DNA from: Roseateles koreensis
Lineage (GTDB): Bacteria; Pseudomonadota; Gammaproteobacteria; Burkholderiales; Burkholderiaceae_C
Direction of reading: 5' to 3'
Assembly (NCBI RefSeq): GCF_028595305.1
Contig: NZ_JAQQXS010000009.1
Location: 124,001-188,000 of the forward strand
DNA: 64,000 nucleotides
Numbering within the stretch: position 1 is the stretch's first letter; each line of letters opens with the position of its first letter. Made by a program: the position numbers and the translations under genes. The notes beneath the pieces are model-generated. The model was not told the DNA's origin. It saw nothing but the letters and a program-made list of their open reading frames with translations, and ran no database searches. This document shows positions 1-64,000 of the stretch, in pieces.

Positions 1-264
1 GGCCCTCCCGGGAGCAGCTTTCTCGCCAAGGAGGCTCGTTTGCGCAGCCTGGTTGAAGAAGACGCGATTGCGCTCTCCGAGCAAGAGTCGCGCGTGCTGC
101 ACCTGGCCGCAAAGGGCTTCACTTTTTACGAAATTGCGCAATTCATGGAGGTGTCCAGCCATACGGTGACCACCTACGTGAAGCGGGTTTATCGCAAGCT
201 GCATGTACGCTCGAAGGTGGAGGCAATTTACGAGGCGAGGCGCTTGGGTTGGCTGCGTGATTGA
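1..264 (+). CDS. LuxR-type DNA-binding regulator, C-terminal part (truncated by window edge)
   Basis: The frame is open from base 1, so the true start lies before the window. The visible 87 residues end in a LuxR/FixJ helix-turn-helix: LSEQESRVLHLAAKG, then the IAQFMEVSSHTVTTYVKRV recognition region and a RKLHVRSKVEAI dimerisation end. In this family the domain sits at the C-terminus of response regulators and activates or represses promoters after phosphorylation of an N-terminal receiver. The receiver is not visible here, so a response regulator is inferred. A TTG at 40 could be read as a start but would remove the linker. It is followed by slmA on the same strand, 90 bases away, probably unrelated. 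Confidence 0.8.
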   Translation, partial: GPPGSSFLAKEARLRSLVEEDAIALSEQESRVLHLAAKGFTFYEIAQFMEVSSHTVTTYVKRVYRKLHVRSKVEAIYEARRLGWLRD

Positions 265-353
265 GCAAGCTGCGGTGTGTCAGACGGATGGCATGACGAG
301 CCATCACCGGGCTGTGACAGAATCGCCGGACCCCAGTTCAACCACTTCAGCCG

Positions 354-1094
354 ATGCCTGCATCTCTGCCCGAATTGATCGTCACCGCGTCGACCGTGCA
401 GCCCGAGGCAGCGCGAGCGCTGGATGTTGCAAGCGCCGCCGACAGCAGGGTTGCGGAATCGGCCACCTCCGCACCCGCAACGGCAGCGGCAGCGGCAACC
501 GTCCCAGCCGCACGCAAGCGACCCCGACCTGGTGAGCGGCGTGTTCAAATTTTGCAAGCGCTGGCGGGCATGTTGGAGCAACCGGGGGCGGAGCGGGTCA
601 CCACCGCGGCGCTGGCGGCCAAGCTGGCGGTGAGCGAGGCTGCGCTGTATCGGCATTTCGCGAGCAAGGCGCAGATGTTCGAGGGGCTGATTGAGTTCAT
701 TGAAAGCAGTATCTTCACGCTGCTGAATCAGATCGTCGAGCGCGAAGGTGCAGGGCAGGCTCAAGCGCAAAAAATCGTGGCGGTGTTGATGCAGTTTGGC
801 GAACGCAATCCCGGCATGACCCGCGTGATGGTGGGGGACGCGTTGGTGTACGAGAACGAGCGGTTGGTGGCACGCATGAACCAGTTTTTTGACCGCATCG
901 AGTCCACCTTGCGGCAAGTGTTGCGCAACGCCGCAGAGGCTCAGGGCTCGAGCACGCCCACGGTCGAGGCCAATGCGCAGGCGTCGGTGCTGTTGAGCTT
1001 CATGATCGGGCGCTTGCAGCGTTACGCCCGCTCAGGTTTCAAGCGCATGCCGACCGAGCAACTGGAGTTTTCGCTCAAGCTGCTGGTCGCTTGA
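354..1094 (+). CDS. slmA: Nucleoid occlusion factor SlmA, TetR family
   Basis: TetR-type DNA-binding protein of 246 residues. After a variable Ala/Pro-rich N-terminal tail of about 55 residues comes the conserved RPKPGERR-like block (here RPRPGERRVQILQALAGML) and a TetR helix-turn-helix ending AALYRHFASKAQMFEGLIEF, which is diagnostic of SlmA. In the family SlmA binds specific chromosomal sites and antagonises FtsZ ring assembly over the nucleoid. The remainder is the all-helical dimerisation domain. The N-terminal tail is longer than in the E. coli protein; a later start is possible, but no clearly better ribosome site was seen. Confidence 0.88.
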   Translation: MPASLPELIVTASTVQPEAARALDVASAADSRVAESATSAPATAAAAATVPAARKRPRPGERRVQILQALAGMLEQPGAERVTTAALAAKLAVSEAALYRHFASKAQMFEGLIEFIESSIFTLLNQIVEREGAGQAQAQKIVAVLMQFGERNPGMTRVMVGDALVYENERLVARMNQFFDRIESTLRQVLRNAAEAQGSSTPTVEANAQASVLLSFMIGRLQRYARSGFKRMPTEQLEFSLKLLVA

Positions 1095-1128
1095 TGACGC
1101 GGAGTTTGACGCGGAGTATTCTCAGCGA

Positions 1129-2358
1129 TCAGGCCTCGGCGGAGACGATTTGCAGCGTCAGTGGCAAGAGACTTTCGTAGAGCTGATCGCTGGGCTGAGC
1201 GACCCCTTGTCGATCGACGGGCAAGGGTCCCAATAGGGCGGACAACATCGGCGTCAAGACGCTTTGCGTCACCCAGGTGGCGCCTCTGCCGGGCTCGCTT
1301 GATGCTGTGGGCACGACAAAGCCGAGCCAGCGCCCTGCAGGGTCGAACACCGGGCCGCTGGTCGCCGCAAAGGGCAGGGCGCGGTCCAAGACGGCTTGAC
1401 CTGCACTGGCGTCGCCCCGCCCCATGAAGCCCAGTTGCATGGCGGGCCAAGCGGGCTGGGCTTGCGGCACGGGCGCATAGGTCAAGGCTGCCACGGGGCT
1501 ACCGGCAAAGGCGCTGCGTGGGGCGCAGCGCAGCGCCGCCAGGCCGGCGGGCAGTTTCAGCGCTGGCGAGAGGGGGGCTATGCACAAACCCAACGCCGCC
1601 AGGGCGTCGTTCAGGGCTGCAAAGTCGGCCGTGGTGTCAGGCTGGGCCTCGGTCATTTCGCCCAGGCCATTGCGCAGCCAAAAGACCGGGCTGGGTTGCA
1701 GCGGCAACAAGGCGTGCTGCCCTTTGTTCAAGAGCAGGCCTGTGCCCCGAGCTTGCACCCTTGCATGGGCTGGCGCTTGGATGCCGAAGGGCCAAGGGCC
1801 GGGGCCGGTCCAGGTGGATGACGTATTGGCCGGGGCAGCGCCTGCCAAGGCCTGAACCAGCGGCTGAACTGCCAGCAAGGCGGGCAGGCCAGCCTGCCTT
1901 TGCAGGCCGGCGTCCACGAGGCGTGCGGCAAAAGCGGGTTGGCCGCTCAGCGCCTGCAGGCAGGCGTACAAGGCCAGCGCTTCAGGCTCGTCCTTGTGGG
2001 CGCCGGCGGTGTGGGAGGCGAAATTCAGGGCATTGCGAAACTCGCCGGCTTGCAGCAAGGCCATCACCATCAGCATTTCGGTGTCGGCGTCGTGGCTCAT
2101 CAGCGCTGCGCGCTCCAAATGTGCCAGCGCCACCCGGCTTTGCCCCTGGCTCAGAGCGGTTTGGGCGGCCTGCAGCAGCGCGGCGCGCTCGGCGGCCTGT
2201 GCGGGCGGAGGTGGGTGTGCGTCTGTGGCATGCGCGCGGGCTTGGCCGGTGGGTAGGGCACAGCAAAATGTCGCAGCCAGGCTCAGGAGCTTGGCTGCGG
2301 CAGTGCGGCGGGGGAGATTGGGCCCGTCAGCGGGCCCTTCGTTGGACAAAGGTGTCAC
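1129..2358 (-). CDS. Exported TPR protein with a degenerate trypsin-like C-terminal region
   Basis: A protein of 409 residues with a hydrophobic signal-like segment (about residues 20-42, ending ARAHA), then helical repeats with TPR spacing (about 55-165). The C-terminal half contains a stretch resembling the nucleophile loop of HtrA-type proteases: ATSGPVFDPAGRWLGFV, close to the family motif GNSGGPVFD. No convincing catalytic His (TNNHVV) or Asp (DIAVLK) motif is visible, so I read it as a pseudo-protease or binding domain. It starts 12 bases after the 5'-nucleotidase stop on the same strand, so the two are probably cotranscribed. No gene name can be given. Confidence 0.55.
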   Translation of the reverse strand: MTPLSNEGPADGPNLPRRTAAAKLLSLAATFCCALPTGQARAHATDAHPPPPAQAAERAALLQAAQTALSQGQSRVALAHLERAALMSHDADTEMLMVMALLQAGEFRNALNFASHTAGAHKDEPEALALYACLQALSGQPAFAARLVDAGLQRQAGLPALLAVQPLVQALAGAAPANTSSTWTGPGPWPFGIQAPAHARVQARGTGLLLNKGQHALLPLQPSPVFWLRNGLGEMTEAQPDTTADFAALNDALAALGLCIAPLSPALKLPAGLAALRCAPRSAFAGSPVAALTYAPVPQAQPAWPAMQLGFMGRGDASAGQAVLDRALPFAATSGPVFDPAGRWLGFVVPTASSEPGRGATWVTQSVLTPMLSALLGPLPVDRQGVAQPSDQLYESLLPLTLQIVSAEA

Positions 2359-2370
2359 AAGGCAATCAGA

Positions 2371-4305
2371 TCAAGGCAGTTGTGTGATGCGGGGCTTGCT
2401 GAAGACCGGGCTGCTGGGGATGTAGGGTGCGGCGGTCGTCTTGTAGCCGGACAAATAGGCCACCAGCGCGTCGATGTCTTGCGCGCCGCCTTGCGTGTTG
2501 CTGCCACCCAGCAGTGTTGCGAAGCCGTCGCCGCCATTGGCCATGTAGTTGTTGACGGTGACGCGGTAGGTCTTGCTTGGGTTCTGCACCACGCCGCCGA
2601 TCACCACGTTGTCCACCGGGCCGGTGATTTGGGGAGGGTAGACCGTCACATCGGTGGGCGTGAAGGCCACGTCGGTGATCTTGGCGCAAGCCGCGCCGCT
2701 GGCCTTCCACGAATAGCGCAAGCCGTTGGAGATTTGCATGATGCGCTGCGTGGTCTGGCCTTTGCAGCCAGCGAACTGCTGCTCAAGAACGTCCTTGAGT
2801 TGCTGGGCCGTCAGTGTCATTGTCACCAGGCTGTTGCCGAAGGGCTGAACCGTGAAGGCTTCACCGTAGCTCAGCGAATAGGGGTAGCTGCCGCTCGCTG
2901 ATTTCACAAAACCTGGGCTGCGCACGCCACCCGCATTCATGAAGGCCATGACCGCACCACCCAGCGGTGCCGGCTGCGTGGCTTGCAATTGCGCGTCGGC
3001 GATCAGGTCGCCGGCTTCCATTTCGCCAGCGGCATTGGCGGCATTGCTCATGCCTGCGGTGATGACGCCAATCACTTGGTTGGCCAATGGTGAGGCGGCC
3101 GTCTTGTAGGCGGCCACCACGTTTTTCACCTCGGGATTGGCGGCAATGGCGGCGGTGACCGTGGCGTTGGTCCGGTCCACCAGGCGGTTCACGGGGCTGA
3201 CGTCGATGATGTCGCGGCTGATCGGGTCGATCTGGATGTCGACTTCGGTCAGCACACGGCCAAAGGCACTGGCGCTGGTCACGGGCACCAGGCGACCGGC
3301 CTTGTTGGGCAGGCCGGCTGTGCGTGCGCTGCTGCCGTTGTCATTGGTGTTCTTGGAGCAGTTGTAGGCGGCATGCGTGTGGGCGCTGATGACCAGATCC
3401 ACCGCGTTGTCCAGGCGCGAGACGATGGCGCCGATGTCGCTGATGCTGCCGTCGCTGTTGTTGAGGTTGTTCAAGCAACCGTTGATGTCGCTGTTGTTGA
3501 AGCCACCGGCCACGGGTGCGTTCTGGAAACCACCCTGGTGCACCAGCACGACGATGGATTCGATGCCCTGGGCACGCAGCTTGGGCACCAGCGCGTTGAC
3601 GGTGTCTGCTTCATCCTGGAAGGTCAGGCCGGCAACGCCCGTTGGTGTGACGATGCCGGGCGTGCCCTTGAGCGTCATGCCGATGAAGGCCACTTTGACG
3701 CCGCCAAAGCTTTTCACGCCATAGGGTGCCATCAGGGGGCGGCCCGTCGCGTTTTCAATCACGTTGGCTGAGAGCCATTTGAACTTGGCGCCGTCAAAGG
3801 TGCCTGGCGCGGAAGATCCGAAGCCGCGGCAGCTGTTGGCGTCCGGCACGCCGCCGACCAGCTTGCAACCGCCCGACTGCAGGCGGCGCAGTTCGTCCTT
3901 GCCCTTGTCGAACTCGTGGTTGCCCACGGAGGTGAAGTCCACGCCGATCTTGTTGAGCGTCTCAACCGCCGGTTCGTCGTAGAACAAGGCCGAGATGAGC
4001 GGCGAGGCACCGATGAAGTCACCTGCACCCACCACCACCGTATTGGGGTTGCCCGCGCGCATTTGCGCGACATAGGCGGCCAAGTATTCGGCACCGCCTA
4101 CGGCTGGGCGCGACGCGCTGGGCACGGAGGTGTTGATGCCAAACGTGCCAGGCGACTCCAGTGTGCCGTGGTAGTCATTGAAGCCGATGATCTTGACGTT
4201 GATCGGGGCCTGAGCCATGGCGTGCGCGGCGGTTGCGCCAAACGTGGCGGCGAGGGCCAGCGTCAGCGTCTTCAAAAGAGGCAGGGGGCGAAAGTTTGTT
4301 TGCAT
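2371..4305 (-). CDS. Periplasmic bifunctional metallophosphatase / 5'-nucleotidase
   Basis: A 644-residue member of the UshA/5'-nucleotidase family. It has a Sec signal peptide (about 1-30), then the N-terminal calcineurin-like phosphoesterase domain with metal-binding motifs IIGFNDYHGTL, GAGDFIGASP, GNHEFDKG, VHQGG and SAHTHAAYNC. The C-terminal 5'-nucleotidase domain (about 390-610) contains the MNAGGVRS substrate-binding motif and a TVQPFGNSL motif. It hydrolyses extracellular or periplasmic nucleotides to nucleosides and phosphate for salvage. It lies 46 bases after the PEP-CTERM gene and 12 bases before the TPR gene, suggesting one leftward unit. The exact substrate range cannot be read from sequence. 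Confidence 0.9.
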   Translation of the reverse strand: MQTNFRPLPLLKTLTLALAATFGATAAHAMAQAPINVKIIGFNDYHGTLESPGTFGINTSVPSASRPAVGGAEYLAAYVAQMRAGNPNTVVVGAGDFIGASPLISALFYDEPAVETLNKIGVDFTSVGNHEFDKGKDELRRLQSGGCKLVGGVPDANSCRGFGSSAPGTFDGAKFKWLSANVIENATGRPLMAPYGVKSFGGVKVAFIGMTLKGTPGIVTPTGVAGLTFQDEADTVNALVPKLRAQGIESIVVLVHQGGFQNAPVAGGFNNSDINGCLNNLNNSDGSISDIGAIVSRLDNAVDLVISAHTHAAYNCSKNTNDNGSSARTAGLPNKAGRLVPVTSASAFGRVLTEVDIQIDPISRDIIDVSPVNRLVDRTNATVTAAIAANPEVKNVVAAYKTAASPLANQVIGVITAGMSNAANAAGEMEAGDLIADAQLQATQPAPLGGAVMAFMNAGGVRSPGFVKSASGSYPYSLSYGEAFTVQPFGNSLVTMTLTAQQLKDVLEQQFAGCKGQTTQRIMQISNGLRYSWKASGAACAKITDVAFTPTDVTVYPPQITGPVDNVVIGGVVQNPSKTYRVTVNNYMANGGDGFATLLGGSNTQGGAQDIDALVAYLSGYKTTAAPYIPSSPVFSKPRITQLP

Positions 4306-4351
4306 GATGATGAGGTGAAAAAGGTGGATCGGCAGGGCGTTGCGGCGGCAA

Positions 4352-4960
4352 TCAGTCGCGTTGCACGTTGCTGCGGCGGAGCGCCCAGGCCAGCAGCCCC
4401 AGGCCGGCCATCAAGCTGGCGCTGGTGCCGGGTTCGGGCACGGCAGCAGCCAGGGTCAGGCTGACTGCGCCGAGGGTGGCGTCGGTCGTCAAGGTGGCAC
4501 CCGTTGTAGCGTCGATGAAGCTGGTGGACTTGATCATCAAACCGCTGATGTCATGGGCGCCGGCGCCCAGCGTGTAGACACCGCGGCTGAAGTTGCCATC
4601 GGCCAGCGCGGCGTCAAAGCTGAATTGCACAGCGCCATTGACGTCGCCATTCACGCCCACGCTGGTGTCGCCCAGCACTGAAGCGCCGTCAGCCACCCGG
4701 AACTGGTCGCCAGAAAAGCCGGCGTCCACCACTGTCAAAGTGCCCACATAGCCCGTTGGTATGACGAAGGAAAAGCTCAAGGCGCTGCCGTTGTCGTCCA
4801 CCCAGTTGAAGCTGTAGGGGGGCAAATTGGCGTCCACCGTGAAGGCGGCCCAGCTACCATCGGCCGCCAGCGGGGTGGCGGCTTGTGCGCTGATCGACAG
4901 GACACAGCCCAGGGTAGTGGTGGCCAAAATGGCGCCGCGGCGCAAGCAAACGATGTTCAT
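4352..4960 (-). CDS. PEP-CTERM sorting-domain protein
   Basis: A 202-residue exported protein. An N-terminal signal peptide ends near SISAQA (about 1-27), followed by a beta-rich, Asp/Gly/Ser-rich ectodomain and, at the C-terminus, the sorting signal VPEPGT, a hydrophobic helix and a short Arg tail (LRRSNVQRD). In the family this tripartite end is recognised and cleaved by an exosortase (EpsH), usually for delivery to the surface or exopolysaccharide. The ectodomain is not recognised. No exosortase gene is in the window. It is the first gene of a leftward group with the 5'-nucleotidase. Confidence 0.85.
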   Translation of the reverse strand: MNIVCLRRGAILATTTLGCVLSISAQAATPLAADGSWAAFTVDANLPPYSFNWVDDNGSALSFSFVIPTGYVGTLTVVDAGFSGDQFRVADGASVLGDTSVGVNGDVNGAVQFSFDAALADGNFSRGVYTLGAGAHDISGLMIKSTSFIDATTGATLTTDATLGAVSLTLAAAVPEPGTSASLMAGLGLLAWALRRSNVQRD

Positions 4961-5185
4961 GGGAATGGCCTTTCAAAAAGGGATTCAGTGACAGAGTGCA
5001 CACAGAATGGCCGGCTGCCATGACCCGCTCATGACCCGGATCGGGTGGCCCTGAGCAGTTCGGACCATGGCCTATGCCGTGCATCGCCTGCCCATGTATC
5101 GAAACATCGCGCCGCTACACTGACGACTGGCCGAGCCGTTTACCGTTCACCGTCCGGCGCATTGCGCGACTGATTGACATTCCCG

Positions 5186-6112
5186 ATGACTGATTCCCTG
5201 CAAAATTTTCTGACCCGGGCCGAAGGCCTTTTGAGCCGGCTGGAGGCCTGGCTGCCTCCGGCCACGGCTGCGGTCGATTGGTCGGCCTCGGTGGCTTTTC
5301 GCTACCGCAAGCGGGGCGGTCGTTGTGTGTTGGAGCCGGTGCGGCATGTGGCGGGCATCCGCCTGCAAGATCTGCGGGAAGTTGAGCCCCAAAAGTTGCG
5401 CCTGCTGCAGAACACCGAGCAGTTCGTCAGTGGCCGGCCCGCGAACAATGTCTTGCTGACAGGTGCACGGGGCACCGGCAAAAGCTCTTTGATCAAGGCC
5501 GTACTGAACGAATTTTCCGACCGTGGCCTGCGTTTGATCGAAGTAGACAAAGCCGATCTGGTGGAACTGCCCGATCTCATCGACCTGGTGGCCGAGCGCC
5601 CCGAGCGTTTTGTGATCTTCTGCGACGACCTCAGCTTTGATGATGGCGAGGCTGGCTACAAGGCGCTTAAATCCATCCTCGATGGGTCCGTGGCGGCGGC
5701 GAGTGAGAATGTTCTGATCTACGCCACCAGCAACCGCCGCCATCTGCTGCCCGAGCACATGCGCGACAACCTGGGCTACACCCACACCGAAGACGGTGAA
5801 GTGCATCCGGGTGAGGCGGTGGAGGAGAAAATTTCGCTCTCCGAGCGCTTTGGCCTGTGGCTGAGTTTCTATCCCTTCAGCCAGGCGGAATACCTGGCCA
5901 TCACCGCCCAGTGGCTGCGCAGCTTTGGGGTGGACGAGGCGGTGATCTTGGCCGCCCGGCAGCCCGCGCTGGTTTGGGCGCTGGAGCGTGGGTCACGCTC
6001 CGGCCGTGTGGCCTATCAGTTCGCCCGTGATTTGGCAGGGCGCGGTGGGCTCGAACACGTGGCCGCCGCGGTGGCCGACAGCACGCCACCGGAGGGGCTG
6101 GACCATGTCTGA
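5186..6112 (+). CDS. DUF815-family AAA ATPase
   Basis: ATP-binding protein of 308 residues. The Walker A motif GARGTGKS is at about residues 93-100 and Walker [11 protein letters not shown], at about 147-155. A sensor-like [13 protein letters not shown] follows, then a C-terminal lid. The whole pattern matches the DUF815 family, whose cellular role is not established. The ATG at 5186 is preferred to an upstream in-frame TTG at 5174. The stop overlaps the start of the Nudix gene by 8 bases (ATG at 6105), so the two are translationally coupled. In related genomes this ATPase also commonly neighbours a MutT-like Nudix gene. Confidence 0.8.
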
Positions 6113-6944
6113 AGCGCAACGAGAGATCGTCGATGTGGCCGTGGGCGTGCTGGTGGAGCGCGACGCTGAGGGCCGGGAAGGCCGATTCCTCCTGACCTCC
6201 CGGCCCGAGGGCAAGGTTTACGCCGGTTATTGGGAATTCCCGGGCGGCAAGCTGGAAGCTGGCGAAACCGTGGCGCAGGCGCTGGCGCGCGAGCTTCATG
6301 AGGAGTTGGGCATCACCATCGGGGCTGCGCATCCCTGGAAAGAGCTGGTGATGGACTATGCACACGCCCGCGTCCGTCTGCATTTTTGCAAGGTGTACAA
6401 CTGGGCGGGTGATTTCGAGATGCGCGAGCAACAAGCCATGGCTTGGCAAAATCTGCCGGCAACCGTCCATCCGGTGCTGCCGGGGACGGTGCCTGTGCTG
6501 GCCTGGTTTGCCGAAGAGCGAAAATTCACAGGACCCACCTACACTGAGCCCATGAATTGCCTTGACGACATCAAATGGGACGCCGCCGGCCTGGTGCCGG
6601 TGATTGCGCAAGAACACAGCTCCGGTGACGTGCTGATGTTTGCCTGGATGAACCGCGAAGCGCTGAAGCGCACCATCGAATTGGGTGAGGCGGTGTACTG
6701 GAGCCGCTCGCGCGGCAAGTTATGGCACAAGGGTGAGGAGTCGGGCCATATCCAGAAAGTGCATGAGCTACGCATGGACTGCGACAACGATGTGCTCCTG
6801 ATGCGCATCACGCAGCAAGGCCATGAACCCGGCATCGCCTGCCATACCGGCCGCCATTCCTGCTTCTATCAACGCCTTGAAAATGGCGTCTGGACAGCCA
6901 CCGAGCCGGTGCTCAAGGACCCGCAAACAATCTACAGCAAATGA
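6105..6944 (+). CDS. hisI: Nudix hydrolase fused in frame to phosphoribosyl-AMP cyclohydrolase (HisI)
   Basis: One uninterrupted frame of 279 residues encodes two complete domains. Residues 1-145 are a MutT-like Nudix enzyme with a perfect Nudix box from G48 to I70 (GX5EX7REUXEEXGU). Residues 150-279 are HisI, beginning at [10 protein letters not shown], with the PRA-CH motifs [29 protein letters not shown] and CHTGRHSC (zinc and magnesium ligands). HisI opens the ring of phosphoribosyl-AMP, the third step of histidine synthesis. The two domains are normally separate genes; HisI normally starts at the internal ATG 6552, which has no good ribosome site here. A TGA in another frame at 6545 just before that ATG means a one-base error could mimic a fusion. 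Its stop overlaps the hisE start. Confidence 0.85.
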
Positions 6945-7309
6945 TGAGTGCAACTGAAGCCGACATTCTGGCCCGCGTGGCCGCCGTGATTGAGTCCCGC
7001 AAGCCGGCCAACGGCGGCGATCCGGCCACCAGCTATGTGGCCAAGCTGTTCGACAAGGGCCTGGACGCGATCTTGAAAAAGGTGGGCGAAGAGGCTTGCG
7101 AAACAGTCATGGCCGGCAAGGACGGCGATGCGCAAAAGATCGTGTACGAAGTGGCCGACCTCTGGTTTCACTCCATGATTGCACTCGCCCACTTTGGCCT
7201 GAAACCCGAGCAGGTGCTGGTGGAATTGGCGCGCCGCGAAGGTTTGTCGGGCCTGCAGGAGTTTGCTGCCCGCAGCAAAAAGGCCGCCGAGGAAGAGCCC
7301 AATGACTGA
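6941..7309 (+). CDS. hisE: Phosphoribosyl-ATP pyrophosphatase HisE
   Basis: A 122-residue all-alpha MazG-like enzyme that hydrolyses phosphoribosyl-ATP to phosphoribosyl-AMP, the second step of histidine synthesis, feeding directly into HisI upstream. Visible motifs are [24 protein letters not shown] and [13 protein letters not shown], the family's metal-binding helices. It overlaps the end of the Nudix-HisI gene (ATGATGA; an alternative start is the adjacent ATG at 6944) and overlaps the start of hinT by 8 bases, so translation is coupled throughout. Full family length. Confidence 0.93.
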
Positions 7310-7688
7310 CGCCACTTTTACAGCCGCTGCCGATATCACTCAGTCCGCTGACCCCCACTGCATTTTTTGCAAAATCATTGCAGGCCAGATTCCTTCCCGC
7401 AAAGCCTATGAGGACGAGGAGTTGCTGGCCTTTCACGACATCAACCCCTGGGCGCCGGTGCATGTCTTGATCATCCCCAAGCTGCACATCGCCACGATGG
7501 CAGATTTGGCCGAAGGCCACGCCGCCTTGCTGGGCAAGATGTCGCTGCTGGCACCCCGCCTGATGCGCGAGCTGGGTGTGAGCAACGGATTCCGCACCGT
7601 GATCAACACGGGGCCGGACGGCGGCCAAGAGGTCTATCACCTGCATATGCATGTGATGGGCGGCCCCAGGCCCTGGGCCAAAGGCTGA
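7302..7688 (+). CDS. hinT: HIT-family nucleotide-binding protein (HinT-like)
   Basis: A 128-residue histidine-triad hydrolase. It has the N-terminal [13 protein letters not shown] motif, the [14 protein letters not shown] strand and the catalytic triad motif [10 protein letters not shown] near the C-terminus. HinT enzymes hydrolyse adenosine phosphoramidates and aminoacyl-adenylates. The start ATG at 7302 overlaps hisE by 8 bases; a longer frame from 7263 would overlap hisE much more and add nonconserved residues. The position between hisE and tatABC is the usual betaproteobacterial arrangement. Confidence 0.9.
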
Positions 7689-7805
7689 GTGGACCGAACC
7701 AGGTCCTGACCCGTTCTGTCAGAGGGCGCCGCTCTTGAATAGGGTCAAGGCGGCGGACACCCCGGGGCTACTAGAATCACCAATTCGACTGTAGGAGAAA
7801 TAATC

Positions 7806-8042
7806 ATGGGTTCATTCAGCATTTGGCACTGGCTCATCGTGCTGCTGATCATTGTGTTGGTGTTCGGCACCAAGAAGCTGAAGAATGTCGGCTCCGATCT
7901 GGGCTCGGCAGTTAAAGGATTCAAAGACGGCATGCGTGATGGCAGCAGCGACGGGGCCAACGCACCGGCACAGCAGGTGAGCAACAGCAGCAAAAGCCAA
8001 GACGCCAACACGGTGGACGTTGAAGCCAAGACCAAGTCTTGA
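7806..8042 (+). CDS. tatA: Sec-independent protein translocase subunit TatA
   Basis: A 78-residue single-span membrane protein: the short N-terminal helix [20 protein letters not shown], the FGxKKL hinge, an amphipathic helix ([14 protein letters not shown]) and a polar, disordered tail. TatA oligomers form the passage for folded twin-arginine substrates through the inner membrane. A good ribosome site (GTAGGAGAAA) precedes the ATG. First gene of tatABC; the 117-base gap after hinT may contain its own promoter. The Tat-type DUF1501 protein at 54882-56090 is a candidate substrate. Confidence 0.95.
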
Positions 8043-8096
8043 TGGGCATCGCTTCCGGCCCATGGCAAGCACGCACGACCTTCTACGGTACCCGGC

Positions 8097-8603
8097 ATGA
8101 TTGACTTCGGTTTTGACAAAATCGCCCTCATCGGTGCTGTGGCATTGGTGGTGTTGGGTCCCGAGCGTTTGCCCCGGGTGGCTCGCACGGTGGGCCATTT
8201 GCTGGGCAAGGCACAGCGCTATGTGTCTGACGTGAAAGCCGAAGTCAGCCGCTCCATGGAGTTGGAAGAGCTGCAGAAGATGAAGAAAAACGTCGAAGAG
8301 GCGGCTCGCGATATTGGCGCGTCGATGCAGCAGGAGGTCGATTCGGTCCATCAAGTGTTTGACCAGACTTGGACCGATGCCACGTCCGGCGAAAGTGGGC
8401 GTTATGGCCATGCTTACGATGGCAATTCCGGCAGCCCCGGCTATAAACATCCCAACAAGAAGTGGCGCATCAAACGTGCCGCCACACCACGGTGGTACAA
8501 GCAGCGCGAAGGCGTTCGCCAGCACGTGCAATCGGGCGCCGCCCGCGTGGCCCGGTTTCGGCCCGCTGGCCGGTCCGCTGCACCCCGTCGCCCCCTAGCT
8601 TGA
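8097..8603 (+). CDS. tatB: Sec-independent protein translocase subunit TatB
   Basis: A 168-residue TatB. It begins [33 protein letters not shown], the family's transmembrane helix with the conserved Glu, then the LGPERLP hinge, and continues with a charged amphipathic helix ([25 protein letters not shown]). The C-terminal third is basic and poorly conserved. TatB forms the receptor complex for twin-arginine signal peptides with TatC, encoded 16 bases downstream. Confidence 0.94.
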
Positions 8604-8619
8604 AAATTTGATCCCACCC

Positions 8620-9423
8620 ATGAGTGACGCCCCCAAGCCCGAGGATGAACTCGCCGGCACCGAGCAGCCCTTTGTCTCCCACTTGATTGAACTGCGCGAT
8701 CGCTTGGTTCGGGCCACGATTGCCGTAGCCATCATGTTTGGCATTCTGGCCATTTTCCCGGGCCCATCCGCGCTGTACGACCTGTTGGCGGCGCCCCTTG
8801 TGGCGCATTTGCCCAAGGGCTCGACCATGATCGCCACCAACGTGATTTCGCCCTTTTTGGTGCCTTTGAAGATCACCTTGATGGCTGCATTTTTGCTGGC
8901 ATTGCCGGTGGTGCTGTACCAAGTGTGGGCGTTTGTGGCCCCCGGCTTGTACTCCCACGAGAAGCGCTTGGTGCTGCCTTTGGTGCTGTCCAGCACGGTG
9001 CTGTTTTTCGTGGGCGTGGCGTTTTGCTACTTCTTCGTGTTCGGGCAGGTGTTCAAGTTCATTCAGAGCTTTGCGCCCAAGAGCATCATGGCCGCCCCAG
9101 ACATCGAGGCCTACCTGAGCTTTGTACTCTCCATGTTCATCGCCTTTGGTGCCGCATTCGAGGTGCCGGTGGTGGTGGTGGTGGCGGCGCGCATGGGCTT
9201 GATTTCGGTGGCGCAATTGCGCGAATACCGCGGCTATTTCGTGGTGTTGGCGTTCGTGATCGCTGCGGTGATCACCCCACCTGACATTGTCTCCATGCTC
9301 GCCTTGGCGGTGCCGATGTGCATGTTGTATGAACTGGGGGTTTTGGCCTCCGCGTATTTCATCCGTTATTCGAAGGCGCCTGAAGATGATGAGGCTCTGG
9401 CCTCGGGCGATGCCAGCAAGTAA
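8620..9423 (+). CDS. tatC: Sec-independent protein translocase subunit TatC
   Basis: A 267-residue polytopic membrane protein with six predicted spans. It carries the TatC signatures HLIELRDRLVRA near the N-terminus, the periplasmic APLVAHLPKG region, PVVLYQVWAFVAPGLYSHEKR, FAFGAAFEVPV-like (here FIAFGAAFEVPVVVVV) and VITPPDIVSML. TatC recognises the twin-arginine motif. ATG 8620 is preferred to an in-frame TTG at 8608 that would overlap the tatB stop region. The gene ends before a strong hairpin (9428-9452) facing the convergent htrA gene. Confidence 0.94.
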   Translation: MSDAPKPEDELAGTEQPFVSHLIELRDRLVRATIAVAIMFGILAIFPGPSALYDLLAAPLVAHLPKGSTMIATNVISPFLVPLKITLMAAFLLALPVVLYQVWAFVAPGLYSHEKRLVLPLVLSSTVLFFVGVAFCYFFVFGQVFKFIQSFAPKSIMAAPDIEAYLSFVLSMFIAFGAAFEVPVVVVVAARMGLISVAQLREYRGYFVVLAFVIAAVITPPDIVSMLALAVPMCMLYELGVLASAYFIRYSKAPEDDEALASGDASK

Positions 9424-9427
9424 GGCG

Positions 9428-9452
9428 TTGGAGGCCGGGTGCCGGCCTCCAA
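9428..9452. terminator. Perfect 11-bp hairpin between convergent tatC and htrA
   Basis: TTGGAGGCCGG and CCGGCCTCCAA form a perfect stem with the 3-base loop GTG, just after the tatC stop and 16 bases from the end of the convergent protease gene. No T-run follows on either strand, so termination is inferred from position and stem strength only. Confidence 0.5.
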
Positions 9453-9467
9453 TTGGTGCGCTGAATC

Positions 9468-10658
9468 TCAGGGTTTGGGCACGGGCCGCTGTGCCACGGT
9501 AACGTCAAGTTCCAGCGATTGTTTGCCACGCAGCACCGACACCTTGGTCGCCGTTTGAGGCGGCACGGCCGAAACCGCCAGCAGCAGCTGCGCAGGCGTA
9601 TGAACTGCTTTGGGTCCGATCTGCGTGATCACATCGCCGGGTTTGATGCCCGCCTTGGCGGCCGGTGCATTGGCCAGCACGCCGCTGATCAGCACACCTT
9701 CGCGCACCGAAAGCTTGAAGGCGTCGATGAATTCCGGCGTCAACTCGCGCGTTTGCACGCCAATCCAGCCGCGTGCCACGCGGCCGTCGCGGATCAGGCT
9801 TTCCATCACCTGGCTTGCCGTGCTGATCGGGATCGCAAAGCCGATCCCCAGGCTCCCACCGCTGCGCGAATAGATGGCGGTGTTGATGCCCACCAGATTG
9901 CCATCGGTGTCCACCAGCGCGCCGCCGGAGTTGCCGGGATTGATGGCCGCGTCCGTTTGAATGAAATTCTCGAAGGTGTTGATGCCGAGTTGGTCGCGGC
10001 CCAAGGCGCTGACGATGCCCGAGGTGACTGTTTGCCCGACATTGAAGGGGTTGCCGATGGCCAGCACCACGTCGCCCACTTGCAGGCCCTCGATGTGGCC
10101 GAGCTGAATCACGGGCAAGCGGTCGAGCTCAATTTTCAAAACGGCGATGTCGGTTTCGGGGTCGGTGCCGACCAAGGTGGCTTTGGTTTGCCGGCCATCG
10201 CTGAGCAAGACTTCGATGTCAGCCGCCCCCTCGACGACATGGTTGTTAGTGAGCAGATAGCCTTGGCTCGACACAATGACGCCTGAGCCGAGTCCGGTTT
10301 GAGAAGGCTCTTGCGTCGCATTGTTGCTGCGATCAGGCAGGCCGAAGTGATAGCGCCGCGCGCGGGCTTCGAGCTCCGCATTGCGGGCGGGCGCTTTGCT
10401 GGCCATCACGCTGACCACGGCGGGTGCTGCGCGTCGGGCGGCCCGGCTGTAGCCCGTATGGGTTGGATGGGCTGCACGTTCTGCTGCATCCAGGCCAGAC
10501 AACGGCGCACTGGGTGGCGCGCCCAGAACCACCGTGGCCGGCGCCGTTGGGCGCGGTCTGGCCAGCCAATTCGGTTTGAGGGTGTTCAGCACGAACACGA
10601 TGGCCAGGGTCACAGTGGTAGCCTGAGCGAAAATCAACCAAAGTCTGCGCACACCCAT
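9468..10658 (-). CDS. Membrane-anchored HtrA-family serine protease (DegS/DegQ-like)
   Basis: A 396-residue S1C protease. A single N-terminal hydrophobic segment (about 5-25) anchors it in the inner membrane, facing the periplasm. The catalytic triad is intact: H140 in TNNHVVEG, D170 in DPETDIAVLK and S244 in PGNSGGALVD. One PDZ domain follows (about 290-385). Trypsin-like domain plus a single PDZ and membrane anchor is the DegS layout; family members degrade or sense misfolded envelope proteins. It is convergent with tatC and divergent from the NIF3-like gene. Confidence 0.9.
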   Translation of the reverse strand: MGVRRLWLIFAQATTVTLAIVFVLNTLKPNWLARPRPTAPATVVLGAPPSAPLSGLDAAERAAHPTHTGYSRAARRAAPAVVSVMASKAPARNAELEARARRYHFGLPDRSNNATQEPSQTGLGSGVIVSSQGYLLTNNHVVEGAADIEVLLSDGRQTKATLVGTDPETDIAVLKIELDRLPVIQLGHIEGLQVGDVVLAIGNPFNVGQTVTSGIVSALGRDQLGINTFENFIQTDAAINPGNSGGALVDTDGNLVGINTAIYSRSGGSLGIGFAIPISTASQVMESLIRDGRVARGWIGVQTRELTPEFIDAFKLSVREGVLISGVLANAPAAKAGIKPGDVITQIGPKAVHTPAQLLLAVSAVPPQTATKVSVLRGKQSLELDVTVAQRPVPKP

Positions 10659-10734
10659 CCCTTTTTCAATTCGATATCAATGCTGGCATTGCCAGGCAAT
10701 GCAGCGTGTTGAATCGGCCCAAGCATCCCCACAC

Positions 10735-11493
10735 ATGATTCATAGAAATGTTGTTGAACGCCACTTGGCCCGTTTGCTGGAGACCGCCCGTTTCAAGGAT
10801 TATGGGCCGAATGGCCTGCAGGTTGAGGGACGGGAAGGGATTGGCCATCTGGTCTGTGGCGTGACAGCCAGCCTGGCCTTCATTGACGCTGCGATTGCGG
10901 CCAAGGCCGACGCGGTGCTGGTTCACCATGGTTTGTTCTGGCGCGGTCAGGAGGGACGTGTCACGGGCTGGCTGAAGCGGCGATTGGCGCGCTTGCTGGC
11001 GCACGATATCAATGTGCTGGCCTATCACCTGCCTCTGGATGCGCATCCCGAGTTGGGCAACAACGCGCAGTTGGGGCGCTTGATGGGGTGGCAGACTGAT
11101 GCGCGGTTTGGCGAGCAGGCGTTGGGTTCGGTGGGCGCGTTGACTGCTGACAGCAGTTGTTTGAGTTTGGATGCGCTGGCCCAGCAACTCGGCCACACGC
11201 TGGGGCGTGAGCCGGTGCTGGCACGGGGTGACGGGCGTGATTTGCGGCGGGTGGCTTGGTGCACCGGTGGGGCGCAAAGCTATTTTGAGGAGGCCATCGC
11301 GGCGGGTGCCGATGTGTTCGTGACCGGGGAAATTTCCGAGGCGCAGGCCCATTACGCAGCGGAGTCGGGGGTGGCGTACATCGCCGCCGGCCATCACGCG
11401 ACGGAGCGTTATGGCGTGCAGGCGTTGGCGCAGCATCTGGCGGAGGAATTTGGCATCACCCAGCAGTTCATTGACATCCCCAATCCCGCATGA
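10735..11493 (+). CDS. NIF3-like dinuclear metal-centre protein (YbgI family)
   Basis: A 252-residue NIF3/YbgI protein. Metal-site motifs of the family are visible: KDYGPNGLQVEG near the start, VLVHHGLFW, LPLDAHPELGNNAQLG, and towards the end DVFVTGEISEAQAHYA and AAGHHATERYGVQAL. Members form hexamers with a two-metal centre; a GTP cyclohydrolase-like activity has been proposed but the role is unsettled. The ATG at 10735 is chosen because the family pattern begins there; an in-frame start at 10699 would add 12 nonconserved residues. Its stop overlaps the pdxA start. Confidence 0.88.
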   Translation: MIHRNVVERHLARLLETARFKDYGPNGLQVEGREGIGHLVCGVTASLAFIDAAIAAKADAVLVHHGLFWRGQEGRVTGWLKRRLARLLAHDINVLAYHLPLDAHPELGNNAQLGRLMGWQTDARFGEQALGSVGALTADSSCLSLDALAQQLGHTLGREPVLARGDGRDLRRVAWCTGGAQSYFEEAIAAGADVFVTGEISEAQAHYAAESGVAYIAAGHHATERYGVQALAQHLAEEFGITQQFIDIPNPA

Positions 11494-12512
11494 ATCCGAC
11501 ACCCATGACCCTGTTGATCACCCAGGGCGACCCCTGTGGCATCGGTCCTGAAATCATCGCCAAAACATTTGCGGCAGGCGCTGCGCCTGACTGCTGCGTG
11601 GCGGGTGACGTGGGCGTTATGCGCCGCGCCATTCGGCAGTGTGGACTGACCTTGCCGGTGGTTCAGGTGGGCGTCGTGTCTGAATTGGTGCCGCCAAATT
11701 GTTTGCCGGTTTGGCAAGTGCCGGGTTTGGGGGAAGAGCTGGCAGCCCTGCCCATGGGTACCATCGACGCATGCGCCGGTGCGGCGGCTGCACGTTGTAT
11801 CGAGGCCGCGGTGGCCCAGGTGCTGCAGGGCCACGCGGCCGGCGTGGTCACAGCCCCGATCCACAAAGAGGCGCTGCATGCAGCGGGTGTGCCTTTTCCG
11901 GGGCATACCGAGATGCTGCAGTTTTTGGCGGCACAGGGGGGCGCGATGCCTCCGGTGCGCATGATGTTGGCCAATGACGAATTGCGCACGGTGCTGGTCA
12001 CCATTCATTGTTCCTTGCGCACCGCCATTGACCAGATCAGCTGTGAATCGGTCTTGCAGACCTTGCGTATCAGCCATCAGGCACTGCGCCGGTTCGGGCT
12101 TGCGCAGCCGCGTATTGCCGTGGCGGGCTTGAATCCACATGCGGGGGAGGGCGGTTTGTTTGGGGATGAAGAGGTACTGCACATCGCGCCGGCGATTCGC
12201 CTGGCGCAGGCGGAGGGCATCCACGCGAGCGGCCCGTTTGCGCCTGACACTGTGTTCATGCGGGCGCGCCACACGGCCACCCATCCCGGTGAGTTCGATG
12301 TGGTGGTGGCCATGACGCATGACCATGGGCTGATCCCAGTCAAGTATCTGGGAGTTGAACAAGGCGTCAACGTGACGCTGGGTTTGCCCTTTGTGCGCAC
12401 CAGCCCCGACCATGGCACTGCGTTTGATATCGCCGGCCAGGGCGAGGCAGACCCGGCCAGCCTGCAGGCTGCGATTCGCATGGCGCGGCGGTTGTCGAGC
12501 CCTGGACCCTAG
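11490..12512 (+). CDS. pdxA: 4-hydroxythreonine-4-phosphate dehydrogenase PdxA
   Basis: A 340-residue metal-dependent dehydrogenase of pyridoxal 5'-phosphate synthesis; it oxidises and decarboxylates 4-hydroxythreonine phosphate for condensation by PdxJ. Signature motifs are TQGDPCGIGPEI at the start, VVTAPIHKEALHAAGVPFPGHTE (substrate and metal His), the second-His region VLVTIHCSL, GLNPHAGEGGLFGDEE and MTHDHGLIPVKYLG with the third metal His. It overlaps the NIF3-like gene by 4 bases. Full family length. Confidence 0.94.
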   Translation: MNPTPMTLLITQGDPCGIGPEIIAKTFAAGAAPDCCVAGDVGVMRRAIRQCGLTLPVVQVGVVSELVPPNCLPVWQVPGLGEELAALPMGTIDACAGAAAARCIEAAVAQVLQGHAAGVVTAPIHKEALHAAGVPFPGHTEMLQFLAAQGGAMPPVRMMLANDELRTVLVTIHCSLRTAIDQISCESVLQTLRISHQALRRFGLAQPRIAVAGLNPHAGEGGLFGDEEVLHIAPAIRLAQAEGIHASGPFAPDTVFMRARHTATHPGEFDVVVAMTHDHGLIPVKYLGVEQGVNVTLGLPFVRTSPDHGTAFDIAGQGEADPASLQAAIRMARRLSSPGP

Positions 12513-12513
12513 C

Positions 12514-15006
12514 TCAGGGGCGCAAGGGCCCCTTCATCGCCGCTTCGCTTTTTTTGCTGCTGATTTCAGCCAACTGCTTGCGAGTGCGGGCCATCGCGCG
12601 TTCGAGCAGGTAGGCATTTTCAAAGGCGCGCAGGCGTTTTGCTTCGCACAGGCGTTTTAGCATGCGGGCGGTCATTGTGACCGTTTCCTGGTGCTTGGCG
12701 CCGTGGGTGAAGATGAAAAAGCTGCGGCCTTCACTGATGTGAGCCAAGCGCACTTTTTGCCAGCGCTCGCCGCTGCGCATCTGGTAAGAAAAACCCACGT
12801 GCAGGTTGTCGACCAGCAATTCGCCTTCGCTCGGCTCCGGTGCTTCAGCGGCGGCGGGCAGCCCGTCGATGCTGATGTCCACGGCTTGCAGCGCGGGTTC
12901 GGCGCTTAGATCGATGTCCAGCTCACCGTTCCAATCCACTTGTGCTTCGGTCATCAGACCCAAGCCCTGCACCTCACTGGCACTGAGGCCTTGTGCCGGG
13001 TCGACATCCGGTGACAGGCTGGACGTGGCGAGGTTCGCCACGTCTTGTTCAGTGGGCAAGGGCGCGCCGAAAACCTGGGCCAATTGCTTGTTGAGCAGAT
13101 TGGTTTCCAGAGGTGTTGGGGTGTGGCCCTTGAGTGATTCAGCGTGAGCCGGAAGCAGGGCTGCAAAGAACTCTTTTCGAGCCACCTCGGGCCAGGCGAT
13201 CAGGTCCAGGCCTTCACCCAATGTGGCCATGAGTGACGGCAATTGCGCCAAAAACACTTGACGTTCAGCCGTCCGTCCCTTGGGTTGGACGCTGATGATG
13301 AGCGCTTGCCCCAGCTTTTGAAAGCGTTGGACTCGCTCCGGTGCCCCATGGGGGTCGCGGGCCGCCCGCATGATGGCCTGGCTCCATGTGCTGGCCAGAA
13401 ATTCGCGCAAAAACTCCGGCGTGGGAACGGGCTGCAGCGTTGTGGCCAACTGGCGGGCGTAGCTTTGCTGCAGACGCAGATCAACCTCTTGGCGTGCCAG
13501 CATCTCTGGCAGGGCGCCCTGGGTTTGCAATTCTTCGTGGATTTGGCGGACGATGAACTGTTCGAGCGCGGCCAACTTGCCCTCGAAGACATCCATGCGT
13601 TCGAAGTCACCATTGACCAACTCTTCGACCAGGGCCCGCACGTGGCCTAGAAAGGATCGTCCGGGCTCGACACTGAAGTCGTCATAGGCGCAGGCGAGCG
13701 AGGCCATGCGGTTGACGAACAAGCGCACCGGATGGCGACGCTGCGAGAAAAATGTGGGGTCGCCCAAGGCGGCTCGCAGCACTGGCAGCTGCAGTCGTGC
13801 CAGCAGGCGGGCCATCTGCGGTGGCACTTTGGGGTCGGACAGCACCTGATCGAACAGACTGGCGACCACGTCAATCACCATGTGGTCCAGGCGCCCGGTT
13901 GCCGCCTGGCGCAATTCGTCGCGGTGCTGGTGAATCAGATTGGCGGGCAGATGTCCAGCCTGGCTGGGCGAGAGAAATTCATCATGCCAATCCCGGCTGC
14001 CTGTTCCTGCATGGGGGCCATACGTCGAACCGGGGCCGAGCTCCCCCCAAGCACTGGAGCCAGCGCCTGTGCTGGGGTTGTTGCTGCCTGAGTTCAGCGG
14101 GCTGGCCGCCTGAGCCAGACGGCGCAGCAGGTCCATGAGTTGCGGGTCGACTGCCCCGAGTCCGCCGACTGGGCCGGACGGATGTGCGGCTGGAGAAAAG
14201 CTGTACGCGCCGCCGCTGCCGAGGCCGCCAGTGCCAGATGGCACGCCTGCATTCAGCGCCGATGTGCCGGAAGGGCCGGCATTGCCGCCGCTGCGTGAAT
14301 CTCGCCCCAATTCGCGCCCTAAGTCAGCACCGCTGACCGAGTTGAGAGCTTGTGCCCGGCTGTTGGCGGCAGCGCCTGAGGCGGAGTCGACAGGGCGAAC
14401 TCGCAAATCCTGGGGCCGCAGGCCGCGGCTGCGAAACAGGCCCGCAATGTCGGCATAGCAGGCGCGCATCTCCTGCGCCATGGCGCGGGTTAATTCATCC
14501 ACCAGGATTTGGCGGCTTTGCGCATCGTCAGTGAGTTGGTGCACGGCGCTCAGCAGGGCCTGGCCAATCGCTTCGGGGCGAAGCGGGTGACGCTCTCCCA
14601 ACTGCAGGCCGGCCACGTAGGATTCAACCTCACGCAATTCCCATTCGCTTTGATGGCCAATGGCCAAGCCGATTCGGTCGGCCGCTACCAGCGCATCGAC
14701 CTGCTCGTCGTCCATCAGGGACAGTTCGGTCCAATTGTTTTGGACTGGGGCGCCCTTGCCCCCTGCTTTTTCCGGCCCGATCTGCTCCCGCAGGCTCTGC
14801 GCGAAACCGTGTGCAAATTGACCTTGCTGTTTGCGAAACAGGAGTTGGGCTGCCAGCAGCGCGTCCCGGCGTTTGATCATCCCGGCGGACAGGGCGGAAA
14901 GCCCCAGGCCCTCGGCACAGCGCTCGGCAGCCTGTTCGGCGGCCGTGCGAACTCGCTGGAGGGCGGTTTCCAGATGCGGGTTGAGGCGAGCGTCGGTCGA
15001 AATCAT
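12514..15006 (-). CDS. DUF1631 family protein
   Basis: A large soluble protein of 830 residues matching the DUF1631 family, typical of beta- and gammaproteobacteria and of unknown function. The N-terminal third holds the WTELSLMDDEQVDALVAADR and AIGQALLSAVHQL motifs. A low-complexity Ser/Gly/Ala linker lies at about 215-330. The helical C-terminal two thirds include DVVASLFDQVLSDPKVP, LFVNRMASLA and a final PilZ-like stretch (VGFSYQMRSGERWQKVRLAHIS). The stop lies 1 base past the convergent pdxA stop. No signal peptide or membrane segment is visible. Confidence 0.8.
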   Translation of the reverse strand: MISTDARLNPHLETALQRVRTAAEQAAERCAEGLGLSALSAGMIKRRDALLAAQLLFRKQQGQFAHGFAQSLREQIGPEKAGGKGAPVQNNWTELSLMDDEQVDALVAADRIGLAIGHQSEWELREVESYVAGLQLGERHPLRPEAIGQALLSAVHQLTDDAQSRQILVDELTRAMAQEMRACYADIAGLFRSRGLRPQDLRVRPVDSASGAAANSRAQALNSVSGADLGRELGRDSRSGGNAGPSGTSALNAGVPSGTGGLGSGGAYSFSPAAHPSGPVGGLGAVDPQLMDLLRRLAQAASPLNSGSNNPSTGAGSSAWGELGPGSTYGPHAGTGSRDWHDEFLSPSQAGHLPANLIHQHRDELRQAATGRLDHMVIDVVASLFDQVLSDPKVPPQMARLLARLQLPVLRAALGDPTFFSQRRHPVRLFVNRMASLACAYDDFSVEPGRSFLGHVRALVEELVNGDFERMDVFEGKLAALEQFIVRQIHEELQTQGALPEMLARQEVDLRLQQSYARQLATTLQPVPTPEFLREFLASTWSQAIMRAARDPHGAPERVQRFQKLGQALIISVQPKGRTAERQVFLAQLPSLMATLGEGLDLIAWPEVARKEFFAALLPAHAESLKGHTPTPLETNLLNKQLAQVFGAPLPTEQDVANLATSSLSPDVDPAQGLSASEVQGLGLMTEAQVDWNGELDIDLSAEPALQAVDISIDGLPAAAEAPEPSEGELLVDNLHVGFSYQMRSGERWQKVRLAHISEGRSFFIFTHGAKHQETVTMTARMLKRLCEAKRLRAFENAYLLERAMARTRKQLAEISSKKSEAAMKGPLRP

Positions 15007-15234
15007 GGGCGGGCAACATTGACTGTAGCGTTATCACTACAAGTCATCGCCGCAAGTATCGCCTTGATTCTCCATGACCGTGGGTGACGCAATACCTCAA
15101 AAGGGCTTGAGGTGCCAAAAGCTGACGCCTTGGCGCGGAGAATTCTGAACCCCGGCCCGCTCAATGGTGGACCAGGGTATTTTTCACACGGACTGCCTGC
15201 ATTGATTTGATCAATGAGGCCGTAGCTGAGCACT

Positions 15235-15675
15235 TTAGCGCTTCAGCGAGTCGCGAATTTCGCGCAGGAGCAGCACATCTTCCGGCGTGATTGGGGCTTC
15301 AACCGGTGCGGGTGCAGGCACTTCGGCGCGCTTGAGTCGGTTGATCTGGCGGATCATCAAGAAAATAATGAAGGCCAGGATGAGGAAGTTCAGCAGCACG
15401 GTCAGGAAGGTGCCGTAAGCGAACAAGGGAACGCCTGCCTTGACCAGGGCGTCATAAGTCATGGGGCCCTTGTAGTCTGCGGGCGGGTTAGACAATAGGA
15501 TGAAGTAGTTCGAAAAGTCCAGGCCGCCAACGACTTTGCCGATCAGCGGCATGATCAGATCCTTGACCACGGAGTCAACAATCTTGCCAAAGGCACCGCC
15601 AATGATCACGCCCACGGCGAGATCCACCACATTGCCTTTGACGGCGAATTCTTTGAACTCCGAGAAAAAACTCAT
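15235..15675 (-). CDS. mscL: Large-conductance mechanosensitive channel MscL
   Basis: A 146-residue channel protein with the MscL signature: [33 protein letters not shown] forming the N-terminal helix and first transmembrane (pore) helix, a periplasmic loop, a second transmembrane helix ([21 protein letters not shown]) and a C-terminal helical bundle. It opens under membrane tension to release solutes during osmotic downshift. It is transcribed away from the petABC operon. Confidence 0.96.
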
Positions 15676-15901
15676 TTTTGTTGCTCCGATGCCGGCGACA
15701 GGTCCGGATATTGACGAAAAGTAAGGAGGGCCAGCGTTTCCTCAAGGCATGATGTTGGCTGGGACGGACAACAATGTAGCGGTAAAAACGCTGATATTGT
15801 GGCGCGGAAGCCTGCCAATCTGCATCGCGTGGCTTGGGAGGCTTCACAGTCCGTTAGAATTCCGGGTTGCCCCCGATCAGAAGTCTCGTTTGAGGATCCT
15901 C

Positions 15902-16498
15902 ATGAGTGACCAGCAAGTGGACCACGGCAAGCGCACCTGGCTCATCGCCACGAGTTGCGCCGGTGCCGTTGGCGGTGTCGCCACCGCCGTGCCTTTCGTC
16001 AGTACTTTCGCCCCTTCGGAGCGCGCCAAAGCGGCCGGAGCCCCGGTGGAGGCTGATATCAGCGGCATCAAGCCGGGCGAAAAGTTGACCGTGGAATGGC
16101 GCGGCAAGCCAGTCTGGATCGTGCGTCGCACGCCGGAACAGCTTGCGGCTCTCTCCAAGTTCGACAATGAGCTGGCCGACCCCAACTCTCAACGTACCGC
16201 CTACCCGACGCCTGAGTACGCCCGCAATGCCGCGCGTTCCATCAAGCCCGAGTTCCTGGTGGTGGTGGGCATCTGTTCACATCTGGGTTGCTCGCCAAGC
16301 GACAAATTCCAGATGGGCGCGCAGCCTTCTCTGCCGGACGACTGGCATGGCGGCTTCCTCTGCCCGTGCCATGGCTCGACCTTTGACCTGGCCGGCCGCG
16401 TGTTCAAGAACAAGCCTGCGCCGGACAACCTTGAGGTGCCGCCGCACATGTATCTGTCCGACGCCAGGATCTTGATTGGCGAAGACAAGAAGGCTTGA
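15902..16498 (+). CDS. petA: Ubiquinol-cytochrome c reductase Rieske iron-sulfur subunit
   Basis: A 198-residue Rieske protein. The Tat-like N-terminal anchor (KRTWLIATSCAGAVGGV) precedes the cluster-binding domain. The [2Fe-2S] ligands are in CSHLGC (C125, H127) and CPCHGS (C154, H157), with C130 and C156 forming the usual disulfide. It passes electrons from ubiquinol to cytochrome c1 in the bc1 complex. ATG 15902 begins the family-conserved N-terminus; the frame runs open to 15749, but that extension is noncoding in character. First gene of petABC. Confidence 0.95.
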   Translation: MSDQQVDHGKRTWLIATSCAGAVGGVATAVPFVSTFAPSERAKAAGAPVEADISGIKPGEKLTVEWRGKPVWIVRRTPEQLAALSKFDNELADPNSQRTAYPTPEYARNAARSIKPEFLVVVGICSHLGCSPSDKFQMGAQPSLPDDWHGGFLCPCHGSTFDLAGRVFKNKPAPDNLEVPPHMYLSDARILIGEDKKA

Positions 16499-16560
16499 TG
16501 CCCAAGTGGCCGGCTAACCGCCGACCACGGGCCGAAACAGGTTAAAGGACAGAGGTCAAT

Positions 16561-17970
16561 ATGGCTGAATTCAAAGAAGCTCCCGCCGGCGCAAGCAAGG
16601 GCGAGCAGTTCATGACATGGGTCGACAATCGCTTCCCGGCGACCCAGCTCTTCAAAGAGCATATGTCGGAGTACTACGCTCCGAAGAATTTCAACTGGTG
16701 GTACATCTTCGGCTCGCTGGCCTTGGTCGTGCTGGTGATCCAGATCGTCACCGGCATTTTCCTGGTGATGCACTACAAGCCGGACGCTGCCCTGGCGTTT
16801 GCTTCGGTCGAGTACATCATGCGCGATGTGCCCTGGGGCTGGTTGATCCGCTACATGCACTCCACGGGCGCTTCGGCGTTCTTCGTGGTGGTGTACCTGC
16901 ACATGTTCCGAGGCCTGTTGTACGGTTCGTACCGCAAGCCGCGCGAGCTGGTATGGATTTTCGGCTGCGGCATTTTCCTGTGCTTGATGGCAGAGGCCTT
17001 CATGGGCTATTTGCTGCCTTGGGGCCAGATGTCCTACTGGGGCGCCCAGGTGATCGTGAACCTGTTCGCTGCCGTGCCTTTCGTCGGCCCCGATCTGGCT
17101 TTGCTGATCCGTGGCGACTATGTGGTGGGTGATGCCACGCTGAATCGCTTCTTCAGCTTCCACGTCATTGCCGTGCCGCTGGTGCTGCTGGGTCTGGTGG
17201 TGGCACACATCATTGCGCTGCACGAAGTGGGTTCCAACAACCCTGACGGCGTGGAAATCAAGGGCCCCAAGGCGCCCAAGGATGCCAACGGCCATCCACT
17301 GGACGGCGTGCCGTTCCATCCCTACTACTCGGTGCATGACATTTATGCGCTGTGCCTGTTCCTGATGGTCTTCACGGGCATCATTTTCTTCTCGCCGGAG
17401 CTGGGTGGTTACTTCCTGGAGTACAACAATTTCATCCCTGCTGACCCGCTGAAGACGCCCGCGCACATTGCCCCGGTGTGGTACTTCACGCCGTTCTATT
17501 CGATGCTGCGTGCCACCACCGACACCATGGTGAATGTGCTGGTGGGCATTGTCGGCTTGGGCGCCCTGCTGACCGTGTTGAAAGGCAGCTTCAACGGCAA
17601 GGCCAAGATTGCCGTGCTGGTGATTGCTGCGGTGGCTTGCTTCTTGCTCAAGACCTTCGACGCTAAGTTCTGGGGCGTGGTGGTGATGGGCGGCGCAGTG
17701 GTGATCTTGTTCTTCCTACCTTGGCTGGATCACAGCCCGGTGAAGTCGATTCGTTATCGTCCGGGCTGGCACTCCACCGTCTACGCTGTGTTCGTGGTGT
17801 TCTTCTTGGTTCTGGGTTATCTGGGCATCCAGCCCCCGACCGACCTGGGCACCCTGGTGGCGCAAATCGGCACGCTGTTCTATTTCGGCTTCTTCTTGTT
17901 GATGCCGTGGTGGAGCAAGCTGGGCACCTTCAAGCAAGTGCCTGACCGCGTGACCTTCCATGCCCATTGA
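16561..17970 (+). CDS. petB: Cytochrome b subunit of the bc1 complex
   Basis: A 469-residue integral membrane protein with eight predicted helices. Haem and quinone-site features are visible: the histidine pairs on helices B and D (RYMHSTGASAFFVVVYLHMFRG and FFSFHVIAVPLVLLGLVVAHIIALHE), the WGAQVI cd1 helix and the PDGV/PxW loop region. It catalyses the Q-cycle with PetA and PetC. It starts 62 bases after petA with a good AGGAC-type ribosome site and ends just before petC. Confidence 0.95.
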   Translation: MAEFKEAPAGASKGEQFMTWVDNRFPATQLFKEHMSEYYAPKNFNWWYIFGSLALVVLVIQIVTGIFLVMHYKPDAALAFASVEYIMRDVPWGWLIRYMHSTGASAFFVVVYLHMFRGLLYGSYRKPRELVWIFGCGIFLCLMAEAFMGYLLPWGQMSYWGAQVIVNLFAAVPFVGPDLALLIRGDYVVGDATLNRFFSFHVIAVPLVLLGLVVAHIIALHEVGSNNPDGVEIKGPKAPKDANGHPLDGVPFHPYYSVHDIYALCLFLMVFTGIIFFSPELGGYFLEYNNFIPADPLKTPAHIAPVWYFTPFYSMLRATTDTMVNVLVGIVGLGALLTVLKGSFNGKAKIAVLVIAAVACFLLKTFDAKFWGVVVMGGAVVILFFLPWLDHSPVKSIRYRPGWHSTVYAVFVVFFLVLGYLGIQPPTDLGTLVAQIGTLFYFGFFLLMPWWSKLGTFKQVPDRVTFHAH

Positions 17971-17995
17971 CCCGACAAGCAACGGAGTCCAAAGA

Positions 17996-18778
17996 ATGAA
18001 GAAACTCATCGCTACGCTGCTGACCTCGCTGCTCGTCAGCCTGGGTCTGCAGACCGGTGCGCAGGCCAACGCAGGCGGCATCGAGTGGGACAAGTTCCCC
18101 AAAGAAAAGATGCAAGACATGGCGGCCTTGCAGAACGGCGCCAAGCTGTTCGTCAACTACTGCCTGAACTGCCATTCGGCGGCTTACAACCGCTACAACC
18201 GCCTGCGCGACCTGGGTCTGACGGAAACCCAGATCAAGGACAATCTGATGTTCGCCGCCGACAAGGTGGGTGAGCAGATGAAGATCTCGATGGACCCCAA
18301 GCAGGCCAAGGATTGGTTCGGCGCGACGCCGCCTGACCTGACCGTGATCGCCCGCTCGCGTGCGGATGGGGCCAAGGGTTCGGGTGCAGACTATCTGTAC
18401 ACCTATATGCGCACCTTCTACCGTGACGACACCAAGGCCACGGGCTGGAACAACCGTGCATTCCCAAGTGTGGCTATGCCGCATGTGCTGTGGGAATTGC
18501 AAGGTCAGCGTACCGCCAAGTTCACGGAGAAGGAAGATCCCCATGAGCACGGCAAGACGGTGCACGAGTTTGCCGGCTACGAGCAAATCACTCCTGGCAA
18601 GTTGAGCGAGCAAGAGTACAACGGCGCTGTCGGCGACTTGGTGGCTTATCTGCAGTGGATGGGCGAGCCGGCACAAGCCCAGCGCTTCCGCCTGGGTGTG
18701 GGCGTGCTCTTGTTCTTGTCCGTGTTGACCTTGTTCGCCTGGCGCCTGAACGCTGCTTACTGGAAAGATGTGAAGTAA
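17996..18778 (+). CDS. petC: Cytochrome c1 subunit of the bc1 complex
   Basis: A 260-residue c-type cytochrome: signal peptide (about 1-25, ending AQANA), haem attachment site CLNCH at residues 56-60, an axial-Met region AMPHVLWELQG, and a C-terminal membrane anchor (about 230-250). It carries electrons from the Rieske protein to soluble cytochrome c. ATG 17996 is preceded by a GGAG site; an in-frame ATG at 17960 would overlap the petB stop. Last gene of the bc1 operon. Confidence 0.95.
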   Translation: MKKLIATLLTSLLVSLGLQTGAQANAGGIEWDKFPKEKMQDMAALQNGAKLFVNYCLNCHSAAYNRYNRLRDLGLTETQIKDNLMFAADKVGEQMKISMDPKQAKDWFGATPPDLTVIARSRADGAKGSGADYLYTYMRTFYRDDTKATGWNNRAFPSVAMPHVLWELQGQRTAKFTEKEDPHEHGKTVHEFAGYEQITPGKLSEQEYNGAVGDLVAYLQWMGEPAQAQRFRLGVGVLLFLSVLTLFAWRLNAAYWKDVK

Positions 18779-18928
18779 GCCAGACCTGAGTCCGACACCG
18801 GCTTGCCGGCTGGTGACGGACCGCATCGCGCAGTGGAACGCTTTTTGAGCGCCCACTGCGTTTGCCTTTTGTGCGGATCCAACAATCGGACCGCTTGTTT
18901 TCTACCTGATCCTCGGGAGCTTGCCGCC

Positions 18929-19546
18929 ATGATGGTGCTTTATTCTGGAACCACCTGCCCTTACTCGCATCGCTGCCGCTTCGTGCTGTTTGAGAAGGGC
19001 ATGGACTTCGAAATCCGTGATGTCGACCTGTTCGCCAAGCCCGAAGACATCGCTCTGATGAACCCCTACAACGAGGTGCCCATTCTGGTCGAGCGCGACT
19101 TGATCTTGTATGAGTCGCACATCATCAACGAATACATCGACGAGCGCTTTCCGCACCCCCAACTGATGCCCGGCGACCCGGTGGCCCGTGCCCGTGTGCG
19201 CTTGTTCTTGCTGAACTTCGAGAAGGAGCTGTTCGCGCACGTCAACGTGCTGGAAGGCCGCAGCCAAGCCGTGAAGGCCACCGACAAACAGTTGGAAAAA
19301 GCGCGCGCGCAAATCCGCGATCGCCTGACGCAACTGGCGCCGATCTTTTTGAAGAACAAGTACATGCTGGGCGACGATTTTTCGATGCTCGACGTGGCCA
19401 TTGCACCGCTGCTGTGGCGCCTGGACTACTACGGCATCGACATGTCGAAGAACGCCTTGCCGCTGCTGAAGTACGCGGAACGCATCTTCTCGCGTCCTGC
19501 GTACATTGAAGCGCTGACGCCGTCCGAAAAGGTCATGCGCAAGTAA
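18929..19546 (+). CDS. sspA: Stringent starvation protein A, glutathione S-transferase fold
   Basis: A 205-residue protein with a thioredoxin-like N-terminal domain (MMVLYSGTTCPYSHRCRFVL, FEIRDVDLF, NEVPILVERDL, YESHIINEYIDERFP) and a helical GST C-terminal domain. In proteobacteria SspA binds RNA polymerase and modulates transcription in stationary phase; it does not act as a classical GST. The family start MMVLYSG is at 18929; the frame extends upstream without support. It lies after petC and 14 bases before sspB, a typical betaproteobacterial order. Confidence 0.92.
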   Translation: MMVLYSGTTCPYSHRCRFVLFEKGMDFEIRDVDLFAKPEDIALMNPYNEVPILVERDLILYESHIINEYIDERFPHPQLMPGDPVARARVRLFLLNFEKELFAHVNVLEGRSQAVKATDKQLEKARAQIRDRLTQLAPIFLKNKYMLGDDFSMLDVAIAPLLWRLDYYGIDMSKNALPLLKYAERIFSRPAYIEALTPSEKVMRK

Positions 19547-19560
19547 AACCGGCAGCGTTC

Positions 19561-20196
19561 ATGGATCAGAATAAGGACAAGGACGGCACCGTGGCGACGT
19601 CTGGCACTTCAACGCGGCCGTACCTCATTCGTGCGCTGCACGGTTGGTGTACGGACAACGGCTTCACGCCCTATATCGCAGTGCATGTGGACCGGTTTGT
19701 ACAGGTGCCGATGGAGTACGTCTCCAACAACGAGATCGTGCTCAATGTTGGTTTCGAGGCCACCAGCAGCCTGGACCTGGGTAACGATGTGGTTCAGTTC
19801 AAGGCACGGTTTGGTGGCATTGCGCGTGAAATCATCGTGCCCGTGGATCACGTGGTCGCGATTTACGCGCGGGAGAACGGGCAAGGCATGGCCTTTCCGC
19901 CGCCAGAAGTGTCGGACGTGCTGAGCCCGGAGACGCAGAGCCGAACCGGTTTGTCATCGTCCGGCGCTGAGACTGACGTTGAGGTTGACGCTGTACCCGC
20001 CAAACCGGCACGGGGCCTGCGTTTAGCCACAAGCCCTGGTGGCCCGCCCCCTGAGGCAATGCCGGAATCCGGCAAGAGCGAGGGGCTTGCGCCCACCTTG
20101 GCGCCGGACACGAACGCTTTGACCGCCGGCCCTGATGACGAACCTGAGGGGCCTGGTCCTTCTGGGGGGCGACCTGCATTGAAACGCGTCAAATAA
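19561..20196 (+). CDS. sspB: ClpXP protease specificity-enhancing factor SspB
   Basis: A 211-residue adaptor. The N-terminal 110 residues form the SspB substrate-binding domain (STRPYLIRALHGWCTDNGFTPY, NEIVLNVG, FKARFGGIAREIIVP, VVAIYARENGQGM). A long flexible Pro/Gly-rich tail ends ALKRVK, matching the short ClpX-tethering motif of the family. SspB delivers ssrA-tagged proteins to ClpXP. It is cotranscribed with sspA. The tail of about 100 residues is compositionally biased but usual. Confidence 0.9.
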   Translation: MDQNKDKDGTVATSGTSTRPYLIRALHGWCTDNGFTPYIAVHVDRFVQVPMEYVSNNEIVLNVGFEATSSLDLGNDVVQFKARFGGIAREIIVPVDHVVAIYARENGQGMAFPPPEVSDVLSPETQSRTGLSSSGAETDVEVDAVPAKPARGLRLATSPGGPPPEAMPESGKSEGLAPTLAPDTNALTAGPDDEPEGPGPSGGRPALKRVK

Positions 20197-20206
20197 CGCG
20201 CAATCA

Positions 20207-20235
20207 GTTTTTGGGTACAGAATTGTTGCTATACT
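20207..20235 (+). promoter_or_regulatory. Probable sigma-70 promoter of tRNA-Thr
   Basis: A consensus-like -10 element TATACT lies at 20230-20235, 11 bases before the mature tRNA 5' end. A weak -35 candidate, TTTTTG, is at 20208-20213 with 16-base spacing. The -10 is convincing; the -35 is a guess. Confidence 0.45.
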
Positions 20236-20246
20236 CTTAGGCTTGT

Positions 20247-20322
20247 GCCGGCTTAGCTCAGTTGGTAGAGCAACCGCCTTGTAAGCGGTAGGTCGTCAGT
20301 TCGAATCCGACAGTCGGCACCA
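20247..20322 (+). tRNA. tRNA-Thr (anticodon TGT)
   Basis: A 76-base tRNA with encoded CCA. Acceptor GCCGGCT pairs with AGTCGGC, followed by ACCA. The D arm (AGCTCAGTTGGTAGAGC), the anticodon loop CTTGTAA with anticodon TGT, and the T arm with TTCGAATCC are all present. TGT reads ACA and other Thr codons. It is followed directly by an intrinsic terminator. Confidence 0.95.
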
Positions 20323-20332
20323 TGTACAAGTC

Positions 20333-20368
20333 AAAAAGCCTCTGGAGAAATCCAGAGGCTTTTTCTTT
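20333..20368 (+). terminator. Intrinsic terminator of tRNA-Thr
   Basis: A 14-base perfect stem (AAAAAGCCTCTGGA with TCCAGAGGCTTTTT) around a GAAA tetraloop, ending in a T-rich tract. It could also terminate the leftward dciA-like gene that ends at 20426. Confidence 0.92.
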
Positions 20369-20425
20369 GGGTGGTCAATTGCTATGCAGCCACTGAATCA
20401 GCACATCGCCATCACCTCTTGGTGC

Positions 20426-20761
20426 TCAGTCTTGCAATACCTTGATGCGTATGCGGGATGGGCTCAGCCCCTCGGCCTCGATCATGGCTTCAAGACGGGG
20501 CTGCAGGTGTCGTAATTTGGCGGCAACGGCGGCGTTGGTCGCCAGGAGACTCCAACCTTCCTCATCGATCGGGCCGGGTTTGACGTGTCGGCCCAGCGGC
20601 CCGGGAAGGGCGGGGGCGATGATGACCATGCGGCGATTGGATTCTTGCAGCAAGAGGCCGAGCCTGGCCAAGCCCTGATGGCTTTGCAAAGCCTGGGCAA
20701 TCGGCTGGGGGTCCGGTACAGCAAGTCCGGTTGCCTTGAAATGGGCGCGACGCATCCCCAT
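20426..20761 (-). CDS. DciA-like protein (DUF721)
   Basis: With ATG at 20761 the product is 111 residues and begins MGMRRAHFKATGL. The C-terminal half has the DUF721/DciA pattern: WSLLATNAAVAAKLRHLQPRL and the terminal strand SRIRIKVLQD. DciA proteins are the ancestral loaders of the replicative helicase DnaB in bacteria lacking DnaC; assignment here is by pattern only. The frame is open to 20998, but that extension overlaps the secA upstream region and is not conserved in character. It is divergent from secA. Confidence 0.6.
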   Translation of the reverse strand: MGMRRAHFKATGLAVPDPQPIAQALQSHQGLARLGLLLQESNRRMVIIAPALPGPLGRHVKPGPIDEEGWSLLATNAAVAAKLRHLQPRLEAMIEAEGLSPSRIRIKVLQD

Positions 20762-21013
20762 AGTGTAGTGACGCAATAGGCGTGCGGCCCGGATGCTAAA
20801 CTCCAAGAGTTTTTTTCTGGGCTGGCCGCTGGCCAAGGGAAATGGCGTTTCTGAGTTTTCAGAGATGCTGCCCTGGTTCGATCGGTCCTGAATTGCTCGC
20901 AAAACTCGAGGGCCAAGCGCTCGAGCCTGGTGCGTGCGGGGTATGACATGTGAGCCGAGAGGTTTGTGGTCGTGACCGCCGCTCCGTCCACTCGTCAAAG
21001 AATCAAACGCTGC

Positions 21014-23755
<2,742 letters not shown>

Positions 23756-23813
23756 TAGGCTGATTGCAGGCGACCTGGCGGCAACTGCCGCATTCACCCT
23801 GCCATACCTCTCC

Positions 23814-23845
23814 AAAGCCGCCGGTACAGCCCGGCGGCTTTTTGT
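23814..23845 (+). terminator. Intrinsic terminator after secA
   Basis: An 11-bp stem (AAAGCCGCCGG and CCGGCGGCTTT) with a 6-base loop, followed by TTTGTT, 58 bases after the secA stop. Classic rho-independent form. Confidence 0.85.
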
Positions 23846-24062
23846 TGGGCGGATGGTGTTGCTCGGGAATTTGACGCCGGAACGCGTTGCTTTTCGCTGA
23901 ATTGGCGTGCTTTTCGCACGCTCAAGTCAGCGTATCCCCTAGGGTGCGGGGGGACACTGTCATACAGGTCCTCTAGCATGTGAACTGTCTAGAAATAGCT
24001 GCTGCAACTCGCCGTTAGGCGGATGTGCAGCGCAACAAAATCGTCGAGGGATGAGGATCACT
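23846..24062. other. Noncoding region before the PEP-CTERM pair
   Basis: Between the secA terminator and the next gene I see no convincing gene or RNA. It should hold the promoter for the rightward PEP-CTERM gene; no clear -35/-10 pair or sigma-54 motif stood out. A GAGG-type ribosome site lies just before ATG 24063. Confidence 0.4.
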
Positions 24063-24620
24063 ATGAGCAAGAAACTGTCAATCGTTCTGCGCAAGGCCGT
24101 GGCTGTCGCTGGCTTGATGGCGGTGGGACTTGCCCAGGCCTCGCCCGTTCTGTCTGCCGCCTCTCCCTTCACGTTTGGCAAGGGCGGCATTCAGGTGACC
24201 GAGGTCGTGACGGATGATTTTGCATTTCACCTCGATCAAAGTGCCACCGTCCAGGGGACTGTGAGCACGCTCGGATTCAAAACCTATTTGCCTGCCATCG
24301 ACATTTCCGACGCTTACCTGTGGAACGCCTCGAGCGAGCAACGCGTCAGTTTTTTGGAAACCCTAGGTGCGGACTGGACGAACGCCGCCAACGCGTTTGA
24401 GCAGTGGACGCTGACGCCCGTCCTCTTGTCGGCCGGAGATTGGCAGATGGTAGTGGTTGAGCAAGGCTTGGGTTCCAAGAGAGAGAGTGCGTATCAGGGC
24501 ACTCTGACGGCTGTGTCCTACAACGCACCGTTACATGTCCCAGAGCCTGCCGGGATGCTGTTGAGTTTGACCGCCGTGGGAGCAATGGGCATCGCCCTGC
24601 GCCGACGCCGTGCGGCGTGA
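24063..24620 (+). CDS. PEP-CTERM sorting-domain protein
   Basis: A 185-residue exported protein. The signal peptide is about residues 1-30 (KAVAVAGLMAVGLAQASPVLS), followed by an unrecognised beta-rich ectodomain. The C-terminus has the sorting signal VPEPAG, a hydrophobic helix and the Arg-rich tail LRRRRAA. In this family an exosortase removes the tail. Variation from PEPG to PEPA is common. It is followed 44 bases later by another PEP-CTERM gene, probably in one transcript. ATG 24063 follows a GAGGATCACT spacer and fits better than an upstream in-frame codon at 24051. Confidence 0.8.
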   Translation: MSKKLSIVLRKAVAVAGLMAVGLAQASPVLSAASPFTFGKGGIQVTEVVTDDFAFHLDQSATVQGTVSTLGFKTYLPAIDISDAYLWNASSEQRVSFLETLGADWTNAANAFEQWTLTPVLLSAGDWQMVVVEQGLGSKRESAYQGTLTAVSYNAPLHVPEPAGMLLSLTAVGAMGIALRRRRAA

Positions 24621-24664
24621 ATTGACGCCCTTAGAACAGCCTTCTCATTTGAGGAATGATTGAC

Positions 24665-25333
24665 ATGAAGACCCCAACACTCCGTCAAACCGCTTTGGCT
24701 TTGTCTTTGCTGGCGATGTCGGCATTCAGTGCGGCCGCTACCTTGGACATCAAGTACGGCACCGCGGGCACTTTGGGGCAGACGATCAGCACCAGCGACA
24801 CCCAAAACTACCTCACGGGCCGCATGAGTTATGTGGATAGCTCGAACAACAGCTTTTATGCCTATTGCGTCGAACTGGCACAAGACTATGCGCCGGCAAA
24901 GTTGGGGTTCAAGACCTATACGCTGGCCAGCTTTGATGGCCTGCAGGCTACCTTGCTGCAAGGCCTTTTCTCAAGCAGTTACGCTGGATTGAGCTCAGCG
25001 ACTGACCAGGCGGCCTTCCAGACCGCTGTGTGGGAGATCGTCCAAGATACTTCAACCACAGGGATGAGCGTGGTGAACGGCAGCGGCTCGTTCTATTTAA
25101 CCGGCACCGGTTCAAGTGATCCAAGCAATCCCCTTGTCACGCAAGTGAATGGCTATCTCACCGCAGCGGTCCAGTACCAGGGTGCGGCCCAGTACAGCTT
25201 GACGAAGTTGACGAACGCCAGCTATCAGGACTTGGTAGTGGCCACGGCAGTTCCTGAACCTGGTAGTTTCTCGCTGCTGATGGCCGGCTTGGTCGGCCTA
25301 GGATTTATGGCTCGTCGGCGCTTGGCTGGCTGA
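24665..25333 (+). CDS. PEP-CTERM protein with thioester-domain-like motifs
   Basis: A 222-residue exported protein: signal peptide (about 1-26, ending SAAATL), an ectodomain, then VPEPGS, a hydrophobic helix and ARRRLAG. The ectodomain contains YAYCVEL and, further on, AAFQTAVWEI. This spacing and wording resemble the Cys and the (T)Q-x-A-x-W motifs of Gram-positive thioester domains, which form an internal Cys-Gln thioester used for covalent host or surface attachment. That reading is inference from motifs only. ATG 24665 has GAGGA ten bases upstream; an in-frame ATG at 24656 is too close to the site. Confidence 0.75.
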   Translation: MKTPTLRQTALALSLLAMSAFSAAATLDIKYGTAGTLGQTISTSDTQNYLTGRMSYVDSSNNSFYAYCVELAQDYAPAKLGFKTYTLASFDGLQATLLQGLFSSSYAGLSSATDQAAFQTAVWEIVQDTSTTGMSVVNGSGSFYLTGTGSSDPSNPLVTQVNGYLTAAVQYQGAAQYSLTKLTNASYQDLVVATAVPEPGSFSLLMAGLVGLGFMARRRLAG

Positions 25334-25382
25334 GGCGCAGCGAGGCGCCGCACTAAGCTCGCAGCGGCGCAGCTGCCCACAA

Positions 25383-25408
25383 AAAAAGGCCCTCATCGGG
25401 CCTTTTTC
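25383..25408. terminator. Bidirectional intrinsic terminator between convergent PEP-CTERM genes
   Basis: A 10-bp stem, AAAAAGGCCC with GGGCCTTTTT, and a 5-base loop; runs of A and T on the two sides serve both strands. It separates the rightward gene ending at 25333 from the leftward gene ending at 25448. Confidence 0.9.
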
Positions 25409-25447
25409 AATGGGCGCTCATAGGCGCCGGTTTGCTTGCGCTGAAGT

Positions 25448-26479
25448 TCAGCGCGATTGGTTTCTGCGACGGGCGACAAAGCCCACGGCCGACAGGCCAG
25501 CCAGAAGCATTGCGTAGGTCTCAGGCTCCGGCACCGCCGACGTCACTCCACCTGTGGCTGCGAAGGGCTCGTAGCCGATCTCGATGGTCGAGGCGTTGTT
25601 ATTGGCAATCAAGGTGCCTTCCCAGTGGCCGCTGCTTGACGCGAGGATGTCTGCCTTGGGAGCAATCAACGCGCCAAAGCCGGACTTCAGGTCGATGCTG
25701 GTGGCATTGGGTGCGTTGAACAGAATCCGGTCGCTGAACGAGGCCATATTGCTGCCGGTGTAGTCCGCCGCAAAACTTATCTTCCCAGAGGCAGTCAGGT
25801 TGATCACGATGTAGTCATTGGCCCCGAAATTGGTGGTGTCCAGGCTGAACGCCTTTAACTGATTGCTGGAGACATTGAACACATGCACATTGCCCGAGGG
25901 CTTGCTGGCGTCGCTCAAGGCGATGTCCCAGCCACTGCTGTTGATGGTTCCGGTATTGGCCAGGCCGCTCAATGCGGATTGAAAGCTTGAGAGGTAGCTG
26001 GCGCTGTCCGCAAACAGCTTGTTGATGGCAGTGCTGGATCCTTGTGTGAACCCCAGATTTTGGTTACCTAGATTGCTGCCGCCATACATGCCGGTGCCAG
26101 CATTGACTGCGCCCGGAACCCAATACGCGGTGGAGGGGCCAATCGTCAGATTCGTGTTGATCGAAGGGTCTTTCGCGCCGTTGTAAATCGCGCCGTCGCC
26201 CACATTGACGTTACCACCCACCACCACGGAAGGCGAATTGTCGCCATAGGCATTGCGATAGCCCACCGAAATGCTGGGAATAGTCAAGTCGCCCCGAACC
26301 GCCAAGCGTCCCTCAACGTCCGAGTGCGCCGTGACATCGCCGAAGAAGAAGCCGCTGTAGTTGCCCGCCTCACCCAGATTGAGAACAGGCAGGGCCTGGG
26401 CCGCCAGGGTGCTCGACATGGCCATGATCGCCAATACCAGTTTGGATCCACTGAAACGCGATGACGAGGTGTAGTCCAT
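25448..26479 (-). CDS. Choice-of-anchor A family PEP-CTERM protein
   Basis: A 343-residue exported protein. After a signal peptide (about 1-29, ending LAAQALP) comes a choice-of-anchor A domain: NYSGFFFGDVTAHSDVEGRLAVRGD, SVVVGGNVNVGDG, SGNVHVFNVSS, NDYIVINL and a collagen-binding-like tail GALIAPKADI. It ends in VPEPET, a hydrophobic helix and ARRRNQSR. Members of this domain family occur with several different surface anchors; here the anchor is PEP-CTERM. Function is unknown, probably surface or matrix adhesion. Transcribed leftward, convergent with the previous gene. Confidence 0.87.
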   Translation of the reverse strand: MDYTSSSRFSGSKLVLAIMAMSSTLAAQALPVLNLGEAGNYSGFFFGDVTAHSDVEGRLAVRGDLTIPSISVGYRNAYGDNSPSVVVGGNVNVGDGAIYNGAKDPSINTNLTIGPSTAYWVPGAVNAGTGMYGGSNLGNQNLGFTQGSSTAINKLFADSASYLSSFQSALSGLANTGTINSSGWDIALSDASKPSGNVHVFNVSSNQLKAFSLDTTNFGANDYIVINLTASGKISFAADYTGSNMASFSDRILFNAPNATSIDLKSGFGALIAPKADILASSSGHWEGTLIANNNASTIEIGYEPFAATGGVTSAVPEPETYAMLLAGLSAVGFVARRRNQSR

Positions 26480-26680
26480 GTTTTATCCCTGAAGTTGACT
26501 GAGTTGCTCGCCTTTGGGTGGCGATTTGATAGGGGTAATTCTAAGAAAAACCCTTGGTTTTGAACCCCCTCAACTTAAGTGGTATTAAATTGGTTTGTGA
26601 GTTTTGCACGAACTTTTGATGTGGCAACGATGACGGGTTCTTGACCCGACTGTTGCTGGCCGCTGGCTTGTCGCCTTGGC

Positions 26681-26908
26681 CTATTTGGTGAGAATCAATT
26701 TGCCCAAGGAGGTCAACCGCAGGCGATAAACGCTGCCTGCGTGATCGATCTCCAGTTCGCGCCCGTTGCCCAGCAGGGCTTGACTGGTGACGCGGGGAAG
26801 GTCAGCGGTGATCGACTGACTATCGGGCGCGGCTTTTGGCACCGCTGACGGCGTCTCTGGGGGGTGTTGGGTCGTTTGGCGCGTTTGAATAGGATCCATG
26901 ATTTGCAT
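26681..26908 (-). CDS. hemP: Hemin uptake protein HemP
   Basis: A 75-residue protein whose C-terminal half matches HemP: SQALLGNGRELEIDHAGSVYRLRLTSLGKLILTK. HemP is a small iron-regulated protein linked to haem uptake; it controls or supports haem receptor expression in Burkholderia. The start may be ATG at 26908 or the ATG at 26899; the N-terminal 35 residues are variable. A Fur-box-like site lies directly upstream. No haem receptor follows within the window. Confidence 0.82.
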   Translation of the reverse strand: MQIMDPIQTRQTTQHPPETPSAVPKAAPDSQSITADLPRVTSQALLGNGRELEIDHAGSVYRLRLTSLGKLILTK

Positions 26909-26910
26909 TG

Positions 26911-26935
26911 TAAATGCAAATCATTAGCAATTAAT
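26911..26935. promoter_or_regulatory. Fur-box-like site upstream of hemP
   Basis: The segment contains TGCAAATCATTAGCAATT, which resembles the Fur consensus GATAATGATAATCATTATC with the core AATCATT. It lies immediately upstream of the leftward hemP start, where iron-dependent repression is expected for this gene. Confidence 0.55.
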
Positions 26936-27047
26936 TGTGCATGCAAGGGTTGCTTGGGTTCAATGGATCGACGAAAAAAATACTGCCAGCTTCCGGCAGT
27001 CACCGCACAATTCAACGGCCTGATTTCGATCGTTTGAGGAGATGCAC

Positions 27048-27533
27048 ATGAAGGGCGACGCCAAGGTCCTGGACTATCTCAACGCTCAGCTGAAAAACGA
27101 GCTGACGGCCATCAATCAGTACTTCCTGCACTACAGGATGCTGAAGAATTGGGGCTTTGAGAAGCTGGCCAAACATGAGTACGAAGAGTCGATTGAGGAG
27201 ATGAAGCACGCCGACAAGTTGGTGGACCGCATCTTGATGCTTGAGGGGCTGCCCAACCTGCAGGACCTGGGCAAACTCTACGTGGGCGAGTCCGCCGTAG
27301 AGGTCTTGCATTGCGACCTGAAGATTGAAACAGGTTCGCACCCATTGCTCAAAGAGGCCATCGCCTATTGTGAAAGTGTGCGTGACTATGTGTCGCGAAC
27401 GGTGCTGGAAGAAATCCTGTCTGACACCGAGGACCACATCGACCATCTCGAAACGCAGATCGAGTTGGTGGCACAACTGGGTGAGCAGAATTGGCTGCAG
27501 TCTCAGGTGGGCGGCGGCGGCGGCGCTAGCTGA
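27048..27533 (+). CDS. bfr: Bacterioferritin
   Basis: A 161-residue four-helix ferritin subunit. Ferroxidase ligands are visible in [32 protein letters not shown] (Glu, His and the Met used as haem ligand in the family) and [15 protein letters not shown]. The GKLYVGES and VEVLHCDL blocks are also conserved. Twenty-four subunits form an iron-storing shell. ATG 27048 has GAGGAG at a 6-base spacing, while ATG 27042 touches it. A Gly-rich tail ends the protein. It is near its partner bfd. Confidence 0.92.
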
Positions 27534-27572
27534 GATCGCCGCGATGTTCTAAGGGCCCACAGGCAGGCGGGC

Positions 27573-27597
27573 GATTGAGAATCACTATTGAGATGGA
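27573..27597. promoter_or_regulatory. Fur-box-like site upstream of bfd
   Basis: The sequence ATTGAGAATCACTATTGAG matches the typical Fur-box core GAGAATCATTATT at most positions, about 65 bases upstream of the bfd start. Bfd is classically Fur-repressed, which supports the call. Confidence 0.6.
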
Positions 27598-27661
27598 TTC
27601 GCATTTGCGTTAAAGTTCAACTCAGCCCTCGGGTCTTTGTTGAACTGACGAAATCCCCGCC

Positions 27662-27910
27662 ATGATTGTTTGCCTGTGCCGCCGTGTCTCTGATCGCGAT
27701 ATTCGCCGAAGTGTCGAATCCGGCGTTCGGACCTTTGACGCCTTGCAGGACGAAACAGGCGTTGCGTCTGCCTGCGCCTGTTGCATGGATTGCGCCCAGG
27801 AGGTGTTTGACGAGGCTTTGGCCCGGAGCGGCCGGGCCCAATGCTCAGGCAAGACGGGTTCCTGCGCCAGTCTTGCGGGCATTCGCGTGTTGAGCGCGTC
27901 GGCGGCCTGA
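27662..27910 (+). CDS. bfd: Bacterioferritin-associated ferredoxin Bfd
   Basis: An 82-residue [2Fe-2S] protein. The cluster ligands of the BFD-like domain are seen as CLC near the start (residues 4 and 6) and CACCMDC around residues 38-44. Bfd docks on bacterioferritin and donates electrons to release stored iron, so it is produced in iron starvation. It lies just downstream of bfr, but the Fur-box-like site between them suggests separate, opposite regulation. The C-terminal 25 residues are not conserved. Confidence 0.88.
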   Translation: MIVCLCRRVSDRDIRRSVESGVRTFDALQDETGVASACACCMDCAQEVFDEALARSGRAQCSGKTGSCASLAGIRVLSASAA

Positions 27911-27926
27911 GAACTTGTCCGTACCG

Positions 27927-29024
27927 TCAATCCGCCATGGCGTAGAGCTTGTCATTGAAGAGCACGGCGCTTTGCGCCGCTTTCACGCCTTCCACTGCTT
28001 GCGCAGCATTCATTTGCAACTGGCCGAACAGGTCTTTGGGGTCGCCCATCGCCGGTACCAGGCTGACTTGTTGACCCAGGCCCAATTCATCGGCGGTGTC
28101 GCGCAGCAAGCGCAGGGCTGAAAAATCTTCTAACGCGAAGCCTACGGAGTCGAACACGGTGACTTCGGTGTCGTTGCTGCGGCCGGCATCCCAGCCTTTG
28201 AGGACGCGCCAGAACTCGGTGACCGGGAAGTTGGCGGGCATTTGCTGCACATCGCCTTCCATGCGCGACTGGGGCTCGAACTCGACGAACACGCGGCCCA
28301 TCGACAAGACATCGCGGTGCAGTTCGGTTTTGCCGGGGCAGTCGCCCCCTACGCCATTGATGTGCATGCCGGGCTCAATCATGTCAGGTGTGAGGATGGT
28401 GGCATTGCGCTTGTCGGCGGTCACGGTGGTGACGATGTCGGCACCGCGCACGGCCTCGGCGGTGTTGGCGCAGACACACAGCGTCAAGCCGGGTACACCT
28501 TGCAGATGGCGCTGGAGTTTTGCGGTGGCTTGAGGGTCGAGGTCGAACAGCCGAATCTCTTCGATGCCCAGCAGATGGTGAAAAGCCAGAGCCTGGAATT
28601 CGCTCTGCGCGCCGTTGCCGATCAGGGCCATGCTGCGGGCGTTCTTGCGCGCCAACCGCCGGGCAACCATGGCGGAGGTGGCGGCGGTGCGCAGGGCGGT
28701 GGTCAAGGTCAGTTCGCTGAGCAAGTCGGGGCGACCGGTAGCCACATCCGCCAAAACTCCCAGCGCCATCACCGTGGGCAGGCCGCGGCGGGTGTTGCTG
28801 GGGTGGCCATTGACATACTTGAAGCTGTACAGCGAGGCGTCGGCAATGGGCATCAATTCGATCACACCATTCTGCGAATGGCTGGCCACGCGGGCGCATT
28901 TGTCGAACTCCTGCCAGCGCAGGAAATCGGCTTCGATATAGGCCGCCATGCGCTGCAGCAGCGCCGGCAGGCCCAGGCTTTGGGCGATGTGGGCAACATC
29001 TTGGGTGGTCAGCAACGTGGTCAT
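27927..29024 (-). CDS. Ornithine cyclodeaminase family protein
   Basis: A 365-residue NAD-dependent enzyme of the ornithine cyclodeaminase/mu-crystallin family. Visible are the substrate region SFKYVNGHPSNTRRGLPTVMA, the Rossmann motif ALIGNGAQSEFQALA, and ADIVTTVTADKRNATIL, INGVGGDCPGKTEL and VTVFDSVGFALEDFSA. Family members convert ornithine to proline and ammonia or reduce cyclic imino acids; the length and motifs favour a genuine ornithine cyclodeaminase. It is divergent from an Lrp-type regulator, which probably controls it. Confidence 0.85.
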   Translation of the reverse strand: MTTLLTTQDVAHIAQSLGLPALLQRMAAYIEADFLRWQEFDKCARVASHSQNGVIELMPIADASLYSFKYVNGHPSNTRRGLPTVMALGVLADVATGRPDLLSELTLTTALRTAATSAMVARRLARKNARSMALIGNGAQSEFQALAFHHLLGIEEIRLFDLDPQATAKLQRHLQGVPGLTLCVCANTAEAVRGADIVTTVTADKRNATILTPDMIEPGMHINGVGGDCPGKTELHRDVLSMGRVFVEFEPQSRMEGDVQQMPANFPVTEFWRVLKGWDAGRSNDTEVTVFDSVGFALEDFSALRLLRDTADELGLGQQVSLVPAMGDPKDLFGQLQMNAAQAVEGVKAAQSAVLFNDKLYAMAD

Positions 29025-29248
29025 GGCGGTCTCCGGTCGATCTTGTGGTCTTGCGTCTTTGCGGCTTTGTCACCCTGCCGCCCCCTTACCGCAGGGCTTG
29101 TGGGCTCGGCGGTGCGATCGGTGCTGATCGAGAGGTGTTTGGGGTGAGCCCATTCTTCCCAAGGTCAAACTGAAGATGAAGTGCCAGTTTTGTATTGAAA
29201 TAGGCAGAAATTTGACATAGTGGCAGCCTCGGCTGGCAAAATGAGCAA

Positions 29249-29674
29249 ATGGACACCTTGGACCAACAACTGCTGGCGCTGCTGCGCGCGGACGCCCGCG
29301 CCACGGTAGCCACCTTGGCGCACAAGCTCAAGGTGTCGCGGGGCACGGTGGGCAACCGCATCACCAAGCTGGAAGACGCCGGGGTGATCGTGGGCTACAC
29401 GGTGCGCCTGCGCCCCGACGTGACTCCCAACGAGATCACCGCCTGGATGAGCATCGCGGTGGAGGGCAACAAAACGCGCGAGGTCATCAGCATCTTGCTG
29501 GGTGAGCCGGGTGTTTCAAGCTTGTTCGACACCAACGGCCGCTGGGATTTGCTGGCGGAACTGCGCGCCGCCACCCTGGGTGAGTTGGCACAGGTGCTGG
29601 AGCGGGTGCGCTTGATCAAAGGCATCGGCGCCACCGAAACCAGCATTCACTTGCAGCACTACAAAACGACTTGA
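29249..29674 (+). CDS. Lrp/AsnC family transcriptional regulator
   Basis: A 141-residue feast/famine regulator. It begins LDQQLLALLRADARATVATLAHKLKVSRGTVGNRITKLEDAGVI, the Lrp helix-turn-helix, and continues with the RAM effector-binding domain (VGYTVRLRPD, EPGVSSLFDTNGRWDLLAEL, KGIGATETSIHLQ). Such regulators sense amino acids and commonly control a divergent neighbouring catabolic gene. Here that is ornithine cyclodeaminase, with 224 bases between, so ornithine or a related amino acid is a plausible ligand (inference). Confidence 0.9.
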   Translation: MDTLDQQLLALLRADARATVATLAHKLKVSRGTVGNRITKLEDAGVIVGYTVRLRPDVTPNEITAWMSIAVEGNKTREVISILLGEPGVSSLFDTNGRWDLLAELRAATLGELAQVLERVRLIKGIGATETSIHLQHYKTT

Positions 29675-29714
29675 CGCCGGGCGTATGCCTAGTTTGAGCG
29701 TCCCGGTGCGTTGC

Positions 29715-30356
29715 TCAGGGCGCAGCCCAGATGCCCTGGGCGAAGCCGGTGGCGATGGCTTGGGCGAATTCGCTCAAGACTTGGCTGTGGGCATAGGCTA
29801 CGCGTTCGGGGTCACGGCTGCTGGCGGTGGCGGTGAAGTGGCCTTGCTGCCAGTGGGTGTTGCTTGTGCCTTCACGCTGCCAGGTCCAGAGGGCGACCAA
29901 GGTGACTTGGCCCTGCGGGTCGACCTCCAGGCGACGAACATCCACCCACAGCAACCAGGCGGGCGCAGCGGTATTGGAGAGCGGGCGCAGCTTGTTCAGC
30001 CCGACGCTGCGGGACAGCCGCGTGCTCAGGTCATCGGCCAAGACGCGGGGCAGGGCTTCGCTCAGCGGCTCGGCCCAGCGGGCGGCATCGTGGTAGACCA
30101 CTTCGCCCGGGGCGATGCGCTCCAGCAAGGTGTTGCGCTTGATCAGGTCGGGAAGAATCACGCGGTCAACCACCACGTCGACAGAGGCGGGGTTTGGCGC
30201 CATCGCTGCACTCGCCGCCCCGGCTGCGGCGGGCAACTTGCCGGGGATGGCTTGCAGTGCCAGCGTGCGCGGGGCCGGTACTTCGCTGGCGCAGGCGGCC
30301 AGCAGCAGGGGCAACACCAGGATCGGCCGGATCAGGAGGGGCAGAGGCATTCTCAC
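29715..30356 (-). CDS. ABC-type transport auxiliary lipoprotein (PqiC/MCE-associated)
   Basis: A 213-residue outer-membrane-type lipoprotein. The lipobox is LLLAAC (Cys at about residue 22). The body shows the auxiliary-lipoprotein pattern VDVVVDRVILPDLIKRNTLLERI and LYVDVRRLEVD-like (here LWVDVRRLEVD). In Mla/Pqi-type lipid transporters such lipoproteins accompany MCE proteins. It is the last gene of a four-gene leftward operon with 4-base overlap to the MCE gene. Confidence 0.78.
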   Translation of the reverse strand: MRMPLPLLIRPILVLPLLLAACASEVPAPRTLALQAIPGKLPAAAGAASAAMAPNPASVDVVVDRVILPDLIKRNTLLERIAPGEVVYHDAARWAEPLSEALPRVLADDLSTRLSRSVGLNKLRPLSNTAAPAWLLWVDVRRLEVDPQGQVTLVALWTWQREGTSNTHWQQGHFTATASSRDPERVAYAHSQVLSEFAQAIATGFAQGIWAAP

Positions 30357-31360
30357 GGTTGTTCCACCTTTTGGGGTCGGGGTTTGCGGCCCCAGATGAG
30401 GACATCGGGCCTGGCTTCGACCGCGTCGGAGAGCTGGCGCAGGCTGACCGCTGAATTTTCGAGTTCACGGGCCGTTTGTTCGAGCTGCCAGACGGCGGTG
30501 GAATCGCGTGCGGTGATCTCGCGCAAGCTGCGTGCGGCGGCGCTCACTTCCTCCAGGCTGGCGCGCAGGCTCTTGAGGGTGTTGGAATTTTCTGAAGTGA
30601 GTTCGGCCACGCTGTCCATGGCCGTGCCGGTCTTGTCAGCGGTCTGTTGAAGCTGGAGCATGGTCTGCTTGGCCTGGGGTAGCACGCCCTGGGCTTCGGC
30701 ATTCAGCTCCAGCCGTTCAAGCGCGGCGAGCGTGCGCTTGAGGCCAAGCAGGGTGCCACTGACGCTGCCCACGGCGGCTTTCAGTTCAGGCGAATTCACC
30801 AAAATCTTGACAGCCCGCATGGTGCTGCCGAGGTCAGAAATCATCTCCTCAATCGGCAGTTGCTCCAGCCGTGCCGTGACTTGGTCGAAGCGGGAGGGCA
30901 AGGTTGGGATTTCGCCCATCTCATTGCTCAGGGCGTACAGCTTCTCCTTCGTGCTGGGCTGCAGCGACAGATCCACCATCAGCAGGCCGGTCAGCAGGCT
31001 TTGGCTTTGCAGCTGGGCGCGCAGGCCGCGTCGGCGCATAGAGTCGAGATCGTTGACACCGGTGCTGCGCAAGCGTTTCTCTGCATCTGCCGAAAATTCA
31101 ACGACGACGGGAATCACGAATTTTTTGGTCTCAGGCGAGACCGAGATGCCGATGCTGCTGACCTGCCCCACTTTGACGCCCATAAACACCACGGGTGCGC
31201 CGATCTGCAGGCCGTAGACCGAGCCTTCGAAGTACATGACCGCGCGCTCGGGCTTCTGGAACAAGCTGCCCCGAGCCAGCAGCATGACGGCGATGAAGCC
31301 CATCACGCAGCCGATGATGACGAAGGCGCCGATCAAGGTGGGGTTGGCGGGTTTGCTCAT
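30353..31360 (-). CDS. MlaD family (MCE-domain) protein
   Basis: A 335-residue inner-membrane-anchored periplasmic protein. One transmembrane helix (about 9-30), then an MCE domain (RAVMYFEGSVYGLQIGAPVVFMGVKVGQVSSI) and a long helical C-terminal region with coiled-coil-like heptads. MCE hexamers form lipid-carrying rings in the envelope. Overlaps of 4 bases with both neighbours show translational coupling to the ATPase upstream and the lipoprotein downstream. Confidence 0.88.
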   Translation of the reverse strand: MSKPANPTLIGAFVIIGCVMGFIAVMLLARGSLFQKPERAVMYFEGSVYGLQIGAPVVFMGVKVGQVSSIGISVSPETKKFVIPVVVEFSADAEKRLRSTGVNDLDSMRRRGLRAQLQSQSLLTGLLMVDLSLQPSTKEKLYALSNEMGEIPTLPSRFDQVTARLEQLPIEEMISDLGSTMRAVKILVNSPELKAAVGSVSGTLLGLKRTLAALERLELNAEAQGVLPQAKQTMLQLQQTADKTGTAMDSVAELTSENSNTLKSLRASLEEVSAAARSLREITARDSTAVWQLEQTARELENSAVSLRQLSDAVEARPDVLIWGRKPRPQKVEQP

Positions 31361-32163
31361 GGTTGATGGGTCTCGGATGTGGCTTGGGCCGCGCCGCGCG
31401 TCATGAAGTTGCGCACCTGCGGGTCGGTGCTGACGAGGAGTTGTGCCGGGCTGCCCAGGGCAATCATGGTACGGGTCTTTGCGTCCAGAAATACGGCCCG
31501 GTCCGCAATGCTCAGGATGCTGGGCAACTCATGGGTGACCATGACCACGGTGGCGCCCAGGCTGTCGCGCAATTCAAGGATCAGATCGTCGAGGTTTTTG
31601 GAGCTGATCGGGTCCAAGCCGGCCGAGGGTTCGTCGATGAACAAGATCTCCGGGTCCATGGCAAGCGCACGCGCCAGGCCTGCGCGCTTGCGCATGCCGC
31701 CGCTGATTTCGCTAGGGTAGTAGTCGTCAAAGCCGCGCAGGCCCACGAGATCGAGCTTGAAACTGGCCAGCGCCCGGATCTCAGCGGTGCTGAGGTCCAG
31801 GTGTTGCTCGATGATGAGGGCCACGTTCTCGTTCAGCGTGAGCGAGCTCCAGAGCGCGCCACTTTGGAACAGCACGCCAAATTGGCGCTGCAATCGTTCC
31901 CGGTCCGCCTCCTCGCCGGCCCAAAAATCATGCCCCTTGATCATGACGCGGCCCTGGGCGGGCGTCTGCAAGCCAATCAGGTGGCGCAGCAAGGTGCTCT
32001 TGCCGCAGCCGCTGCCGCCCATAATCACAAAGATCTCACCGCGCTTGACGTCGAAATTCAAATCCCGCTGAATCACCCGTGGGCCATAGGCCATGGTGAG
32101 GTTCTCGACCACGATGGGGCTGGGCACATGGGATTGCAGTGGGGGCGTGTCTGAGATGGTCAT
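31357..32163 (-). CDS. MlaF-like ABC transporter ATP-binding protein
   Basis: A 268-residue ABC ATPase with Walker A GGSGCGKSTLL (about residue 50), a Q-loop FGVLFQSGALWSSLTLNEN typical of the MlaF/Ttg2A group, signature SGGMRKRAGLARAL, Walker B ILFIDEPSAGLDP and H-loop VTHEL. It energises the MCE lipid transporter. It overlaps the permease and MCE genes. The ATP-binding protein has a short Pro/Ser-rich N-terminal extension. Confidence 0.9.
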   Translation of the reverse strand: MTISDTPPLQSHVPSPIVVENLTMAYGPRVIQRDLNFDVKRGEIFVIMGGSGCGKSTLLRHLIGLQTPAQGRVMIKGHDFWAGEEADRERLQRQFGVLFQSGALWSSLTLNENVALIIEQHLDLSTAEIRALASFKLDLVGLRGFDDYYPSEISGGMRKRAGLARALAMDPEILFIDEPSAGLDPISSKNLDDLILELRDSLGATVVMVTHELPSILSIADRAVFLDAKTRTMIALGSPAQLLVSTDPQVRNFMTRGAAQATSETHQP

Positions 32164-33332
32164 CAGATCCCCAGCTTGTAGAACATGATGGTCAGCATCG
32201 AGGCGGTCACCACGATCAACAAAATACCCGTGACCACCGCCGAGGTGGCGGCCTCACCCACCGATTGGGCGCTGCGCCCGCATTGCATGCCGCGCAGGCA
32301 GCCAGAGATCGCCACCATCACGCCGTATACGCAGGCCTTGATCAGGCCGACCCACAGCGCGGTGAGGCTCAGCACTTCCACCGTTTGATGCAGATAGGCT
32401 GAGGCGTCGAGGTTGAACACCAGCACCGCCACAGTCAGCCCGGCCAAAATGCCCATGACACTGGCGTAAATCGTGAGCAGCGGCATCATCAGCAGCAAGG
32501 CCAGCACGCGCGGTAAGACGAGAAAACGCATGGGCGCCATGCCCGCCGTGCGGTAGGCATCAATTTCTTCGTTGACCTGCATGGTGCCCAGCTGTGCAGC
32601 AAAGGCTGCACCCGAGCGGCCGGCGATGACGATGCCGGTCATCAAGGCACCAATCTCTCGCACCATGCCGATGCCGACCAGATCGGCAATGTAGATTTGC
32701 GCGCCGAACAAGGCCAATTGCGCAGCGCCCATATACGCCAGGATCAAGCCCACCAGAAAGCTGATCAGCGCAACAATGCCCAGGGCCTGCGGTCCTACTT
32801 GTTGAACAATGCCCCAGAAGTCGCGGGCGCGGAACGAGCCCTTGCCGACCAAGGCCAGCCCAGCCGCAGCCACCAATTCACCAATGAAGGTGGCAAAGGC
32901 GAGCAGGTCGCGCCCCAGGCCGATGGCAAAAAGCCCAAGTTCTTTCAGGAAGCCGGCCTCCGCGGGGTGCGCCGCGTCTGGGGGCTCACCCAACTCAGCC
33001 AGTTGCAGGAGTCGCCGTATGCCCTCAGGCAGGTCTGCCAAACTGAGTTGTACGCCGTCGGCGCGAAGTTGTTGGATGAGGCTGCGCAGCAGCACTGCGA
33101 AGCCGCTGTCCCAGGTTGTGACGCCCCTGGCATCCAGGGCAACTGCCGGCGAAGCGGGGCCAGCGAGGGCTATCAGTTCGGCCGCCGGAGGCAATCGATC
33201 GGTGAGACGCCAAGAGCCCGTGAACACCCAGCGGGCGGTTGCGCTTTGACCATTGCCGTCGCCCATGCCGCCCATGCCGCCTGGCGGCTCGGTATCTCTC
33301 AGGACTTCAAAACGGGTCCTGGCCACATCCAT
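32163..33332 (-). CDS. MlaE-family permease with N-terminal STAS domain
   Basis: A 389-residue protein. Residues 1-130 carry a STAS-like fold (ARWVFTGSWRLTDRL, VALDARGVTTWDSGFAVLLRSL), as in Mla-type permeases fused to an MlaB-like domain. The rest is the MlaE permease with several membrane spans and the conserved FGAQIYIADLVGIGMVREIGALMTGIVIAGRSGAAFAA and EEIDAYRTAGMAPMRFLVLPR motifs. It is the first gene of the operon; the fused STAS domain removes the need for a separate mlaB. Confidence 0.88.
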   Translation of the reverse strand: MDVARTRFEVLRDTEPPGGMGGMGDGNGQSATARWVFTGSWRLTDRLPPAAELIALAGPASPAVALDARGVTTWDSGFAVLLRSLIQQLRADGVQLSLADLPEGIRRLLQLAELGEPPDAAHPAEAGFLKELGLFAIGLGRDLLAFATFIGELVAAAGLALVGKGSFRARDFWGIVQQVGPQALGIVALISFLVGLILAYMGAAQLALFGAQIYIADLVGIGMVREIGALMTGIVIAGRSGAAFAAQLGTMQVNEEIDAYRTAGMAPMRFLVLPRVLALLLMMPLLTIYASVMGILAGLTVAVLVFNLDASAYLHQTVEVLSLTALWVGLIKACVYGVMVAISGCLRGMQCGRSAQSVGEAATSAVVTGILLIVVTASMLTIMFYKLGI

Positions 33333-33519
33333 GGGACTCCACTCCTTGCTTGTTTGGGCGAGTGTCGCATGAGCTTTGCGTGTTGAACCAACCGCCCGCT
33401 AAGCGGTGTTGGCGGCACGCCCATTCATCCTGCAAAATGGGATTGACGCCCTTGAACATCGTGATGAAATCGAGCCGTCGCAACGCTCTGGCTGTGTTCA
33501 AACTGAGGAGGTGCCGCTG

Positions 33520-34290
33520 ATGAACAGTTGGCAAGTTCTGCTGCCCACGCATCCCTTTGTGTGGCCCATGATGTTCGTGACGCTGATCTACGGGCTGCGT
33601 TATCTGGCGATGGCGGCCCTGGCCTACCGGGTGGCACGGCCTACGCCACAAGGCGGCTGGGGGCGACCGCACCGCAATGCGCCTTTGCGTTTTGCGGCCC
33701 GTCAGCACATCCGGCGCGAGTTGGGCAACTCGCTGATCTCATTGGCGATTTTTGGCGCGGTCAACGGGGTGTTGTTCGGCTGGGGCTTGATCCAGCACAG
33801 CCTGGTGTACTTTCGCATCAGCGCCTATCCGGTGTGGTGGTTCGTGCTGAGCATTCCGGTCATGGTGATCTTGCACGACACCTTGTTTTACTGGTTGCAC
33901 CGGGCCATGCACACGCGTCTGCTGTTTGGCCTGATGCACAAGGTGCATCACCAGTCGACTCACCCTACCGTCTTCGCGGCCTACAGCTTTCACCCGACCG
34001 AAGCTTTGGCTGAAGCCTTGATCGTCACCGTGATCGTGTACGTCATCCCGGCTCATCCCCTTGCGTTGCTGATTTTTCAGACCTTCTCCACGGCCTACAA
34101 CATCTACGGGCACTGTGGGCGTGAGTTCTATCCTGTCGAGGTGGCGAATCATCCCCTTGGTCGTTGGGTCAATACCTCGACGGCGCATGCCGCCCACCAT
34201 GGGCAGGGCCGCTACAACTACGGTTTCTACTTCATGTTTTGGGACCGGTTGATGGGGACAACCGATCCGAAGTACGGGCAGGCGAGCTGA
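33520..34290 (+). CDS. Sterol desaturase / fatty acid hydroxylase superfamily protein
   Basis: A 256-residue membrane protein with about four spans and the three di-iron histidine boxes of the superfamily: HDTLFYWLHRAMH, HKVHHQSTHP and AHAAHHGQGRYN. Such enzymes hydroxylate or desaturate lipid chains or sterol-like molecules; the substrate here is unknown. ATG 33520 has GAGGAG nine bases upstream; the frame is open from 33406 but that part lacks membrane-protein character. It faces the penicillin acylase-like gene convergently. Confidence 0.82.
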   Translation: MNSWQVLLPTHPFVWPMMFVTLIYGLRYLAMAALAYRVARPTPQGGWGRPHRNAPLRFAARQHIRRELGNSLISLAIFGAVNGVLFGWGLIQHSLVYFRISAYPVWWFVLSIPVMVILHDTLFYWLHRAMHTRLLFGLMHKVHHQSTHPTVFAAYSFHPTEALAEALIVTVIVYVIPAHPLALLIFQTFSTAYNIYGHCGREFYPVEVANHPLGRWVNTSTAHAAHHGQGRYNYGFYFMFWDRLMGTTDPKYGQAS

Positions 34291-34311
34291 CCTCACAACC
34301 TCACGACGTCA

Positions 34312-36696
34312 CTACTGTGCCGGTACCGCTTCCAGATGATGCAAGGCTGTACCTGCCAGCAATGGCGTGGGTTTGGCTTCCACCCAGTCTTGATGGCCCG
34401 CACCGTAGAAGGGAGACAAGGGGTGACCGCTTTGCCCGCCGGGCATCGACAGCATGGCCCGCTCTTCATGTCCGGGTGACACCACCAGGCGCTCGGATTG
34501 CCCGAAGGCGGCTGCCGCGACATGCGGCAGGTTGCTGTCGCCGCCCTGGGGCCGGGCCGGCATGTCAAGGAGCGGCCCCAGCGCGGGGATGGCCTTGGAT
34601 AGCACGTGTTGGATGTGGCTGGTGTTGTGCTGGCCCCAGGTGGCTTGGCTCAGTGCTTGTTGCCCTGAGTGGGTGAGTTCTTGCACGGCGGCATCCACCT
34701 GCGCCAGCAGCAGGGCGTTCCAATCAGCAAAGCCCTTGGGCAGCAAATGCGCGGGTTGTTGATCGAGTGCGGCGGTGGCGCTGTACTCGAATTGGGCACG
34801 CCAGGGCAGGCGACGCTTTTCATCGAGTTGCTGCTCACCGAGCAAGGGCAGGGTCCAGGCCGTCCAGAGGGTGTCCAGCGTTTTCAGGCGTACCGCGCGA
34901 ATCAAGCGGTAGCCCACTTGGTCAGCGTCGGCTCGGCCATTCCAGGCCTGCAACTGCGCGGCAGTGGCTGCGTACTTGGCATCCCTCGTCAGCACTTGAT
35001 TCAGCCGTTGGCCCCAGGTCTTGAGAAAGCGCGCTTCGTTGTCGAGATGAACGGCGGCCAGGCTTTGTTCGTCGTGGGTGGCACGCTCACGCAGGCGGTC
35101 GCGGATCTGCTGCGCACGGGCGCCGAGATCGAAGCCGCCGTCGCCCAGGCTTTCCCCATCGATCTGGCGATTGTTGGCGGTCCACAGTTGGCCGCCTTTG
35201 GGGTCTTTGACCAGCGGGTAGAGCGCGCTTGGCGTCCAGGTGTGCTGGGGCACATCGGGCACCTGGAAGCGGGCATAACTTTGGGCCACACCGGCTTGCG
35301 TCCACAGCCGTCCAGCGATGGTCCATGCAATGTGGCCCTGCGCGTCAGCCAGAAGAATGTTCTGGTGCGGGATGCCCGCGCCCTGCGCAATCGAGATGGC
35401 TTCATCCACGTTGCGGGCTTGCAGCAGATGGTCCAAGTCCAGGTTGAAAGCCTGGCCCTGGTGGGCGATCCAGCGCAAGGCATAGTTTTGCTTGCCCAGC
35501 GTACGCACGATAGGCGCGCCCTTGAATTCACGCACTTGCAAGGTCTGTGGCGCTTCACCCTTGACGGCGATGGTTTCGGTGAATTGCTGCACAGCACTGT
35601 CGGGCAGGTCGGTGGGGAGCTTGATCCAATCGAACCATTGGCCGTAGGCGTTCGTAAAGCCCCACGCCACCGCGCCATTGCTGCCGACCACCAGACTGGG
35701 CATGCCCGGCAGTGTCAAGCCGACGGCGCGCGCGGTGCCCAACTGAAGCTGCGCGCGATACCAGATGCTGGGCACTCCCAGGCCCAGGTGCATGTCATCG
35801 GCCAGCAAGGCGGCACCATCGCCATGGGCATTTCGGCTGCCCGCAATCGCCCAGTTGTTGCTGCCAATCACGGGGGCTTCGGCGGTGCTGTTGAGTGCGC
35901 TGAGGCTCGGTGGGGTTGATGGGCTTGTTGCCCGCGGTGCAGCTGTTCCTGCGGGGCCACGCAGGTCGAACTGCTCCGGCGTGGGCAGGCTCATGGCGTG
36001 AGTGACGGCGCTGCCGTCCAGCGCGGCGTCCCAGCTGCCGCCCCTCGGGTTGAGCCAGTCGAACAAGGCGTCTCCCGCCTGCTCCCGCAGTTGCGCCCGC
36101 TCAAAGCCGGCATCCAGCCCCGTGCCTTGCAGCATCCAGAACATTTCGCTGACGACCAGCAGGGAGTCCACGGGCGTCCAGGCTTCAGGCTGGCCACGCA
36201 GCAGCAGGTATTGCCAGGGGCGAACGGTCTGCGCGGCCAAGCCTGCGTTCACGCCGTTGGCATAGGCCTCCAGCAATGCCCGGTCAGCGGCGGGGAGTTC
36301 GGCAAAACGCTCGCTCAGGCGCGCGCGCATGCGATGAAGCCGCCGCTGCTTGTCGCGCTCCAGGGCTTTGGCGCCGAACAAGGCGGACAGCTCGCCCGCG
36401 GCAGAACGCCGGGTCAGATCCATCTCGAAGAAGCGCTCTTGCGCGTGCACAAAACCCAGCCCGCGGGCCAGGTCCAGGCGCTGGCTTCCCTGCAGGACGG
36501 CCGTGCCCAGGGCATCGCGGCCAATGCTCAGCGGTGCTTGCAGGCCGGGCAAGGCGATGCGGCCATTGAGCTGCGGCACGCTGGCCCGCAGCAAGGCCCA
36601 GGCCACGGCCAGCAACAAGATCAGCAGCAGAGCCAAGCCGATGAGCGCTCGGCCCAGAAGTTGTGGAACGGAGCGGGAATTGGCGCGGACGGGCAT
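34312..36696 (-). CDS. Penicillin acylase family protein (N-terminal nucleophile hydrolase)
   Basis: A 794-residue precursor with an N-terminal hydrophobic segment (about 14-35). The alpha-chain region includes GRDALGTAVLQG and DLARGLGFVHAQERFFEMDLTRR. The autocatalytic cleavage site and nucleophile are in VIGSNNWAIAGS, with Ser at about residue 279. The beta chain follows (LLADDMHLGLGVPSIWYRAQL, WGFTNAYGQ) and ends with WGQHNTSHIQHVLSKAIP-type motifs. Family members hydrolyse amides such as penicillins or acyl-homoserine lactones; substrate cannot be deduced. Likely periplasmic. Confidence 0.88.
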   Translation of the reverse strand: MPVRANSRSVPQLLGRALIGLALLLILLLAVAWALLRASVPQLNGRIALPGLQAPLSIGRDALGTAVLQGSQRLDLARGLGFVHAQERFFEMDLTRRSAAGELSALFGAKALERDKQRRLHRMRARLSERFAELPAADRALLEAYANGVNAGLAAQTVRPWQYLLLRGQPEAWTPVDSLLVVSEMFWMLQGTGLDAGFERAQLREQAGDALFDWLNPRGGSWDAALDGSAVTHAMSLPTPEQFDLRGPAGTAAPRATSPSTPPSLSALNSTAEAPVIGSNNWAIAGSRNAHGDGAALLADDMHLGLGVPSIWYRAQLQLGTARAVGLTLPGMPSLVVGSNGAVAWGFTNAYGQWFDWIKLPTDLPDSAVQQFTETIAVKGEAPQTLQVREFKGAPIVRTLGKQNYALRWIAHQGQAFNLDLDHLLQARNVDEAISIAQGAGIPHQNILLADAQGHIAWTIAGRLWTQAGVAQSYARFQVPDVPQHTWTPSALYPLVKDPKGGQLWTANNRQIDGESLGDGGFDLGARAQQIRDRLRERATHDEQSLAAVHLDNEARFLKTWGQRLNQVLTRDAKYAATAAQLQAWNGRADADQVGYRLIRAVRLKTLDTLWTAWTLPLLGEQQLDEKRRLPWRAQFEYSATAALDQQPAHLLPKGFADWNALLLAQVDAAVQELTHSGQQALSQATWGQHNTSHIQHVLSKAIPALGPLLDMPARPQGGDSNLPHVAAAAFGQSERLVVSPGHEERAMLSMPGGQSGHPLSPFYGAGHQDWVEAKPTPLLAGTALHHLEAVPAQ

Positions 36697-36818
36697 GGTG
36701 GGTTGTCGTGGGTTGGAGGGCGGTGACGTCTTGGCCGTCGGGTGGATGGCTCTGGCGAGCTGGGCATCATCTCACCGTGCCAAAGCACTGAACAGCAGGG
36801 ACTCCCTAGAATCGCGGG

Positions 36819-37775
36819 ATGAATCGTTCCCCTTTTTCTGCAGTGACATCACTGTACCCTCGCCGCCAACGTCGTCATTTCAGCCTTCGTGGCATCCTTG
36901 GCCCGCTGGCCGTGAGCCTGGTTTTGGTGGCTTGCTCCACGGCCCCTGTCAGCAAGGCACCGGAGCCACCTGTTGTCCCACCGGTCAAGGCTACCCCAGT
37001 GTTGCCCCGGGTGGGCTTGGCCTTGGGGGGCGGCGCGGCGCGGGGCTTTGCGCACATTGGTGTCATTCAGGTGCTGGAGGAGCAGGGCATCAAGGTCGAT
37101 CTGGTGGCCGGAACTTCCGCCGGCAGTTTGGTGGCGGCGCTGTACGCCTCGGGCATGACTGGGCGCGAGCTGGCGAAGCTGGCCGACAGCATGGACGAGG
37201 GCGCGATCACGGACTGGGCCTTTCCGACCCGCGGCTTGATTCGTGGCGAGGCCTTGGCGCGTTATGTGCGCGAAAAAACGGGCGGCAAGCTGATTGAGCA
37301 AATGAAGCTGCCGCTCGGGATTGTGGCCACCGATTTGTCAGATGGCTCGGGCGCCTTGTTCCGGCGGGGTGACACGGGCACGGCGGTGCGGGCTTCCAGC
37401 TCAGTCCCGGCGGTGTTCCAACCTGTGAAGATCGGCGTGCATGAGTATGTGGACGGCGGTTTGGTTGCGCCGGTGCCGGTGCGCTATGCGCGGCAGATGG
37501 GCGCCGAATTGGTGGTGGGGGTCGACATTTCATCGCCTCCCGACAAAAACCCGCCGGGCGATGCGATGCGCATGCTGCTTCAGACTTTTTCCATCATGGG
37601 TCGCAGCATCAATAACTTCGAGCTGAGTGAGGCGGACGTGGTGATCCGCCCCAAGCTGGATGGGGTGGGCAGCGCCGATTTCGCCGCGCGTCGGCAGTCC
37701 ATTCAGGCCGGTCGGGATGCAGCCAATTTGATGATGCCGCAGCTGCGCGCACGCATCGAGGCGAAGTCAAAGTAA
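36819..37775 (+). CDS. Patatin-like phospholipase, lipoprotein (RssA-like)
   Basis: A 318-residue protein with a lipobox LVAC (Cys at about residue 39) and a Pro-rich linker. The patatin domain then has the oxyanion motif GGGAARG (70-76), the nucleophile elbow GTSAGS (Ser at about residue 100) and the catalytic Asp in DGGLV. These residues form the Ser-Asp dyad of bacterial patatin-like phospholipases. It is anchored to a membrane in the envelope by lipidation (inferred). Confidence 0.88.
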   Translation: MNRSPFSAVTSLYPRRQRRHFSLRGILGPLAVSLVLVACSTAPVSKAPEPPVVPPVKATPVLPRVGLALGGGAARGFAHIGVIQVLEEQGIKVDLVAGTSAGSLVAALYASGMTGRELAKLADSMDEGAITDWAFPTRGLIRGEALARYVREKTGGKLIEQMKLPLGIVATDLSDGSGALFRRGDTGTAVRASSSVPAVFQPVKIGVHEYVDGGLVAPVPVRYARQMGAELVVGVDISSPPDKNPPGDAMRMLLQTFSIMGRSINNFELSEADVVIRPKLDGVGSADFAARRQSIQAGRDAANLMMPQLRARIEAKSK

Positions 37776-37873
37776 TGCGCCACTAATGCGTTATTGCTGC
37801 GGTAAACCATGAGACCAACCCGGCGCGAACCCTGGCCCAATTCAGCCCACCCTTGTGGAGAGAGGCCCGCACC

Positions 37874-38524
37874 ATGACGACTCAGACCGTGCCGATTTTT
37901 CCGCTGAATACGGTCTTGTTTCCGGGCGGGTATTTGCCGCTGCGTGTCTTTGAGCCGCGCTATCTGGACATGATTTCGCGGGTTCACAAAGCGGGCCAGG
38001 CGTTCGGCGTTGTCTTGCTGATCGAAGGTGGCGAAATACGGCAGCGCGATGAACACGCGGGCGATGGTTCGGGTTTTGTGAGGGAGCGCTTTCATGAGGT
38101 CGGAACCTTGGCGCATATCGATTTTCTTGCGCAGCAGGGCGCGGGTTTGCTGCAGGTCCGCTGCCATGGCGGGGCGCGCTTTCAACTGAAAAACCGCCAA
38201 TGTTTGCCGCACGGATTGTGGATGGGTGAGATTGAGCTGTTGGCGCCCGACGCGACCGTGCCCGTGCCTGGCGACCTGGCACCTGCTGCCGTGCTGCTGC
38301 AGACCTTGCTGCACAGCCTGGAGCAGGGTGCGGCGGCGGCGGACATGCCTTTTCAGCCGCCCTATCAATGGTCAGACAGCGGCTGGCTGGCCAACCGGTG
38401 GGCAGAGATGTTGCCCTTGACGGGTGATGAACGCCAGCGCCTCATGCAACTGGACAACCCTTTGCTGAGACTCGAACTGGTGGCTGATCAGTTGGACCGT
38501 TTGGGCCAACCCCCCGGCCGCTGA
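37874..38524 (+). CDS. Lon protease substrate-binding-domain protein
   Basis: A 216-residue cytoplasmic protein that matches the LON N-terminal (substrate-binding) domain alone: VPIFPLNTVLFPGGYLPLRVFEPRYLDMI, FGVVLLIEGGE, VGTLAHIDF and a helical C-terminal part ending LLRLELVADQLDRL. No ATPase or protease domain is present, which is normal for this stand-alone family of unknown function. ATG 37874 fits the family start; the frame opens slightly earlier (37853). It abuts the convergent DUF3667 gene with no gap. Confidence 0.83.
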   Translation: MTTQTVPIFPLNTVLFPGGYLPLRVFEPRYLDMISRVHKAGQAFGVVLLIEGGEIRQRDEHAGDGSGFVRERFHEVGTLAHIDFLAQQGAGLLQVRCHGGARFQLKNRQCLPHGLWMGEIELLAPDATVPVPGDLAPAAVLLQTLLHSLEQGAAAADMPFQPPYQWSDSGWLANRWAEMLPLTGDERQRLMQLDNPLLRLELVADQLDRLGQPPGR

Positions 38525-39556
38525 TCAACTCATCAGCGTCCAGATCGTGACCGAGGTCAGCATCGCGGTCATGGTAATGCCGTACAGCAGGAGCAGGCTG
38601 AGCGCGCGCAGCCCGGTGCTCCACCACCGCGCCGTGTAGACCCGGCTCATGGCGATCAGGGGATACAGCGCTGCGGCGCTCAGGCTCAAGCCGTCCAAGC
38701 CGGGCACACCCAAGCCACGGCCAGCCACCATGACGATGAGCATGGCGAACCAGAATGCGTGCAAATGCAGGGCATAGACGAGGTGCTCGGTGTAGCGGCG
38801 CCGTTTGTCGATGTAAACCAGCTTGAGCCACAAGGCATACGCCGGCAGCATCAAGAACATGGCACTGCCCAGGTGGCTGAAAAAACGCGCCGGTGCCTCG
38901 CGTATTTCCGCGCTGAGGGCTTGCGGGTCCATCTTCATGCGCCGCTTCAGGCGTTCACAGGCTGAGGCCGGGAAATTTCGGCAGAAGAATTCACCTTTGT
39001 GTATGCCGGCTTGGAACGGACCCAACTCTAGGGTTAACTCCTGCGCCTCGCCGGTGTCCAACCGGATGCCGCCGTCAGGCAACTTCTCCAACTGTTGGGT
39101 GGTGACCATGCGCAGCAGTACCAGCGCCAGCACGCTGATGGTGAGGTACAGCCTGAGTGGCAGCACATAACGCCGACGCCGGCCGGCGAAATATTCGAGC
39201 GTGAGTTGACCCGGCCACAGCAGCAAGCGCCACAGGGTGCGCCACAAAGCACCCTCCATGGCGATGTAGCTGCCGCCAAATTGCTGGGCGAATTCCAGCA
39301 GCGTGGGCGGCAGCAACTGCGTCTCCTGTCCACAATGACCGCAGTAGTTGGGCTGCGGGTTGGGCAGACTCACCCCGCAGTTGGGACAAATGCCGGGCGT
39401 GGGGGCAAGAACAGCCGTCGGCCACAAACGGTGAAGGCCGCGCCAGCCGCCCCAACGTGGCGTCGCCGGGGCGGGCTCAGGCTCAGATTCAGCAGGAGTG
39501 ATCAGCTTGTGCATGGCTTGCGGCATGGCGGTCATTAGACCGTATCTGCGCATCAC
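38525..39556 (-). CDS. DUF3667 family membrane protein with zinc ribbon
   Basis: A 343-residue protein. A zinc-ribbon-like motif CPNCG ... YCGHCGQ lies at about residues 57-80, followed by FGGSYIAMEGALWRTLWRLLLWPGQLTLEYFAGRRRRYVLPLRLYLTIS, the DUF3667 signature with a first membrane span. A periplasmic loop with Cys residues and four further hydrophobic spans follow. Function unknown. The start is uncertain because several Met codons lie in the first 15 residues. Confidence 0.75.
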   Translation of the reverse strand: MMRRYGLMTAMPQAMHKLITPAESEPEPAPATPRWGGWRGLHRLWPTAVLAPTPGICPNCGVSLPNPQPNYCGHCGQETQLLPPTLLEFAQQFGGSYIAMEGALWRTLWRLLLWPGQLTLEYFAGRRRRYVLPLRLYLTISVLALVLLRMVTTQQLEKLPDGGIRLDTGEAQELTLELGPFQAGIHKGEFFCRNFPASACERLKRRMKMDPQALSAEIREAPARFFSHLGSAMFLMLPAYALWLKLVYIDKRRRYTEHLVYALHLHAFWFAMLIVMVAGRGLGVPGLDGLSLSAAALYPLIAMSRVYTARWWSTGLRALSLLLLYGITMTAMLTSVTIWTLMS

Positions 39557-39608
39557 CGAGGTCGGCTGCGGGAAGAGGTGCCCATGCCTTTTGGGCTGCG
39601 GATGAACA

Positions 39609-39646
39609 CAAAAAAGCCCAGGCCCTGCGAACAGGATCTGGGCTTT
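39609..39646 (-). terminator. Intrinsic terminator of the phasin gene
   Basis: On the minus strand AAAGCCCAG pairs with CTGGGCTTT, with an inner CCTG/CAGG extension and a short loop, followed by a run of six T. It lies about 50 bases beyond the phasin stop. Confidence 0.85.
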
Positions 39647-39698
39647 GCGCCAAGGGCGTCAGTGTTGACGCCGGGTTGGGCAGCAGGTGCTGGCTTGC

Positions 39699-40256
39699 TT
39701 AGGCAGCGCTGCGCTTGGTGGCGCGAGCCGTCGTTTGTGAAGCCTTGACAGCCGAGTTGGTGGCGGCTTCGAAGTTGGCTTCAGCGACGTCAGCAGCTTG
39801 CTTGGCAGCCTTCTGCACGGACTCGAACGCGTTGTTGGCAGCTGCCACGGCGGACTTCACCAGGGCGACAGCGTTTTCGGTGCCGGCGGGCGCATTCTTG
39901 GCGGCGCTTTCAACCACAGCCGTGAACTTGGCTTGGATGTCGGCCAGTTGAGCTTCAGCGACCTTGGCCACTTCGGCATTGGTGCTGGAGGCGATGTCAT
40001 ACAGATGGCGGCTGTACGAAGCTGCCTTCTCGGCGCTGGGTTGCAGCAGCGAAGATTGCAGGGCCAGCAACTCTTGCGCGTCCTTGACGGACAGCACGGC
40101 GTTGGCGGATTCGGCGACTTCACCCAGGGCCGTCTTGGCCACTTGCAGGTTCAATTCGACGAGCTTTTCAACACCCTCGAAGGCCTTATTGGTCAAACCA
40201 AACAGGGTTTCGACGTTGGCTTTGTGGGCGGCGATGATTTGTTCTGCGGTCAGCAT
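39699..40256 (-). CDS. phaP: Phasin family protein (PHB granule-associated)
   Basis: A 185-residue, almost fully helical, Ala/Glu/Lys-rich protein of the phasin family: [38 protein letters not shown], then [21 protein letters not shown] and a Lys/Ala-rich tail. Phasins coat polyhydroxyalkanoate granules and control their number and size. It has its own promoter with two flanking dyads (40325-40396) that resemble PhaR operators, and a strong terminator. Confidence 0.9.
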
Positions 40257-40324
40257 GATGGAGCACTCCTGATTCGGGGGCTACCCCGGGTTATGGTCTG
40301 CAAAGAAGATCTTTGTCAGTAAAA

Positions 40325-40339
40325 TGTTGCACTGCAACA
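40325..40339. promoter_or_regulatory. Perfect 15-bp palindrome at the phasin transcription start
   Basis: TGTTGCA-C-TGCAACA is a perfect inverted repeat. It overlaps the predicted transcription start of the leftward phasin gene (-10 at 40346-40351). A related dyad occurs at 40382-40396. The position fits a repressor operator; TGC-rich sites are described for PhaR, the PHB-sensing repressor of phasin genes (assignment inferred). Confidence 0.6.
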
Positions 40340-40345
40340 ATTCAA

Positions 40346-40373
40346 AGTATAGGGCTCAGAATTTCTTTTGCAA
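40346..40373 (-). promoter_or_regulatory. Predicted sigma-70 promoter of the phasin gene
   Basis: On the minus strand TTGCAA (40368-40373) and TATACT (40346-40351) are spaced by 16 bases, a near-consensus promoter firing leftwards into the phasin gene, with about 85 bases of leader. Confidence 0.6.
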
Positions 40374-40381
40374 GTGAAATT

Positions 40382-40396
40382 TGTTGCAATGCAGCA
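40382..40396. promoter_or_regulatory. Second phasin operator-like dyad
   Basis: TGTTGCA-A-TGCAGCA is the same half-site arrangement as at 40325-40339 with one mismatch between arms. It lies just upstream of the predicted -35. Together the two sites bracket the promoter. Confidence 0.5.
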
Positions 40397-40603
40397 AAAA
40401 GACGCGAAACGTGCATTTCAACAATTGCGCCAGATCAAACGCACCCACCTTCAAGGGCTGGACGGTCGAGATGCCGTGCCCGCAGGATGGCGCAGGGCCA
40501 TGACGTGGGGATGACGCGGGCATGACATCATCGAGGGGCGCTTTCCGCTATGGTGGCAGCCGCGCAGGCTGCAATTTCAACGCGCGTGAAGGGAAATGAA
40601 CGA
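40397..40603. other. Noncoding region between phasin operators and the thioesterase gene
   Basis: No gene or RNA is supported here. The region between the divergent phasin and thioesterase genes should contain the rightward promoter, but no clear -35/-10 pair is evident. Confidence 0.35.
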
Positions 40604-41053
40604 ATGCCCATGAGTGAATCACGACCCCAGGCCCAAGGGCGCGCTGCCTTTGCGCATTTCGAGACCCTGAGCACCCGTTGGATGGACAACGATGTTTACG
40701 GGCATCTCAACAATGTCGTTTACTACAGCCTCTTCGATACGGCGGTGAACCAGTACCTGATCCGCACGGGCGCCCTGGACATTCACGCCGGCTCGGTGAT
40801 TGGCTTGGTGATCGAAACGCATTGCAACTTCTTCGATTCGCTGGCATTTCCGCAGGTCATTGAGGCCGGCATCCGCATCGGCCATCAGGGCCGCTCCAGC
40901 GTGCGTTACGAGATTGGCCTGTTCGCGGCGGGCGCCGAGTTGTGCGCCGCACGCGGGCACTTCGTCCATGTCTATGTGGACCGGGCCACGCGCCGGCCGG
41001 TGTCCGCGCTGCCGATTGAAACCTTGTCTGCCTTGAAAGGACTGACCCTGTGA
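40604..41053 (+). CDS. Acyl-CoA thioesterase, hotdog fold (4-hydroxybenzoyl-CoA type)
   Basis: A 149-residue hotdog-fold thioesterase. The motif RWMDNDVYGHLNNVVYYSLFDTAVN carries the catalytic Asp and the HLNN element of the FcbC/YbgC type, followed by IETHCNFFDSLAFP and the beta-sheet end GHFVHVYVDRATRRPV. It hydrolyses an acyl-CoA; substrate unknown. ATG 40604 follows an AAGGGA site; ATG 40610 is also possible. It overlaps the nitroreductase start by 4 bases. Confidence 0.83.
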   Translation: MPMSESRPQAQGRAAFAHFETLSTRWMDNDVYGHLNNVVYYSLFDTAVNQYLIRTGALDIHAGSVIGLVIETHCNFFDSLAFPQVIEAGIRIGHQGRSSVRYEIGLFAAGAELCAARGHFVHVYVDRATRRPVSALPIETLSALKGLTL

Positions 41054-41772
41054 GCTCTGACAACCCACGCTTTGCCACGCCTTCGGCGCTGGAAGGGGCC
41101 GCTGTGGACGCGGCCATCCTGACCCGCCATTCCATGCGCGCCTATTTGCCGCGCCCGGTGGAGCGGCCGGTGATTGAGGACTTGCTGCGGGTGGCCTCAT
41201 TTGCGCCTTCGGGCACCAATACCCAGCCCTGGCAAGTGCATGTGCTGACCGGCGCGGCCAAGGCCCGTCTGAGTGACCGCATCACGGCAGCCTATCTCGA
41301 CCCTGCGCAGAACGCCGCCCACCAAGAGGAGTACGCCTACTACCCCGAGCAGTGGAAGTCGCCCTATATCGACCGCCGCCGCAAGGTGGGCTGGGACTTG
41401 TACGGCTTGCTCGACATCGCCAAGACCGACAAGGCGCGCATGCAGCAGCAGCATGGCCGCAACTACGAGTTTTTTGATGCGCCGGTGGGCCTGATCTTCA
41501 GCATCGACCGGGTGATGCAGCAGGGCAGTTGGCTGGATTACGGCATGTTTTTGCAGAACATCATGGTGGCCGCGCGTGCACGCGGCCTACACACCTGCCC
41601 GCAGGCGGCCTTCACGCAGTTCCACCGCCTGATCGCCGACGAGCTGCAATTCGCGCCCGAGCAGATGCTGGTGTGCGGCATGGCCTTGGGTTATGCCGAC
41701 CCGCAGGCCATTGAAAACAGCTTGGTGACCGAGCGCGTGCCGGTGGCCGAGTTCACGCGGTTTTACGAGTAG
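41050..41772 (+). CDS. Nitroreductase family protein
   Basis: A 240-residue flavin enzyme. FMN-binding motifs of the nitroreductase fold are present: RHSMRAYLPRPVE, APSGTNTQPWQVHVL, DYGMFLQNIMVAARARGLHTCPQAAF and MLVCGMALGYADP. Such enzymes use NAD(P)H and FMN to reduce nitro, quinone or enone groups. It starts with GTG overlapping the stop of the thioesterase gene, so the two are coupled; this pairing hints at a shared catabolic task (inference). Confidence 0.87.
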   Translation: MSSDNPRFATPSALEGAAVDAAILTRHSMRAYLPRPVERPVIEDLLRVASFAPSGTNTQPWQVHVLTGAAKARLSDRITAAYLDPAQNAAHQEEYAYYPEQWKSPYIDRRRKVGWDLYGLLDIAKTDKARMQQQHGRNYEFFDAPVGLIFSIDRVMQQGSWLDYGMFLQNIMVAARARGLHTCPQAAFTQFHRLIADELQFAPEQMLVCGMALGYADPQAIENSLVTERVPVAEFTRFYE

Positions 41773-41841
41773 GCTGGCCTGGCTCTGCCTGCTGAATCGG
41801 GTCCGCTGATATAAGCCACAAGCACAAGCACAAGACTTTTC

Positions 41842-42804
41842 ATGAAGCCAAAAATTCTGGTCACCCGTCGCATTTTTCCTGAAGTAGTGGCGCGTTTGCG
41901 CACCGTCTTCGACGTGGATTGGTATGACGAAAACGAGCCACTCAGTGCGGAACAACTACAGCGCCGCCTGCAAGGCAAGCAGGGTGTTTTTGCCTCAGGC
42001 AGCGAGCAGATCACTGCTGAACTGGTGGCCGCTTGCCCTGATTTGAAGGCCGTGTGCCTGATGACCGTGGGCTACAACAATGTGGACATCGCTGCCTGTA
42101 CGGCGCGCGGTGTCGTGGTGACCAATGCGCCTGACGTGCTGACTGAGACGACCGCAGATTTCGGCTTCGCCCTCATGATGGCTGCCGCCCGGCGCATCAC
42201 CGAAAGCGAGCACTATCTGCGCCGCGGTGAGTGGACGCAGTGGCGCGTGGATCTGTTTGCGGGCGCAGACATTCACGGCAGCACCTTGGGCATTTTGGGC
42301 ATGGGCCGCATCGGCCAAGCCATTGCCCGGCGGGGCGCCCTGGGCTTTGGCATGCGGGTGATTTATCACAACCGCAGCCGCTTGAGCGCTGAGCAAGAGG
42401 CGCCCCTGGGGGCCCGCTGGGTCAGCAAAGAAGATGTGCTGGCCCAGGCCGATCATTTGGTTCTGGTGCTGCCTTACTCGCCCGCATCCCATCACCTGAT
42501 TGCCGCGCCTGAGCTGGCGCTGATGAAGCGCAGTGCCACGCTCACCAACATCGCGCGTGGCGGCGTGGTAGATGAAAACGCACTTGCGCAAGCCCTGGGT
42601 GAAGGGCGTTTGGCGGCCGCCGGGCTGGATGTTTTTGAAGGCGAGCCCGCAGTGAACCCCCGCTTGCTGGCCTTGAACAATGTGGTGCTGACGCCCCATA
42701 TCGCCAGCGCCTCGGTCCCCACGCGGCGGGCCATGTGCAATCTCGCAGCCGACAACTTGATCGCCCTGCTGAGCGGCGCAGCCGCCGTGACGCCCGTCAA
42801 CTAG
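41842..42804 (+). CDS. D-2-hydroxyacid dehydrogenase (glyoxylate/hydroxypyruvate reductase-like)
   Basis: A 320-residue NAD(P)-dependent dehydrogenase. Visible are the substrate-domain start KPKILVTRRIFPEVVARL, MTVGYNNVDIAAC, VVTNAPDVLTETTADFGFALMM, the Rossmann motif LGILGMGRIGQAIARR, catalytic Arg in ANIARGG-like (here TNIARGGVVDE), GLDVFEGEP with catalytic Glu, and LTPHIASAS with catalytic His. The pattern is that of D-glycerate/glyoxylate reductases. It ends 45 bases before the convergent TPR gene, with a hexanucleotide repeat between. Confidence 0.9.
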   Translation: MKPKILVTRRIFPEVVARLRTVFDVDWYDENEPLSAEQLQRRLQGKQGVFASGSEQITAELVAACPDLKAVCLMTVGYNNVDIAACTARGVVVTNAPDVLTETTADFGFALMMAAARRITESEHYLRRGEWTQWRVDLFAGADIHGSTLGILGMGRIGQAIARRGALGFGMRVIYHNRSRLSAEQEAPLGARWVSKEDVLAQADHLVLVLPYSPASHHLIAAPELALMKRSATLTNIARGGVVDENALAQALGEGRLAAAGLDVFEGEPAVNPRLLALNNVVLTPHIASASVPTRRAMCNLAADNLIALLSGAAAVTPVN

Positions 42805-42805
42805 C

Positions 42806-42842
<37 letters not shown>

Positions 42843-42849
42843 GCCGTGC

Positions 42850-45099
42850 TCAGGGGCTGAGTGCCGGCGCCCCGGGCATCCGCTTTAATAGTTCGCGCTC
42901 GAAGGCGCGAACCACTGACACATCATGATCGGCCCGGGGCGCTGCAGCCGCGATGGCCCGGCGGCGGGCTTGTTGATCTGCTGCGGGCTCTTGGGCCAGC
43001 GCTACCGCCTTGTCGATGTAGGCGGGCACCGCGCCAGCGATCAAGTCCGGCATGCCAATTTGGCGCAGCAACCCAGCTGCCAGCCGTTGCCGCATGAACG
43101 GCCCTTCGAGCGTCAGCACGGGGATGCCTTCGCGCACCGCCTTCCACGCGGTCGTGTAGCCCGAGAATGCAGGGCAGTCCAGAAACACGGTGCAGACCTG
43201 CAGCGCGTGCCTGAACTCACCCTCGTTCAGCCAAGGCAGAAAAGCCACGAAATCGTCGGCCTTTAAACCCGCCGCATCGAATGCCGCCGCCAAGCGCGCG
43301 TGCAGGGGTTCGCGCAGGCCCTGCATGGATTCGCTCACTGGGATCACAAAGCGGCAGGGGCCCAGTCTGCGGGCGATTTCGACATACACCGCATCAAACT
43401 CAGGCGCGAATTTGAGCAAGCTCTGCGGAATCAGAAACAGCGACGCGCCGTTTGCGTTCGACATGAGGCGGGCCACGGCTTCGCTGGCTTGGGCTTCAAT
43501 TTCAAGCCCAACTTCAATCTCAAACGGGCGGGTGCAACAGCCAGTGCCGGGCAAACGGATCAAGTGCTCCCGGTAATGAGCCTGGCCGTCTTCCGGCTCG
43601 ATCAACTGGCCCGAGAAAAACAAGTCGATCGTGGCGAGGCCGGTCGTGATGGGGTGCCCCCAGCCTGCCGCTTGCAAGGGCGCCAGCCTTTGTTGCGCCA
43701 AGCCGTAGCACACGGTGTCCATGCCCAACTCCGGGTAGTACAAAACATCTTGCCGGTCTTGCGCGATCCGATCTGCCCAACCCGTGCTGCCGGCCAGCGA
43801 ACCAGCATCCCGCCACTGCGCAACGGCCTGTTTGGCGAGCTCGGTTTGCGCATCTTCGATGGCGCCGAGGTGGTAGATCGTGAGTTCGAACAAGCTCGCG
43901 TCCAGATGCTCGATCAAGCCCTTGAGCACAATGTCCCAGACCGAGTGACGGCGAATGTGCGCGGACACAATGCCCAGGCGAATACGTTCGCCGGCGGCGC
44001 GGGGCGCCCAATCGGGGCGCTGAGGCGGCTGCGTGTTTTCTTGAGCGCTCAGATCGGCAAATCTTGACAGCCGGTCCTTGTGATTGCCCGGCAGATAGGC
44101 CAAGGCAAAGGGTAGATTGGCCAGGCGGTCATGCCGCAAGCCACCTTGCTGCACGGCGGCGTCTCGCCAAAGTGCATAGGCGTCCAGGCCCGCGTCAAAC
44201 TGTGCCAGTCGCTGGGCCGCGTCCTTTTGGCTGCCCGCCATCTTGGGCAAGGCAAACACCAACGCCGCCAGGCGGAACATGGCGCTCGACGGCATCAGCG
44301 CGACCGCGCGGCCCAGGTAGGGCTGCATCTCGGTCAGCTTGTTTTGGTTGTGAAGCACCAGCAGCAAATTGGACACGGCATCCGGCATGTCCGGCTTGAT
44401 CGCCAGCGCCGCCCGGTACGCCTGTTCGGCCTCGGGCAAACGGCCCTGAGTCTGCAGCACCGAGCCCAATGCGTTGTGGGCATCGGCCAGCCCCGGTGCG
44501 TTGGACAAGAGCTGCCGCAGCAGCTGCTCAGCCGCCTGCAAATGCCCCAGGTCAGACAAGGCCAGGGCGTAGTTGTAGAACGTATCCAGCCGCTGCGGGT
44601 CGGCCTCCAGCACTTCTTTGTACAGCTGAACTGCTTCGCTCAACCGTCCCGCTTCTCGCCACACATTGGCCAGATTGCTGCGGGTGGAGAGGCTGTGCGG
44701 GCGCAAGCGCAGCGAGTTCTTGAGCGCAACCGCAGCCTCGTCGAGCCGGCCTGCACGCCGACAGGCCACGCCCAGGTAGTCGTACGCGCCCGGATTTTTG
44801 GGATCAAGCTTGACACAGCGCTGGCAGGCGGCCAACGCATCTTTTTGCTGCATGAGCAAAGCGCGCGCCAACGACAGCCACGCTGGCAGAAATTGCGGCA
44901 GCCTTTCAAGCAAATGCCCGGCCTGCTGCTCCAACTCGGCCCAGGCGCCACTGGACTCCAGCGCGATCAACAAACCCTTATTGGCATCTTCGCGCAGAGG
45001 GAATTTCTGCAACAGCGTCCGATAGACCGCCGCCGCCTCGGCATGCTTGCCTTGCTGCCCCAGTGTGGCTGCGGTGCGGAGGAGTGCGGCTGGGTTCAT
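42850..45099 (-). CDS. TPR protein with O-GlcNAc transferase-like (SPINDLY-type) C-terminal domain
   Basis: A 749-residue protein. Residues 1-300 form about eight TPR units (for example NPGAYDYLGVACRRAGRLDEAAVALKNSLRLRP). The C-terminal part has glycosyltransferase family 41 features: IRLGIVSAHIRRHSVWDIVLKGLIEHLD, DVLYYPELGMDTVCYGLAQQRLAPLQAAGWGHP, and CTVFLDCPAFSGYTTAWKAVREGIPVLTLEG. Bacterial members glycosylate proteins, but targets are unknown. No signal peptide. It lies next to the Rhs locus, but no functional link is shown. Confidence 0.82.
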   Translation of the reverse strand: MNPAALLRTAATLGQQGKHAEAAAVYRTLLQKFPLREDANKGLLIALESSGAWAELEQQAGHLLERLPQFLPAWLSLARALLMQQKDALAACQRCVKLDPKNPGAYDYLGVACRRAGRLDEAAVALKNSLRLRPHSLSTRSNLANVWREAGRLSEAVQLYKEVLEADPQRLDTFYNYALALSDLGHLQAAEQLLRQLLSNAPGLADAHNALGSVLQTQGRLPEAEQAYRAALAIKPDMPDAVSNLLLVLHNQNKLTEMQPYLGRAVALMPSSAMFRLAALVFALPKMAGSQKDAAQRLAQFDAGLDAYALWRDAAVQQGGLRHDRLANLPFALAYLPGNHKDRLSRFADLSAQENTQPPQRPDWAPRAAGERIRLGIVSAHIRRHSVWDIVLKGLIEHLDASLFELTIYHLGAIEDAQTELAKQAVAQWRDAGSLAGSTGWADRIAQDRQDVLYYPELGMDTVCYGLAQQRLAPLQAAGWGHPITTGLATIDLFFSGQLIEPEDGQAHYREHLIRLPGTGCCTRPFEIEVGLEIEAQASEAVARLMSNANGASLFLIPQSLLKFAPEFDAVYVEIARRLGPCRFVIPVSESMQGLREPLHARLAAAFDAAGLKADDFVAFLPWLNEGEFRHALQVCTVFLDCPAFSGYTTAWKAVREGIPVLTLEGPFMRQRLAAGLLRQIGMPDLIAGAVPAYIDKAVALAQEPAADQQARRRAIAAAAPRADHDVSVVRAFERELLKRMPGAPALSP

Positions 45100-45500
45100 G
45101 GGGTGCAGGTGAGGTGAGGGACGGAGTTAGCGGTGGAGCTTATACCGGACGCTTTGACGCGGGCTTGGAGAAGTACCCCCGCCGTTCCGCCTTGATCCGC
45201 ATGTTTGCGTCAATCCCGTCAAAGGGCGACAGGAAGACGCGGGGTGCAGAAACTGGAAAAGGTGCGACTCTTTGCATGAAAGATCGCCACCAAGACCTTT
45301 GATCATTCACCGCTGCTCATTTGCTGGAAAAGCGACTGGTCCCCGGAGGATGCCACGCCCCATATACCTGCTTGCCGCCACGCATCCCACTACCGGCAAC
45401 CCGTTCATCATTTCTACGGGCGAGATGGTCCTTCCGCAGCTGGACGTTTAAATCGGTGGTGCGGTTGGTTTTTCACTCATTTACACCATCCTTAAAGTAA
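45100..45500. other. Noncoding boundary between core genome and the Rhs locus
   Basis: No gene is supported in these 400 bases. Base composition falls from GC-rich on the left to AT-rich on the right, marking the left edge of the Rhs locus. A short open frame at 45063-45302 overlaps the start of the TPR gene on the other strand and lacks recognisable features. The promoter of the rhs genes should lie near 45400-45500. Confidence 0.5.
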
Positions 45501-46139
45501 ATGCATCAAATGAATAATTTTGGTAAAAGCTTGAAAAATGAAATGACAACAAGCCAAATAACTAATTGTTTGTTCGTCTTAATGCTGGGTTCAATAAATT
45601 TATCTGCAAACGCCGAAACTCTTCCTGCTCTTGTATGGTTGCTTCCTGGCTCGATATATCGATGGACCACCAACTTAAGTCTCGCGAAGAAGAGTCAAGA
45701 AGAGACTCTTCCCGAGCGGATTGCCTCTATATATTGCAATCCAAGTAATGGTTATATGGATGATTGTGGTGTTAGATATGTTGAGGACTGGGTGTTGGAT
45801 CCGGTGCAGTATTACGTAAACGGAGTTTCATTAAATTGGAAACGCGACTACGAAAGATACGATTACAGCGGTAAAACTATATACAGAAGGCAGTTTTCAG
45901 TTCCCGGGCAAGGTGTATGTGTGGGAGAAGATGGACTCACCTATGGGCCGATTCAACACGTTGTGAATACAAGTGCCAATGGTTCGGTTTCATTGACAGA
46001 ATTTTGTCAAAATTTGAAACATCAAGATTTGCCTGATCCTAAAGATTGCCCAAAATCCAATCCAATCCAATCAATGCATCTAATGGTAATAAAATTCAAA
46101 AAGAGCAAGATTATGTGGGGTCAGGAGAAAATAAGTTAA
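45501..46139 (+). CDS. Exported Rhs-family protein (RhsA), 5' fragment cut by a frameshift
   Basis: This 212-residue frame is the start of a larger Rhs gene. It has a Sec signal peptide (MTTSQITNCLFVLMLGSINLSANA from the internal Met at 45543) and a Cys-containing N-terminal region ending DCPKSNPI, where it leaves the family frame. Beyond 46060 the translation is nonsense. The family sequence CPKSNPINASNGNK continues in the next frame. Removing one AATCC unit from the repeat at 46054-46072 joins the two exactly, giving an 853-residue exported protein. DNA is AT-rich compared with the neighbouring genome. The start may be 45501, 45510 or 45543. Confidence 0.6.
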   Translation: MHQMNNFGKSLKNEMTTSQITNCLFVLMLGSINLSANAETLPALVWLLPGSIYRWTTNLSLAKKSQEETLPERIASIYCNPSNGYMDDCGVRYVEDWVLDPVQYYVNGVSLNWKRDYERYDYSGKTIYRRQFSVPGQGVCVGEDGLTYGPIQHVVNTSANGSVSLTEFCQNLKHQDLPDPKDCPKSNPIQSMHLMVIKFKKSKIMWGQEKIS

Positions 46140-48067
46140 ATTACACGAGAACTTTTAATGGTATGAAGGGGAGGTGGACTTCAAATTTTAATATTTATGG
46201 GGTGAACTTGGTCTCTGTGCGAAATAATATATTAGCAGGGGGTGGCTATTATTTTGTGGAAGAATTTTCTAAAAAAATTGCAATCAGGGATCCGTTGATA
46301 GTTGACGCTCCATTTTTGAGCGTGATGTACGTCGGGGAGCTTTGGCGAACGAGTAATGAGTTCGCGCTGAATCGAGAAGATCGCCGAACAATATATTTCG
46401 GAAATCCGAATTCTGAATTTGCTGCGCCCCCCTATGTAAATGATAGGATTTCCAATATTTTCGATGAGCAGGGGCACATCACTGGCTACTTTATTCGTAA
46501 TTTTGATAACAATTCAATAGAGCGGTATAGCCTGTCAGGAAGTCTTGTCCAGATTTCATTTGGAAATGGGGGGGTTAATAATCTAACTTATTCTGATGCT
46601 GGTACTTCGCAGAGTTTTGCTCCGGGTCAGGCTCATCTTGTTGGTGTAAAAGATAATTTCGGCCGAGAGCTTAAATTTACTTACGACAGCGTTGGAAGAA
46701 GAATAACATTAACTGACCCGGCTGGCGGTGTGTATGTCTATAATTACAACGAGAGCTCTGCCAATGGATCTCTGGAAATATCAAATTCAAGCACCATAAC
46801 TTCTGTAATTTACCCCGATGGAGGTAGGCGTATTTATTGGTACAACGAGAAGGATAAAATGGCCGATGAAATTCAGCAAATTTCTCTGACTGGAATTACT
46901 GATGAAAATGGTATCAGATTTTCTTCCTACTCCTATGATTCCTCGGGTAGGGCAATTTCTACTGAGCATGCGGGCGGCGTTGAGAAGGTAACTTTTGACT
47001 ACTCGCAGAGTCCGGTTCTAACGGCTTTTACTGACCCTTTTGGTACTATTAGGACTGAACGATTTATTGAACTCAATAATTCTCTGGTAAGTACTGGGCA
47101 AGTGCAACCCGGCGGCTCGGGTTGCGCAGAATCCGCTAGTAATATAGGTTATGATACAAATGGAAATATTGTAAATTATTCTGATTTTTCTGGACGAATT
47201 AACGCGATTAATTACGACCTAAGCCGAAATTTAGAATCACTGAGAGTGGAGGCGGCGGGTAGCGCGCAAGAACGGCGAGTATTTACCCAGTGGCACCCTG
47301 ATTGGCGCTTAAGTACGAAGGTCGCCGAGCCGCTGCGGGTTACCACCTCGGTCTACAACGGCCAACCTGATCCCTTTAGCGCCGGCACGGCTTCTTGTGC
47401 CCCCAGCAATGCATTGCTACCTGATGGCAAACCCATCGCCGTTCTGTGTAAGAGGGTCGAGCAGGCCACCACCGACGCCAATGGAGGCCAAGGCTTCGCG
47501 GCCATGCTTCAGTCTGGTGTACCTGCCCGTATTTGGCAATACAGCTACAACGAATTCGGCCAGGTACTCACCACCACCAACCCCTTGGGCAACGTTACCC
47601 GCAAGACCTATTACAGCGATACCAGCAGCAGTCATACCATGGGGGATTTGCAAAGCATTACTAACTCCCTGGGCCAAGTCACGCAATACACCCAGTACGA
47701 TCCCAACGGCCAAGTCCTGCAGGTCATCGACCCCAACGGGGTGTCCACCCAGTACCAATACGACCAGCGCCAACGCCTGACCCGCGTCAGCACCGCAGGC
47801 GCCACCACCCGCTACGACTACTGGCCCACCGGCCTGCTCAAACAAGTCACCCAACCCGACGCCAGCTTCGTCAGCTACAGCTATGACGACGCGAACCGCC
47901 TGATCGCCCTCAGCGACAGCCTGGGCAACCGCATCGACTACACCTTGGACAACAGTGGCAATCGCACGGCCGAGCAAGTCAAAGACCCCGGCGGTGCCCT
48001 TGCCCGGCAAGTCAGCCGCGTGATGGACGCCCTGAACCGCGTTCAGCAAAGCAACGGCCGGGAGTGA
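46046..48067 (+). CDS. Rhs/YD-repeat protein (RhsA), main part in the shifted frame
   Basis: A 673-residue frame encoding the body of RhsA: NPINASNGNKIQKEQDYVGSGENKL, the usual Rhs entry motif, then many YD repeats such as GRELKFTYDSVGRRITLTDPAGG and GQVTQYTQYDPNGQVLQVIDPNG. Rhs repeats build a hollow beta-shell that encloses a toxin. As read, it lacks its own signal peptide and proper start (TTG 46046); it depends on frame restoration upstream. The first 1.2 kb is AT-rich; from about 47250 it is GC-rich. It has no toxin tip: it ends inside YD repeats (NRVQQSNGRE), overlapping the GTG upstream of RhsB. Confidence 0.7.
   Translation: MPKIQSNPINASNGNKIQKEQDYVGSGENKLNYTRTFNGMKGRWTSNFNIYGVNLVSVRNNILAGGGYYFVEEFSKKIAIRDPLIVDAPFLSVMYVGELWRTSNEFALNREDRRTIYFGNPNSEFAAPPYVNDRISNIFDEQGHITGYFIRNFDNNSIERYSLSGSLVQISFGNGGVNNLTYSDAGTSQSFAPGQAHLVGVKDNFGRELKFTYDSVGRRITLTDPAGGVYVYNYNESSANGSLEISNSSTITSVIYPDGGRRIYWYNEKDKMADEIQQISLTGITDENGIRFSSYSYDSSGRAISTEHAGGVEKVTFDYSQSPVLTAFTDPFGTIRTERFIELNNSLVSTGQVQPGGSGCAESASNIGYDTNGNIVNYSDFSGRINAINYDLSRNLESLRVEAAGSAQERRVFTQWHPDWRLSTKVAEPLRVTTSVYNGQPDPFSAGTASCAPSNALLPDGKPIAVLCKRVEQATTDANGGQGFAAMLQSGVPARIWQYSYNEFGQVLTTTNPLGNVTRKTYYSDTSSSHTMGDLQSITNSLGQVTQYTQYDPNGQVLQVIDPNGVSTQYQYDQRQRLTRVSTAGATTRYDYWPTGLLKQVTQPDASFVSYSYDDANRLIALSDSLGNRIDYTLDNSGNRTAEQVKDPGGALARQVSRVMDALNRVQQSNGRE
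46054..46072 (+). repeat. Pentanucleotide tandem repeat (AATCC)3+ causing a frameshift in RhsA
   Basis: Three AATCC units followed by AATC. With two units instead of three the codons read Cys-Pro-Lys-Ser-Asn-Pro-Ile-Asn-Ala-Ser-Asn-Gly and RhsA is one frame from 45501 to 48067. With three, translation stops at 46139. Slipped-strand mispairing at such arrays can switch genes on and off. Confidence 0.85.
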
Positions 48068-48075
48068 GCATCATC

Positions 48076-50502
48076 ATGTCCACGCCCCCCCGCCAACGCC
48101 GCCAGTTCATGCGCCTTCTTCTGCTCCTGCTGTGCACCGCTTGGACCGGCCTCACGGCCCGGGCCCAAGGCCTGCCGCCGCTGCCCGTTTCGCCCACACC
48201 CATCGTGCAGTACGAGTACGACGCTGAAGGACACCCCACGCGCATCATCGTTGCGCCAACCGCGCTCAATCTGAACCTCAGCACCCAACACACCTACGAC
48301 CCCCTGGGGCGACGCATCAGCAGCGCCGACGCCCTGAGCGGCCTCACCCAGCTGGGCTACAACGGCCAAGACCGACTGACCCAGGTGAGCGACCCGCGCC
48401 GCCTGAACACCCAATACCAGCGCGACGGACTCGGCCAAACCCAGGCCCTGCGCAGCCCCGACACCGGTGCGACCCAACTCAGCTATGACGCAGCCGGCCA
48501 CCTCAAAACCCGCCAAGACGCACGCGGCGCCCTGAGCACCTACAGCTATGACGCCCTGGGGCGGCCCCTGCTGCAAACCATCACCCAAGCCGGCAACAGC
48601 CCCCGCCAATTCACCTGGACCTACGACCAAACCGGCGCCAACTACGGCTACGGCATCGGCCGGCTGACCACCGCCACCACACCCGAGGTGAGCAGCAGCT
48701 GGTCCTACGACGCCTGGGGCCGTGTGCGGCAAGAAACCGCCACCTTCACCAGCCCGGCGCGCACACAAACCGTGGGCTACACCTACGACGCAGCCGGTCA
48801 CGTCACCCGCCTGAGCTACCCCTCAGGCCTGCTGATCGACTTTGAGTACAACAACGGCCAACCCGTCAGCATCCAAATGCGCGCGCCGGGCAGCAACACA
48901 ACCACCCCCTTGCTCAGCCAGATCACCCTGCAACCCTTCGGCCCCGCCAAATCCTGGCAATGGCAGATGAGCACCGGGCCGCAGCTGCACGAGCGCTTCT
49001 TCGACGACAGCGGGCGCATGATCCGCCACCCCCTCGGCCCCCTGGTGCGCGACCTGCGCTATGACGAAGCCGACCGCATCAGCAGCTTCCTCCACTACGA
49101 CACCTCCACCGGCGCCCCCACCCCCGCCTTCGACCAACGCTTCAGCTACGACGCCCTGGGCCGCCTCACCGACACCCAACTCAGCAACACCCGCTGGAGC
49201 TTTGCCTACGACGCCAACGGCAACCGCAGCGCCGCCAGCGTGGGCATCAACGCCCGGGCCTACAGTGTGGCCAGCGACAGCAACCGGCTCAACAGCATCA
49301 ACAACCCCTCGCGCGCGCTCAGCTACGATGCCACCGGCAACCGGGTCTCCGACATCGCCACCGGCCTGGGCAGTGCCAGCTCAACCGCCAGCTACAACCA
49401 AGAAGGGCGACTGGCCCGCATGAACCTCCCCGGCATTCAACTGGACATGGCCTACGACGCCCAAGGGCGGCGGGTGCGGCGTGGCATGGCCGACGTGCTG
49501 TCCAGCACGGGCAGCTTCTCGGCCTCATCCGCCACCCCATCAAGCCTGGCGTCGACGGCAACCGCAACAACGACGGCAACCGCAACCGCAACCGCAACCG
49601 CAACAACAACCTCCACCCAAGCCGTGGGCGGCGCCAACCGGCGCTTCACCTACTACGCCTACGATCCACAAGGCCATCTGCTGGGCGAATACGCAGGCAA
49701 TGGCACGGCGCTGTCCGAGTACGTCTGGCTGGGTGACATCCCCGTGGCTGTGATCCAGCCCAATACTGCCAACGCAAGCAACCCACCCAACATCTACTTC
49801 GTCCACACCGACCACCTCGACACCCCCCGGGTGCTGATGGACCGCCAAAACCAATTGCGCTGGCGCTGGATGGCCGAACCCTTCGGCATCACCCCGGCTG
49901 AGAACAGCCCCAGCGGCCTGCCCAGCGTCGACATCTCCCTGCGCCTGCCCGGCCAACAGTTTGACCCCGACACCGGCCTGCACTACAACATGGCCCGGGA
50001 CTATGACCCTACGGTGGGAGGGTATGTGCAGAGTGATCCGATTGGGCTACAAGGCGGCATCAATACGTACGCATATGTCGGCGGGAATCCGGTTAGCCGG
50101 ATGGATCCGTCGGGCTTGCTTGATCGTTTGGTCTTTGACGGCAAATACCTTACTGGTTTCGAGGACATGGGCGTTGAGTTCCGAGTTCCTGCCGTTTCCG
50201 GTCCCTGGGACCTGGGTCGCTTACCGGAGGGCGTCTACAACGGCAGCAATTTGCGCCAGCGAAACGAGAAAGGAAACAAGGCCATGCAGTGCGAGGGCAA
50301 GGGCTGGAGCCTTGACCTTGATCCAGCCTTCAAAACTACCCGAGACCTACTACGCATCCATCCCGATGGGAACGTGCCGGGCACTCAAGGTTGTATTGGC
50401 CCGTCATGTGGCGCGGCTCAACAGACAGTCCATGACGCGCTGCGTAGCTACTTCAACGACGGGTATGGGTCAATTCCTGTCATTGTGAGGTACCCACGAT
50501 GA
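48076..50502 (+). CDS. Exported Rhs-core protein with L,D-transpeptidase-like toxin tip (RhsB)
   Basis: An 808-residue second Rhs protein. It has its own signal peptide (RQFMRLLLLLLCTAWTGLTARAQ), many YD repeats, a Thr/Ala linker encoded by a GCAACC microsatellite, and the Rhs core ending [19 protein letters not shown] (about 651-672). The tip (673-808) has SGPWDLGRLPEGVYNG and IHPDGNVPGTQGCIGPSCG, with H762 and C773, resembling the His...GCI catalytic motif of YkuD/Tlde1-type L,D-transpeptidases that attack or modify peptidoglycan. Domain assignment of the tip is by motif. It follows RhsA without a gap (GTG 48064 is an alternative start) and overlaps the immunity candidate by 4 bases. Confidence 0.75.
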   Translation: MSTPPRQRRQFMRLLLLLLCTAWTGLTARAQGLPPLPVSPTPIVQYEYDAEGHPTRIIVAPTALNLNLSTQHTYDPLGRRISSADALSGLTQLGYNGQDRLTQVSDPRRLNTQYQRDGLGQTQALRSPDTGATQLSYDAAGHLKTRQDARGALSTYSYDALGRPLLQTITQAGNSPRQFTWTYDQTGANYGYGIGRLTTATTPEVSSSWSYDAWGRVRQETATFTSPARTQTVGYTYDAAGHVTRLSYPSGLLIDFEYNNGQPVSIQMRAPGSNTTTPLLSQITLQPFGPAKSWQWQMSTGPQLHERFFDDSGRMIRHPLGPLVRDLRYDEADRISSFLHYDTSTGAPTPAFDQRFSYDALGRLTDTQLSNTRWSFAYDANGNRSAASVGINARAYSVASDSNRLNSINNPSRALSYDATGNRVSDIATGLGSASSTASYNQEGRLARMNLPGIQLDMAYDAQGRRVRRGMADVLSSTGSFSASSATPSSLASTATATTTATATATATATTTSTQAVGGANRRFTYYAYDPQGHLLGEYAGNGTALSEYVWLGDIPVAVIQPNTANASNPPNIYFVHTDHLDTPRVLMDRQNQLRWRWMAEPFGITPAENSPSGLPSVDISLRLPGQQFDPDTGLHYNMARDYDPTVGGYVQSDPIGLQGGINTYAYVGGNPVSRMDPSGLLDRLVFDGKYLTGFEDMGVEFRVPAVSGPWDLGRLPEGVYNGSNLRQRNEKGNKAMQCEGKGWSLDLDPAFKTTRDLLRIHPDGNVPGTQGCIGPSCGAAQQTVHDALRSYFNDGYGSIPVIVRYPR
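49576..49599 (+). repeat. Hexanucleotide microsatellite (GCAACC)4 inside RhsB
   Basis: Four GCAACC units encode a Thr-Ala linker just before the Rhs core. Unit loss or gain would keep the frame and only change linker length. Confidence 0.85.
49763..50069 (+). repeat. Rhs core direct repeat, copy A
   Basis: This 307-base segment in RhsB recurs at 53034-53340 with a single mismatch (C at 50007, T at 53278). It encodes the Rhs core from TANASNPPNIYFV to GGINT. The two copies are offset by 3,271 bases, which puts both in the same reading frame relative to their tips. Confidence 0.95.
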
Positions 50503-51041
50503 AGATCGCTTTGGCGTTTGTCTGCGTCTTGCTGCTTTGGCCGGCTTGGGCGGAGTCTGGTTGCCAGTCGAAGAACGCGGCGCAGGTCATGCAGGTTCTT
50601 GGACGCGGGATAGACCTGAACGAGAGGTTCAAACGTTCGGTGAATGTCGGTAATGAAACCGCCTACAGAGCGCTTCGGAAGCAGAACGAGCAATACGGTG
50701 AGGAAACAGCCTTGCCTTGCGTTCGGAGAGCTGTCGAAATTCTTGACGAGGCGCTCGATGAGCCGTTGCTTCAGAGACTGATGGCGTACGCCATATCCCA
50801 TGAAAACTCGGCCGATGAAACAACGTCTGAGGCTATGGCGACAGTCTTTGCGCGCTATCCGGATGCTGTTTTGGTGGGTGTCGCGTCGTTTGTACCTACT
50901 CGCGCTAGGATTCTGGTGCGAAGCATAGAGTCCGGATGGCCGGGAGTTCGCAAGACCTTGGAGCCTGCGATTCGTGACCAGCGTGATGCGCAGCTGAAAG
51001 CTATGCGAGCTGAGCGAGTCAACAAAGCCAGTGCGAAGTAG
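50499..51041 (+). CDS. Candidate periplasmic immunity protein for the RhsB tip
   Basis: A 180-residue protein with a clear signal peptide ([18 protein letters not shown], cut before ES), then a helical mature domain with two or three Cys. It is not recognised as a known family. Position is the argument: it overlaps the toxin stop by 4 bases (ATGA), as toxin-immunity pairs do, and export matches a toxin that acts on the cell wall. The tail is Lys/Arg-rich. Immunity function is inferred. Confidence 0.6.
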
Positions 51042-51526
51042 TGCAGTGGAGAAGCATCCTTAGCGGCATCAACACCTATGCCTATGTGGGGGGGAATCCA
51101 CTGAGCTTTACCGATCCGACTGGATTGCAAGCGGCGGGAGCTGGGGGTGGGGGCTCTGGTCCGTGCTTCGACTTCAACAAGTTTGCAGACCAGGTGGAGC
51201 AAAACCGTTCCAGCACAGCGGCGGATCTGGCTGCGCTTGGAAGTGCTGGTGCGATTGGAACGATGCCCAAGACGCCTGGCGAGCTGAGGGGACTTGGCGT
51301 GCCGACGAGCGAGTTGAATCCCTACACAAGCCAATTGAGCCGTTGGTCGAGTCGGCTTGGCATGCGGGAACTGCGTATGTTCGGTCGTACTGCCGCCGGG
51401 GTTGCGCTCAGTACGGCGGCGACAGCGGCGCTTATCGGTGATGGTTTCTATAACTGGGGGATCATCGGCAAAGCTGCCTGGGATGCGACATCGTCGGGAG
51501 GGAACTGCGGATGTGGTTCAAAGTGA
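51041..51526 (+). CDS. Orphan Rhs tip: core remnant plus hydrophobic toxin domain
   Basis: A 161-residue frame starting with GTG at the stop of the previous gene. It begins with the end of an Rhs core ([21 protein letters not shown], residues 9-29), then a Gly-rich linker and an unrecognised domain with an Arg-rich amphipathic helix and a hydrophobic stretch ([27 protein letters not shown]), ending in a Cys-rich CGCGSK. It lacks the shell and signal peptide, so it is a displaced tip that would need recombination onto a full rhs gene to be delivered. The hydrophobic stretch suggests a membrane-active toxin, but this is a guess. Confidence 0.6.
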
Positions 51527-51879
51527 AAAAGCCCGCGACGGTAGTCCCGTCGGAAGAGGTCGTTCTCCGATACTCGTTGCAGCATCTGGCCGAGGGTTTC
51601 TGCGTGCCCGAGGCGTCGCTGGCCCTCGATGCTCGCTTCGGGCAAGAGTTGAAGGCGAACCCGGCTTCCGACTTCAAGGCAAACCAATTCGACATCGTTG
51701 ACGGTGACATCAAGGATGTCGCTGATAAACGGCTTCTCAAAGAAATGGCGCAAGGACGGCTGGTCATCCAGACCGTCGGTGACTACTGCGAGCACATGGT
51801 CCGCTGTAGCCGCATCAATCCCGAAGAGGTCGCTCGCGTTCTTCGGCTGCCCGCGACAGGCTTGAACGATAAGGAGTAG
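51511..51879 (+). CDS. Candidate immunity protein for the orphan tip
   Basis: A 122-residue soluble protein without a signal peptide or membrane span, overlapping the orphan tip by 16 bases. Sequence motifs ([49 protein letters not shown]) match nothing I recognise. Its placement and size fit a cognate immunity protein; lack of export suggests the toxin acts in or from the cytoplasm. Confidence 0.5.
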
Positions 51880-52539
51880 CCATGCCCACGCAATTCAACC
51901 GAGGCCTGCGCCTGGAAGTGCGCCCACTGGTCTGAAGCTGCGGCCCAGGCCTTGGGCGCTGCCAACTCCGATCCCAGCCGCCTAGCCGAGATCGAGGCAG
52001 GGCAGCATAAATTACGCACCCTACGCCATGACCTCGACCCCCGCGACGCTGCGCAAATCGAGTCCCTGATCGCCGAGCACGCGCCGCTGGCGAGGTTGCT
52101 TTATGCCTCCGTGTGAACCCAGCGGTCCGCCTCCGCTGCCCGCCGTAAATCCCCATCGCTGCCGATTCAGTCCGAGCATTGCGGCTCCCCCCGCCAACCC
52201 CTCATGGACTGACACACATTACGCCCGGCACAGCCGAGGCTGTAAAACGATGCCAAGCCCCTGATCCGTCAAGCAAAACTGTCTGGCACACGCCCTGCCA
52301 AACAAGTTCTAAAAAATATAGGGCTTGCGACGCAAGTGTTTGATTCGACGCTCAAAACAGGCATGTGCCAAATGGCACACCCCTGCTATTCCTAACGTCG
52401 AATCTGTGTACTCCAAAATCTGCCTCGCAGCATGCTGGTTGCTGGGCTTGGCGGCATCCCCTGCAGCGCGCAAAATAGCCTGACCAAGGCTTGCGCCCGA
52501 ACGTCGGTGCCGGTCAATCAATCCCGCGCGGAGGTGTCG
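51880..52539. other. Decayed noncoding stretch after the second immunity gene
   Basis: No intact gene is supported. It begins with a short open frame (ATG 51882, 17 codons) after a GGAG site, contains the decayed 132-base module R1 (51985-52116), and then about 400 bases without recognisable coding. Stops occur in all frames. It looks like debris of earlier cassettes. Confidence 0.5.
51985..52116 (+). repeat. Decayed module R1 (3' end of an unknown gene)
   Basis: A 132-base segment, colinear without gaps with 54334-54465 (R2) and related to 54693-54794 (R3). The best frame reads AEIEAGQHKLRTLRHDLDP, then RDAAQIESLIAEHAPLAR, and stops at 52116. All three copies sit after toxin-immunity cassettes, suggesting remnants of one ancestral flanking gene. 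Confidence 0.7.
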
Positions 52540-52959
52540 ATGATGAACGCCCAATCGCCTGTCAAAGCGTCCTGGCTCGCGCTGCACGAAGCGCTGACCG
52601 GAACAGAGGAATCCCTCTCGCAGGTCCCGCAGAGCGAAACACGGGCCGTGCATAAAAGCCTGGATCGCTGGGAGCAAGACCTGAGCCTTTTGCTTAAGCT
52701 ATTGGCTCAAAACCAAGTGCGCCAGGCGCGTGAGCGTGAGTTGCAGGCGTGGTTCGAAGCCACGTTGTGGAGCGTGTTCGCAGGGGGCGTTCTAGGCGGT
52801 GTGCAACAAGGGGCGATGGGACTACAAGCAGCAGAGTTCTGTGTACCAAGATTTCGGGAACTTCAATTTCGGTGCGGCGGGTTATGCCGCTGGCCTTGGC
52901 CCCATTCTTTTGCCGGGTGCTGGGTGGGCACAGTCACGCGCGGCCACGTCAAAGCCTGA
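52540..52959 (+). CDS. Hypothetical protein, probably a truncated remnant
   Basis: A 139-residue frame with a good ribosome site (GAGG, 5 bases before ATG 52540). The first 85 residues read as a helical protein (ASWLALHEALTGTEESLSQ, LDRWEQDLSLLLKLLAQNQ) ending in a hydrophobic TLWSVFAGGVLGG. From about 52795 the same DNA reads as a type-44 toxin fragment in another frame, so the last third is probably nonsense. It may be the 5' end of a disrupted gene. Function unknown. Confidence 0.35.
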   Translation: MMNAQSPVKASWLALHEALTGTEESLSQVPQSETRAVHKSLDRWEQDLSLLLKLLAQNQVRQARERELQAWFEATLWSVFAGGVLGGVQQGAMGLQAAEFCVPRFRELQFRCGGLCRWPWPHSFAGCWVGTVTRGHVKA

Positions 52960-53785
52960 GTGGGGTAGTTGGTACGGCAAAGGTCCATACGGCGATGACC
53001 CGGCCGATCAGGCCATGATTCGTGCGGGCATGGATACTGCCAACGCAAGCAACCCACCCAACATCTACTTCGTCCACACCGACCACCTCGACACCCCCCG
53101 GGTGCTGATGGACCGCCAAAACCAATTGCGCTGGCGCTGGATGGCCGAACCCTTCGGCATCACCCCGGCTGAGAACAGCCCCAGCGGCCTGCCCAGCGTC
53201 GACATCTCCCTGCGCCTGCCCGGCCAACAGTTTGACCCCGACACCGGCCTGCACTACAACATGGCCCGGGACTATGATCCTACGGTGGGAGGGTATGTGC
53301 AGAGTGATCCGATTGGGCTACAAGGCGGCATCAATACGTATGCCTATGTCGGGGGCAACCCGCTGAGCTACGTCGATCCATGGGGGTTGGTCACCTACAA
53401 CGCTCCGCCACCACGGACTGTCCCTGTTGATGGCCAGACCTCTAAGAATTTGGTCTGCGTCGAGACGTGTTTGATGGGTAGAACGGGGAATCTAAGTCTA
53501 GATTTGCTTGTCACCGGAGGTGCGGAGAAGTCGAAACACTCTTCCAATAGCGGCCACTACAAAGGTGAGGCCTGTGATGTTTCGACTTCGAACCCAGTCT
53601 CCCGGGACGATATGAATGGCTGCGCGGCATCTTGTGGCTTCGGCGGAGGGCAGCTCGAGCTCTTCCCGAGTGGTCCGAATCGAAACCATTGGCATCTTCA
53701 ACTAACACCTGGCAACGGCGTGCCAGCTATAGGCCCCGCAAATGACCCCATTCCAATTGTTTATCCTAAGACTAAGAAGAACTAG
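52799..53785 (+). CDS. Chimeric Rhs fragment: type-44 toxin remnant, Rhs core copy, M15-peptidase-like tip
   Basis: One open frame of 328 residues joins three pieces. Residues 1-79 (RWDYKQQSSVYQDFGNFNFG, YGDDPADQAMIRAG) match the start of polymorphic toxin type 44. Residues 80-180 are the Rhs core copy B. The tip, from about residue 190, has GHYKGEACD, matching the SxHxxGxAxD zinc motif of M15 DD-carboxypeptidases and hedgehog-like peptidases, and later NHWHLQL, matching their HxH. This predicts a peptidoglycan hydrolase. The frame lacks a proper start (GTG 52799), signal peptide and shell, so it is an orphan cassette. It overlaps the next gene by 44 bases. Confidence 0.6.
   Translation: MCNKGRWDYKQQSSVYQDFGNFNFGAAGYAAGLGPILLPGAGWAQSRAATSKPEWGSWYGKGPYGDDPADQAMIRAGMDTANASNPPNIYFVHTDHLDTPRVLMDRQNQLRWRWMAEPFGITPAENSPSGLPSVDISLRLPGQQFDPDTGLHYNMARDYDPTVGGYVQSDPIGLQGGINTYAYVGGNPLSYVDPWGLVTYNAPPPRTVPVDGQTSKNLVCVETCLMGRTGNLSLDLLVTGGAEKSKHSSNSGHYKGEACDVSTSNPVSRDDMNGCAASCGFGGGQLELFPSGPNRNHWHLQLTPGNGVPAIGPANDPIPIVYPKTKKN
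53034..53340 (+). repeat. Rhs core direct repeat, copy B
   Basis: Matches 49763-50069 at 306 of 307 positions. It begins abruptly inside the type-44 toxin fragment and ends at the core-tip junction, after which the two copies diverge into different toxins. Confidence 0.95.
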
Positions 53786-54266
53786 GATTGTTGTTGGCTT
53801 CTGCTCCGCACTGGTTTGCAGCGTTGCTATCGGCAAACCAAGACTGGAGCAGCTGGAGCCTGACAGCCCGCTGAGATCCATTCCTGGCGATGCAGTTAAG
53901 GCATTTCGCGATTCGAAGTATTTGTGGATCGAATATTGCCCAGACAACACGTGTGACGTGATTAGAACGAGCGCGAAAGTAGATATTGATGCGTTTGCGA
54001 GCCTCGCGAGTGCCTACTATTTTTACTTCTCTCGTTACGAGTATCTGAAACAGTGGCAGAGCGACGTCGGACTCGGCCATAAGATCGATAAAAAGTTAAT
54101 CTCGCTTGCGCGCCAGGAAGAGTGTTCAGGGCTTGCCGGCAAAGATCTTGCTCGTTGTCGACTTACGGGTTTAGAACGGCAAAGTGGACTGCAGATCTTG
54201 TTCATTCGCTACGACGAGCAATCTCGTAGCAAGTTGCGCATCCCGACAAAAGAGGCCTTGCAGTAG
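53742..54266 (+). CDS. Candidate exported immunity protein for the M15-like tip
   Basis: A 174-residue protein. After a short positively charged start (LRLRRTR) comes a hydrophobic segment (IVVGFCSALVCSVA), read as a signal peptide or anchor, then a mixed domain with CPDNTCDVIRT and later Cys residues. No known family is recognised. It starts 44 bases inside the toxin gene, so translation is coupled. Export agrees with a cell-wall-acting toxin. Immunity function is inferred from position. Confidence 0.55.
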   Translation: MTPFQLFILRLRRTRIVVGFCSALVCSVAIGKPRLEQLEPDSPLRSIPGDAVKAFRDSKYLWIEYCPDNTCDVIRTSAKVDIDAFASLASAYYFYFSRYEYLKQWQSDVGLGHKIDKKLISLARQEECSGLAGKDLARCRLTGLERQSGLQILFIRYDEQSRSKLRIPTKEALQ

Positions 54267-54333
54267 GAGGGGGCACGATTCGGAGCACCCAGGATCTAGC
54301 CGACGCACCGCAAACCCCGATCCCGGCTGCCGG

Positions 54334-54465
54334 GCCGAGATCGAGTCCGAGCAGCGCAAATTGCGGAACCTTCGCCATGACCTCGACCCCCGCGACGCTG
54401 CGCAAATCGAGTCCCAGATCGCCGAGTACGCGCCGCTGGCGAGGCGGTTTTATGCCGCCGCGTGA
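54334..54465 (+). repeat. Decayed module R2
   Basis: Colinear with R1 at an offset of 2,349 bases and mostly identical between 54373 and 54444. It encodes RHDLDPRDAAQIESQIAEYA and ends in a stop at 54463-54465. It lies about 70 bases after the third immunity candidate. Confidence 0.7.
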
Positions 54466-54538
54466 GCTGCGTGGCCAGCGCCTATGAGCCTGTCAGAAGT
54501 TTTGTGTGTGAGGCATAGCATGTCGACAAGGAGCATGA

Positions 54539-54745
54539 ATGCCACGCAAGACAAAAACCACCGCTACCGCGAATCAGGCGGCGCAGCCGCAAATTCAAAT
54601 CCCCGCCGAGTTGCTTGAGCAACTGGTTACAGGGCCGGTGAAGCCGCAGCCCGGGGCGCTCGGCGCTGCTCTGCCTCGATCCCGAGCGTCTGGCCGAGAT
54701 CGAGGCAGAGCCGCGAAAATGGCGTACCTTGCGCGACGACCTTGA
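54539..54745 (+). pseudogene. IS256-family transposase remnant joined to module R3
   Basis: The first 37 codons (MPRKTKTTATANQAAQPQIQ, then IPAELLEQLVTGP) resemble the N-terminus of IS256-type transposases. After about 54650 the sequence departs and becomes module R3 read out of frame; the frame stops at 54745. No inverted repeats or rest of the transposase are present. Confidence 0.4.
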
Positions 54746-54794
54746 TCTCCGTGATGTCGCGTAAATCGAGTTCGTGATCGCCGAGTACGCGCCG
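54693..54794 (+). repeat. Decayed module R3
   Basis: A more diverged relative of R1 and R2 (shared GCCGAGATCGAGGCAG and ATCGCCGAGTACGCGCCG blocks) with an internal TAA. It is the last trace of the Rhs locus before the DUF1501 gene. Confidence 0.55.
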
Positions 54795-54881
54795 CCGATC
54801 TGCCAATTTCGATGGGCTAAAACCGACCGCCCGCTGCCATGAGCGCACTGCGGCGTGCCGCTTCAGAGCCCGACTTCGGCC

Positions 54882-56090
54882 TCAGATCAAACCCACGTCG
54901 TTCACTACCGCCCCAGGAAAAACCTGCGCCAGTTGCGCCGTGCTCAGCCCGTATTGGCGCTGGAACAAGCCGCCCAGCACGGCGCGGTAGTCGTTCAGGA
55001 CTGGAAAGTCGCGGTCTTGGAACAAGGTATTTCGGCTGACGGTCACCTGCTCTCCCGCGATGCGGCCACCTTTCACGCTGCCGCCCAGCACCCAGAACAC
55101 TGTGCCGTGGCCGTGGTCGGTGCCGCGGTTGCCGTTTTGGCGGAAGGTTCGCCCGAATTCACTGATCACGACCACGGTGGTGTCTTTCCAGCGGCTGCCC
55201 ATTTCTTGCGAAAAGGCAGCCAAGCCTTGCCCGAGTTCATCGAAGCGATTGGCCAGATAGCCTGTGGCTGCGCCTTGGCTCACGTGGGTGTCCCATCCGC
55301 CCACGTCCACAAAACCCAGGTTGAAGTCCCCGCGCATGACTTTGGCGATGCGGCGGGCTTTCAGCGCAAAGCCCTTGGCGGTGATGGCGTTTCGGTTGGC
55401 GGCCTCCATTTCGCCCGCGAGGTCTCGCATTAACTCTTGGCGCACCGAGAAGCCTTCTTGAACCGTGCTCGCCAGCGGGGTGCCACGGTACATGGTGGCG
55501 ATCAAGTCACTTTGGCGCGCATCAATGGCGGGTTTGGCCAGGGATTTGAGGGCTGTATTGGCGACTTTTTCTCCGCCTCTCAGGATCACGGGCAATTGCT
55601 CGGTGAACGCCATGGGCGTGCTGCCGGAGACCACTGCTGCCAATCGGTTCAGGAAGCCGGAGGCATAGTTTTTGTGCCCACTCGTGGGCTGGCCCAACTC
55701 AATGCTGTCTTGAGTTTCAAAATGGCTGCGCGACAGGTCGTCGGTGCCGGCAAAGGGCACGAAGGCGAGTTCGCCTTGCTGGTAGAGCGGGTAAAGGCTC
55801 TCGCGCAAGGCGGGGTGCAAGCCCCAATCTGCCGTCAAGGGCAAGGCCGCGCCCGCGTCAACGCCGGTGCTGCTGTTGGAGTTGGAGGAGGGCTTGGCAA
55901 TGGCGATGTCTTTGCGGGCTTCGTAATAAAAGTTGCTGGAGATCGGCACGAGCAGACTGGCGGCGTCATAGCCTCCGCGCAGAAAGACCACCAGCAATTT
56001 GGACGTCTGCGGGCCGGCTGCCGCCAAGCGGGTGGTGCCCATGGCCAGCGGCAGGCTGAGGGTGGTGGCAAGCAATTCGCGGCGGCGCAT
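54882..56090 (-). CDS. DUF1501 family protein, Tat-type export signal
   Basis: A 402-residue protein beginning MRRRELLATTLSLPLAMGTTRLAAAG, a twin-arginine-like signal. The body has DUF1501 features: KLLVVFLRGGYDAASLLVP, HFETQDSIELG, LGFVDVGGWDTHVSQG and VVVISEFGRTFRQNGNRGTDHGHGTVFWVLGG, which resemble alkaline-phosphatase-superfamily metal sites. Function unknown. It lies 19 bases after its partner DUF1800 gene, a pairing common in bacteria. Confidence 0.88.
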   Translation of the reverse strand: MRRRELLATTLSLPLAMGTTRLAAAGPQTSKLLVVFLRGGYDAASLLVPISSNFYYEARKDIAIAKPSSNSNSSTGVDAGAALPLTADWGLHPALRESLYPLYQQGELAFVPFAGTDDLSRSHFETQDSIELGQPTSGHKNYASGFLNRLAAVVSGSTPMAFTEQLPVILRGGEKVANTALKSLAKPAIDARQSDLIATMYRGTPLASTVQEGFSVRQELMRDLAGEMEAANRNAITAKGFALKARRIAKVMRGDFNLGFVDVGGWDTHVSQGAATGYLANRFDELGQGLAAFSQEMGSRWKDTTVVVISEFGRTFRQNGNRGTDHGHGTVFWVLGGSVKGGRIAGEQVTVSRNTLFQDRDFPVLNDYRAVLGGLFQRQYGLSTAQLAQVFPGAVVNDVGLI

Positions 56091-56109
56091 GGCGGGCTCC
56101 GGAGTAGGG

Positions 56110-57654
56110 TCAACGAAACATCATTTCAGGTGAGGACAGGAGCAGGGTGTTCCACTCCTGCGGGGAGGTGGCCTGGTCCAATGCAGCCGCTGTGGCGGGG
56201 CTCATGCGTCTGGAAATGGCGCTGAAATACAAGGCATTGGCGAGTTGCGGAAAGGCGGCCTTTTCTTGTGGCTGCGGGCCTTCGCTCTTGAACAGGCCCG
56301 CGTTGCCCGAGCCGATGGCCTTGGCAATTTCAAAACGTGTGGTCATCTGGCCTGAACTGCTCCAGGCACTGGCGCTCAAGGGGTAGCCATCAGGGGTGAG
56401 GTGGCCGTACAGAGGTTCTCCCATGCGGTTGAGCCAGTTCAAAATGGGCCCAACATTGAGTATCACCTTGCGGTCATAGGCCAGGCGCACCGAAGACATC
56501 ACATAGCGCATGGGGTCCTTGAACTTGCCGCGCTGGGGGGTGGTGAATTCGGCGCTGTTGAACAGGGTTTCCAACGTACTGGCAATGTCACCATGGCTGG
56601 CTTGAAAGGTTTGCGCCATGCGTTGGACGATGGACCCTGGCGGCTCATCGGCCAGCCAATAGGTCGCCAGTTTGCGGCAAATGAATTGGGCAGTGGCCGG
56701 GTGCGTCGCGAGCCGGTCCAGGGCTTCGTCCAACTCCTTGAGCCCGTGGGTTTTGAGGGTTTGGCCCAGCAGGGTTTTGTCCCCAAAATCATGCCGCGCC
56801 GGATTGAACTCGAACAAGCCGCGGCGAACATAGAAGCCTTGCAAGTCTTTGCGCATGCCCGGCGTGTTGCCGCTGAGATTCACCCCCACGCCCGTCAGCA
56901 CCCGCGCCAGTTCTTGTACGTCGCGCTGGCTATAGCCGGCGTCCACGCCCAAGGTGTGCAACTCCATCAGCTCCCGTGCGAAGTTCTCGTTGATGCGCCC
57001 GGCGGCATTTTGTTCATTGTCCAAGTAACGCAACATTGCCGGATGGGTGGCCACGGCGCCAAGCAGATCGCGAAACTTACCCAGCGCATGGGGGCGGATG
57101 GCACTGTCTTCGTAGTCACCCACCATGGCCCGCAGATTGCCCTTGCCTTGGTGAACGCTGAAGTGGTTCAGCCAGAACCAGGTCATCTGCTCCTGAATCT
57201 GGTTGGGTGAATACAGGGCGCGGAGCACATGGCGGCTCGCCGCCTCCCGCGCCAGGCGGTTCAGGTCTTGCTGGTAGGCTTGCCGCGCCGATTTTTTCTT
57301 GTCGTCGTCGGAGTTGGCGTCCGCGTCCTTGCGGCGTTGGTCCAAATCGCGAATCAACTCGGGAAGCGTCTTCTCGCTGATTGTCAGTCCGTCGATCTGA
57401 CGACTTACTTCAGCGTCTAGCCGGGCCGCAGGCGGGTGCAACTGTGCGTGCAGGTAATTCGCCACTCCCTGGGTCGCCAGATCATTGACGGCGCTGCTGT
57501 TCGCACCCCATGTCAAACGGTTGGCCAGGGCGTATTCGTCGCCCGTGCTGCTGAGTTCAGCCGCTTTTTGTGGCGGTGCGCCGGCGCAGGCACTCAACAG
57601 GGCCGCGAGGCTTGCGGCTTTCAACAGGACGGCGGTCTTGTGGAGGGGGCGCAT
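56110..57654 (-). CDS. DUF1800 family lipoprotein
   Basis: A 514-residue protein with a signal peptide and lipobox LLSAC (Cys at about residue 23). DUF1800 motifs include LANRLTWGAN, MTWFWLNHFSVHQGKGNLRAMVGDYE, HPAMLRYLDNEQNAAGRINENFARELMELHTLGVDAGYSQRDVQELARVLTG split over about residues 200-260, and KDPMRYVMSSVRL. Function unknown. First gene of the two-gene leftward operon with the DUF1501 protein. Confidence 0.88.
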   Translation of the reverse strand: MRPLHKTAVLLKAASLAALLSACAGAPPQKAAELSSTGDEYALANRLTWGANSSAVNDLATQGVANYLHAQLHPPAARLDAEVSRQIDGLTISEKTLPELIRDLDQRRKDADANSDDDKKKSARQAYQQDLNRLAREAASRHVLRALYSPNQIQEQMTWFWLNHFSVHQGKGNLRAMVGDYEDSAIRPHALGKFRDLLGAVATHPAMLRYLDNEQNAAGRINENFARELMELHTLGVDAGYSQRDVQELARVLTGVGVNLSGNTPGMRKDLQGFYVRRGLFEFNPARHDFGDKTLLGQTLKTHGLKELDEALDRLATHPATAQFICRKLATYWLADEPPGSIVQRMAQTFQASHGDIASTLETLFNSAEFTTPQRGKFKDPMRYVMSSVRLAYDRKVILNVGPILNWLNRMGEPLYGHLTPDGYPLSASAWSSSGQMTTRFEIAKAIGSGNAGLFKSEGPQPQEKAAFPQLANALYFSAISRRMSPATAAALDQATSPQEWNTLLLSSPEMMFR

Positions 57655-57860
57655 CGGTCAAGTGCTCTGGGTGACAGGGGCGATGTCCCGACCTGATGGC
57701 GGGGGGGCACGACGCATTGTGCTCGGGAAATTTGAACCATCAATGCGTGTCAGGTGCAACGCGCCAGGCTGCCGGCCGGATGACAAGGCCGTTAGCCTGA
57801 TTTGACCTGACCGAGGCATGACGAACGGGGCTCGGTCAGTTGCGCTGAGACAATGGGCTC

Positions 57861-59567
57861 ATGAATGTTTTTGAACTCCTGATGGTGGGCCTGCTGGCCT
57901 TGGTGATGGTCGTGTTGTTGATTGGCCTGTGGCTGCAGGCACGGGCGCGCGCCCAGGCCGATGCTTGGGGATCGCAACTGGGGGCTTTGCTGGCCGCGCA
58001 GATGACGCCTCTGCAGCAGGCGTCGAACGAGCGGCTGGAGCGCATGGATCGCCAGCTGCGCGATGAGCTAACCCGCAGCGGCAGCGGCACACGCCAGGAG
58101 CTGCTGCAGGCGCTCAGCCAGTTTCAGCAGGCGCTGCTCAATCAGGGCGGGGATGTGGCGCGCACGCAAAATGAGCAGATCGACAGCTTTCGACTGCAGC
58201 TGGGGGCACTGCAACAGAGCTTGAGCGACGGGCTGCAGAGCACGGCGCAGAGTTTGACCTCCCAGGCGCTGGCCGCACGCCAAGCGCAAGACGAAGCCCA
58301 GCAGCGTAGCGCGCAGACCCAGCTGGAGGCGCTGCAGCAGGTCGCACGCGCGCAAAGCGAGCAGATCGACAGCTTTCGCCAGCAGTTGGGCAATGTTCAG
58401 CAGGATTTGAGCGCGCAAGCCCTGGCCGCACGCGAGGCGCAGGACGCTGCCGCCGTGCGGGCCACGCAGGCCCAGACCGAGGCGTTGCAGCGCCTGGGGC
58501 AGGCGGTGACTGAGCAGCTCAAGGCCACGGCCGCCGGCAACGAGCAGCGCCTGGGCCAGCTGCAGGCAGCCGTGGACCAGCGGCTCAGCCTGATTCAGCA
58601 AGACAACGAGAAAAAGCTCGAGCAGATGCGAGCCACGGTGGACGAAAAGCTCCACGCCACGCTGGAGCAGCGCCTGGGCGAGAGCTTCAAGCAAGTGGCC
58701 GACCGCCTTGAGCAGGTGCACAAAGGCCTGGGCGAGATGCAGAACCTGGCGCGCGACGTGGGTTCGCTCAACCGGGTGCTGACCAACGTGAAGACGCGTG
58801 GCATCTTTGGCGAGGTGCAGTTGGCGGGCTTGCTGGAGCAGGTGTTCACGCCCGAGCAGTACGCCAGCAACGTGGCCACCATCCCGGGCAGCGCGGAGCG
58901 GGTTGAATTTGCGATTGCCTTGCCCGGGCAAAGGGACGATGGCGCGCCGCTGTGGTTGCCTATCGATGCTAAATTTCCCCGCGAGGATTACGAGCGCCTG
59001 CTGGACGCGCAAGACCGCGCCGATGTGGCAGGCGTCGAGGCCTCGGCCAAGGCCATCGAGACCCGCCTGCGTTTGGAGGCCAAGACCATTCGCGAAAAGT
59101 ACATCGCCCCGCCGCACACCACCGACTTCGGCATGCTGTTTGTGCCGACCGAAGGCCTGTATGCCGAAGCCCTGCGCCGGCCCGGCCTGGTGGAGAGTCT
59201 GCAGCGCGATCACAAGGTGATGCTGGTGGGGCCAACAACGCTGCTGGCAACCTTGACCAGTTTGCAGATGGGGTTTCGAACACTCGCGCTGGAGAAGCGC
59301 TCGGCAGAAGTCTGGGAAGTGCTGGGCGCGGTCAAAACCGAGTTCGGCAAGTTCGGTGACGTGCTGGCCAAGACCAAGAAAAAGCTGGAGGAAGCCAGCA
59401 ACACCATTGACGCGGCTGAAACGCGCACCCGCGCCATGACCCGCAAGCTCAAAAGCGTGGAAGCCCTGCCTGAAGAGGCCGCCGTGAAGTTGCTCAAGCT
59501 CGGTCTGGGCGACGCCGCCGATGCCCTGGCAAGCCAAGACAATGCTTTGGACGAGGGCGACGTTTGA
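57861..59567 (+). CDS. rmuC: DNA recombination protein RmuC
   Basis: A 568-residue protein: an N-terminal membrane helix (LLMVGLLALVMVVLLIGLWLQ), a long coiled coil (about 40-280, Gln/Ala-rich), and the RmuC nuclease-like domain with VKTRGIFGEVQLAGLLEQVFTPEQYASN, LWLPIDAKFPREDYERL, PPHTTDFGMLFVPTEGLYAEA and GPTTLLATLTSLQMGFRTLALEKRS. RmuC limits inversions at short inverted repeats; the fold resembles restriction endonucleases. It overlaps the MFS gene by 4 bases. The coiled coil is about 60 residues longer than usual because of Q/A repeats. Confidence 0.92.
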   Translation: MNVFELLMVGLLALVMVVLLIGLWLQARARAQADAWGSQLGALLAAQMTPLQQASNERLERMDRQLRDELTRSGSGTRQELLQALSQFQQALLNQGGDVARTQNEQIDSFRLQLGALQQSLSDGLQSTAQSLTSQALAARQAQDEAQQRSAQTQLEALQQVARAQSEQIDSFRQQLGNVQQDLSAQALAAREAQDAAAVRATQAQTEALQRLGQAVTEQLKATAAGNEQRLGQLQAAVDQRLSLIQQDNEKKLEQMRATVDEKLHATLEQRLGESFKQVADRLEQVHKGLGEMQNLARDVGSLNRVLTNVKTRGIFGEVQLAGLLEQVFTPEQYASNVATIPGSAERVEFAIALPGQRDDGAPLWLPIDAKFPREDYERLLDAQDRADVAGVEASAKAIETRLRLEAKTIREKYIAPPHTTDFGMLFVPTEGLYAEALRRPGLVESLQRDHKVMLVGPTTLLATLTSLQMGFRTLALEKRSAEVWEVLGAVKTEFGKFGDVLAKTKKKLEEASNTIDAAETRTRAMTRKLKSVEALPEEAAVKLLKLGLGDAADALASQDNALDEGDV

Positions 59568-60769
59568 GTGCGCCGCCCGCTGATGTGGCCGCTGAGGCGC
59601 AGGACCTGCGCCCGCGCGATTTGCGGCGGGCTTTCCCGTGGTTGATTGCAACCTTGGTGGCGGTGCACGCCAGCATGGCGGTCACCCGTGTTTCGGCCAG
59701 CTTGTGGGCGCTAAAGCAAGGCTATGGCGAATGGACGGTGGGCGTGCTCTTGAGCTTGTTCGCGATTGCCCCCATTGTCTTGTCGCTGTGGGCGGGCCGG
59801 CAGGCGGACAAGCACGGTTTTCACCGGCCCGTGGGGACCGGCGTGTTGATGGCCTTGGTGGGCGCATTGGTGGCGCTGGTGGGGCAGTCTTTGTGGGCCA
59901 TTGCCTTCAGCTGCTTGCTGTGCGGCGGTGCCATCAGTATTTCAGCCGTGGCCCTGCAGCGCGAGGCGGGATTGATGGCCGATGAGCCCTCGGAGTTGAA
60001 GCGCGTCTTCAGCTGGGTGGCCTTGGGCCCGGCGATGTCGAACGCTCTGGCGCCGGTGGCGGCGGGCTTGTTGATTGATCACTTCAGTTTCACGGCGGCC
60101 TTTGCGCTGGCCTTGGTCTTGCCGCTGGTGGCCTGGGCATTGGCGCAAAAAGTACCGCGCCATCCACCGCAGGCTCGGGGCCATCAGGGGCGGCCTCGGC
60201 CGGCTTGGTCGCTGCTGCGCGAGCCGGCCTTGCGCAATCTGCTCTTGCTCAACGTCGTGTTGTCCGCTTGTTGGGACGCCCACAGTTTTGTGGTGCCGGT
60301 GGTGGGGCATGCCAAGGGCCTGAGCGCCTCCAGCATTGGCCTGGTGCTGGGCGCGTTTGCGACCGCAGCGATGTGCGTGCGCCTGGCGATTGTTCGGTTC
60401 GCCGATGATCTGGACGAGCTCAAGGCCGTGCGTTGCGCCATGTTGCTGGCCACCACGCTGTTGATCGTTTATGCCTGGTTGCCCGGCACGGTGGGCATGA
60501 TGTGCGGGTCTGCAGTGTTGGGGCTGGCGCTGGGTTCGGTGCAGCCGATGGTGCTGGCCTTGCTGCACCAAGTGACGCCGGCCGACCGCCAAGGCCAGGC
60601 CTTGGGCTTGCGCATGCTGGTGGTTAACAGTGCCACGGTGGCCATGCCCACGGGCTTTGGCGTGCTGGCCGCGGCCACCCTGCCGGCCGCGCCGATGTGG
60701 CTGATGGCGAGCTTGCTGGTGCTGGCGCAGTGGCCGGCAAGCGTGATTCGCAAGAGTCGAAGTTCTTGA
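59564..60769 (+). CDS. Major facilitator superfamily transporter
   Basis: A 401-residue membrane protein with about twelve hydrophobic segments. The loop 2-3 MFS motif is SLWAGRQADKHGFHRPVG. The second half begins with LLREPALRNLLLLNVVLSACWDAHSFVVPVVGHAKGLSASSIGLVLG. Substrate unknown. It starts with TTG overlapping the rmuC stop (TTGA), so expression depends on coupling. Confidence 0.83.
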   Translation: MSAPPADVAAEAQDLRPRDLRRAFPWLIATLVAVHASMAVTRVSASLWALKQGYGEWTVGVLLSLFAIAPIVLSLWAGRQADKHGFHRPVGTGVLMALVGALVALVGQSLWAIAFSCLLCGGAISISAVALQREAGLMADEPSELKRVFSWVALGPAMSNALAPVAAGLLIDHFSFTAAFALALVLPLVAWALAQKVPRHPPQARGHQGRPRPAWSLLREPALRNLLLLNVVLSACWDAHSFVVPVVGHAKGLSASSIGLVLGAFATAAMCVRLAIVRFADDLDELKAVRCAMLLATTLLIVYAWLPGTVGMMCGSAVLGLALGSVQPMVLALLHQVTPADRQGQALGLRMLVVNSATVAMPTGFGVLAAATLPAAPMWLMASLLVLAQWPASVIRKSRSS

Positions 60770-61024
60770 CTCGAATTCGCCCCGAACTTGGCTCGGATAT
60801 TTCTCGCGGGATGCAGGAATTGGAGGGAATCACACCCTTTTATCGACGTTCTGAAGAGAACGCCGAATTTGCCCCTTAGTTCGGGCTTTATTGCGGGGTT
60901 TTGTATCTGCTTTGGCACATTTCAGCAAAGTGGCGCTGACACATGGTTTCCAGAATGAATCGTCGCCAGAACGATGAGGTTCGGGTGACGGCAACGTTCC
61001 TCAAATTTCATGAAAGGAAGCATC

Positions 61025-61894
61025 ATGAGCACAATCAGCGGGCTGGGCGGCAGTAGCAGCGCCAGCGCCTGGGCAGCGATGAGCGCGACGCGAAAGGAGG
61101 CCGCAGGCCCGCCCAATGGCACGGACTTCGCGGACCACATGCTGACCAAGTTTGACAGCGATAGCAGCGGCACGGTCGACCAGACCGAGTTGCAATCCAT
61201 GCTGGACGACATCGCCAAACACACAGGCACCAGCAACAGCAGCAGCAGCAGCAGCAGCGCGGCTGACGTGATGAAGAAGCTGGACAGCAACGGCGACGGC
61301 ACCCTGGACAAGACCGAGTTGGAAACCGGGCTGAAGAGCTTGATGCCCGCACCGTCCAGCACGGTGTCGTTCGCGCAGACGCATGGCGGCGCGCAAGCCG
61401 GTGGGACTCCTCCAGGGCCGCCACCCGGACCACCGCCGGAGGGTGCGTCAGGTGGCGATTCATCCAACTCGACGTCCACCAGCAGCACGAGCAGCACAAG
61501 CGCCACAAGCAGCAGTTCAGCCTACGACCCCCTGGACACCAATCAGGACGGTACGGTGTCCGCACAAGAGCGCGCTGCTGGCGCTGCGGCACAGGCCATC
61601 AAAGACCTGATGAAGGCGGCGGATACCGACGGTGATGGAAAGGTCAGCAGCAGCGAGATGACCCATCTCAAACAGGCCCTGTCAAGCATCGCCAGCGGCA
61701 GCAGCGGCAACGCCAGTACCGGCAACGGTGCCGATACGGGAACTGGGGCGAGCTCAGCCACGACGGCCGAGCAACAGGCCGCGTTGAAGCTGGAAAAATT
61801 GGTGCAAGGCATCTTGCAGAAATACGCTGCGGCAACTGACGCGGGTGCTTCTCAAACCAATGCTTCGACGCAGAGCCTGAACGTAACGGCCTAA
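61025..61894 (+). CDS. Serine-rich protein with four EF-hand calcium loops
   Basis: A 289-residue, low-complexity protein without a clear signal peptide. Four EF-hand loops are seen: DSDSSGTVDQTE (about 45), DSNGDGTLDKTE (about 89), DTNQDGTVSAQE and DTDGDGKVSSSE (about 170-210). Between the pairs is a Gly/Pro/Ser-rich linker (PPGPPPGPPPEG and poly-Ser encoded by AGC runs). Two EF-hand pairs suggest calcium binding; role unknown. ATG 61025 follows GAAAGGAAGC. An intrinsic terminator follows. Confidence 0.82.
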   Translation: MSTISGLGGSSSASAWAAMSATRKEAAGPPNGTDFADHMLTKFDSDSSGTVDQTELQSMLDDIAKHTGTSNSSSSSSSAADVMKKLDSNGDGTLDKTELETGLKSLMPAPSSTVSFAQTHGGAQAGGTPPGPPPGPPPEGASGGDSSNSTSTSSTSSTSATSSSSAYDPLDTNQDGTVSAQERAAGAAAQAIKDLMKAADTDGDGKVSSSEMTHLKQALSSIASGSSGNASTGNGADTGTGASSATTAEQQAALKLEKLVQGILQKYAAATDAGASQTNASTQSLNVTA

Positions 61895-61919
61895 GTAGAC
61901 TAACCGCGCATCGCCGCCC

Positions 61920-61957
61920 GGCGCCAACCCCTCCAAAGGTTGGCGCCTTTCTTTTGT
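61920..61957 (+). terminator. Intrinsic terminator of the EF-hand gene
   Basis: GGCGCCAACC pairs perfectly with GGTTGGCGCC across an 8-base loop and is followed by TTTCTTTT, 26 bases after the stop. Confidence 0.92.
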
Positions 61958-62241
61958 GCGACTGCCGCGCCCGATGTGCAGCAGGGCCGCTGATTTGAGC
62001 GCCATGCCGGTGAATGCGCGCGGCGCGCTATCAGGGTTCTTGCTGCCTGTCAGTGCAAGCATCGCGTAAGTTTTTTGGCCGGCAGCGCGACATACTTGAC
62101 CGGTCCGCCTGAGCACTGAATTGATCTAGGTAGTCTCACGCTCACACAAGCTTGCAGGCTCAGGCATCGTTGGCGGACACGACAGCCGTGTTTCGGGTGA
62201 AACCGCTGCTACGCACCAATCACTATGACGGAGACAAGACG
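61958..62241. other. Leader region of the branched-chain amino-acid-type ABC operon
   Basis: No gene is supported. The frame of the next gene is open back to 62152, but the family start is at 62242. A promoter is expected; no clear consensus pair or riboswitch-like structure was recognised. Confidence 0.4.
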
Positions 62242-63474
62242 ATGAAGCAATTCACAAAGAATTTGAGTGTGTTGGCCTTGGCGGCCCTGAGCGTTTCAAG
62301 CTTTGCTGCGGATCCGATCAAGATCGGTGTCTCCGGACCCTTCACTGGCGGGTCGTCCAGCATGGGTGTCAGCATGCGCGACGGCGTGCGGCTGGCCGCT
62401 GATGAAATCAACAAATCCGGCGGTGTGCTAGGGCGGCAAATCCAACTGATCGAGCGCGACGACGAAGCCAAGAACGAGCGCGGCGTGCAGATCGCCCAGG
62501 AGATGATCAACAAAGAGCACGTGGCTGCAACGGTGGGCTACATCAACACGGGGGTGGCGCTCGCCTCGCAGCGTTTTTATCAGGAAGCAAAGATCCCGGT
62601 GATGAACAACGTCGCCACCGGCTCCTTGATCACGCACCAGTTCAGTGGGCAGGCGGACAACTATGTGTTTCGCAACGCGGCGCACGACAGTATCCAGGCC
62701 CCCATGATCGTGGAAGAGGCGGTAGCTCGCCGGGGCTACAAAAAAGTCGCCATCCTGGCCGACTCCACCAACTACGGGCAGTTGGGGCGCACCGATCTTG
62801 AAAAGGCACTCGAGCTCAAGGGCATCAAGCCCGTGGCGGTGGAGAAGTTCAACATCAAGGATGTGGACATGACGGCCCAACTGCTCAAGGCCAAAGAAGC
62901 CGGCGCAGAAGCCATCCTCACCTACGCCATCGGCCCTGAGTTGGCGCAGATCGCCAATGGCATGACCAAACTGGGCTGGAAGGTGCCGATGATCGGCAGC
63001 TGGACGCTCTCCATGGCCAATTTCATCGACAACGCCGGCCCCGGCGGTGAGGGCGCGCGCATGCCGCAGACCTTCATCCAGGAGCCCACGACGCCCAAGC
63101 GCCAGGCCTTCATCATCAGCTACCTGAAGACGTTCAACCCGAAGAATGCGCGCATCGACTCACCGGTGTCGGCCGCCCAGGGCTATGACTCGATCTATCT
63201 GCTGGCGGCGGCCATCAAGCAAGCCGGCAGCACCGAGGGGCCCAAGGTCCGGGCGGCGCTGGAAGACCTGAAAGCGCCGGTGGTGGGCGTGGTGACGACC
63301 TACAACAAGCCCTTCACCAAAGAGGACCATGAGGCCATCACCGCCAACATCCCGGTGTTCGGCGAGGTCAAGGGGCAGCGCGTGGTCTACGCATACGAGG
63401 CCGATTTCAAGAAGGCGTCTGAAGTGCGGATCAAGGACCCTAACGCCAAGGGCGCACTGGCTACCAAGAAGTAA
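62242..63474 (+). CDS. ABC transporter periplasmic substrate-binding protein, branched-chain amino acid type
   Basis: A 410-residue type I periplasmic binding protein of the LivJ/LivK (leucine-binding) family. Signal peptide (about 1-23, LALAALSVSSFA cut before ADP), then PIKIGVSGPFTGGSSSMGVSMRDGVRLAADEINKSGGVLG split over residues 24-63, VGYINTGVAL, FRNAAHDSIQAPMIVEE and QGYDSIYLLAAAI. It delivers a ligand, probably an amino acid, amide or aromatic acid, to a LivHMGF-type transporter. The permease follows at 63597. Confidence 0.88.
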   Translation: MKQFTKNLSVLALAALSVSSFAADPIKIGVSGPFTGGSSSMGVSMRDGVRLAADEINKSGGVLGRQIQLIERDDEAKNERGVQIAQEMINKEHVAATVGYINTGVALASQRFYQEAKIPVMNNVATGSLITHQFSGQADNYVFRNAAHDSIQAPMIVEEAVARRGYKKVAILADSTNYGQLGRTDLEKALELKGIKPVAVEKFNIKDVDMTAQLLKAKEAGAEAILTYAIGPELAQIANGMTKLGWKVPMIGSWTLSMANFIDNAGPGGEGARMPQTFIQEPTTPKRQAFIISYLKTFNPKNARIDSPVSAAQGYDSIYLLAAAIKQAGSTEGPKVRAALEDLKAPVVGVVTTYNKPFTKEDHEAITANIPVFGEVKGQRVVYAYEADFKKASEVRIKDPNAKGALATKK

Positions 63475-63596
63475 GCAGGGGCTAAGTGCTGCCTGTTGAA
63501 AGGCCCAGCCTTACGTGGCCTCCGCCTGCCGAATGTGCCCCCATCTGTGTGGCGATTCGGCGGGTGGTTTCTTTTTCTTGAACTCAGGTCTTTGCC

Positions 63597-64000
63597 ATGC
63601 AAATCTTGACTCAACTCGTGTTCAGCGGCATTGCCCTGGGCATGATCTATGCCGTTATCGCTTTTGGTTATCAGCTGACGTTTGCCACCTCCGACACCCT
63701 CAACTTCGGCCAGGGTGATGCGCTGATGCTGGGTGCCTTGGCGGGCTTGTCGCTGGTGGGTTGGGGCGTTAACTATTGGCTGATGATTCCGCTGGTTTGT
63801 CTGTTCGGTGCGGCGCAGGGCGCGGTGGTTGAGCGCATCGGTGTTCGCCCCGCCATCAAGATGAAGTCGGAGTTTGGCTGGATCATGTCCACCATTGCGC
63901 TGGGCATCATCTTCAAGAACGTGGCCGAGAACGTCTGGGGCCGCGACGACTTGAAGTTTCCTTCACCCCTGCCCGAATCACCGCTGCATGTGCTGGGCGC
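63597..64000 (+). CDS. Branched-chain amino acid ABC transporter permease (LivH type), truncated by window end
   Basis: The first 134 codons of an integral membrane permease: MQILTQLVFSGIALGMIYAV, followed by AFGYQLTFATSDTLNFGQGD, the LivH signature around the conserved NFGQGD, then further hydrophobic helices (LMLGALAGLSLVGWGVNYW, MIPLVCLFGAAQGAVVERI) and the EFGWIMSTIALGIIFKNVAE region. The gene continues past base 64000. It follows the binding protein after 122 bases, as expected for a liv operon. Confidence 0.9.
   Translation, partial: MQILTQLVFSGIALGMIYAVIAFGYQLTFATSDTLNFGQGDALMLGALAGLSLVGWGVNYWLMIPLVCLFGAAQGAVVERIGVRPAIKMKSEFGWIMSTIALGIIFKNVAENVWGRDDLKFPSPLPESPLHVLG

Follow-up and report, generated by a model that had tools for sequence, protein, structure and literature searches.

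We find that a gene of Roseateles koreensis joins a MutT-like Nudix hydrolase and the histidine enzyme HisI (phosphoribosyl-AMP cyclohydrolase) in one reading frame. It lies in the window, by which we mean the whole stretch of DNA that was analysed (64,000 nucleotides). We read it as a genuine Nudix-HisI fusion, fairly young and caught part-way, in which an inner promoter would still supply free HisI; we put the probability of this reading at about 0.72. The features concerned, numbered from the first letter of the window, are as follows.

5116–5121, forward strand: TACACT, a −10-like hexamer 70 bases before the DUF815 start, one of three in the window (6.2 expected).
5186–6112, forward strand: DUF815 AAA+ ATPase gene (Pfam DUF815, E = 4e-102), its last 8 bases shared with the beginning of the fusion gene.
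6105–6944, forward strand: Nudix-HisI fusion gene of 279 codons plus stop (279 amino acids, 31.7 kDa computed).
6105–6530, forward strand: MutT-like Nudix part, residues about 1–142 (Pfam NUDIX at 11–79, NUDIX_4 at 25–115; N-terminal part of NCBIfam PRK08999, below cut-off).
6531–6551, forward strand: linker codons GPTYTEP, from Nudix to the old HisI start, as placed by comparison with unfused relatives.
6540–6545, forward strand: TACACT, putative −10 element for a leaderless hisI transcript, judged from TANACT statistics and read as Tyr-Thr in the fusion.
6552–6554, forward strand: retained hisI ATG, at the same position as the hisI ATG of relatives and a putative internal start of free HisI (14.9 kDa computed).
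6552–6944, forward strand: HisI part, phosphoribosyl-AMP cyclohydrolase (PRA-CH, E = 2e-34; NCBIfam PRK00051, 174 bits against a cut-off of 126).
6941–7309, forward strand: hisE, a separate open reading frame (PRA-PH, E = 2e-16), overlapping the fusion gene by 4 bases.

An earlier note on this DNA had proposed an in-frame fusion here, set between a DUF815 ATPase and an overlapping hisE, and the single frame with its two complete domains and these neighbours confirms it. The Pfam NUDIX family (PF00293) matches residues 11–79 with 58.4 bits (cut-off 21.1), and MutT-like NCBIfam models match the same part below their cut-offs. The Nudix box, whose motif is Gx5Ex7REUxEExGU, is intact, just as the note had described it, and its signature positions are invariant in 9 of the 12 fused proteins that we identified (the nine that were aligned). 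Over residues 178–255 the PRA-CH profile is matched in its entirety (positions 1–74 of 74, 117.6 bits against a cut-off of 27), which with the PRK00051 match places this part in HisI (PF01502, PRK00051). D225, C226, D227, D229, C246 and C253 of the HisI part are invariant in the nine aligned proteins; we take these conserved Cys and Asp residues to be the metal site. An AlphaFold model (mean pLDDT 87, pTM 0.64) gives confident folds for both parts, with the exception of residues 248–252 and 274–279. Of 11 PDB sequences matched at E ≤ 1e-8, each covers one part and none spans both. We expect the Nudix part to have a MutT-like clean-up activity and the HisI part to be ordinary, the two most likely working independently.

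The partner of HisI is thus a Nudix domain while hisE is a gene of its own, and the note was right to set this fusion apart from the usual HisI-HisE type. It also correctly saw no hisF upstream: hisF lies ~85 kb away on the same contig (C35:44952–45731, with HisI from C35:130552). Beyond hisE the window holds genes that we take to be a HIT-family gene and then the tat genes. The PRA-CH domain of the fusion is the sole match found in the window genome, where the same search detected no second hisI.

Fused and separate forms both occur among relatives. The fusion protein was searched in 59 relatives and then in 18 Roseateles genomes (E ≤ 1e-30), 17 of which match; G014, a genome 79% complete, gave no match at this threshold. 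Three of these genomes are fused (the window genome G000, G015 and G008) and 14 have separate, adjacent Nudix and HisI genes with a stop between them. Note that G015 and G008 are close to each other, and just three fused Roseateles genomes speak for retention. A 102-residue junction piece was also searched against 399 genomes drawn from the family, giving 64 matches at E ≤ 1e-30, and loci were taken for 30. Reading of the DNA revealed further stop-free junctions in G220, G124, G156 and the genus g45, where all six genomes examined are stop-free. G124 (86% complete) and G156 (620 contigs) are single drafts, and their fusion is less well supported. After removal of exact repeats of the junction region, the distinct loci comprise 12 fused, 64 unfused with an adjacent Nudix gene and 56 without an adjacent Nudix gene on the fetched stretch (these 56 include L177, which carries TANACT and whose genus has Nudix-adjacent members). 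hisE adjoins all 12 fused genes and DUF815 precedes 11 of them, the twelfth (G156) being at a contig end. When a sample of 399 genomes from the order was searched for the junction (E ≤ 1e-33), the window genome alone was returned, at a strict threshold that would miss diverged cases.

The domain PRA-CH is single-copy in 12 of 13 genomes checked (11 fused and 2 unfused, with the fused G435 left out), and in 10 of the 11 fused ones. The fusion gene is therefore the only source of HisI found in those 10. The remaining genome, G339, has a fusion of the obligate type and a second PRA-CH copy in a 164-residue frame (G339:C140:97207–97434).

We read the hexamer in the linker as a putative promoter for a leaderless hisI mRNA, because of its distribution before hisI. 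TANACT (mostly TACACT) stands 5–10 nt before the hisI ATG in 62 of the 64 unfused Nudix-adjacent loci, although these are related by descent and so are not 62 independent cases; it is absent from this place at L038 and L045. The spacer is 6 nt in 38 loci, 7 in 21, 5 in 2 and 10 in 1, so that 59 fall at 6–7 nt. TANACT is present in just 3 of the 56 loci without an adjacent Nudix gene, and in 4 of 4 fused loci that keep the ATG (again 5–10 nt before it). A looser −10 pattern is found in 61/64 Nudix-adjacent, 44/56 non-adjacent and 4/4 fused loci with the ATG, against 0/64, at most 1/56 and at most 1/4 in control windows shifted by 10–60 bases, the lone matches in the latter two groups each occurring at one shift. 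Among non-adjacent loci, GACAAT or TAGATT lies ~6–8 bases before the hisI ATG in 40 of 56 (e.g., L057, L059, L066 and L076), and hisF is upstream on the fetched stretch in 47 of 56. Throughout the family, hisI may be served by a leaderless promoter of its own, including where it sits within a his operon.

At locus L216 (G028), a 502-residue open stretch separates Nudix from hisI at about 14253–16187 of its contig; it resembles a carotenoid oxygenase. TACACT still precedes the hisI ATG there, and the hexamer therefore seems to go with hisI and not with the upstream neighbour.

The spacing recurs elsewhere in the window genome. TACACT is followed by ATG within 0–24 bases 48 times, 17 of them with a spacer of 6–7 (binomial P = 8e-8, with spacers assumed equally likely). 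Among ATGs other than that of hisI, 14 of 16 at spacer 6–7 open a reading frame of at least 100 codons, compared with 7 of 28 at other spacers; this comparison covers 36 stretches fetched around the matches rather than all 48, and at least two of those seven frames are shared with the spacer 6–7 set. Only the spacing stands out. In the genome, TACACT with an ATG no more than 24 bases on is outnumbered by the reversed control pattern (48 versus 154). TACACT is likewise not enriched in the window, and TACACT-N5–8-ATG occurs there twice, a number also attained in 6 of 100 shuffles. One of the three TACACT hexamers of the window lies on the minus strand (20753–20767), 6 bases before an ATG that may be a leaderless start and that opens a frame of 109 residues next to secA.

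Fusions are of two kinds. Hexamer and ATG are kept in the linker of 4 of the 12 (the Roseateles trio and G220), and in these four, the window included, HisI is probably made both free and fused, judging from the sequence. The phase in which the hexamer is read differs, being TAC ACT in the Roseateles trio and GTT ACA CTG in G220, and it seems therefore that selection acts on the DNA and not on the peptide. The other eight have neither hexamer nor ATG (two of them have a TTG leucine codon nearby), which makes the inner promoter dispensable. It could be argued from these eight that fused HisI is evidently sufficient, that the fusion is the only HisI product in the window genome as well and that its hexamer and ATG are inert leftovers of the intergenic stretch. 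Six of the eight have no other PRA-CH that we could find, G339 has its second copy and G435 was outside the check; furthermore, we looked for a −35 element and found none. We nevertheless think inert leftovers unlikely. TACACTG and ATGAATTG are identical in the three fused Roseateles genomes, in contrast to the varying bases that precede and separate them; an independent fusion (G220) retains the hexamer in another phase; and other likely gene starts in the window genome show this spacing too.

The fusion probably arose four times, and at least three. A tree of DUF815, Nudix, HisI and HisE (76 rows, 690 columns) was built by a quick method with SH-aLRT support only, 26 of its 73 inner branches being starred. 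It needs four changes between separate and fused, of which the starred branches force at least three, and the fused rows form four groups: the Roseateles trio, G124 with G156, g45, and G220. Placing all fused rows in a single clade costs 177 log-likelihood units (p-AU = 2.35e-6), and we reject a single origin. On a second quick tree, of HisI and HisE (132 rows, 248 columns, SH-aLRT only), the fused label has to change five times, and at least three of these changes are forced. The change counts of both trees do not separate gain from loss; outgroups, together with the lost promoter and ATG, suggest that separate genes are ancestral.

The neighbourhood is older than the fusion. The order DUF815-Nudix-hisI is found in all 17 matching Roseateles genomes, fused or not, and in genomes of other genera, and adjacency must therefore have come first. 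This leaves without support the suggestion of the earlier note that a deletion joined two operons. The outgroups G020 and G030 also speak against it. There the genes run hisF, hisI, hisE, HIT, tat ... pet, ssp, secA, DUF815, Nudix (apart from his, DUF815 and Nudix, the names are those we presume), and Nudix is 18–20 kb downstream of hisI on the same strand; the presumed degQ alone among the placed genes is on the opposite strand, and each region was assembled from two joined stretches. With Nudix downstream of hisI in these outgroups and upstream in the window clade, a simple deletion is rejected as the source of adjacency. Tandem duplication with loss of alternate parts can give the new order, as can relocation of DUF815-Nudix. 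Whichever occurred, the rearrangement preceded the fusions, since unfused genera share the new order.

Once the genes were adjacent, the step to fusion would be short. The stretch between them is short and would hold the hisI promoter, with the hexamer overlapping or near the Nudix stop. In 12 of 61 unfused loci (61 of the 64 are covered by this count), the hexamer begins with the Nudix stop itself, as TAA-ACT or TAG-ACT (L005, L036, L041, L046, L093, L117, L119, L122, L123, L124, L138 and L140). Eleven of these 12 are one substitution from a window-type fusion, because their HisI frame continues that of Nudix and no other stop intervenes. A single change of such a stop, or a short deletion, would open the frame without harm to hisI. 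For the Roseateles trio a short deletion is as likely as a base change or likelier; in its nearest unfused relatives, G004 and G010, the gaps are longer and the hexamer is TACACT.

In the window genome, transcripts from upstream of DUF815 would carry DUF815, the fusion and hisE. In raw counts, the 150 nt ahead of DUF815 contain a TANACT at 53 of 68 loci and at 0 of 6 g45 loci. A ribosome translating Nudix would continue into HisI, and Nudix would be made only as the 31.7-kDa Nudix-HisI protein. A leaderless transcript giving free HisI would arise from TACACT and the hisI ATG, 6 bases apart in the linker. Loss of hexamer and ATG would have made the fusion obligate in other lineages.

Our account of why this happened repeatedly is tentative, and we hold it at somewhat less than even odds: in the family, the stop of the upstream gene and the leaderless promoter share bases or lie close, repeated Nudix-HisI fusion is a by-product, and promoter and start survive for a time as linker codons and are later lost, so that fusion here is no evidence of shared function. 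Under this account the fusion would be tolerated and not favoured by selection for a shared chemistry. The probable driver is gene layout and not common chemistry, and the domains are ordinary.

The opposite view is that the two parts are linked in function, with Nudix acting on a nucleotide of the pathway or shielding HisI from damaged nucleotides, and that selection for this drove the repeated fusions. The number of origins fits this view, as do the six stop-free g45 genomes and the signature residues kept in the nine aligned proteins. We find it improbable all the same. Repeated fusion is expected from adjacency alone, and of the 76 adjacent pairs 64 are still separate; in G020 and G030 the two genes are 18–20 kb apart. 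Furthermore, with hisE beside every fused gene, Nudix replaces nothing obvious in the pathway. HisE catalyses the step preceding HisI, and a Nudix part standing in for it is unlikely for the same reason.

Somewhat less probable still is that the hexamer is a translation signal and not a promoter. It lies about where a Shine-Dalgarno sequence would sit, and Shine-Dalgarno-like 4-mers before the hisI ATG number 0/64 in unfused Nudix-adjacent, 6/56 in non-adjacent and 0/4 in fused loci with the ATG. However, TANACT, GACAAT and TAGATT resemble −10 elements, and we take the hexamer to have no evident complementarity to the tail of 16S rRNA. A −10-like hexamer 6–7 nt before the ATG with no Shine-Dalgarno sequence is what would be expected of a leaderless gene. 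In Burkholderia cenocepacia, according to the available part of PMC4603805, leaderless genes have a TA-rich promoter motif directly upstream; the promoter consensus given there is TAnAAT, from which TACACT departs at one base.

The chance that the frame is open through a sequencing or assembly error masking a stop before the HisI ATG is negligible: such a stop is present in 14 of the 17 Roseateles genomes, but the independent genomes G015 and G008 carry the same stop-free frame with many synonymous differences from the window (pS 0.44–0.60 in the two parts), and dN/dS against them is low across both parts and the linker. The earlier note had asked that a one-base error be excluded, given an out-of-frame TGA four bases before the HisI ATG, and proposed looking for the fusion in sister species. 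The TGA is indeed present (6545–6547, within TACACTGAG), and G015 and G008, at 86–88% protein identity, exclude the error; in G008 the fusion sits on a single contig of 5.17 Mb. Values of dN/dS are 0.07–0.08 for Nudix and 0.10–0.13 for HisI, with a linker that is stop-free throughout, and the frame is therefore neither an error nor a chance open reading frame. The note had further held that relatives with separate genes and a conserved stop would refute the fusion. This is borne out in part, since 14 of the 17 Roseateles genomes have separate genes, but what they establish is a derived fusion and not a false one.

These findings bear on how gene fusions are interpreted. Fusions are widely taken as evidence of joint protein function, and here repeated fusion has a simple structural cause at hand. 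Apparent intermediates survive (separate, fused with an inner promoter and fused without one), making the route to an obligate fusion directly testable. Gene callers should be aware that translation may genuinely begin at the inner ATG of a fusion of this kind.

As far as we could find, Nudix-HisI is a type of his fusion not previously described, while gene fusion in the histidine pathway is itself known. The word 'Nudix' does not occur in the available main text of three papers on his genes (PMC1963479, PMC10138114 and PMC8305728), and the accessible part of PMC4921024 names HisI-HisE and not Nudix-HisI. Within the available text of the open-licence literature we found no description of Nudix-HisI, and nothing on point for leaderless genes with gene fusion or for Comamonadaceae with histidine.

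Several known systems invite comparison. The leaderless genes of B. cenocepacia, as described in the available text of PMC4603805, have an AT-rich −10-like hexamer immediately before the ATG and lack a Shine-Dalgarno sequence, as at hisI; unlike theirs, the putative hisI promoter is embedded in the coding part of a fusion gene. In HisIE, HisE is fused C-terminal to HisI, whereas here hisE is separate and the match to PRK02759 stays at 148 bits against a cut-off of 187. MutT-ThiE (PRK08999, a profile of 315 positions) has a Nudix domain of this kind with another domain after it, which we take to be ThiE/TPS. The fusion matches only positions 3–128 of that profile (138 bits against 245), and its C-terminal partner is HisI. 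Finally, the available part of Fani et al. (2007, PMC1963479) gives five known his fusions, HisI-HisE (HisIE), hisA/F, hisHF, hisNB and HIS4, none with Nudix, and states that HisIE arose more than once, often after the genes came close or overlapped. Like Nudix-HisI, the fusions in that account join a his enzyme in frame to a neighbouring gene; in them both partners are histidine enzymes, whereas in Nudix-HisI the N-terminal partner is a Nudix domain and hisE remains separate.
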